NCBI GenBank assembly: GCA_029261515.1 | Contig: JAJDBE010000020.1 | Coordinates: 1 to 32,994 of the forward strand | Reading direction: 5' to 3' | From: Nitrospinaceae bacterium | Lineage (GTDB): Bacteria > Nitrospinota > Nitrospinia > Nitrospinales > VA-1 | DNA: 32,994 nucleotides | In this document: positions 1 to 32,994 of the stretch, piece by piece | Layout of the letters: every line of letters starts with the position of its first letter | How positions within the stretch are numbered: position 1 is the stretch's first letter | The notes under the pieces: model-generated | Seen by the model: only the letters and a program-made list of their open reading frames with translations | The model's database searches: none | What the model was told of the DNA's origin: nothing | Position numbers and translations under genes: made by a program

Positions 1-1
1 C

Positions 2-934
2 AAGACCAATAAAGAAGATCTAGAACGGATTGCAGATATCGCGAAACATCCGGGCGATATCCCTCCGCCCGTAACCAGAACGCATCCGGCAAAAGTGGTC
101 TACCGATTGACCGCGCAGGAAGTCGTGTCCACCCTAGCAGAGGGAGTGGAATTCATCTTCTGGACTTTCAATCAGACCGTTCCCGGCCCCATGCTGAGAG
201 CGCGGGTAGGGGATACGATTGAATTGACCGTCGCCAATCATCCGACCAGCACGCACGATCACTCCATAGACCTGCATGCAGTCACCGGTCCTGGGGGCGG
301 CGGCGTACTCACCCAGGTCAAACCCGGCGAGGAGAAAACCATTTCTTTTAAAGCGCTGCATCCCGGAGTTTATCTCTACCATTGCGCCAGTCCCAATATC
401 CCCTCGCACATCACCAATGGCCTGTATGGACTGATCGTGATTGACCCTGAAGACGGATGGCCGCAGGTGGACCGGGAATTTTATGTCGTTCAAGGTGAAT
501 TTTATACCCAGGGCGGAGTCGGGGAAAAAGGCTTTCAGGAATTTGCCCCTGCCAAAATGATGGCCGAGCAACCAGAGTATATAGTCTGGAACGGCAGGGT
601 GAAATCCCTTACCGGCGATAAATCCCTGCAGGCCGAACAAGGGGAAAACATCCGCATATTCCTTGGCAATGGCGGGGTTGCCAAAATATCCAATTTTCAC
701 ATGATCGGAGAAATTTTTGATAAAGTGTATCCGGAAGGGACGTTCGGTCACTCTCATCCCTCGGTTCAGACCACAATGATTCCTGCCGGAGGCGCGGCCA
801 TCGCCGAACTAAAGCTGGAAAATTCGGGAACCTATATTCTGGTCGATCATGCTTTGTCCCGGCTGGACCGGGGTTCCTACGGATTTTTGGAGGTCCGGGG
901 CAACCCGGTACCGGAACTATTACAGGCCAAGTAA
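2..934 (+). CDS. nirK: Copper-containing nitrite reductase NirK (5' truncated)
   Basis: Copper nitrite reductase, which reduces nitrite to nitric oxide in the periplasm. The frame is open from base 2, so the signal peptide and true start lie before the window and the internal GTG at 95 is not the start. Two cupredoxin domains are visible. The first copper motif (DHSIDLH, 257-277) supplies a type-1 His, the catalytic Asp and a type-2 His. YHC (377-385) supplies the type-2 His and type-1 Cys, and a further type-1 His is at 407-409. The second domain has FHMIGEIFDKVY with the catalytic His, and LVDHAL with the last type-2 His. The Cys-to-His spacing (C+8) matches the AniA-like class. The residue five after that His, normally the axial Met of type-1 copper, is Leu (CTG, 422-424). 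The MOSC gene starts 15 bp downstream. The family call is firm; activity with a Leu axial position is untested. Confidence 0.93.
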   Translation, partial: KTNKEDLERIADIAKHPGDIPPPVTRTHPAKVVYRLTAQEVVSTLAEGVEFIFWTFNQTVPGPMLRARVGDTIELTVANHPTSTHDHSIDLHAVTGPGGGGVLTQVKPGEEKTISFKALHPGVYLYHCASPNIPSHITNGLYGLIVIDPEDGWPQVDREFYVVQGEFYTQGGVGEKGFQEFAPAKMMAEQPEYIVWNGRVKSLTGDKSLQAEQGENIRIFLGNGGVAKISNFHMIGEIFDKVYPEGTFGHSHPSVQTTMIPAGGAAIAELKLENSGTYILVDHALSRLDRGSYGFLEVRGNPVPELLQAK

Positions 935-949
935 ACCAGGAATGCTTAA

Positions 950-1639
950 ATGAACAAAGTGGGGACGATTCAATCCATCAATATCGGCAAACCCAGCCAG
1001 GTATCGCTGGCCAATGACCGCAAGCTATTTTCCGGCATCCAGAAACAGCCCGTAAAGGAAAAAGTCTATCTCGACACGCTGGGATTCAAGGGAGACGGGG
1101 TGGCGGACCCGCGACATCACGGCGGCGAAGACAAGGCGGTGTGCGTTTATTGCATCGACCATTTTCCTTTTTGGGAAAAAGAACTCAAGCGCAAATTACC
1201 GATCGGCATATTCGGCGAAAACCTGAGTGTCACCGGACTGAATGAAACCAAAGTACACATTGGCGACATCTTCCGCATCGGCGAAGCCGAAGTGCAATGC
1301 TCGCAACCCCGGCAACCTTGTCATAAACTGAACAAAGTATTTGACCTGCAGGCAATGGCCTGCCGGGTGCAAACCTCGGGATTCAGCGGTTATTATCTAC
1401 GAGTGATTAAACCGGGTTGGGTGGAACCGGGAGCGAAAATATTTCTAATTGAGAAGGGCGAAAAGCAAATTTCCATTGAGGCGGCCAATGACCTGATGCA
1501 CAAAAATAAATCGGATGTGGATGGAATCCAAGCAATCCTTTCTGTTGACGCGCTTTCGGATAGCTGGCGGCAAACCTTTCAAAACCGTTTGGATAAAAAA
1601 GCTCCGGTGAATGAGCAATTGCGTTTGAAAGGGGTTTAG
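950..1639 (+). CDS. MOSC domain protein, YiiM-like
   Basis: MOSC-domain protein of the YiiM type (229 aa). MOSC domains bind or transfer sulfur and molybdenum cofactor. YiiM-like proteins reduce N-hydroxylated substrates and are linked to molybdenum enzymes. Visible hallmarks are GDGVADPRHHGGEDKAV near residue 48, the GIFGENLSVTGL block, IGDIFRIGEAEV, and QPRQPCHKL with the conserved MOSC cysteine. The C-terminal part fits the helical YiiM extension. It starts 15 bp after nirK and ends 5 bp before the next gene, so co-transcription with nirK is likely. A role in detoxifying hydroxylated nitrogen intermediates is possible, but only inferred from this neighbourhood. Confidence 0.85.
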   Translation: MNKVGTIQSINIGKPSQVSLANDRKLFSGIQKQPVKEKVYLDTLGFKGDGVADPRHHGGEDKAVCVYCIDHFPFWEKELKRKLPIGIFGENLSVTGLNETKVHIGDIFRIGEAEVQCSQPRQPCHKLNKVFDLQAMACRVQTSGFSGYYLRVIKPGWVEPGAKIFLIEKGEKQISIEAANDLMHKNKSDVDGIQAILSVDALSDSWRQTFQNRLDKKAPVNEQLRLKGV

Positions 1640-1644
1640 CGAGG

Positions 1645-2211
1645 ATGAATTCCGGGAAAGCCCTCAACCCGCCGCTTTCATTGGACCAGTGGGTGAAATG
1701 GTTCAAAAAAGAACTGGCGCCAGCGGATATGGACAATGGCTGTATCCTGGCTTACCTGCATCATTTTGCCGATTTGGGCATTCTCAAAGCTTCCAGTGAA
1801 GATCATTGGGATCTTGCTGAAATTGATTCGGGTCCATTATCCCCTTCCATCGCGGCAAAAGTTCGAAGTCAATTGATGGCTTTGAGCCTTGGGGAATCTG
1901 GATTCTCCATCGCTCACTTTTTGGGTCAGACTCCCAAAGACCCTTTCCCGCCTGCCACGAAACAAACGCAACAGGAGAAAACGATCCATCCGGAGCGGGC
2001 TTCCGATCTCAGCAATCTGCAGATCGTTAAAAAGGTGGGCCGGCAGTTGCAACCCTTTCTGGAACTGGAAAAAAATATGCTGTCGATTTTGCAAGGCTCC
2101 TACACGAGCAAAGAGGACGCCCGAAAAATATTTTCCTATATTCTCAATCGGACTCAGGGAAAGGCCGCGCCGAAAAAATGGGAACAATTGAGTCGCAAGC
2201 GGCATCGATAA
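1645..2211 (+). CDS. Hypothetical protein, third gene of the nirK group
   Basis: 188-aa protein I do not recognise. There is no signal peptide and no membrane segment. The sequence is largely helical and rich in Lys, Gln and Leu, with a basic C-terminus (KKWEQLSRKRHR). The first 70 residues contain aromatic-rich stretches (LDQWVKWFKKEL, CILAYLHHFADLGIL). It follows the MOSC gene by 5 bp, and GAGG of the preceding gene's end is placed as a ribosome binding site. The 189-bp gap to aceE suggests it ends the operon. The ORF is supported by tight spacing and same-strand context rather than by homology. A soluble cytoplasmic protein is the most that can be said. Confidence 0.65.
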   Translation: MNSGKALNPPLSLDQWVKWFKKELAPADMDNGCILAYLHHFADLGILKASSEDHWDLAEIDSGPLSPSIAAKVRSQLMALSLGESGFSIAHFLGQTPKDPFPPATKQTQQEKTIHPERASDLSNLQIVKKVGRQLQPFLELEKNMLSILQGSYTSKEDARKIFSYILNRTQGKAAPKKWEQLSRKRHR

Positions 2212-2292
2212 CTTTCCGGTTTTCTGACGATCTTTAAGTTTTACACGCCTGTTTTCTTTTTTATACCTCCTTTTTTTCTTTCGGAATATAAT

Positions 2293-2320
2293 TTGACAGC
2301 CAAGATCGGGCTCTTATGCT
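2293..2320 (+). promoter_or_regulatory. Candidate sigma-70 promoter for the pyruvate dehydrogenase operon
   Basis: A perfect TTGACA (2293-2298) is followed by a 16-bp spacer and TATGCT (2315-2320, four of six matches to TATAAT). Transcription would begin near 2328, leaving a leader of about 75-90 nt before aceE. The spacing and position in the only sizeable gap upstream of aceE support it. No operator is obvious, although a PdhR-type site cannot be excluded by eye. Confidence 0.5.
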
Positions 2321-2400
2321 TTGACTCAAGAGTGCGAATGGTTGATAATTTTAAATAAAAGATAGGCTCTAAAATTTCAACAACCCTTCCCTGAGAATTA

Positions 2401-5115
2401 TTGCGCGTAGACGTAATGAATAACGAAACCGAAAGTAACCAAACCCCTAACGGCTCCTATCGTGATCCCGATCCAGAGGAAACTCAGGAGTGGGTGGATT
2501 CACTGGATTATCTTTTAAAGGAGGTCGGACCGGACCGAGCGGTCTTTATTCTCCAGCGGCTTCAGGAAGAGATGACGAATTCCGGACATCCTCTGCCTTT
2601 TACAGCCAATACTCCTTACATCAATACAATTCCCAGCGACCCCAAAATCTCTTATCCTGGAAATATTGAAGTTGAAAAACGCATACGCAGTTTGGTGCGT
2701 TGGAACGCCATGGCCATGGTCGTGCGCGCGAACCGGGTGTGTCCTGGCATCGGCGGCCACATTTCCACGTTTGCCTCTTTGGCCATGCTGCTGGATGTGG
2801 GATTCAACCACTTTTTTCAGGGGCCGGGCAACGGGTTTTCGGGGGATCAAATTTATTTTCAGGGCCACGCTTCACCAGGGATTTACGCCCGCGCATTTCT
2901 GGAGGGAAGACTTTCGGAAAAACAGCTCGAAAATTTCCGTAGAGAGTTGCAACCGGAAGGGGGGTTGTCTTCCTATCCCCATCCATGGTTGATGCCGGAG
3001 TTCTGGCAATTCCCCACGGTCTCCATGGGGCTAGGACCTATCATGGGGATCTACCAGGCCCGGTTCAACCGTTATCTTCAGCAACGCGGTTTGCTGGACA
3101 CTTCTCAATCGAAAGTCTGGGTGTTCGTCGGCGATGGTGAAACGGACGAGCCGGAAAGTATGGGCAGTTTGACGCTACCCGCCAGGGAAAAACTCGATAA
3201 TCTTATTTTCGTGGTGAACTGCAACCTGCAACGTTTGGATGGTCCGGTGCGGGGAAACGGCAAAATCATTCAGGAGTTGGAAGCGGCCTTTCGCGGAGCT
3301 GGATGGAATGTCATCAAACTGATTTGGGGCAAGGATTGGGACCCTTTACTGGAAAAAGATAAAAACGGTCTGTTGCGCAAGAGAATGCAAGCCGTCGTGG
3401 ACGGCTGGTACCAGAAATACAGTACCGAAAACGGCGAATTCATCCGCAAACATTTTTTTGGGGCGCATCCCGAATTGTTACAAATGGTGGAACATCTCAC
3501 CGATGAAAATCTCGAGCGCATGCGGCGCGGCGGCCACGATCTGGAAAAAATTTTTGCCGCATATCACGCGGCGGTTCATCACCAGGGGGGTCCCACCGTC
3601 ATTCTGGCTAAAACCATTAAAGGCTATGGATTGGGAGAAGCCGGTGAAGGGCGCAACGTGACCCACCAGCAAAAAAAATTAAATGAAAATGAATTGCTTG
3701 AATTCCGTTCGCGGCTGGGGATTGACATTGAAAACGGAAAAGTAGCGGAAGCGCCTTTTTACAAGCCTAATGACGACAGCGAAGAAATCAAGTATCTGAA
3801 AGAACACAGGAAAAAACTGGGGGGGTATTTGCCCGTTAGAAATCCCAGGAAAGCGCCTGCCCTAAAAGCTCCCGGAGATGATTTGTTCCAGGAATTCTTC
3901 GAAGGATCAGGGGAGCGGGAAGTGTCCACGACCATGGCGTTTGTCCAGATTTTCAATCGTCTGCTGAGAAACAAGGAAATCGGCAAATCAATCGTGCCCA
4001 TTGTGCCGGACGAAGCCAGGACGTTCGGCATGGAGGCCTTGTTCCGTCAATATGGCATCTACGCCAGTCAAGGTCAGCTTTACGAACCGGTGGATTCCAA
4101 ACAGCTTTTATACTACAAGGAGGCCAAAGACGGACAAATCCTGGAAGAGGGGATCAACGAAGCAGGTTCGATGGCTTCTTTTATCGCCGCGGGAACCGCT
4201 TACGCCACGCATGGAATCAACACCATTCCCTTCTTTATTTTTTATTCGATGTTCGGATTTCAACGTATCGGGGATTTGATCTGGGCCGCCGGGGATATGC
4301 GAACCAAAGGGTTTCTATTGGGAGGGACTTCGGGACGCACCACTTTAAATGGCGAAGGTCTTCAACATCAGGACGGGCACAGCCATCTGCTGGCAACAAC
4401 GGTTCCCAATCTGATGGCTTATGATCCCGCGTTTGCTTACGAGATCGCGGTGATCGTTCAGGATGGCATCAAACGCATGTATGAGGAGCAGGAGGATATT
4501 TTTTATTACATCACACTGGGCAATGAAAATTACGCTATGCCCGAAATGTCAGATAAGATTCGTGAAGGCATTCTGAAGGGGATTTATAAATTCAAAACCG
4601 GTCCCAAAGACAAAAAGATGATGCAGGCGCATCTGTTTGGAAGCGGCAGTCTGATTAACGAAGCTCTGCGTGCGCAGACAATTTTAGCGGAGCGTTACAA
4701 CATTTCCGCCGATGTCTGGAGTGTCACCAGCTACAAGGAACTGAGACGGGACGCTCTGGAAACGCAACGCTGGAATCGACTGCACCCATTGAAGCCCGCC
4801 AAACTCTCCTGTATCGAATCGGTTTTGAAAAAAGAGGACGGACCGTTTATCGCGGTGAGCGACTTTATGAAACTGGTGGCGGAACAAATAGCCCCCTGGG
4901 TTCCTGGCGGATTGACGGTTTTGGGGACCGATGGATTCGGCAGGAGTGATTCCCGCGACGCTCTGCGGCGGTTTTTTGAGGTGGATGCGGAATGGATCGT
5001 GCTCGCCACCTTGGAAGCTCTTTGTAAGCGGGGACAGATTGATGCCAAACAGGTGCAACAGGCGATTGAGGACCTTGAGATCGATCCGGAAAAAAGGAGC
5101 CCCGTGCGGTCATGA
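2401..5115 (+). CDS. aceE: Pyruvate dehydrogenase E1, homodimeric type
   Basis: The thiamine-diphosphate E1 component decarboxylates pyruvate and passes the acetyl group to lipoyl-E2. At about 900 aa it matches the single-chain AceE type, not the alpha/beta form. The TPP/Mg motif GDGETDEPES starts at residue 244 and ends at NCNLQRLDGPVRGN. Other family blocks include RANRVCPGIGGHISTFAS, ARAFLEGRLSE, KTIKGYGLGEAGEGRNVTHQ and GGTSGRTTLNGEGLQHQDGH. The frame opens at TTG 2401, but ATG 2416 (MNNETESNQ) is an equally good start, as neither has a strong ribosome binding site. The stop overlaps the aceF start (ATGA), so the two are translationally coupled. The product acts in the cytoplasm within the PDH complex. 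Confidence 0.97.
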   Translation: MRVDVMNNETESNQTPNGSYRDPDPEETQEWVDSLDYLLKEVGPDRAVFILQRLQEEMTNSGHPLPFTANTPYINTIPSDPKISYPGNIEVEKRIRSLVRWNAMAMVVRANRVCPGIGGHISTFASLAMLLDVGFNHFFQGPGNGFSGDQIYFQGHASPGIYARAFLEGRLSEKQLENFRRELQPEGGLSSYPHPWLMPEFWQFPTVSMGLGPIMGIYQARFNRYLQQRGLLDTSQSKVWVFVGDGETDEPESMGSLTLPAREKLDNLIFVVNCNLQRLDGPVRGNGKIIQELEAAFRGAGWNVIKLIWGKDWDPLLEKDKNGLLRKRMQAVVDGWYQKYSTENGEFIRKHFFGAHPELLQMVEHLTDENLERMRRGGHDLEKIFAAYHAAVHHQGGPTVILAKTIKGYGLGEAGEGRNVTHQQKKLNENELLEFRSRLGIDIENGKVAEAPFYKPNDDSEEIKYLKEHRKKLGGYLPVRNPRKAPALKAPGDDLFQEFFEGSGEREVSTTMAFVQIFNRLLRNKEIGKSIVPIVPDEARTFGMEALFRQYGIYASQGQLYEPVDSKQLLYYKEAKDGQILEEGINEAGSMASFIAAGTAYATHGINTIPFFIFYSMFGFQRIGDLIWAAGDMRTKGFLLGGTSGRTTLNGEGLQHQDGHSHLLATTVPNLMAYDPAFAYEIAVIVQDGIKRMYEEQEDIFYYITLGNENYAMPEMSDKIREGILKGIYKFKTGPKDKKMMQAHLFGSGSLINEALRAQTILAERYNISADVWSVTSYKELRRDALETQRWNRLHPLKPAKLSCIESVLKKEDGPFIAVSDFMKLVAEQIAPWVPGGLTVLGTDGFGRSDSRDALRRFFEVDAEWIVLATLEALCKRGQIDAKQVQQAIEDLEIDPEKRSPVRS

Positions 5116-6485
5116 GCGAAAAAATCGTATTACCGGAATTGGGCGATGGCATCGAAACAGCCGATGTCGTGAACCTTCTGGTTTCCAAGGGCGACGCGGT
5201 TGAAAAAGATTCGGTTCTTTTCGAATTGGAAACCGAGAAAGCCGTGGTCGAATTTCCTTCTCCGCAGGCCGGACGTATAGCAGAGATTCATATCAAGAAG
5301 GGGGATACGGTCAAAGTCGGGCAGCTCCTATTTACCCTTGAGACGGATGGAGAACAAAAGGAACCACAAGAGAAAGAAAGGGAAAAGAAGCCAGAGGAAA
5401 AATCAGAAGAGAAGAAAAAACAACCTGAAGAAAAACTGGAGGAGAAAAAGGAAGACCTAAAGGAACCGGAAGAAGCCGAGAAGGTTTTGAAAGAAAAAGA
5501 AACCACTGCGGAAAGCGTTGAAAAATCTGAGTCCAAAGCGGAACCTGAAAAGAAACCTTCCTCCGAATCCGCTAATGAATCTGCGGAGGATTTATTGCCC
5601 GCAGGCCCCGCAACCAGAAAACTTGCCAGGGAATTAGGGATTGAGCTTTCCGCAGTCCAGGGAACGGCAAGAGGCGGGCGCATCACCCTGGACGATGTCA
5701 AATCGTATGTCAAACAACGCCTTGCATCTGCCCCCGCTTCGGAGAAGGCCCAGGTTGCGGAATTGCCCGATTTTTCCAAATGGGGACCTGTTGAGCGAAA
5801 ACCTTTGTCTTCCCTGCGTAAAAAAGTGGCGGAAAATCTCAGCGCCGCATGGCCCACGGTTCCTCTGGTCACTCAGTTCGACGAAGCGGATATCACCGAA
5901 CTGGAAAAAATGCGCAAGAAGAATGTGGATTATGTTAAAGAAAAGGGCGGCAAATTGACCATCACCGTCTTTGTCCTGAAAGCCGTTGTCGCAGCCTTAA
6001 AGGCATTTCCTCAATTCAACGCCAGTCTGGATATCAATAAAGGCGAACTTGTTTATAAGCAATATTTCAATATCGGCGTGGCGGTCGACACTGAAGCGGG
6101 ATTGATCGTTCCGGTGATTAAAAATGTGGACGACAAGAGCTTTACCGAGTTGGCCGTCGAGTTGACCGAATTGTCCAAAAAAGCCAGAGACCGAAAAGTG
6201 TCGCTGGAGGAATTGCGCGGCGGGAATATTTCCGTTTCCAATCTTGGCGGCATCGGCGGAACCGGGTTCACTCCGCTGGTGAGCCCGCCTGATGTGGCCG
6301 TGATAGGTCTTTCCCGCAGCAAATGGGTTCCCGTTTGGCGTGAGGATAAAGTAAAAGCAAGGTTAATCATGCCGTTCAGCGTTTCCTACGATCACCGGGT
6401 TGTGGATGGCGCCGATGGAGTTAAATTCTCACGCTTCCTGGCCCACGAGCTGGAAACATTCCAGGAACTGCTTCTTGAAGGATAA
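5112..6485 (+). CDS. aceF: Pyruvate dehydrogenase E2, dihydrolipoyl acetyltransferase
   Basis: E2 core of the pyruvate dehydrogenase complex; it transfers the acetyl group from lipoate to CoA. One N-terminal lipoyl domain (residues 1-78) carries the lipoylated Lys43 in ETEKAVVEF. A very Glu/Lys-rich linker (about 83-160) follows, then a peripheral subunit-binding domain (PAGPATRKLARELGI, about 165-205) and the catalytic domain ending in SYDHRVVDGADG with active-site His428. E. coli AceF has three lipoyl domains; the single domain here is common elsewhere. The linker is highly charged rather than the usual Ala/Pro type. It overlaps aceE by 4 bp, and lpd begins 14 bp downstream. Confidence 0.96.
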   Translation: MSEKIVLPELGDGIETADVVNLLVSKGDAVEKDSVLFELETEKAVVEFPSPQAGRIAEIHIKKGDTVKVGQLLFTLETDGEQKEPQEKEREKKPEEKSEEKKKQPEEKLEEKKEDLKEPEEAEKVLKEKETTAESVEKSESKAEPEKKPSSESANESAEDLLPAGPATRKLARELGIELSAVQGTARGGRITLDDVKSYVKQRLASAPASEKAQVAELPDFSKWGPVERKPLSSLRKKVAENLSAAWPTVPLVTQFDEADITELEKMRKKNVDYVKEKGGKLTITVFVLKAVVAALKAFPQFNASLDINKGELVYKQYFNIGVAVDTEAGLIVPVIKNVDDKSFTELAVELTELSKKARDRKVSLEELRGGNISVSNLGGIGGTGFTPLVSPPDVAVIGLSRSKWVPVWREDKVKARLIMPFSVSYDHRVVDGADGVKFSRFLAHELETFQELLLEG

Positions 6486-6499
6486 ACGGGGAACATTTC

Positions 6500-7915
6500 A
6501 TGAGTGAAAAAAATATTTTAGTCTTGGGAGGCGGACCGGGAGGGTACGCCGCGGCGTTTCTGGCGGCGGATGCGGGCATGAACGTCACTTTGGTGGATGC
6601 GGACTCCAAGCCGGGCGGGGTTTGTCTGCACCGGGGGTGCATCCCGTCTAAAACGCTTCTGCATTTGGCGCGGTTGATTCAGGAAACCCGTGCAGCCAAA
6701 AACTGGGGCATCACCTTTGCCGAACCTGAAATCGACCTCGATAAAATCCGTCAATGGAAGAATCAGGTCACGGACAAACTCGCCAACGGCCTGACGATGT
6801 TGTGCAAACAGCGGGAAGTCAAGTTTGTGAGCGGCAAGGGGGTTTTTCAGGACTCTAATACGGTCGTGGTCTCCGGTAAGGATGAAATCCGTTTCGATCA
6901 TTGCATTCTTGCAGTCGGCTCCGTGCCTATCCGTCCACAAATTTTTTCAGGTTCCAGCCCCAGAATCATGGATTCGACTTCGGCGCTGGAAATGGAGGAA
7001 ATCCCAAAGCGGATCTTGATCGTGGGCGGAGGATATATCGGCCTGGAGATGGGAACGGTTTATGCCGCTTTGGGCAGTCGCGTCACCGTGGTCGAGATGA
7101 TGGAGGGATTACTTCCGGGAGTGGACAAGGATTTAGTCAGGCCATTGCATCTCAGATTAAAAAAGCAGTTTGAAGCTATTTATCTCAATACAAAGGTGAC
7201 ATCGGTGCAGGCTGGAGATTCCGGCGTTGAGGTTCAATTCGAGGGCGAGGTCGAAGATAAGGCGCAATCCTATGACCGCCTGCTGATTTCCGTGGGCCGC
7301 CAGCCCAATTCACAGGGCATCGGACTGGAAAATACCAAAGTCACGTTGGATGATAAAGGGTTTGTGCAAATCGATGCTTCGCAGAAAACCTCGGACCCGG
7401 CCATTCTGGCCATCGGCGATGTCGTGGGCGGGGCCATGCTGGCCCACAAGGCATCGGCTGAAGGACGGGTCGCGGTGGAAATCCTCGCTGGAGAAAATGC
7501 AAGGTTCGATCACCGCGCTATCCCTGCCGTGGTGTTCACCGATCCTGAGATTGCCTGGGCGGGAATCACCGAAACCGAAGCCGGAGAAAAAAGTGTCCCT
7601 ATCAAAATTGCGAAGTTCCCCTGGGGCGCATCCGGCAGAGCGCAGACTCTTGGCCGTTCAGATGGACTGACGAAACTGATTCTCGATCCGGAAACGGAGC
7701 GTATTCTGGGGGTCGGCATCGCGGGGCCTGGAGCGGGAGAGTTGATCGGTGAAGGCGTCCTGGCCATTGAAATGGGCGCGGTAGCCAAAGATCTGGCTTC
7801 TTCCATTCATCCGCACCCGACGCTTTCGGAAACTCTGATGGAAGCGGCGGAAGTTTTCTACGGAAACTCCATCCATCTGCATCAGAAGAAACCTGGAAGC
7901 GCAAAAAAACCTTAG
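6500..7915 (+). CDS. lpdA: Dihydrolipoamide dehydrogenase (E3)
   Basis: FAD-dependent E3 subunit that reoxidises dihydrolipoamide with NAD+. The N-terminal dinucleotide motif is GGGPGGYAAAF (residues 10-20). The redox-active disulfide Cys42/Cys47 sits in GGVCLHRGCIPSK. The NAD site is GGGYIGLEMG, a second FAD motif is AIGDVVGGAMLAHKA, and the C-terminal HPHPTLSE supplies the catalytic His base. Length (471 aa) is normal. It closes the aceE-aceF-lpd operon and meets the opposing small gene tail-to-tail with a 4-bp overlap of coding ends. The E3 may also serve other 2-oxoacid dehydrogenases or the glycine cleavage system. Confidence 0.96.
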   Translation: MSEKNILVLGGGPGGYAAAFLAADAGMNVTLVDADSKPGGVCLHRGCIPSKTLLHLARLIQETRAAKNWGITFAEPEIDLDKIRQWKNQVTDKLANGLTMLCKQREVKFVSGKGVFQDSNTVVVSGKDEIRFDHCILAVGSVPIRPQIFSGSSPRIMDSTSALEMEEIPKRILIVGGGYIGLEMGTVYAALGSRVTVVEMMEGLLPGVDKDLVRPLHLRLKKQFEAIYLNTKVTSVQAGDSGVEVQFEGEVEDKAQSYDRLLISVGRQPNSQGIGLENTKVTLDDKGFVQIDASQKTSDPAILAIGDVVGGAMLAHKASAEGRVAVEILAGENARFDHRAIPAVVFTDPEIAWAGITETEAGEKSVPIKIAKFPWGASGRAQTLGRSDGLTKLILDPETERILGVGIAGPGAGELIGEGVLAIEMGAVAKDLASSIHPHPTLSETLMEAAEVFYGNSIHLHQKKPGSAKKP

Positions 7916-8184
7916 ATATCGATGATGTCGTCGTCTCTTGCCGATGGCCGATTAAAAGGTCTGGGCTGGGGGATGTCCCGCTTTTGCTCCGGAACAATTT
8001 TCCCCTGAGCTTTTTGGAACAGGTTGATGACGAACAAAACCGCCCCGGCAGCCAGGAAGATTAAAAATATCGTGAAGGCGAAAAAGAATAAAAGGGAGAG
8101 CACCAGAAGCGTTCCTAAAATGAAAGAAACTTTGCTTCTGAGCGGTATTTTCGAATTTGCGTTGGTGAATTGATAGTATTGCAT
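7912..8184 (-). CDS. Small membrane protein of unknown function
   Basis: 90-aa protein with a strongly hydrophobic middle (residues about 17-58), enough for one long or two closely spaced TM helices, and a polar tail rich in Arg, Pro and Asp ending DDDIIDI. I do not recognise a family. The coding end overlaps the end of lpd on the other strand. Upstream it faces the zinc-ribbon gene across a 60-bp divergent region. The hydrophobic-then-polar plan makes it look like a real small membrane protein rather than a shadow ORF. Confidence 0.6.
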   Translation of the reverse strand: MQYYQFTNANSKIPLRSKVSFILGTLLVLSLLFFFAFTIFLIFLAAGAVLFVINLFQKAQGKIVPEQKRDIPQPRPFNRPSARDDDIIDI

Positions 8185-8244
8185 TCTTTATCCGATCTTG
8201 CTGGAAACGGTTTTTAATGGATTCCAGATTTGTTATGATAGGGT

Positions 8245-8460
8245 ATGGCTGATCTACCTTTTATCATTCTACCTTGCCCCAGCTGCCAAGTCAAAAACCG
8301 GGTTAAAAGCTACAGTGCGGGAAAGGTCCCTGTCTGCGCCAAATGCAAAACTCCGCTGGTAGCAGAGGATGAAAACGACATTCACGCAAAATACGGTCAA
8401 AACCTCAACAACTTCTTTGACCTGCCGGATATCGGCTTACGGTCCGATTCGGGTAAATAA
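8245..8460 (+). CDS. Stand-alone zinc-ribbon protein resembling the TrxC N-terminus
   Basis: 71-aa protein with two CxxC pairs: CPSC followed by QVKNRVKSY, then VCAKCKTPLVAE. This layout matches the zinc-binding N-terminal segment of thioredoxin 2 (TrxC). No thioredoxin domain or WCGPC motif follows; the chain ends after about 30 further polar residues. It is probably a small cytoplasmic zinc protein. A TATGAT box at 8234-8239 lies so close to the ATG that a leaderless transcript is possible. The bolA-like gene starts 38 bp downstream on the same strand, so both may be expressed together. Confidence 0.75.
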   Translation: MADLPFIILPCPSCQVKNRVKSYSAGKVPVCAKCKTPLVAEDENDIHAKYGQNLNNFFDLPDIGLRSDSGK

Positions 8461-8498
8461 AATAACAATTTAAAGTTCAGGAGTTAAAGTTAAATCTT

Positions 8499-8789
8499 AT
8501 GGAAGAAACGAAAATCATTGACAGCATCTTAAAAGAAAAACTGGGCGCCCTGCACGTCGATATTCTTGATGAAAGCCACTTGCATCGCGGTCATAAAGCC
8601 GCAGGCGGGGGAGGGCATTACAGCGTGACGGTGGTTTCCCCACAATTTGAGAACGTCAACTCGCTGGATCAGCGCCGTCTGGTCTACTCCGCCCTCGACC
8701 AACAGATCAACGGCACACCAAAACTCATCCACGCCATCCAGATAAAAACCCTGACTCCGGCTCAGTGGGAGGAAGTCAAAGCGGGTTGA
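8499..8789 (+). CDS. BolA family protein
   Basis: 96-aa BolA-family protein. BolA proteins pair with monothiol glutaredoxins around a 2Fe-2S cluster and work in iron-sulfur trafficking, redox sensing or gene regulation. The class II-like core is clear: LGALHVDILDESHLHRGH, then GGGGHYSVTVVSPQFE, RLVYSAL, and a C-terminal IHAIQIKTLTPAQW block. The His within the ESHLHRGH region and the later conserved His fit the cluster-ligand positions. No glutaredoxin gene is in the window. It follows the zinc-ribbon gene by 38 bp. Confidence 0.9.
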   Translation: MEETKIIDSILKEKLGALHVDILDESHLHRGHKAAGGGGHYSVTVVSPQFENVNSLDQRRLVYSALDQQINGTPKLIHAIQIKTLTPAQWEEVKAG

Positions 8790-8832
8790 ATGTCTTCACA
8801 TTGTTTCCACCTTTGTATTAATCGGCATTCGA

Positions 8833-8851
8833 TCTGACAGACAGTGTCAGA
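8833..8851. repeat. Small perfect inverted repeat downstream of bolA
   Basis: TCTGACA and TGTCAGA form a 7-bp perfect stem with a 5-nt loop, 44 bp after the bolA stop. There is no run of T after it, so it is at best a weak terminator or a protein-binding dyad. Confidence 0.35.
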
Positions 8852-8914
8852 CGTTCTTGAATCCGGATAGGCTGCTATCGGCCAAAAGTGGACAGGGCGA
8901 AATGTTTGTGTGCT

Positions 8915-9145
8915 TTATTTACGAGGACGATACGCCATCTTCATGTAGACATCTCCTTGTCGCAACTCATCCAACATTTGGTTAAGACGCTTTTCAACAG
9001 TTTCAGGACGCTTTGCCCGAGCAATCCACCCGAGATAGTCGTTACGTTGGTACCTGGGACGCACGTTATAGACTTCAGTCAGGTCCTCCTTAGCTAGCGC
9101 TTTCTTTACGAAATCGGGCATGGGGTTCGTTGGGCGTGCTGGCAT
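8915..9145 (-). CDS. Short YdeI/OmpD-associated-type protein
   Basis: 76-aa protein matching the C-terminal module of the YdeI/OmpD-associated (bacteriocin-protection-like) family, recognised by the block RPRYQRNDYLGWIARAKRPE followed by EKRLNQMLDEL and VYMKM. Family proteins are usually longer, but single-module short forms exist. An in-frame stop lies just upstream of the ATG, so this copy is not simply missing an annotated N-terminus. It has no signal peptide or TM segment. Function in this organism is unknown. The next 150 bp upstream hold no gene. Confidence 0.75.
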   Translation of the reverse strand: MPARPTNPMPDFVKKALAKEDLTEVYNVRPRYQRNDYLGWIARAKRPETVEKRLNQMLDELRQGDVYMKMAYRPRK

Positions 9146-9298
9146 CTTCGCTAAGTTTCCACCGGAGCTTAGTGTCTAAAGTATGATCAATTTTGCAAAT
9201 AATTCAAGTTAAGCGGAAACATGACTTTCCGTTCAGGTTCGAATCCGGTTATTCGAGACCAGATACTGTCTACTAGATAAAGTCTGAGGTATTGCAAC

Positions 9299-9778
9299 TT
9301 ACTGCCGGTAGATTTCCAGTTCTTCGCAGTTTTTGAGATTTTCCGATTCGGTCAACGCTTTGTAGCCTTCATCGCCGAACTGGTTTTTGTAAAGATCCAG
9401 TTTGATGTATTTTTTGCTGTGAACCGACTCGGCGAAAGCTTTAGCGCCGACATCGCCAATGGAATTGCCAAACATGGTCAGGTCGCTGAGCTTGGGGAAT
9501 TTGTCCGAGTTGGCGATGGCAATGGCCCCATCATCGCCAATATCGTTGTGATTCAGGTTGAGATGCTCCAGATTCCCTAAATATGGCGACTCGGCCAACG
9601 CTTCCGCACCTTCGTCACTGGCCTGGTTTCCCGGCAATACCAGCTTTTTTACCGTGGCGAGAGAGGGACTCTGCGCCAGCCGCATGATACCGCGCACACC
9701 AAGATATTTTTCCCGCAAGGTCAAGACTTCTCCATCCGGTGTCAGATTCTCTTTGATTAAATCTTCTATCTTCGCCAT
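9299..9778 (-). CDS. Leucine-rich repeat protein (ribonuclease-inhibitor-like)
   Basis: 159-aa protein built mostly of leucine-rich repeats of the ribonuclease-inhibitor-like type. Successive units read LVLPGNQASDEGAEALAES, LNLNHNDIGDDGAIAIANS, LTMFGNSIGDVGAKAFAES and LDLYKNQFGDEGYKALTES, about 25-28 residues each. A helical cap of about 40 residues precedes them. I chose the ATG at 9778 (MAKIEDLI) because AGGAGAGG lies 3-11 bases upstream; the longer frame to 9802 has no comparable site. There is no signal peptide, so it is probably cytoplasmic. The repeats imply a protein-binding scaffold; the partner is unknown. Confidence 0.8.
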   Translation of the reverse strand: MAKIEDLIKENLTPDGEVLTLREKYLGVRGIMRLAQSPSLATVKKLVLPGNQASDEGAEALAESPYLGNLEHLNLNHNDIGDDGAIAIANSDKFPKLSDLTMFGNSIGDVGAKAFAESVHSKKYIKLDLYKNQFGDEGYKALTESENLKNCEELEIYRQ

Positions 9779-9884
9779 GATCCTCTCCTGATATTTTAGC
9801 AACCGTTCATACGGGTGGTTTATTGTTTGAATGCAGGTATTTTAGCAGATTGGCTGAATTGGGGGGTGGATTTATTGCCGATAA

Positions 9885-9921
9885 AAATAAAAGCCGTCCC
9901 CTTAAAGGGGGCGGCTTTTTT
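9885..9921 (-). terminator. Rho-independent terminator of the cytochrome operon
   Basis: A 13-bp stem (9889-9901 with 9907-9919, one G-T wobble) closes a 5-nt loop. Reading on the minus strand it is followed by TTTTATTTTTAT, and it lies about 25 bp after the stop of the minus-strand cytochrome c gene. On the plus strand it also ends in six Ts, but no plus-strand gene leads into it. Confidence 0.9.
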
Positions 9922-9946
9922 ACCAATTTAAGCAGAGTTTAAACCC

Positions 9947-11242
9947 TTAAAGCAGGGGATCGAGAAACAACCCCTCTGTTTTCCACTTCTCTATGTCTTC
10001 CTTGGTGGGAATCGGAGGCACGGGCCTTTTTTCGGCTCTCTTGTCCAACGGATCGTGGAAGGTACGAGCATAGGCTTCGGCCTTCCAAAGGTAAAGATGC
10101 GGGAAGATGGTGCCCCAAGGAGCCATTGGGGTTCCTTCAACGCCTCGAGTCACCCGTTTGTACCACAATCCATCCGGCCAATCCTTCATTTGAACGCCGG
10201 GAAGGTGGTCGGGCATTTTATCTGTATCGGGTTGGTTCTCATTGCGGAAGTCCAACGCTCCGGTCATCATCGGAATGCCGTCCTTGCCGTGGCACACAGC
10301 GCAGTTCAGTCCCTCCGTCGCCGGTTCCAAACCTTCAAAAACTATTTTCCCTTCTTCCAGAATTTTAGGATCGTCCCACCAGGTCCATTGATCGGGGAAT
10401 TTCCCCTCCACCGGCATATGGGTCGGGTCGCGCATGGTCTTTAAGTAAGAAACCAGGGCCGCCAATTCATCTTCACTCAAATCTTCGTCATAATAAGTCG
10501 GCATGGCTTTTTTGGATTTGGGGTCCTCAAAACCTGGAGATTGTGTCTTCCTGGGTTCCAATATCTGTTCTTTGATGTAATCCTCGGAATAAAGCCCGAT
10601 CTGTTTGGTGCCCAGGTTGGGCCCACGGTCCGAGTTGCCTTCCCAGAAGACTTTATGGCAGTTGAAACATTTATTTTGCTCAAACACTTCTCTGCCCGCT
10701 GCAATGACTTCTGGCCCCGCCAATCCGCTCAATTTTACCGGAGGTCTATTGAGTTTTTCTATTTCATGGGCCGGATCAAATTGAGGCAGCTGTGCGGTGA
10801 TGACAATAAACAAAACCGAGGCGAAGGCATAAGTCCCGATCAACCGGATGACAGCATGGAACTGACCTTTTTCCGGCTTCATGGTGCGTAAATCCAGCAA
10901 TACGAAATAGAACAAACCCACCAGGGCAAAGGCCACAAATTCAATTTGCCACCAGATCGGAAACCCGGCTTGCCCCGCCACGACCCAGATGATCGCCGCA
11001 ATCACAATGATGACCGGAATTTTGATTTTTAAATTCTGAAAGAGGCTTTTTTCTTTGAGTTCGGTTTTGGGGATGGCAAGAAGCAGGGCATACACCATCG
11101 TCACCAGCACAATGCCGGCTAATCTCTGGAGAAGCACCGGGGCAAGACCCGCTGCTGCGCCGCCGAACCAGATAATCGCAACAGCAATCAGCGATATGGG
11201 AACAATTTTAACCGCCTTTTGCTTAAACGTTTTTTCTTGCAT
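9947..11242 (-). CDS. Membrane-anchored diheme cytochrome c
   Basis: 431-aa membrane cytochrome. The first 150 residues form about five TM helices, placing the rest in the periplasm. Two c-type heme sites follow: CFNCH (residue ~190) with a candidate axial Met in MPTYYDEDLS, and CAVCH (residue ~317) with a candidate Met in TPMAPWG. The C-terminus is Pro- and charge-rich. It lies 18 bp after the bd-like oxidase gene and both end at one terminator, so they are one operon. The likely role is to carry electrons between periplasmic donors and the oxidase-like partner. The five-helix N-terminus is more than a simple anchor and could carry a quinone or subunit interface; I see no canonical cytochrome b motif there. 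Confidence 0.88.
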   Translation of the reverse strand: MQEKTFKQKAVKIVPISLIAVAIIWFGGAAAGLAPVLLQRLAGIVLVTMVYALLLAIPKTELKEKSLFQNLKIKIPVIIVIAAIIWVVAGQAGFPIWWQIEFVAFALVGLFYFVLLDLRTMKPEKGQFHAVIRLIGTYAFASVLFIVITAQLPQFDPAHEIEKLNRPPVKLSGLAGPEVIAAGREVFEQNKCFNCHKVFWEGNSDRGPNLGTKQIGLYSEDYIKEQILEPRKTQSPGFEDPKSKKAMPTYYDEDLSEDELAALVSYLKTMRDPTHMPVEGKFPDQWTWWDDPKILEEGKIVFEGLEPATEGLNCAVCHGKDGIPMMTGALDFRNENQPDTDKMPDHLPGVQMKDWPDGLWYKRVTRGVEGTPMAPWGTIFPHLYLWKAEAYARTFHDPLDKRAEKRPVPPIPTKEDIEKWKTEGLFLDPLL

Positions 11243-11260
11243 TCCTTCGCTCCTGAATGG

Positions 11261-13372
11261 TTATTCCGCCATTTGTGGCGCGGTTTGAGCAGGTATACTC
11301 TCAGACTTTTTCTTCGATTTTGGATATTTGATCGCGAGCCATATGGTCGCGGTCATGATGATAAAGAACGTCCACACGATGGTGGTGACATGGAAGCCGG
11401 ATTCCGCCAACGTCGGGGCAAATTTCTCCGGCGTCACGTCTTTAAATACTTTATAGACGTGCCAGTTCATCCGGGACAATTCGCGAATGGTTCCCATCCA
11501 GCTCATCAGCCAGATGTCGGCAAATCCCAGGAAGATGAGCACGTAAATTCCCAGCGGGTTGATTTTCCCGTAATGCACTTTCCCGGTTTTAGTGGCAATC
11601 GTATAAAAAATGTAGTTGATGAATGTCACGGTGACCAGGGCAAACGCCGCCGTATTTTTGGATATCATGAGCGCTAAAAATGCGAGGTTATCCGGCAGTA
11701 CCATATCCGGATTCATTCCCGGTTCCGGCATCATCGTGGCGAAAAAGCGCCGCGGCGTGAACCAGATGGTCGCCGATATCACGATCAGTATGAAACCAAA
11801 TTTCATCGCCGGGAAAAACCGTTGCGCATTCTCGATGCGCTTCATACTCACCCACATATAGATATTACTGGCGCTGAACATGGTGCCTACGAGTAGCCCC
11901 TGAACCAGCATGAACATGGATTCGCGGTCGGACATGATGTACATGCCGATGGTGGCGTCGTATTCATAAATTTCGCGGACGTAGATGTAACCCATCGCCG
12001 GCAGGGGAATCATGATCGCCACGCCAATGTTATTGCCCATGTAGCCAACCCAGTCGTAATATTCCTTCTCTTCGCGTTTATTGGACCATAGGTACATATA
12101 CGCGCCGATGACGCCCACCATGTAGCCGCCAAACGTGCCATTGCCCACGAGACGGTGATAGTTGAGCGGCATCCAGGTGGACGTGGCGATCTTCGACCAT
12201 TCGCCCATGTTCGCCAGCTCATCGAGTGGTTTCGGCGGCGTCTGCATGAAGGTCGCCGGGCCGTCCAGAGCGCAAAGCAGGGTCAATCCCAGAATGTTCA
12301 GGAAAACGCCGCAAACGATGTGGCGGCCTTTTTTATTCGCCTGATTGAGCGGGTCCCAGGAGTACACGTAAATGTACATCACAATGGTTTCGAGGATAAA
12401 CAGGGTCGGATAAGCCACCAGGAACAGAACCGGGAAATTTGCCACCAGATAGGTGATGAAATCCTGATACAGCACCAGCATGACGAACAGGAACAATCCG
12501 CCAGTGAGAGCGGTGAAGCTGTAACACATGCCGATGACTTTGGTGATCTCGTGCGCCAGCCGCTCGAACTTAAAGTCGGACTTGGCGAACATGATCATAT
12601 TGGAAAGCACCCCGCCGACCACGCCGTTGATGATCGCAAGGATGACGCCTGAAACCTCTATGTGCTCGACAGGGGTCAATGGAATCGCGATCACGGTGCC
12701 GAAGATACCGCCGACAACCGCCGCGGCTTTGACATTCATCAACCGGTGGAAATAATTCAGGAAACTGACGATCAAGGCAGCAAAGGCACACGCCCACAAT
12801 CCATAGAGAACGCCGTGATGAATACCGACTATGATTTCACCGGTGATGCCGATGACCACCCCGATCAGGATGCCAAGAAAAACATTGGCCAGGATGATGG
12901 CTTTACGCACTCCCTGAGTTCGCCTCGCACCCATAACCTCCATGATGACGACGAACATGGGACATCCCAGAATAAAGGAGGCGAATAAGATGTGCAGCTG
13001 AGCCGCCGCCCAGGTGAATTTTCGGTTGCTCAACCCCATAAAGGAATAGGGCTCAAACTCGTGATCCTTGGCGGGACCGATGTCGGTCAGATAAGATAAA
13101 TCTTCTTCCTCTTCACCTTCCGCGGCTTCGCCTTCTTCTCCCTCGGCGGAGGCTTCTTCATCGCCGCCTTCCTCTTCACCTTCCTCCTCTTCCTCAAACT
13201 CATCAAATTCTTCGAACTCATCGTCCTGCGCAAGCGCGGAAGAAGGACCCCAAATTCCTGAAATCGAGGAAACGGGTTGCGGCGCCAGATGGGCCAGGCC
13301 GTAAACAAAAAGCAGGACCAATATGATTTTAAAGAGAAGCGGTTTGTTTTGCAGGGTACGAGAACTGTCCAT
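11261..13372 (-). CDS. Cytochrome bd-like oxidase subunit with acidic N-terminal extension
   Basis: 703-aa polytopic protein related to CydA. The family match is clearest in the first core helix (NRKFTWAAAQLHILFASF), where His127 aligns with the heme ligand His19 of E. coli CydA and is followed by the equivalent of its helix-ending MET (MEV). About 14 further hydrophobic segments follow. The canonical quinol-loop GRQPW motif is not visible, and no cydB neighbour exists. A signal-like helix (residues 13-30) with an ALAQ site precedes an extremely acidic stretch (28 of residues 50-91 are Asp or Glu). ATG 13372 is preferred over the upstream TTG 13393 because GAGGGAG precedes it. Similar bd-like proteins are known from nitrite oxidisers; whether they reduce oxygen is unsettled. 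Confidence 0.82.
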   Translation of the reverse strand: MDSSRTLQNKPLLFKIILVLLFVYGLAHLAPQPVSSISGIWGPSSALAQDDEFEEFDEFEEEEEGEEEGGDEEASAEGEEGEAAEGEEEEDLSYLTDIGPAKDHEFEPYSFMGLSNRKFTWAAAQLHILFASFILGCPMFVVIMEVMGARRTQGVRKAIILANVFLGILIGVVIGITGEIIVGIHHGVLYGLWACAFAALIVSFLNYFHRLMNVKAAAVVGGIFGTVIAIPLTPVEHIEVSGVILAIINGVVGGVLSNMIMFAKSDFKFERLAHEITKVIGMCYSFTALTGGLFLFVMLVLYQDFITYLVANFPVLFLVAYPTLFILETIVMYIYVYSWDPLNQANKKGRHIVCGVFLNILGLTLLCALDGPATFMQTPPKPLDELANMGEWSKIATSTWMPLNYHRLVGNGTFGGYMVGVIGAYMYLWSNKREEKEYYDWVGYMGNNIGVAIMIPLPAMGYIYVREIYEYDATIGMYIMSDRESMFMLVQGLLVGTMFSASNIYMWVSMKRIENAQRFFPAMKFGFILIVISATIWFTPRRFFATMMPEPGMNPDMVLPDNLAFLALMISKNTAAFALVTVTFINYIFYTIATKTGKVHYGKINPLGIYVLIFLGFADIWLMSWMGTIRELSRMNWHVYKVFKDVTPEKFAPTLAESGFHVTTIVWTFFIIMTATIWLAIKYPKSKKKSESIPAQTAPQMAE

Positions 13373-13449
13373 CAGGGCTCCCTCTACTGCCAAGGATTGG
13401 AGGATTATGACCTTTTACTAAAATGCCTGCAGGTATTACTTAAATAGGC

Positions 13450-13487
13450 GAAAAACCCCAAGGTTAAGGTCGATCGCCTCAGGGTTT
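13450..13487 (-). terminator. Terminator-like hairpin in the leader of the bd-like operon
   Basis: On the minus strand AAACCCTGAGG pairs with CCTTGGGGTTT (11 pairs, two of them G-T) around a 13-nt loop and is followed at once by TTTTTC. It lies about 80 bp before the oxidase start codon and about 190 bp after the 13675-13893 gene. It could end the rlmN operon or act as an attenuator for the cytochrome operon. Confidence 0.5.
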
Positions 13488-13531
13488 ATATGTATTTTTA
13501 TGGGCCTAAAAACTCAAACAATCGTCATTCT

Positions 13532-13553
13532 AACTGTAATATGCATCACAGTT
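13532..13553. promoter_or_regulatory. CRP/FNR-family-like dyad upstream of the bd-like operon
   Basis: AACTGT and ACAGTT form a perfect dyad with a 10-bp centre. Read on the minus strand the core TGTGATGCATATTACA differs by one base from the CRP pattern TGTGA-N6-TCACA. It lies about 160-180 bp upstream of the oxidase start. A CRP/FNR/DNR-type regulator would fit an oxygen- or nitrogen-oxide-responsive respiratory operon; the regulator itself is not in the window. Confidence 0.45.
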
Positions 13554-13569
13554 TTCAAAAGAATGTAGA

Positions 13570-13598
13570 GAAATATCATACGGGTTTTGCAAAGTCAA
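13570..13598 (-). promoter_or_regulatory. Weak candidate promoter for the bd-like operon
   Basis: On the minus strand TTGACT (13598-13593) is followed after 17 bp by TATTTC (13575-13570). The -10 is poor. If it is used, the dyad at 13532-13553 would lie just downstream of the start site. An alternative -10, TATAAA at 13490-13485, would put the dyad near -64, an activator-like position. Confidence 0.3.
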
Positions 13599-13674
13599 GA
13601 AAATTCAAGCCCAATAAAAATGGTTAGTTTCCTGATTTTGCAGGGGCTGCGGCAGAATAGGAGAATGACGGGGA

Positions 13675-13893
13675 TTACCCTGATTGAGAGTCGTTTTTCG
13701 AGATCGGAGGGGCAGGGGAAGGCTCAAAAGGCATGATCAACATGCCGAATCCCATGGCGGAAAAAAATACGGACAGGAGGCCGACAAATATCTGCGGCCA
13801 TTCAGCGGTGATGCTTTGAACAGAATAGACAAATAAAACGCCTCCCAGTAGTAAACTGATTAAGCCAATGAGACGAATTTTCCATCTACGCAT
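13675..13893 (-). CDS. Small two-TM membrane protein, last gene of the rlmN group
   Basis: 72-aa protein with two hydrophobic segments (about residues 7-25 and 33-54) and a polar Pro/Ser-rich tail. I do not recognise a family. I chose the ATG at 13893 (MRRWKIRLIG), which overlaps the end of the LAB_N gene by 8 bp; the longer open frame begins only at a TTG. Overlap and matching orientation suggest translation coupled to LAB_N. It may be an accessory to the glycolipid-type genes upstream, by position only. Confidence 0.55.
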   Translation of the reverse strand: MRRWKIRLIGLISLLLGGVLFVYSVQSITAEWPQIFVGLLSVFFSAMGFGMLIMPFEPSPAPPISKNDSQSG

Positions 13894-14176
13894 TATTGAT
13901 ATCGGCTGATTCCAGCGCCTTTTTTTTGCGGGCAATTAATATTAAATTTCGTATATAAATAACGGAACCCACGCTTTGCCCCAAAATAAATACCGGGTCC
14001 TGCCGGTGAATTGAATAGGTCAGCAATATCAAACTGCCGCCGATACTGAAGTACCAGAAGGGCAGGGGGATGATGCTTTCGCCGCGTTTTTCAGAAACGA
14101 TCCACTGGATCAGAAACCGCATGAAAAAACAGCCTTGTCCGACCAAGCCGATGACTATCCAATGACTTGCGGTCAT
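13886..14176 (-). CDS. LAB_N (lipid A biosynthesis N-terminal) domain protein
   Basis: 96-aa membrane protein matching the LAB_N domain, found at the N-terminus of some LpxB proteins and as a free small protein next to glycosyltransferases. Hallmarks are the N-terminal helix with GLVGQGCFFMRFLIQWIVSE, the short charged KRGESIIPLPFWYFSIGGS block, and a Tyr-rich YIRNLILI end. Three TM helices are predicted by eye. It starts directly after the stop of the GT2 gene (TAG-ATG) with GGAGGA upstream. Such pairs usually modify lipid A or a polyprenyl-linked sugar, but the enzymatic role of the domain is not established. Confidence 0.85.
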   Translation of the reverse strand: MTASHWIVIGLVGQGCFFMRFLIQWIVSEKRGESIIPLPFWYFSIGGSLILLTYSIHRQDPVFILGQSVGSVIYIRNLILIARKKKALESADINNA

Positions 14177-14914
14177 CTAATCCTCCTCGATAATATCATA
14201 ATTCATTCTCCTTTTTTTCAGCCAGCGGACCGCCATCAAATCCTCGAACGAAGACACAAGGCGGTTTCTGATATTGTATTTGGATTGTCCGTGCAGACGC
14301 GGATGATGGCTGACCTTCACCTCGGCAACTTTAAACCCTTCCATTTTCATCAAGGTCGGCAAAAACCGGTGCATGCCGTTGAAATAGAAAATCCGGTCGA
14401 AACACTCCTTGCGGAAGGCCTTGAGAGAGCAACCCGTGTCGGCAATGGTTTCTTCGCTCAATTGATTGCGCACCGCGTTGGCTATTTTTGAGGAGACTTT
14501 TTTGATCCACGGGTCGTTGCGCTCATGCCGCCAACCGCAAACCACATCAAACTCATCCATTTTCGCAAGCAATAGGGGAATATCCGCAGGATCGTTCTGC
14601 AGGTCCGCATCCATCGTGACGATGATTTTTCCCTTGGCCGCGCGGAACCCGGCGGCGAACGCGGCGGATTGCCCTGAATTTTTGCGAAAGCGGATCAAGC
14701 GCAGATGCGAATTCTGCTCCTGCAGGGTTCGCACCAGCGTGCCGCTGCCATCGAGGCTACCGTCGTCAATGAAAATCACCTCGTATTTCAAATTTAACTT
14801 CGGCAGATGCTGATTCAAGGCATCTTCAAGGTGAGTCAGGTTTTCCCTCTCATTGAAAATGGGGATCACCACGGAAAGGTCGAGAGAATGTTCGGACAGC
14901 GCAGATGTGCTCAT
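14177..14914 (-). CDS. Family 2 glycosyltransferase (DPM1/ArnC-like)
   Basis: 245-aa GT-A-fold glycosyltransferase of family 2, in the group that moves a sugar from a nucleotide donor to polyprenyl phosphate. Motifs in order: LSVVIPIFNERENL, EVIFIDDGSLDGS, LRLIRFRKNSGQSAAFAAGF, the DxD-bearing MDADLQNDPADIPLL, and RHERNDPWIKK. The C-terminal TM pair of ArnC-like proteins is absent; the chain ends in basic and acidic residues. The adjacent LAB_N protein may supply the membrane part. It begins 33 bp after the rlmN stop, so transcription from rlmN into this group is plausible. Likely substrates are lipid-linked sugars; the acceptor cannot be read from sequence. Confidence 0.9.
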   Translation of the reverse strand: MSTSALSEHSLDLSVVIPIFNERENLTHLEDALNQHLPKLNLKYEVIFIDDGSLDGSGTLVRTLQEQNSHLRLIRFRKNSGQSAAFAAGFRAAKGKIIVTMDADLQNDPADIPLLLAKMDEFDVVCGWRHERNDPWIKKVSSKIANAVRNQLSEETIADTGCSLKAFRKECFDRIFYFNGMHRFLPTLMKMEGFKVAEVKVSHHPRLHGQSKYNIRNRLVSSFEDLMAVRWLKKRRMNYDIIEED

Positions 14915-14947
14915 TGAATGTTAGAAGAAAGGTTGCTGGGTTTGAAT

Positions 14948-15976
14948 TCAGGAGATGGATTGAGCGGCGAGTTGACCACAGGCTCCCATTATATCGCTTC
15001 CCCGGTTTTTACGGATAAAAACAGAATAATGTTGAGACATCAAGTAATTTTGAAAGGAGAATATTCTTTCCTGCGGCGGCGGTCGGTAATCGCTTGAAAC
15101 ATGTGCGTTGTAAGGAATCAAATTAATTTTGCTGGGTATGCCGCGTAACAGCCGCGCCAGGCGCTTGGCATCGTCATCGGTGTCGTTGATGCCTTCGAGG
15201 AGCACATATTCAAAAGTCAATCTGCGGGTCGGCTTTAACGGATAATTTCTTAAAGCTTGCATGAGAACTTCTATGGGATATTTTTTATTGATGGGCATGA
15301 TGGTATCGCGGATTTCATCGACGGTGGCGTTCAATGAAATTGCGAGGTTGACGTGCAGGTTTTCTGTCTGGAAATCTTTTATCTTATCCACCAGCCCGGA
15401 TGTGGACAGGGTGACACGGCGGGTGGACAACCGCATGGCTTCCGGCGATACCATGAGACGCACGGCGTCTACCAGAGGGCGGTAGTTGTCCAGCGGTTCC
15501 CCCATTCCCATGATGACGATGTTGGTGACCTGGTCTGCCTCGGGCGTGTCTTCATTCACTTTAATTATTTGGCCGATGATTTCCCCGGCGGTTAAATTCC
15601 GCTTCAATCCCATAGACGCTGTATTGCAGAAGGAACAAGCCAGACGGCAGCCGACCTGAGTGGAAATGCAAAGCGTGTTTCTGTCTTTCGCCGGCATCCA
15701 CACGCTTTCAATGGCAGAACCGTCTTCCAATTCAAACAGATATTTGATGGACCCGTCACTGGAAGGATGCTTTTCCCGAATGCTTGGCAGGGAAAAGCAA
15801 AACGTTTCCTGCAAACGCGCGCGCAACGATTTGGAAAGGTTCGTCATCAGCGCAAAATCCCGCACGCCGCGATGGTACACCCAGGTAAAAACCTGATGAA
15901 CGCGGTAAGGTTGCACATCCCATTCGGAAAAAGTTTGTTTTAAATTGGCTTCTGAAACGCCGAGGAAATTTTCCAT
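14948..15976 (-). CDS. rlmN: 23S rRNA (adenine2503-C2)/tRNA methyltransferase RlmN
   Basis: Radical-SAM enzyme that methylates C2 of A2503 in 23S rRNA and of A37 in some tRNAs. The cluster motif CxxxCxxC is at Cys110, Cys114 and Cys117 (CRLACSFCNTASMG). The catalytic cysteine is Cys333 in IMGACGQLAA near the C-terminus. Other family blocks are NIVIMGMGEPLDN, LSTSGLVDKI, LAISLNA, FEYVLLEGIND and INLIPYN. Length (342 aa) is typical. It appears first in a four-gene minus-strand group with GT2, LAB_N and a small membrane protein. A 257-bp divergent region separates it from the J-domain gene. Confidence 0.97.
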   Translation of the reverse strand: MENFLGVSEANLKQTFSEWDVQPYRVHQVFTWVYHRGVRDFALMTNLSKSLRARLQETFCFSLPSIREKHPSSDGSIKYLFELEDGSAIESVWMPAKDRNTLCISTQVGCRLACSFCNTASMGLKRNLTAGEIIGQIIKVNEDTPEADQVTNIVIMGMGEPLDNYRPLVDAVRLMVSPEAMRLSTRRVTLSTSGLVDKIKDFQTENLHVNLAISLNATVDEIRDTIMPINKKYPIEVLMQALRNYPLKPTRRLTFEYVLLEGINDTDDDAKRLARLLRGIPSKINLIPYNAHVSSDYRPPPQERIFSFQNYLMSQHYSVFIRKNRGSDIMGACGQLAAQSIS

Positions 15977-16022
15977 TTGAAATTCAAATTTAAAAGAGTA
16001 ATATCAACTTAACAATTTGATT

Positions 16023-16048
16023 TAACCCATTTGGGGTTAAATGGGTTA
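16023..16048. repeat. Perfect hairpin in the rlmN / J-domain divergent region
   Basis: TAACCCATTT and AAATGGGTTA form a 10-bp perfect stem with a GGGGTT loop, 47 bp upstream of rlmN. It is AT-rich, lies in a divergent promoter region and lacks a T-run, so an operator or leader structure is more likely than a terminator. No family of regulator is recognised. Confidence 0.5.
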
Positions 16049-16233
16049 TTCGATTCTTGTAGGTTCTTGGAGGAGGCCGACAGGGTATCAATGCGTAGTG
16101 CTCTCTCCTTTGCTGTCCACAGCCACCTGCATTTATTCCAATTCAGTTCTGCTTTAATTTTCCTTCGCAAGAAGGGTTTGGCCTGTCATTTTAAATCGGC
16201 ACCTCAGCCAACCATTTTCATAATAAAGCCTTA

Positions 16234-17103
16234 ATGAGAAACAATCTTACCACAACGAATCTTTCCCGATGTTACAAGGTTTTGAAGGTTTCTCCCAATG
16301 TGAAATGGGAGGTGGTTAAAAAATCCTACCATTCTTTGGCGAAACGATATCATCCGGACCTGAATCCCAGAAACCGGGCTTACGAAGAAAAAATTAAAGA
16401 ACTGACACGGGCTTTTAAAGTTCTGGAATCTCACTACCGGTATCAGGAAAAAGAAGACGCCGGGAAAAGGACCGCCTCTCCTGAGGAGGAGGCTCTAAAA
16501 GCAATCGAGTCCTTGAATTTCCTCTCGGTTAAAGAAGAAACTATTCAGGCGATTCCGGTAGAAACCGTCTCTCCGGAACCTGATTTTGGTCTATCGAAGA
16601 GCCAGGAAAACGATTGGAAAACAAAGTTTCAAACCGCACTTCATAAACTCGAAAAAAAATGGTTTCTGCTGGATGTGCAAAAAAACGTCCGGGTCGATCC
16701 TGCAACCGCCGTTCATGGCGGCACGATCCGCATGCGCAGCCGCAAAGAGTCGTTTCTGGTAAAAATCCCGTCCGGCTCCTGGACCCGGATGGTTCTTCGC
16801 ATCGCTGAAAAGGGGGAGTCCAGCCTGTTTGGCAGAAAACGCGGAGACCTTCTCTTGAATATCCAGGTGGTGCGGTCGAATCAGATCGATCCCGGCGAGC
16901 TGATGTTTTATTACGAGATGAAAGTCTCAAGAGAACAGATTAAAAATTCCCGTGTCATGACTCTGGAATCCGTTCACGGCCCAATCAAGTTCGTTCTGCC
17001 GCGTAACACCCGCGAAGGACAAAATTTTGTTCTGAAGTCAAAACCCAAAAGCAATGCATCCGCCTCTTCTTCGAGCCACGTGGTGACCATTCGCTTGACG
17101 TAG
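16234..17103 (+). CDS. J-domain protein (DnaJ/CbpA-like, no zinc finger)
   Basis: 289-aa Hsp40-type co-chaperone. An N-terminal J domain (residues about 10-75) has the HPD triad at 40-42 that stimulates DnaK ATPase. A low-complexity linker with many Glu and Ser follows (about 76-145). The C-terminal half resembles one DnaJ substrate-binding domain (VHGGTIRMRSRKESFLVKIP, then KRGDLLLNIQVV). The CxxCxGxG zinc finger and the Gly/Phe region of DnaJ are absent, so it is a type II or specialised J protein. It starts divergently from rlmN and converges on the lipoprotein gene. Its client is unknown. Confidence 0.85.
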   Translation: MRNNLTTTNLSRCYKVLKVSPNVKWEVVKKSYHSLAKRYHPDLNPRNRAYEEKIKELTRAFKVLESHYRYQEKEDAGKRTASPEEEALKAIESLNFLSVKEETIQAIPVETVSPEPDFGLSKSQENDWKTKFQTALHKLEKKWFLLDVQKNVRVDPATAVHGGTIRMRSRKESFLVKIPSGSWTRMVLRIAEKGESSLFGRKRGDLLLNIQVVRSNQIDPGELMFYYEMKVSREQIKNSRVMTLESVHGPIKFVLPRNTREGQNFVLKSKPKSNASASSSSHVVTIRLT

Positions 17104-17114
17104 CTGAAGTTGAA

Positions 17115-17906
17115 TCAACTCTTGAGATAATATTCCCAGAACGTATACGCCAACACCCCGCCACTGGACAGACAAATCACCAGAGTACTTCCGTATAAGC
17201 CCCAAATGGGAGCGGAGACTTCCATCCCCCTTCTTTTTATCCACCAGACGATCTCAATCAACAAGGCCAAAACCGCGCAAACAAGAGCGGCGGCGGTCAT
17301 TCCCGTGATGAACCGGCTGAGAACGACATCCGGGTTTAAATGGTTGAGAACGGCGACGGACCACACCAACGGAACCATGCTCAAAAAGAAACCGGCAAAT
17401 GCCAGCCGGTATTCGGGTTGCTTGTGGCCCAATTGAAAACGAATGCCGAGAAATAACAAGCCTGCCAGAATAATCATGAAAAAATTATTCATGATGTTTT
17501 TATCGGACTGTTCCTTGCGGATGAAGTTCAGGGCGCCCAGCACATAGCGGGATACTTCGATGTCATCCATCTCGTAATATCCGCCTTGCTTGGAATCATA
17601 CGCAAACACCCTGGCGGTGGTGGATTCGGCAGGCAGCGAAATGGCGCGGTAGCCATCTTTGTTGGCGGCCTCAATTTCCATGTAGACAATGCCGGTGTGG
17701 TATTCGAGATTGAATTTGCTCATTTCCGTCATATTTTTCGCGTAGCGGCCATTCTCCGCCTTGAATTTTTCCTGAATTTCCATGAGATCGGTCAGGGCTT
17801 TGCGGGCCTGAACGTCGGCATCGTGTTCAAAAATCTGGAAACAGGCGGATGTAAAAATTAGAAGGCTGAGTGAAAATAGTAAACGGATCGTGTTAAACTT
17901 CGTCAT
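17115..17906 (-). CDS. Lipoprotein with pilin-like domain and four TM helices
   Basis: 263-aa protein starting at ATG 17906. An N-terminal hydrophobic helix ends in FTSAC, a plausible lipobox with Cys22. The next ~90 residues resemble the soluble part of type IV pilins and pseudopilins: an amphipathic helix ARKALTDLMEIQEKFKAENG, then RYAKNMTEM, and a beta-rich segment with GYRAISLP and VFAYDSKQGG. The class III prepilin leader and GFTLxE motif are missing. Four TM helices occupy residues 135-260. I know no family with this order. A larger frame reaches 17975 but lacks a better start. The neighbouring genes give no functional hint. Confidence 0.65.
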   Translation of the reverse strand: MTKFNTIRLLFSLSLLIFTSACFQIFEHDADVQARKALTDLMEIQEKFKAENGRYAKNMTEMSKFNLEYHTGIVYMEIEAANKDGYRAISLPAESTTARVFAYDSKQGGYYEMDDIEVSRYVLGALNFIRKEQSDKNIMNNFFMIILAGLLFLGIRFQLGHKQPEYRLAFAGFFLSMVPLVWSVAVLNHLNPDVVLSRFITGMTAAALVCAVLALLIEIVWWIKRRGMEVSAPIWGLYGSTLVICLSSGGVLAYTFWEYYLKS

Positions 17907-18053
17907 GCAGGCTTTGAACCCTAATTTATTGATTTGAAAGGTGCAAGGTATAGCACAGTCGCGGCGGCCACGCAAGAGGACTTCCGGTGCTTCTGGCGGT
18001 GTTGATGACTGATTATACGGATTCTAAAACAAATTTCTATCGGTTCCTGAATA

Positions 18054-18611
18054 ATGACCCCTCATTCTATTTTAAAAAACGTCAAATTCGTCACTGGCAA
18101 TCCGAATAAGGTCCGCGAGGCCCAGGAAATCCTGGGAGTGGACCTTGAGCAGGTCGATCTCCCTGATTTGCACGAAATCCAGACCTATCAGGTGGAAGTC
18201 ATTGTCGAGCAAAAGGTCCGGCAGGCCTACGAGGCTCTGAAATGCCCCGTCATGGTCGAAGATTCCGGTCTGGTGTTTGCGGCCTGGAACGGTCTCCCCG
18301 GCGCTTTGGTCAAATGGTTCGAGGTCACCACAGGCTGTGAAGGGATGGTGAAAATGCTCGAAACATTTTCGGACAAAACGGCCTTCGCCCAATGTTATGT
18401 CGGACTCCACGATGGTAAGGATGTAAAAATCGCCAAAGGTGAGGTGCAGGGCAGGGTGGCGGATCAGTTACGCGGAAGCAACGGGTTCGGCTGGGACGTT
18501 TTATTCATTCCAGACGGTCACGACCGGACCTACGCCCAAATGCAGGCTCAGGAAAAAAACGCCATCTCCCACCGCAAAAGAGCCTTCGAAGCGTTGAAAG
18601 CGATGCTTTGA
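18054..18611 (+). CDS. rdgB: XTP/dITP diphosphatase (RdgB/HAM1 family)
   Basis: House-cleaning enzyme that hydrolyses ITP, dITP and XTP to monophosphates, keeping deaminated purines out of nucleic acids. Motifs fit the family: FVTGNPNKVREAQEIL at the N-terminus (nucleotide site), CPVMVEDSGLVFAAWNGLPG, then GSNGFGWDVLFIPDG, and KNAISHRKRAFEAL at the C-terminus. Length (185 aa) is close to the archaeal/eukaryotic-like branch. It is a single gene on the plus strand between two minus-strand genes. Confidence 0.93.
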   Translation: MTPHSILKNVKFVTGNPNKVREAQEILGVDLEQVDLPDLHEIQTYQVEVIVEQKVRQAYEALKCPVMVEDSGLVFAAWNGLPGALVKWFEVTTGCEGMVKMLETFSDKTAFAQCYVGLHDGKDVKIAKGEVQGRVADQLRGSNGFGWDVLFIPDGHDRTYAQMQAQEKNAISHRKRAFEALKAML

Positions 18612-18622
18612 AGCTGTAAAAA

Positions 18623-19030
18623 TCAGGAATCCACTCTTGCCAACATATTTTGATAGAGACTTCTCATCCACTTGTAATACGAATCCAGCTTCTTATAGGC
18701 TGAGTCCGCCGAATCCCCCTTCAGTTTTTGCGAAACCTGGCTGTAGGCGGCACCCATTTCCTGCCAGTCGGTCTTGTCGCTGGCGCATCCATTCGCCGCC
18801 GCCCATTGCCAGCACTCTTCCCAAGACTCGCAGGGCTGACCTTTTTCCGCCGTGAACGCCTGCAGACATTTCAGCGCGAGGTCATAGGTCAAGCTGAAGC
18901 GGTGCAACGCCGCGTCGCGGAAGTAGTCGGTTTTCTCGTTGCGCAAACTTTCCTCCATCCGCTGCAAGGTCCAGTCAAAATGGGTGAGCAGAATTTTAGG
19001 AGACGATGGGGATGTTTTCGGTTCAGTCAT
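18623..19030 (-). CDS. HI0074-like (nucleotidyltransferase-substrate-binding/HEPN fold) protein
   Basis: 135-aa helical protein resembling the HI0074 family, usually encoded beside a minimal nucleotidyltransferase. The match rests on THFDWTLQRMEESLRN, DAALHRFSLTYDLALKCL, and DWQEMGAAYSQVS followed by a Tyr-rich last helix. The Arg-x4-6-His motif typical of active HEPN proteins is not present where expected, and no nucleotidyltransferase is adjacent. A GTG at 19039 would add three residues; ATG 19030 is preferred. It may be a diverged orphan with a binding-only role. Confidence 0.55.
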   Translation of the reverse strand: MTEPKTSPSSPKILLTHFDWTLQRMEESLRNEKTDYFRDAALHRFSLTYDLALKCLQAFTAEKGQPCESWEECWQWAAANGCASDKTDWQEMGAAYSQVSQKLKGDSADSAYKKLDSYYKWMRSLYQNMLARVDS

Positions 19031-19206
19031 GAAACTCACTCTTTCTCTCGGTTCGTATTTTGATTATAAAGGCGAAGTTTGGAAAGTTTTACTTTTTTAG
19101 CAAAAAACCTCTGATAATAGCCATTCCCGGCAGGGTGAGGGCTTTCTAGTATCTTTTGAAAAGTAGAGGCAAAAGTGGTAGTTTTAGGGGTTTAAATTAC
19201 ACCTAG

Positions 19207-19386
19207 CAAGTTGCTGAAAAAAAACCATTCAAGGTAATGTTTACTTGAAGTCATGCTGAGCTTGTTATATTTCACCATTGGCTTCATGCCCCAGAGGGGT
19301 ATGTCGAAGCATGATCCCTGCTTCATGGCTATTTTTCACCCTTCGACAAGCTCAGGGTGACAGCTTAAGACACCTTTTCAGCACCT
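19207..19386 (+). mobile_element. MITE-like element, copy A
   Basis: 180-bp element with no coding capacity, flanked on both sides by CTAG (19203-19206, 19387-19390). Its ends are imperfect inverted repeats of GTTGCTGAAAA type. The interior holds two hairpins: CATGCCCC with GGGGTATG, and TCACCCT with AGGGTGA. It shares 65 identical bases (19250-19314) and 27 identical bases (19336-19362) with copy B at 24521-24713, which lies in the opposite orientation. The 4-bp YTAR duplications fit what I recall for the IS5 group. Confidence 0.85.
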
Positions 19387-19420
19387 CTAGTTTAACGATT
19401 TATTCATTTTTACGGAATCC

Positions 19421-19873
19421 ATGAGCGACAATCATAGGTTTATCGACAACGGCGACGGGACGGTCACCGACAAGGAAAAGGGGCTCATGTGGACCCACAC
19501 GGACTCGATGATCGATCTCAAAAAATGGATCAATTATCAGGATGCCATGGATTACGCCCGGGAATTGCGGGAAAAAAAATTCGCCGGTTATGATGACTGG
19601 CGCTTACCGTCGAGAGACGAACTGGCTACCGTTTATGATGAGACATCCTCCATCAAAGACAAGTTTGGCAAGGACATTCACATCAGCGATCAATTTTCTC
19701 CGGGAGGCGGATTTTCGATGATCGCCGACCTGGTTCCCGGACGCATGCGCACCTGGGTGTTCAACATCAGAACTGGCGAATATTCCCAACCCGACGGGCT
19801 GTGGACCATCGCGGATGCCGCCAGAGCGGTGCGTACCATCCAGCCGGATGATTTAAAGAAAATCGAGTCGTAA
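19421..19873 (+). CDS. DUF1566 (Lcl C-terminal domain) protein
   Basis: 150-aa protein with the DUF1566/Lcl_C signature: [19 protein letters not shown], a middle YAREL...[14 protein letters not shown] block, and a C-terminal [14 protein letters not shown] segment in place of the usual RAVR ending. The fold is C-type-lectin/FGE-like, typically found in secreted or surface proteins, but this copy has no signal peptide. It starts 31 bp after MITE copy A and ends 20 bp before acs, so it may share acs transcription. Function is unknown. Confidence 0.85.
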
Positions 19874-19893
19874 TAAATTCAGGAGACACGTTA

Positions 19894-21882
19894 ATGAGCG
19901 ACAGTGAAATCCATCATCCACCTGCGGGCTTCAGCGAAAAAGCGTGGATTCAAAATATGGAGCAATACCGGAAAATGTACGACCATTCAGTCCAAGATCC
20001 GGAAGGATTCTGGGCGGAACAGGCGGACAAGTTTGTCTGGTTCAAAAAATGGGACGAGGTCCGCAATTTTAATTACAACGTAAAAAACGGGCCTATTTTC
20101 ATCGAATGGTTTAAAGGCGGGAAAACCAACATCACCGCCAATTGCCTGGACCGGCACCTGGAAACGCGGGCCGATCAAACCGCAATCATCTGGGAAGGCA
20201 ACGAACCGGGAGAATCCAAAAGCGTCACCTACAGGGAACTGCACGAACAGGTGTGCAAATTCGCCAACGTGCTGAAAAAACACGGCGTCAAAAAGGGAGA
20301 CCGGGTCACGATTTACATGCCAATGGTGGTGGAACTGGCGGTGGCGATGCTGTCCTGCGCCCGAATTGGCGCGATTCACTCAATCGTGTTTGGCGGCTTT
20401 TCGGCGCTGTCTCTCGGCGAACGGATTCACGACTCATCTTCCAAGCTGATGGTGACGACAGACGGAGCCTTCCGCGGCAAAAAACCGGTACCGCTAAAAG
20501 GCAACGCCGACGAAGCCATCGAGATCGCTAAAAAACTGGGCGAGCACGTTGAAAAGTGCATCGTCGTCGAACGCGTCGGAGCAAAAATTTCCATCAACAT
20601 GACCCCGGGGCGGGATTTCTGGTGGCACGAGGAAATGCAAAACGCTTCCGCCGATTGCGAAGCGGAGCCGATGGATGCGGAAGATCCGTTGTTTCTTCTT
20701 TATACTTCCGGCTCCACCGGGAAACCCAAAGGGGTCCAGCACAATGTGGGCGGTTATATGATTTTCGCGGCGCTCACGCATAAATATATTTTCGACTACC
20801 ATGATGGCGACATCTGGTGGTGCACGGCGGACATCGGCTGGGTGACGGGGCATTCTTACATCATCTACGGGCCTCTCGGCAACGGCGCCACCACCATCAT
20901 GTTTGAGGGAATCCCGACGTACCCCGATGCAGGCCGCTTCTGGGACGTGGTGGACAAATACAAGGTGACACAATTTTATACCGCACCCACCGCCATCCGG
21001 TCGCTGATGTCGCACGGCGAAGAAATTCCCGCGAAATACGATCTGTCTTCTCTCAAGGTGCTGGGTTCTGTGGGCGAACCGATCAATCCGGAAGCCTGGC
21101 GCTGGTACCACAAGAATATCGGACGCGGAAAATGCCCGGTGGTGGACACCTGGTGGCAGACGGAGACCGGAGGCATTCTCATCACGCCGCTCCCTGGATG
21201 CACGCCACTCAAACCGGGATCGGCGACGTTTCCTTTTTTTGGAGTCAAGCCGGCGGTGATCGAGTCCGAAACCGGAAAGGTCAAGGAAGGCAATGGCGTG
21301 ACCGGTGTGTTGGCGCTTGCGGAACCCTGGCCGGGGCAGATGCGCACGGTTTACGGCGATCATGAGCGGTTCGAGGAAACCTATTTCAAGCTTTATCCAG
21401 GGTATTATTTCACTGGCGACGGCTGCCGCCGCGACGAAGACGGGTATTACTGGATCACTGGCCGGGTGGATGATGTCATCAATGTCGCCGGACACCGCAT
21501 CGGCACAGCAGAGGTGGAATCGGCATTGGTTCTGCACGAAGCGGTTTCAGAGGCGGCGGTGGTGGGCTATCCGCATCCGATCAAAGGGCAGGGGATCTAT
21601 GCTTACATTTCCCTGATGGATGGAGTGGAATACAGCGATGAACTGGGAACGAAACTTAAAAATTTTGTACGCAAGGAGATCGGGCCGATCGCGGCGCCGG
21701 ATGTGATTCAATGGGCGCCCGGACTGCCGAAAACACGTTCAGGAAAAATCATGCGCCGTATTTTGCGAAAAATCGCGGCGGACGAAGCCGATCAATTGGG
21801 TGATGTGTCAACGTTGGCCGATCCTTCGGTGGTCGAAGAGTTGAAGGATTCGTATCAGAAGCTTAAGGAGAATAACAGCTGA
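19894..21882 (+). CDS. acs: Acetyl-CoA synthetase (AMP-forming)
   Basis: Activates acetate to acetyl-CoA through acetyl-AMP in the cytoplasm. The 662 aa length and sequence are full and canonical: the P-loop [69 protein letters not shown], and [12 protein letters not shown], whose Lys is the usual acetylation switch. AGGAG lies 8 bases before the ATG. The DUF1566 gene ends 20 bp upstream, and a perfect dyad lies 18 bp after the stop. With PDH upstream in the window it provides a second route to acetyl-CoA. It sits between the two inverted MITE copies. Confidence 0.97.
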
Positions 21883-21899
21883 AGGCAGGAAGTCCGGGA

Positions 21900-21929
21900 T
21901 CATGGAGTTGAACAAGTTCAACTCCATGA
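21900..21929 (+). terminator. Perfect 14-bp dyad after acs
   Basis: TCATGGAGTTGAAC and its exact complement form a 14-bp stem separated by AA, starting 18 bp after the acs stop. No T-run follows, so it may be a Rho-type or RNA-stabilising 3' structure rather than an intrinsic terminator. Confidence 0.5.
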
Positions 21930-21969
21930 CTTCTCACATAGTGAAAAGAGAAAGGTACCCCTCCCTCCC

Positions 21970-22100
21970 CCAAAAGAGCGCTAATATTCAAAAGGGTATA
22001 AATTTCAAAGGATTATCTTTTAAACTTATCCAACTTATCGCGGATTGTCAACGGAATTGTTTTGATTTTATTTAAAATAGGAATTTTTGCGCTCTTTTGG
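21970..22100. repeat. 131-bp inverted-repeat element between acs and the TPR gene
   Basis: The two ends are 20-bp inverted repeats matching at 18 positions, including 12 perfect outer bases (CCAAAAGAGCGC and its complement). The 91-bp interior is AT-rich with no ORF. The right end stops one base before the TPR stop codon. No target-site duplication is visible. It could be a second type of small mobile element or a long-range transcript hairpin for the TPR gene. Confidence 0.5.
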
Positions 22101-22101
22101 A

Positions 22102-24513
22102 CTAGCTCTTTTCCGGCATAAACTGGCTTGAAACGGGGAGAAAAGTAGGTCGTTTGATGCGGATGTTCTGCGTGGCAAGCAGTTGCTTGACCTGGCTTAA
22201 ACCTTTATTGGAATGGCTGTTCAGCGGTTCCAGATTCAACGACCGGATGAAGGCCGCACGCGATTCGTTGAGCCTGTGCAGTTGCAGATAGACCCACCCC
22301 AATCCGTCGTAGGCGTCCGGTTGCTGTGGCTGACGCCGCAACTCATCCTGATAATAGCGAATAGCTTCCCGGTAATTTTTTAATTGGTAATGGGCGCGGG
22401 CCAATTTCGTCCTGACAGTTGTCTGAATTCCAAACAGGCCCTCGCCTTTGGCATTGTATACGGTCTCCGTCACCCCGGAAGAATCGGGGTTGATGGCCAG
22501 AGCCTGTTTCAGGGATTCAATGGCCAGCTCGAATTGTCCCAAGCGAAAACGGTTGTAGCCGATTCCTTTTTGCGCTTCGGATTTATTGGGCTGTTTGTTC
22601 AGGGATGCCTCAAACATGGCGATGGATTTTTCATAACTCCGCTCCTTAAAAAAGGCCCAGCCCAGTTTGTTGTAGACCTGCCAACCGAATCGTTGATTAT
22701 CCGCAAAAAACAAAAGCTCGTCGGAAAGAACGGCGTCCGGATCCAGAGAAATGGCTTTCAAGAATAGTTCGACGGCCATGTCCGGGTCGTTCAAGCGGTA
22801 GTGAGTCCACCCCAGCCCCATGTAAAGGGAAGCTCGCAGAGGATCGCTTTGTAATTCGCGTTCAAAATACCTTCTGGCGCGATTGGCTTGCCAGCCGTGC
22901 ATGAGACTCCAATCCAATTTGTAGTCGATTTGCCTTTGATCCGGGTGGCCGGTTTTGGCAATTTTCAGGTAGACGACTGCATCGTTATACTTTTCCAATT
23001 CAAAAAAGGCGGTCCCCATGCCTTTGGCGGCATCGGATTTAAAGGCGGGATGTTTTTGCGCCTGTTTGAATTTCTCAAGTGCTTCCCAGTATTGCCCCTT
23101 TTCCAACTGGCTCCAGCCCAATCCATTAAAGGCCTCGGCCAAAGGTTTATTCAATCTCTGAATAGGCCGTTGCGCCTCTATATAGTCATAATAGAGGCGT
23201 GCGGCTTCTTTGAAGTTTCCTTTGTTAAATGCCTGGTTGGCCTCATAAAGGTCGGGTTCCAGAGTTTTCTGTACGACTTCCATTCCCCGAAGAGCGGTTT
23301 GGCTTCCCGGTTCCAGAGCCAGCGCTTTTTGGAAATAATTTCTCGCCGATTCGTGCTCGCCCTTTTTTAATTCCACCATTCCGAGTTGGGTTTGAGGGTG
23401 GGACCAATGGGGAAACTTTTCCGCCAGTTCGCGGAATTTTTTTTCGGCAATTCCCAGTTTATTCATGTCCAGATAATATTGGGCGAACGCCGCCTTCTTC
23501 ATTTTAAGACGATGGACTTCTTTGACGCCCTCGACCAATCCGCTAAAGTTGGGAAAAGTGATAGCGATGGTTTGAAACACTTCCTCCGCTTCCAGTATTT
23601 TATTAGTTTTGAGATAGCTCCAGGCGAGGCCGGTTCTGGCATCCAGTGACTGTGACAGAGGTTCGGGCAGGTCTTGAAAAGCCTGCAACGCTCGCCTGTA
23701 AAAACGATTGCGGTAATATTTCCAGGCGTCCTCAATAGCACTATTCTCCGGCTGGTTCAGATGCCAGAGGATACTGCGATAGCGCGGGTGCTCCACAGGA
23801 AGGGCAAACAGCGAGAGTGTCCCTACGGCATGGGAAACAACGGGCAGGGGAACATCCGGCGAATCTTCATGCGCCGTTTGCCAGAAGCTCAGCATCTGTT
23901 GAACTTCCCTGGGATTGAAGATTTTTTGCAGTTCGGGAACTGCCAGAGCTAAATTTTTCTGTTTCAGGTAAACGACCGCTCTCCCTTTATGAACTTCGTA
24001 GGATTCCGGGGAAAGTTTCTCAGCCAGCGCAAAGGTGTCCAAAGCCTGCTTGTATTGGTTCATGCTCACATAGCACCAGGCCATTCCCAAAACAGGGGAG
24101 GGGTCTTTCCGATAGGCTGTATGGTTCCTCTCGAATGCAAGGAGAGCCAGATCGTATTTTTTCTGATAAAAATACGTCCAGGGCAGAAGGTTCAATGCGT
24201 CGGATTGCTCCGGTGCCTGCACAAGTGTTTTTTTGAAGTAGTGCTCCGCCGCTTTATAATTTTGCTGATGAAGCTGCTGCCGGGCAAATTGCAAATCCTG
24301 CATGTAGGGCAAGGGAGTGGACTTCTTGGCTGGAAGGAGAAAGGCTTTGGCCGTTACCATCGGTTTGCCGCTGGATTTTTCCTCGGAAAGCCAGTTTTTC
24401 CTGATGAGGTTTTTCGAAAAGTCCAGGGACCCACAGCCCGTTAAAACAATCATGAGGGCCCCGGCGGATATGAGCTGCACTCGGCCTTTTATTTTTTGAT
24501 AGATTATTTTCAT
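22102..24513 (-). CDS. Large TPR-repeat lipoprotein
   Basis: 803-aa protein with a lipoprotein signal (SAGALMIVLTGC, Cys27) and tetratricopeptide repeats over most of its length. Well-formed units include YKAAEHYFKKTLVQAPEQSD, ARNYFQKALALEPGSQTALR, DMAVELFLKAISLDPD and YREAIRYYQDELRRQPQQPD. The lipid anchor and repeats suggest a periplasmic or outer-membrane scaffold, as in exopolysaccharide or secretion machineries, but no partner genes are adjacent. MITE copy B begins 7 bp upstream of the start codon, and no good ribosome binding site remains between them. The stop lies next to the 21970-22100 inverted repeat. Confidence 0.9.
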   Translation of the reverse strand: MKIIYQKIKGRVQLISAGALMIVLTGCGSLDFSKNLIRKNWLSEEKSSGKPMVTAKAFLLPAKKSTPLPYMQDLQFARQQLHQQNYKAAEHYFKKTLVQAPEQSDALNLLPWTYFYQKKYDLALLAFERNHTAYRKDPSPVLGMAWCYVSMNQYKQALDTFALAEKLSPESYEVHKGRAVVYLKQKNLALAVPELQKIFNPREVQQMLSFWQTAHEDSPDVPLPVVSHAVGTLSLFALPVEHPRYRSILWHLNQPENSAIEDAWKYYRNRFYRRALQAFQDLPEPLSQSLDARTGLAWSYLKTNKILEAEEVFQTIAITFPNFSGLVEGVKEVHRLKMKKAAFAQYYLDMNKLGIAEKKFRELAEKFPHWSHPQTQLGMVELKKGEHESARNYFQKALALEPGSQTALRGMEVVQKTLEPDLYEANQAFNKGNFKEAARLYYDYIEAQRPIQRLNKPLAEAFNGLGWSQLEKGQYWEALEKFKQAQKHPAFKSDAAKGMGTAFFELEKYNDAVVYLKIAKTGHPDQRQIDYKLDWSLMHGWQANRARRYFERELQSDPLRASLYMGLGWTHYRLNDPDMAVELFLKAISLDPDAVLSDELLFFADNQRFGWQVYNKLGWAFFKERSYEKSIAMFEASLNKQPNKSEAQKGIGYNRFRLGQFELAIESLKQALAINPDSSGVTETVYNAKGEGLFGIQTTVRTKLARAHYQLKNYREAIRYYQDELRRQPQQPDAYDGLGWVYLQLHRLNESRAAFIRSLNLEPLNSHSNKGLSQVKQLLATQNIRIKRPTFLPVSSQFMPEKS

Positions 24514-24520
24514 AGATTAG

Positions 24521-24713
24521 CAGGTTGCTGAAAAAGCATTTTAAAAATTGCCTCAAGTTGTCACCCTGAGCTTGTCGAAGGGTGATAATAGGTTGTAAAA
24601 TAGGGCTCATGCTTCGACATACCCCTCTGGGGCATGAAGCCAATGGTGAAATATAACAAGCTCAGCATGACATCAGGCAAATAGTGCCTTGAATGGACTT
24701 TCTCAGCAACCTG
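24521..24713 (-). mobile_element. MITE-like element, copy B
   Basis: 193-bp element in inverted orientation to copy A at 19207-19386, flanked by TTAG on both sides (24517-24520, 24714-24717). The ends CAGGTTGCTGA and TCAGCAACCTG are exact inverted repeats of 11 bases. It shares 65- and 27-base identical blocks with copy A (24607-24671, 24559-24585). Clear ends, YTAR-type flanks and two copies make it a transposed non-coding element, possibly driven by an IS5-group transposase elsewhere in the genome. Confidence 0.88.
24538..24564 (-). promoter_or_regulatory. Possible outward promoter inside MITE copy B
   Basis: On the minus strand GTGACA (24564-24559) and TAAAAT (24543-24538) are separated by 15 bp, slightly short. 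A start near 24530 would give a very short leader for the TPR gene. It would mean the element supplies the gene's promoter; this is a pattern match only. Confidence 0.3.
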
Positions 24714-24869
24714 TTAGAAAGGCTTGGCTGATTCCGGTTCTCGGTTCGTTATCGGCACATTCCCCGGATATTTGAGGCGAGTTCCTTGTTTTTTTACGAT
24801 TTACTCCTTTTTTGTCAATCAGATAGGGGCTGAAACGGTTTCGTGTCGCCTGCTTTTATGGATTATTTT

Positions 24870-24897
24870 TTGTAAAAAAACTCCAACGTGGTATTAT
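24870..24897 (+). promoter_or_regulatory. Candidate promoter for the SUMF1-fold lipoprotein gene
   Basis: TTGTAA (24870-24875), a 16-bp spacer and TATTAT (24892-24897) predict a start near 24904, giving a leader of about 23 nt before the ATG at 24927. The -10 is strong (five of six); the -35 has four of six matches. Confidence 0.5.
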
Positions 24898-24926
24898 TTC
24901 CAATTTCCCTAAAGTGACCTAAATCA

Positions 24927-25829
24927 ATGCGTTTTCTTATTTTCACACTATTGACTCTGTTTGCATTATCCAGCCTGGGGTGCTCCAAAGACGAGGGCGC
25001 ATCCGAGAAAGTCGAAGAGCCTGCATCTCTTTCAGAATCACAGGAACCTGCAAAACCCACGCCTAAAGTGATCCCCGTGACCTTGTCTCCCGAAGATCAG
25101 GAAAAAGCCAAACTGGCTCCTGAAGGGATGGTGTTTATTAAGGGCGGATGTTTCATTATGGGCAATGACTATGCTCAGGAAGATGAAAAGCCCGAACACG
25201 AGGTTTGCCTGGATGATTTTTTCATGGACAAGTATGAAGTCACGCAGGCCCGCTGGGAAAAACTGATGGGAGCCAATCCTTCCAAATTCATTCATCCCGA
25301 CAACCCGGTCGAACAGGTCAATTTTTTCGACGCGCAAAGATTCGCGAAAAAATCCAACGGGCAGTGCCGCCTTCCCACGGAAGCCGAATGGGAATATGCC
25401 GCCAAAGGTGGATCGGATTCGCGCTATTACTGGGGAAACATGATGGACGAGTCATACGTCTGGTACGAAGACAATTCAGATGGGACCACGCATCCGGCAG
25501 GGCAAAAGCAACCGAATCAGAATGGTCGTTACGAAAAGATGGGAAATGTCTGGGAGTGGACGGAGGACTGGTATGAACCTTACTATCAGATCCGCGACAA
25601 GAAAAACCCCAAGGGGCCGGAAGCGGGTGAATATAAAGTCATCCGCGGCGGCGCCTTCGATTCTTCCGCCGGGGCGCTCAGAACCACAAACCGCATCTGG
25701 CTGCATCCAAAAAACCGCGTTTTCCCCAAAGTCACTACTTTTGGCCAGGCGATCAACGAAATATACAACTACATTGGATTCCGCTGCGCCAAATCCTTTT
25801 CCAGCCCGCCGGATAAGACTCAAGAATAA
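24927..25829 (+). CDS. SUMF1/FGE-sulfatase-fold lipoprotein
   Basis: 300-aa lipoprotein (FALSSLGC, lipidated Cys19) followed by a Ser/Glu/Pro-rich linker and a formylglycine-generating-enzyme-like (SUMF1) domain. The family blocks are GMVFIKGGCFIMGND, DDFFMDKYEVTQARWEKLMG, NPVEQVNFFDAQRF, CRLPTEAEWEYAAKGG, MGNVWEWTEDWY, VIRGGAFDSSAGALR and YIGFRCAK. The paired cysteines used by true FGE near the RGGxF block are not seen, so sulfatase activation is unlikely; ligand binding is more probable. It has its own candidate promoter and precedes the membrane/lipid cluster by 78 bp. Confidence 0.88.
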   Translation: MRFLIFTLLTLFALSSLGCSKDEGASEKVEEPASLSESQEPAKPTPKVIPVTLSPEDQEKAKLAPEGMVFIKGGCFIMGNDYAQEDEKPEHEVCLDDFFMDKYEVTQARWEKLMGANPSKFIHPDNPVEQVNFFDAQRFAKKSNGQCRLPTEAEWEYAAKGGSDSRYYWGNMMDESYVWYEDNSDGTTHPAGQKQPNQNGRYEKMGNVWEWTEDWYEPYYQIRDKKNPKGPEAGEYKVIRGGAFDSSAGALRTTNRIWLHPKNRVFPKVTTFGQAINEIYNYIGFRCAKSFSSPPDKTQE

Positions 25830-25907
25830 CGGTTTCTTTCCGTCATTGATAATAGAACCTTATTCCCGTCCCGGGACTTTTAAAACCCCACTTTATGGAT
25901 TTAAAGT

Positions 25908-26357
25908 GTGCATCCCATCTTAAATTCAGTCAGAGGGTACAGAAACGTCTTAATAGTCCTGTTTTCTCTCTTTTGCTTCCGCGTAGCGGCCCAGGCGGTA
26001 CAGTTGATTTATCCACTCCCATTTATTCCAGCGTTTGCAGATTGGCATAGCGGGGCGTTGCCCTATGGGCTATTGCTCCTTTCTCAACTCATCATCATTG
26101 TATTGTGCCTGAAGGTCATATATTCATTCCGTGGGGACAGGATTTCTCCAAGCTTAAAGTCGGGTAAACTTTATCTGATCCTCGGCTGTTTATACTTTTC
26201 TGTCAAGATGGTCCGAATAATAGGGGGTTTTACTTTTGCAGCCGATGTGAGTTGGTTTCAGGCGAGAATACCAGCATTCTTTCACCTGGTTTTGGCATCC
26301 TTTCTTATCGTATTGGGATTTTTTCATTATAAATTCGGCAAAACTCCGCAAAGATAA
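25908..26357 (+). CDS. Four-TM membrane protein of unknown function
   Basis: 149-aa membrane protein with about four TM helices (about residues 13-33, 50-72, 86-106 and 121-142) and short loops. The first loop carries Pro and aromatic residues (YPLPFIPAFADWHSG). I see no recognised family motif. The frame begins at GTG 25908 and no better in-frame start precedes the first helix. It lies 24 bp before the hydroxylase gene and appears to head the tight cluster to 30046. A membrane partner of the lipid-type enzymes downstream is a guess from context. Confidence 0.6.
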   Translation: MHPILNSVRGYRNVLIVLFSLFCFRVAAQAVQLIYPLPFIPAFADWHSGALPYGLLLLSQLIIIVLCLKVIYSFRGDRISPSLKSGKLYLILGCLYFSVKMVRIIGGFTFAADVSWFQARIPAFFHLVLASFLIVLGFFHYKFGKTPQR

Positions 26358-26381
26358 CGGAACAAACCACAGGAACGGCAG

Positions 26382-27254
26382 ATGAAGAAAATAATCGCAT
26401 GCACCACGTACCCCATGGTGATGTCATTGGGCCTCATTTCGCACTATTGGATGCTGCATGGCGGATTTTCCATAAAAACCGCAACCTACACTCCGGTTAT
26501 TGTGGGAGCTTTTATCATCACGCTCATGGAATTAAAATTTTCCCATAGAAAAAAATGGTTGGCGGAAAAAAGCGACCTGTTAAACGACACGGTTTATATG
26601 GTTTTGGTGCAGGTTCTTCTTCCTAGGCTCTTATCGTTCTTTGTCGCCATCACCTTATTGAGGTCACTACAAAACAGCCAATGGATGGTGACTGGTTTTT
26701 GGCCGCACGCTTGGCCCCATTTTTTACAGGCGATGCTTATGATATTGGCCGCCGATTTCTTAAGGTACTGGTTGCATAAGTTGAGCCACGAGTGGCCTCC
26801 GTTATGGCGTTTGCATGCGGTGCATCATTCCCCACACAAACTCTATTGGGTCAATGTCGGACGGTTTCATCCTGTGGAAAAGGCCTTGCAATTCATATTC
26901 GACGCATTGCCGTTTATTTTGCTGGGCATTTCCGAAGAAGTTTTAGCTTTGTATTTTGTTTTTTATTCGATCAACGGTTTTTTTCAGCATTGCAACATCG
27001 AGTTACGCCTGGGATTCCTAAACTACATCATCAGTGGTCCCGAACTGCACCGTTGGCACCATTCCAAATTGGTTGAGGAAGCCAATCGCAATTACGGAAA
27101 TAACACCATTGTTTGGGATTTAGTTTTCGGCACACGATTTTTACCCAAGGACCGGGAGGTGGACGAGCTGGGTTTGAAAAACAGAAGTTACCCAACCGGT
27201 TTTGTGGATCAGCTCAAGACTCCCTTTCTCCATAAAAGAGCGGATTTAAACTGA
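26382..27254 (+). CDS. Fatty acid hydroxylase / sterol desaturase family protein
   Basis: 290-aa integral membrane diiron oxygenase of the fatty acid hydroxylase/sterol desaturase superfamily, which inserts oxygen into or desaturates lipid C-H bonds. The His boxes are present in the right order: HKLSH (132-136), HAVHHS (145-149) and HRWHHS (223-227), with a further FQHCN between them. Hydrophobic segments flank the boxes. Substrates of bacterial members include sterols, hopanoids, carotenoids and acyl chains, and cannot be read off. It is seven bases from the GH3 gene, so the two are almost surely co-transcribed. Confidence 0.9.
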   Translation: MKKIIACTTYPMVMSLGLISHYWMLHGGFSIKTATYTPVIVGAFIITLMELKFSHRKKWLAEKSDLLNDTVYMVLVQVLLPRLLSFFVAITLLRSLQNSQWMVTGFWPHAWPHFLQAMLMILAADFLRYWLHKLSHEWPPLWRLHAVHHSPHKLYWVNVGRFHPVEKALQFIFDALPFILLGISEEVLALYFVFYSINGFFQHCNIELRLGFLNYIISGPELHRWHHSKLVEEANRNYGNNTIVWDLVFGTRFLPKDREVDELGLKNRSYPTGFVDQLKTPFLHKRADLN

Positions 27255-27261
27255 TTTTTTT

Positions 27262-28932
27262 ATGCCCACGATACGAGATATCGCCTTAAATGCAATGGTC
27301 CCACTTCAGATGCTTTGGATCAAACATCGTCATTGGCAACCCTTCATTGAGAACACTCATTGCCCGCAAAAGGTTCAAGACAAACTGCTCAAAAAAATAC
27401 TCGCTCGCAACAAAAACACCCAGTTTGGGCAAGAACATAACTTTTCTTCCATCACATCCTACTCGGATTTTTGCAGCACCATCCCCATCAATACTTACGA
27501 AGATTTAAGACCGTATATTGAGAAGCAAGAAGAGGGGGAAAGCTCGGCCCTTAATTCAGAGCATCCGGAGATTTACGCTCAAACCAGCGGCACGACGGGA
27601 AAACCCAAGTACATTCCTATCCTGCCCAGCACCCTTGCCCAATTTAAAAAAATTCAGGCCCTGTTTTCCTATGCCAAACAAAAAGGAATTCCGTCCATTT
27701 ACAAAGGCCCAATGCTGATCATTGCAAGTCCCGAAGTGGAGGGTCATTTAAACGCCGGAAGTCCTTTCGGTTCCATGTCCGGCGTTCTGAAAAAATGTCT
27801 GCCCAGAGTTTTAAGGGGAAAATATTTTATCCCAGCGGAAGTTTTTGCAATTCAGGATTATCAGCTTAAATATTTGCTGATCGCGGCTTTCTCTCTGCAA
27901 AAAAAGAATCTCACCTTTATGGCGAGCGCGAATCCCTCTACCTTCTCCAGGTTGCTGGATGTCATTCATTCCCATGGAGAAATGCTTCTCTCTCTTTTTA
28001 AAAGCGGTGATCTTTCAACCCTCATTGAAGGAGAGGATAAAAATCGATTCGATTCCGTTCGCAATCAGCTTAAACCCGGCAGTAAAAGGCTGGATGAATT
28101 GAAAACCCTTTTTGAACTAAACAGGCCTCTTGCTTTTAAAGATTTTTGGCCTGATCTGGAAGCCATAGCGACATGGACCGGAGGAAGTTGTGGAGTGCTC
28201 ATCCCCAAACTCCAGTCCATTCTTCCTGACAAGACGAAAATTATTGAGATGGGGTATTTATCCAGTGAATTTATTGGAAGCATAAACATCGATGTCGTAA
28301 AAGGGATATGCCTTCCAACTTTCCAAGATAATTTTTTTGAATTTATTGAAATAGAGGATTGGGATAACCGGAATCCCCAACCTCTCACTCTGGATCAAGT
28401 GCAGGAAGGAAAAAAATACTATGTCCTGGTCACAACTCAAAACGGGCTTTATCGTTACTTCATAAATGACATCGTTGAAATTGGTCCCAAATTCAATCAA
28501 ACACCGTCCCTACAATTTGTACAAAAGGGAAGGGGGGTCACCAACCTTACGGGGGAAAAGCTTTACGAGACTCAAATTATTCAGGCTTTGAATAACGTGC
28601 AAAATAAAATAAATAGAGATTTTCATTTTTATCTGATGCTGGCAGATCCCGAGCAACTTCACTACACCCTCTACATCGAGTGCCCCCCATTCGATTTTTC
28701 GTTGCAGGATTTGTTGGAAGGACAGTTGTCCCAATTAAATATCGAGTTTGAAGCAAAACGTAAAAGCGCAAGGCTTGGTCCCACAAAAATCGTTCATGTC
28801 AATGAAGGAACTTTTGAAGCCTATAAACAATTTTGCATTGAAAATGGGCAACGAGAAGGGCAATTTAAGCTAGTCAAATTGCAATATACGAAGGATTGTT
28901 CATTTGATTTTTCACCGTATCTCTACCTATAA
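27262..28932 (+). CDS. GH3-family acyl-acid amido synthetase
   Basis: 556-aa member of the GH3 (auxin-responsive promoter/JAR1) branch of the ANL adenylating enzymes, which adenylate a carboxylic acid and join it to an amine, usually an amino acid. The three nucleotide motifs are present: QTSGTTGKPKYIP (from residue 107), MGYLSSEFIGS (the YxSSE motif), and NGLYRYFINDIV. N- and C-terminal parts are complete for the family. Bacterial GH3 proteins are common but mostly uncharacterised, so substrates are unknown. It starts 7 bp after the hydroxylase and ends one base before the enolase-superfamily gene. Base composition looks more AT-rich than in hisS or acs. Confidence 0.92.
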   Translation: MPTIRDIALNAMVPLQMLWIKHRHWQPFIENTHCPQKVQDKLLKKILARNKNTQFGQEHNFSSITSYSDFCSTIPINTYEDLRPYIEKQEEGESSALNSEHPEIYAQTSGTTGKPKYIPILPSTLAQFKKIQALFSYAKQKGIPSIYKGPMLIIASPEVEGHLNAGSPFGSMSGVLKKCLPRVLRGKYFIPAEVFAIQDYQLKYLLIAAFSLQKKNLTFMASANPSTFSRLLDVIHSHGEMLLSLFKSGDLSTLIEGEDKNRFDSVRNQLKPGSKRLDELKTLFELNRPLAFKDFWPDLEAIATWTGGSCGVLIPKLQSILPDKTKIIEMGYLSSEFIGSINIDVVKGICLPTFQDNFFEFIEIEDWDNRNPQPLTLDQVQEGKKYYVLVTTQNGLYRYFINDIVEIGPKFNQTPSLQFVQKGRGVTNLTGEKLYETQIIQALNNVQNKINRDFHFYLMLADPEQLHYTLYIECPPFDFSLQDLLEGQLSQLNIEFEAKRKSARLGPTKIVHVNEGTFEAYKQFCIENGQREGQFKLVKLQYTKDCSFDFSPYLYL

Positions 28933-28933
28933 A

Positions 28934-30046
28934 ATGAAAATAAAGCATCTGCAAATCAAGAGAATTGCAATTCCATTCAAACAGTCATTTGAGCATGCAT
29001 CCGCCAGCCGGTCTGAAACGGAGAGTGTCCTTGTGACCCTGGAATCTGAAAATGGCCATCTCGGGTATGGAGAAGGATGCCCACGCGATTATGTCACGGG
29101 CGAGTCCGTAGATTCCGCTATCGTTTTTTTTGAGAAACACAAAAACTCATTTAAAAACATTTTCGATCTTGCGGACCTGAAATCCTGGGTGACCGAGTTT
29201 CAAACTGATATCGACCTCAATCCGGCTGCATGGTGCGCGATTGAACTGGCAATTCTCGATCTGATGGGAAAGGAAAGCCAGCAATCCATAGAAGCACTAT
29301 TGTCTTTACCTCAATTAGAAGAAGATTTTTACTATACCGCCGTCTTGGGCATTAATAGTCTGAAAGGGTTTCAACAACAACTCGAAAGATATTTGAACTG
29401 GGGATTCCAGGATTTTAAAATTAAAATTTCCGGGAATCTAAAAGAAGACCATGAGAAAATTGGACTATTTCAAGCGATGCAGAATCCGTCCATCAAAATT
29501 CGTCTGGATGCGAATAATCTTTGGAAAAACTCCCGTGAGTCTGTCGATTATATTTCTGAATTGGATTATCCGTTTTCCGGCATTGAAGAGCCTCTACAAC
29601 CGAAGGATTTTCAGGGATTGCGGAAAATATATGATGCACTGAAAATCCCCGTCATTTTGGATGAAAGCTTTTTCAGGAAGGATCATTTTCAGCATATTCG
29701 AGAATCGCCAGAGGTCTGGGTCATCAACCTACGCTTATCGAAAATGGGTGGCATTCTGCGGTCTCTTTCTATCGCCGAGCAAGCCGAAAAAGAGGGATTT
29801 TCGATTATCATTGGGGCACAAGTCGGGGAAACGAGTATTTTGACAAGAGCCGCACTCACCATCGCAAATTCAATCCGGGATACTTTAATCGCTCAAGAGG
29901 GGGCATTTGGAACTCACCTTCTGCAATATGATATTACCAACCAACCGCTGATGTTTTCGAAGAAGGGGGTTTTATCACACGATGCATTTGCAGAAAAACC
30001 TGGTTTAGGCCTTAGTATTGATGAAACTCTGGTTGGCAAAAGTTAA
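28934..30046 (+). CDS. Enolase-superfamily epimerase/racemase
   Basis: 370-aa enolase-superfamily protein of the MLE subgroup, close to dipeptide epimerase (L-Ala-D/L-Glu epimerase) and N-acylamino-acid racemase. The start is ATG 28934, one base after the GH3 stop. Catalytic residues fit: the KxK motif Lys162/Lys164 (FKIKIS), metal ligands Asp192 (RLDANN), Glu218 (GIEEP) and Asp243 (LDES), and the second base Lys270 (LSKMGG). The N-terminal capping domain ends around residue 120. The reaction is alpha-proton abstraction and return on a carboxylate; the substrate (dipeptide, acyl amino acid or succinylbenzoate) cannot be decided from sequence alone. Confidence 0.88.
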   Translation: MKIKHLQIKRIAIPFKQSFEHASASRSETESVLVTLESENGHLGYGEGCPRDYVTGESVDSAIVFFEKHKNSFKNIFDLADLKSWVTEFQTDIDLNPAAWCAIELAILDLMGKESQQSIEALLSLPQLEEDFYYTAVLGINSLKGFQQQLERYLNWGFQDFKIKISGNLKEDHEKIGLFQAMQNPSIKIRLDANNLWKNSRESVDYISELDYPFSGIEEPLQPKDFQGLRKIYDALKIPVILDESFFRKDHFQHIRESPEVWVINLRLSKMGGILRSLSIAEQAEKEGFSIIIGAQVGETSILTRAALTIANSIRDTLIAQEGAFGTHLLQYDITNQPLMFSKKGVLSHDAFAEKPGLGLSIDETLVGKS

Positions 30047-30082
30047 GAGGATGATACGCCGGACAGATTGAAGATTCTTAAC

Positions 30083-30511
30083 TTAACGGCACTCGCTGCA
30101 AATGCCGAACATGTCCAGCTTGTGAGAGGTGATGGTGAATCCGTTGCGGGCGGCGACTTCTTCCTGAAATTTTTCAATCAGGGGATGATTGAACTCGATG
30201 ATCTTGCCGCATTCGGTGCAGATCATGTGGTCGTGGTGACCGTGCATGTATTTGTGCTCGTAGCGTTTCTGCCCGTCGCCAAAATCCAGTTCCGAGGCCA
30301 GGCCGCTTTGCGTCAACAACGCCAGGGTCCGGTAAACCGTTGCCAACCCGACCTTGGGTTCCGCGGCGGTGACCAGCCGGTACAAATCCTCGGCGCTGAC
30401 GTGCTCTTCGCAATCCAGAAACGCTTTCAGAACCGCCCGCCGCTGCCGGGTGATTTTAAGGTTGTTCTGAGTGATATAGTCTTCGAGAACTTCCAGTTCC
30501 TTGCTGGCCAT
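30083..30511 (-). CDS. fur: Ferric uptake regulator family protein (Fur)
   Basis: 142-aa Fur-family metalloregulator. The winged-helix domain covers residues 1-85, with the recognition region GLATVYRTLALLTQSGLA. The metal-binding region has HHDHMICTECGKIIEF and a C-terminal CSEC pair, matching the structural Cys4 zinc site of Fur/PerR/Zur. The regulatory-site residue that would separate Fur from PerR is not securely placed, so Fur is the most likely but not certain subgroup. A partial Fur-box-like dyad lies 15-29 bp upstream of the start. It is convergent with the enolase gene and 121 bp from the end of hisS. Confidence 0.87.
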   Translation of the reverse strand: MASKELEVLEDYITQNNLKITRQRRAVLKAFLDCEEHVSAEDLYRLVTAAEPKVGLATVYRTLALLTQSGLASELDFGDGQKRYEHKYMHGHHDHMICTECGKIIEFNHPLIEKFQEEVAARNGFTITSHKLDMFGICSECR

Positions 30512-30525
30512 AAAGTCCCGTTAAA

Positions 30526-30540
30526 TGAAACCCATTATCA
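30526..30540 (-). promoter_or_regulatory. Partial Fur-box-like site before fur
   Basis: On the minus strand TGATAAT matches one Fur half-site exactly; the second half (GGTTTCA) matches four of seven. Its place 15-29 bp before the fur start suits autoregulation, but the site is only half good. Confidence 0.35.
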
Positions 30541-30605
30541 ATAGAACAGTAATTTAACACGCGTTCCCCGCCGGGTCAACTTTGAGCTTACAGAATAAGC
30601 ACTTG

Positions 30606-30622
30606 CCGGAAATTTTTTCCGG
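30606..30622. repeat. Small hairpin after hisS
   Basis: CCGGAAA and TTTCCGG pair as a 7-bp stem with a TTT loop, 10 bp after the hisS stop on the minus strand. The flanking T-run is on the upstream side for minus-strand transcripts, so intrinsic termination is doubtful. Confidence 0.35.
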
Positions 30623-30631
30623 AAAAATGAT

Positions 30632-31897
30632 CTAATCCTTTTCCAGCTCAGCTTTTATCTGATCAACGAAATTATCTGCCGCGATTTCCACTTGCGTCCC
30701 GGATTCCATCTGCTTCATCATGTACTTTCCGGATTTGATCTCATTTTCTCCGATGATTAATGTAAACCGGGCCTGGGATTTATTGGCCTTGCGCATCTGG
30801 CTTTTCATACTGCCACCGTCATAATCCTGATCGACGACGCATCCTGCCGTTCGCAACTGGTGCACCACGTTGAAGCTGTGATGTTTCGCTTCTTCTCCCA
30901 GGCTGATGACAAAAATATCCGGTTGGGATTCGATCTCGCTCTTCCCGTCAAACGGGATGACCGAAATCAAACGCTCCATGCCGAGGGCAAACCCGAAACA
31001 GGGAGTCGAGGGACCGTCAAACTCTTCGACCAGAGAGTCGTAGCGTCCGCCGCCGCAAATGGCGTTTTGCGCGCCCAGGCCTTCGGAAGTCACTTCAAAC
31101 GTGGTGCGCGTGTAATAGTCCAGTCCGCGCACGAGCAGGGGATTGATGGCGTAGGGGGTCCCGGCCACATCGAGAAGCGCCTGCACTTGGGCGAAGTTTG
31201 CCTTGCACGTTTCGCAGAGATGGTCCTGAGTTTTCGGCAGTCCCTTCGCGATTTCCTGATCGCGTTCAACTTTACAATCGAGAACCCTGAGCGGATTTTT
31301 TTCATAGCGGTTGTTGCAGTTGGAGCAAAGTTCTTTCAAGTGCCCACGGATCGCGTCTTTTAGAACTTCCCGGTATTGAGGACGGCAATCGGGACAGCCG
31401 AGGCTGTTGATCTGTAGTTTCAGATCCTTCAATCCCAGAAGATGAAAGAACTCGATCAACAGCGTCATGACTTCCACGTCGATGGCGGGGTTGTCCGTGC
31501 CCATGGCTTCGATGCCGATTTGATAAAACTGGCGGAACCGTCCTGCCTGCGGGCGCTCGTAGCGAAACATCGGCCCCAGATAGTAGAGCTTGACGACAGA
31601 GGGCGGGTTGTACATCTTGTGCTCGATGTAAGCCCGCACTACAGAAGCGGTGCCTTCCGGGCGCAGGGTGATCTGCTCGCCGCCCCGGTCCTCGAAGGTG
31701 TACATTTCCTTTTCAACGATGTCGGTGGTCTCGCCGATACTGCGGGAAAACAGCGCGGTTTTTTCGAAAACGGGCAGGCGGATTTCCTTGAAGCCGTATT
31801 TCCTGAAAACGTTGCGGGCAATGTCTTCCACCCATTGCCATTTTTCGATCTCTCCGGGGAGAATGTCTTTGACGCCGCGAATACTCTGTATTTTCAT
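30632..31897 (-). CDS. hisS: Histidyl-tRNA synthetase
   Basis: Class II synthetase that charges tRNA-His. The start ATG 31897 gives the standard opening MKIQSIRGVKDILPGE; a longer frame starts only at TTG. Motifs include TLRPEGTASVVRAYIEH (motif 2 region), the FRYERPQAGRFRQFYQ block, GLDYYTRTTFEV (histidine recognition) and CFGFALGMERL (motif 3). A CPDC/CSNC/CETC cysteine set sits in the insertion. The C-terminal anticodon-binding domain ends the 421-aa chain, a normal length. It follows fbp on the same strand with a 149-bp gap. Confidence 0.97.
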   Translation of the reverse strand: MKIQSIRGVKDILPGEIEKWQWVEDIARNVFRKYGFKEIRLPVFEKTALFSRSIGETTDIVEKEMYTFEDRGGEQITLRPEGTASVVRAYIEHKMYNPPSVVKLYYLGPMFRYERPQAGRFRQFYQIGIEAMGTDNPAIDVEVMTLLIEFFHLLGLKDLKLQINSLGCPDCRPQYREVLKDAIRGHLKELCSNCNNRYEKNPLRVLDCKVERDQEIAKGLPKTQDHLCETCKANFAQVQALLDVAGTPYAINPLLVRGLDYYTRTTFEVTSEGLGAQNAICGGGRYDSLVEEFDGPSTPCFGFALGMERLISVIPFDGKSEIESQPDIFVISLGEEAKHHSFNVVHQLRTAGCVVDQDYDGGSMKSQMRKANKSQARFTLIIGENEIKSGKYMMKQMESGTQVEIAADNFVDQIKAELEKD

Positions 31898-32046
31898 GAG
31901 CTGGGAGCTTTTAACTGAGTCATTGCAAAAGAGTTGGGAAATTTGAATCCCCAATCATACGCGAATTGAGACGAAAAAAAAGTTCGATTATGCAAAGGGA
32001 AACGTTTTGTCGGGGAGGGCAGAATGGGCAAACGAGGCTGGCTGGC

Positions 32047-32994
32047 TTATTTTTGCACGGGTTGGGAGTTGGCAAGATATTGCTCGGCCATTTTCACATC
32101 ATGCGAACTGCCAATATAAAGAGGAACCCGCTGATGAATTTCGGTGGGCGTGATATCGAGAATGCGCTTGGTTCCGATGGACCCCCGCCCACCGGCATTT
32201 TCGATAATCATGGCCATCGGCGCCGCTTCGAAAGCAAATCGCAATTTGCCATTGGGGCTGCTCTTGTCTCCGGGATACATAAAAATTCCGCCCTTCAACA
32301 ATGTTCTGTGGAAATCCGATACTAGAGTGCCGATGTAGCGGAGCTTATAAGGACGCTTGGTTGCCTCGTCCTTTTCCTTCAGGTAGGCGACGAACCTTTT
32401 TTGCTCTTCGCACCACTTTTCAGTATTGCCTTCATTGATGCTGTACGTGGAACCTTGCTCCGGAATGCGGATGTCCGGATGCGAAAGAAAAAACTCACCC
32501 AAAGCCGGGTCGAGCGTGAACCCATGCACTCCCATTCCCGCAGTGTAAATAAACATGGTGCTGGAACCGTAAATGATGTAACCGGCGGCCACCTGCTGAT
32601 CGCCGCGTTGCAGTAAATCTTCATCGGTCACCTTGTTGCCTGCGGTCTTCTTTTTGTAGATGGAAAAAATAGTGCCGATGCCAACGTTGACATCAATGTT
32701 CGAGGAACCGTCCAGCGGGTCCATCATGAAAATATATTTCCCGGGATTTTTCTCCGGCGGGATGATGACCGGGTATTCCAGTTCCTCGGAAGTGATGGCG
32801 CACACTGTTTCCGACTGGCCGATGATTTTCGTGAAGGTCAGGTCGGCAAACTCGTCGAGTTTCTGTACCTCTTCGCCCTGAACGTTGATCTTTCCGGTCA
32901 GCCCGAAAATATCTTCGCCGATCCCCGCCTTGTTCACTTCCAGGGAAATGATTTTGGCGGCCACCATGATCTCGTTCATCAGGCTGGTGAATTC
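32047..32994 (-). CDS. fbp: Fructose-1,6-bisphosphatase class I (5' truncated)
   Basis: Hydrolyses fructose-1,6-bisphosphate to fructose-6-phosphate in gluconeogenesis and the Calvin-type cycles. The frame runs off the right edge, so the start is outside; about 20-30 N-terminal residues are missing. The family core is intact: EELEYPVIIPPEKNPGKY, MDPLDGSSNIDVNVGIGTIF with the metal-site Asp residues, SDFHRTLLKGGIFMYP and ENAGGRGSIG. The C-terminus ends normally. It precedes hisS on the minus strand; co-transcription is possible. Confidence 0.95.
   Translation of the reverse strand, partial: EFTSLMNEIMVAAKIISLEVNKAGIGEDIFGLTGKINVQGEEVQKLDEFADLTFTKIIGQSETVCAITSEELEYPVIIPPEKNPGKYIFMMDPLDGSSNIDVNVGIGTIFSIYKKKTAGNKVTDEDLLQRGDQQVAAGYIIYGSSTMFIYTAGMGVHGFTLDPALGEFFLSHPDIRIPEQGSTYSINEGNTEKWCEEQKRFVAYLKEKDEATKRPYKLRYIGTLVSDFHRTLLKGGIFMYPGDKSSPNGKLRFAFEAAPMAMIIENAGGRGSIGTKRILDITPTEIHQRVPLYIGSSHDVKMAEQYLANSQPVQK

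Follow-up and report, generated by a model that had tools for sequence, protein, structure and literature searches.

We judge the chance to be about even that the four genes at positions 25908 to 30046 of the window (the whole stretch of 32,994 nucleotides from a Nitrospinaceae bacterium that we analysed) are a cassette that has spread horizontally and serves to synthesise a modified N-acyl amino acid (an aminolipid). The genes of the cassette and the two genes that flank it are as follows.

MEM, 25908..26357, + strand: 149 aa membrane protein with four long helices (ORF, AF2 model).
HYD, 26382..27254, + strand: 290 aa putative di-iron type membrane hydroxylase, OlsE-like (PF04116, His boxes).
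GH3, 27262..28932, + strand: 556 aa putative acyl-acid amido synthetase, OlsH-related (PF03321/PF23571/PF23572).
ENO, 28934..30046, + strand: 370 aa enolase-superfamily enzyme, MLE-like (Pfam, alignment, AF2 fold match).
Left flank, outside the cassette, 24927..25829, + strand: FGE-sulfatase-domain protein, which marks the insertion site.
Right flank, outside the cassette, 30083..30511, - strand: Fur-like regulator, a family name taken from the sequence.

The open reading frames confirm that the four genes lie on the + strand with intergenic gaps of 24 bp (MEM/HYD), 7 bp (HYD/GH3) and 1 bp (GH3/ENO), as the original prediction had described. We take the ATG at 28934 as the start of ENO; the TTG at 28904 given by the ORF caller would overlap GH3. 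The earlier assignments of a His-box hydroxylase and a GH3 protein are upheld by Pfam, and the membrane protein, MEM, belongs to no Pfam family. The genome that bears the cassette is 3.25 Mb in size and the window is its contig C20. At the start of the window (95-934) there is a cupredoxin/multicopper-type ORF, judged by eye from the sequence alone.

The GC content of 25908-30046 is 43.0% in comparison with 49.9% in the remainder of the window, and equal-sized stretches upstream of the cassette never fall below 47.2%. In 18 of 29 relatives the FGE-domain and Fur-like flanking genes lie close together with no cassette between them; two of these relatives (G037 and G040) carry the cassette at another site. 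The distribution is patchy: the cassette is present in 4/85 genomes of a Nitrosomonas carrier's genus, and the ENO type in 7/399 and 6/395 genomes of two proteobacterial orders. No convincing target-site repeats were found at the insertion, a search for viral carriers found none, and the GH3 matches on plasmids are only 22-29% identical and are not of the cassette type. The low GC, the empty site and the patchy distribution mark the cassette as an accessory unit that was gained as a block and has spread horizontally. This agrees with the earlier suggestion of transfer, which had been made from an AT-richer composition.

We searched for the cassette in 60 relatives and, in a single scan, in 84,980 species genomes. 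GH3 is present in six of the 60 relatives (the window's genome included) and the ENO model matches exactly those six. The other five Nitrospinota carriers all have the four genes in the same order, with 46-66% identity. In the larger scan 37 GH3 loci were found, under the labels Nitrospinaceae, Nitrospirales, Nitrosomonas, Nitrotoga, Gallionellaceae, Thiobacillus, other Beta-/Gammaproteobacteria, Verrucomicrobia, SAR324, Poribacteria, Fimbriimonas, Halobacteriovorax and Colwellia; many of these records are metagenome bins, whose phylum labels should be read with some caution. HYD is found with GH3 in 36 of the 37 loci, and the order HYD-GH3-ENO is kept in 33/33 loci with a contig that extends past GH3 (the contigs of L022, L025 and L045 end at GH3 and were left out of the ENO count). 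HYD and GH3 are fused in a single open frame in 13 loci, and the GH3, ENO and HYD trees are correlated in patristic distance with rho of 0.89-0.92. The shared order, the fusions and the congruence of the trees support HYD, GH3 and ENO being a conserved, co-inherited pathway unit, and the recurrence of the order shows that the set did not arise locally by chance. The original prediction had proposed a search for conserved GH3-enolase pairs and had named separation of the genes in relatives as evidence against it; the pairs are found, and the genes are not separated, in 5/5 other Nitrospinota carriers and 33/33 long-enough loci. No universal extra partner gene was found beside the cassette; when the flanking ORFs were clustered, most of what emerged were wrong-frame shadows of the cassette's own genes.

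Two observations concern individual loci. The cassettes of L020 (SAR324) and L040 (Verrucomicrobia) are almost identical, and that of L040 has 39% GC within flanks of 60% GC; this is either recent transfer or mis-binning. In L047 (5965-8704, GH3 and ENO) and L023 (7641-8739, ENO) the genes are split over frames and are either pseudogenes or assembly errors.

To our knowledge, the majority of bacterial GH3 proteins lack an assigned product. The N, middle and C domains of the cassette GH3 score 199, 72 and 56 bits, all exceeding the curated Pfam cut-off of 23.6, and the nucleotide-binding motifs SGTT (109-112), GYxSSE (331-336) and RYFIND (398-403) are kept in nearly all of 38 sequences. In the PDB the cassette GH3 is nearest to plant GH3.15 and GH3.12, and plant GH3 enzymes conjugate hormone-type acids. 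The product could then be a small amide other than a lipid, formed for instance from an aromatic acid, with HYD acting on an unrelated membrane lipid. We consider this improbable, because the HYD-GH3 fusions bind the amide synthetase to an integral-membrane hydroxylase and because OlsH, the bacterial relative that has been characterised, works on fatty acids.

OlsH is a GH3 protein that makes N-acyl ornithine in Singulisphaera acidiphila (PMC12493201, JBC 2025). It is encoded in an operon with lipid-tailoring genes, as in the cassette, and it builds its N-acyl amino acid from a free fatty acid, ATP and the amino acid, a likeness that we propose for the cassette enzyme. On the basis of its family, its conserved motifs and this precedent, GH3 would use ATP to adenylate an acyl acid, fatty or other, and then join it to an amino acid through the latter's amino group. 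The cassette differs from the OlsH/OlsI pathway in that its GH3 scores 93.9 bits against NCBIfam OlsH and does not reach the equivalog cut-off of 620, and in that the core cassette has neither OlsG nor OlsI, having instead the OlsE-like HYD, MEM and an enolase-superfamily enzyme. No OlsI-like O-acyltransferase or alpha/beta-hydrolase was found in the core cassette of the Nitrospinota carriers and the genome-collection loci; alpha/beta-hydrolases are confined to side lineages (CocE/NonD hydrolases in L015 and L027, an S33 hydrolase in L154-L157). A mature two-chain aminolipid is less supported as the product, since the core cassette has no O-acyltransferase gene.

HYD has an FA_hydroxylase domain (PF04116, 106.5 bits in Pfam) and three His boxes, H132xxxH136, H145xxHH149 and H223xxHH227, which are conserved in 36-37 of 37 sequences. 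These features place it in the fatty acid hydroxylase / sterol desaturase superfamily. Its best NCBIfam model is the ornithine-lipid hydroxylase OlsE, which is of the same superfamily with the same His boxes and is matched over the full length with 195.4 bits. However, this score does not reach the OlsE equivalog cut-off of 475, and HYD is tied to or fused with GH3. OlsE reportedly hydroxylates C4 (gamma) of ornithine (Holzl 2018) and not the beta carbon. By analogy with OlsE the target of HYD is most likely the head group, and HYD would hydroxylate the same lipid on which GH3 and ENO act. Oxidation of the acyl chain, the role originally given to HYD, was an assumption, and the nearest named hydroxylase, OlsE, targets the head group. 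The window's own genome has a second, distant FA_hydroxylase-type gene (G000:C132:13224-14009; 102 bits with the HYD model).

The best named families, OlsE and OlsH, would also allow a plain ornithine-lipid pathway in which GH3 is OlsH, HYD is OlsE and ENO is an incidental neighbour. Consistent with this, OlsB-type PF13444 has no match in the window's genome (90% complete), so another N-acylation route would be needed. However, OlsH reaches 94 of 620 bits and OlsE 195 of 475 bits, the core cassette has no OlsI-like gene, and ENO is present in every complete cassette and is therefore not incidental. This pathway seems to us a poor candidate. The matches to OlsE and OlsH below cut-off are best read as leads to the chemistry, not as identifications, and scores so far below the equivalog cut-offs do not imply ornithine as the substrate.

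MEM has no family match in Pfam or NCBIfam profile searches, and a PDB fold search with its AF2 model (pLDDT 93.1) gave no match. The residues F22, R25, Q29, P41, Y53, Q60, G93, Y96, R103, W116, H126, L129 and A130 are invariant in 25 sequences. MEM is found in 24 of the 37 GH3 loci, is fused to HYD in one open frame in two loci and sits downstream of ENO in two other relatives. The two MEM-HYD fusions suggest that MEM probably partners HYD, as a membrane protein that would assist it.

ENO has an MR_MLE C-terminal domain (MR_MLE_C, PF13378, 107.5 bits in Pfam). The K162xK164 motif on strand 2 and the three carboxylate metal ligands D192, E218 and D243 are invariant, and with the domain they place ENO among the MLE-like members of the enolase superfamily. 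The original prediction had called ENO a KxK/Lys-type epimerase; the KxK motif on strand 2 stands, but the position of the strand-6 catalytic Lys is Arg267 in 34/34 cassette enolases compared. As controls we used further members of the enolase superfamily, taken from the same genomes and from related ones; in these proteins this position is Lys in KxK-type members and ordinary enolases, Asp in MR-type members and Arg in none. The Arg-type enolases form one clade with a support of 1.0 in a 34-tip tree.

The AF2 model of ENO (pLDDT 92.9) has as its best PDB fold match 2p88, an N-succinyl Arg/Lys racemase (TM 0.88), with dipeptide epimerases next. Among the best NCBIfam models for ENO are OSBS (menC) and dehydratases, none of which reaches its cut-off. 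ENO is similar to the N-succinylamino-acid/N-acylamino-acid racemases and L-Ala-D/L-Glu epimerases in fold (TM 0.83-0.88), in KxK and in the Asp/Glu/Asp ligands; it differs in the strand-6 Arg, in having EG and not DxD on strand 8, and in its neighbour, which is GH3 and not murein hydrolases. Identity to these enzymes is approximately 26-28%.

A murein (L-Ala-D/L-Glu) dipeptide epimerase, the identity that had been named as counting against the original prediction, was rejected. Three annotated dipeptide epimerases have the strand-6 Lys and a strand-8 DxD (DFD/DLD), whereas ENO has Arg and QEGAFG. The dipeptide epimerase gene of B. velezensis, taken as a control, lies between an LD-carboxypeptidase and a C40 peptidase, whereas ENO has no murein-hydrolase neighbours and lies beside GH3 in all complete carriers. 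Because the strand-6 Lys is invariantly Arg and the DxD of murein epimerases is absent, ENO belongs to an uncharacterised enolase subfamily.

Enolase-family racemases work with a Lys/Lys pair (PMC8142540). ENO has no second Lys on strand 6 and so falls outside the two-base MLE-type racemases and epimerases (AEE, NSAR, NAAAR); ordinary two-base racemisation is doubtful because a K/R pair replaces Lys/Lys. This bears on a pathway in which GH3 makes an N-acyl L-amino acid, ENO as a two-base epimerase gives a D-configured head group and HYD then hydroxylates it. The nearest solved folds (the N-succinyl Arg/Lys racemase and the dipeptide epimerases) and the invariant KxK and metal ligands agree with such a pathway, but the second Lys of the racemases is invariantly Arg in ENO and is kept by the KxK homologues compared, and we regard it as unlikely.

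The nearest solved fold suggests an N-acyl amino acid as the substrate of ENO. ENO would bind the carboxylate of this substrate on Mg2+, with K164 on strand 2 taking the alpha-proton, and Arg267, which from the alignment should face the substrate, would stabilise the enolate in place of the second lysine base. The residues are observed; the roles of K164 and Arg267 are what we infer from them. Arg267 might also act as an acid/base, which would keep epimerisation possible. We put elimination or another one-base reaction at slightly less than an even chance, somewhat likelier than epimerisation, which we hold to be possible but rather doubtful.

Four genomes of the Colwellia carrier's order (G563, G587, G607 and G641) have an Arg-type ENO followed by GH3 (L154-L157). 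Upstream of the pair there is an S33-type alpha/beta-hydrolase and a membrane Ser/Thr kinase, and three of the four loci have a PP2C phosphatase downstream, an RND pump upstream and also a LysR-like gene. This arrangement is possibly a form of the pathway under kinase regulation. A search of the four genomes gave no cassette-type HYD; two have weak paralogues and two have none. Since this second architecture is without a cassette-type HYD, the GH3-ENO pair is the core, with ENO independent of HYD. The place of HYD in the pathway is not fixed, as it is missing from these Alteromonadales-type clusters.

These loci also bear on a route in which the head group receives a beta-hydroxyl from HYD and is then dehydrated by ENO, so that an N-acyl dehydroamino acid results. 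OSBS-like syn-elimination fits an active site with one Lys. The K-only active site of ENO would suit this reaction, OSBS (menC) and dehydratases are among its best NCBIfam models (below cut-off), and the HYD-GH3 fusions put hydroxylation beside ENO. However, the four genomes retain GH3-ENO without a cassette-type HYD, and OlsE reportedly acts at C4 (gamma) of ornithine (Holzl 2018) and not at the beta position. Such a route is in our estimate quite unlikely. A thalassotalic/stieleriacine-type pathway to N-acyl dehydrotyrosine was rejected. The clusters for stieleriacines, thalassotalic and kyonggic acids (PMC12479983) likewise give bacterial modified N-acyl amino acids, but they use a NasY synthase and oxidative desaturase (NasY, ThiF and nitroreductase proteins) and, unlike the cassette, have neither GH3 nor an enolase.

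Accessory genes are found in some lineages. In Halobacteriovorax and Colwellia (L042:8695-11567 and L044:8568-11405) an MMPL-family transporter and an ICMT-type methyltransferase directly follow the fused HYD-GH3 and ENO. ICMT enzymes methylate carboxylates, and this neighbour would be in keeping with a product whose carboxylate is free. In L013 an RND pump is directly upstream of the cassette, and in L025, L026 and L044 one lies at a greater distance upstream; a CocE/NonD hydrolase directly follows ENO in two distantly related carriers (L015:8722-10557 and L027:6672-8477). The RND/MMPL exporters and the carboxyl-methyltransferase-like gene suggest that in these lineages the product leaves the inner membrane.

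The catalytic motifs of GH3 and HYD are intact, and the N-acyl-amino-acid/lipid theme of the predicted lipid-amide pathway is retained in the OlsE- and OlsH-like families and the N-succinyl-Arg/Lys racemase fold. We tentatively suggest that GH3 and the K/R enolase may represent an undescribed class of aminolipid pathway, in which the single-lysine ENO remodels the alpha-carbon to give a new lipid structure, for example with a dehydro or cyclised head group. In the open-licence literature searched, we found no earlier description of the set of four genes, of its fusions, of a GH3-enolase pairing or of the K/R subfamily. The principle of GH3-made bacterial lipid amides is already published (OlsH, PMC12493201), and the original description of the pathway as undescribed holds, within the open-licence literature searched, for the four-gene set and not for such amides in general.

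In summary, the cassette is a well-bounded, horizontally spread system in which natural fusions show which enzymes cooperate. It occurs in nitrite and ammonia oxidisers, and at least two carriers are named (Candidatus Nitrotoga sp. BS and Colwellia sp. 75C3). The K/R enolase subfamily, with its altered catalytic pair, offers a direct test of the chemistry of the superfamily against its two bases. Should the product prove to be a lipid that is exported or stays in the membrane, ocean nitrifiers would have a candidate new aminolipid.
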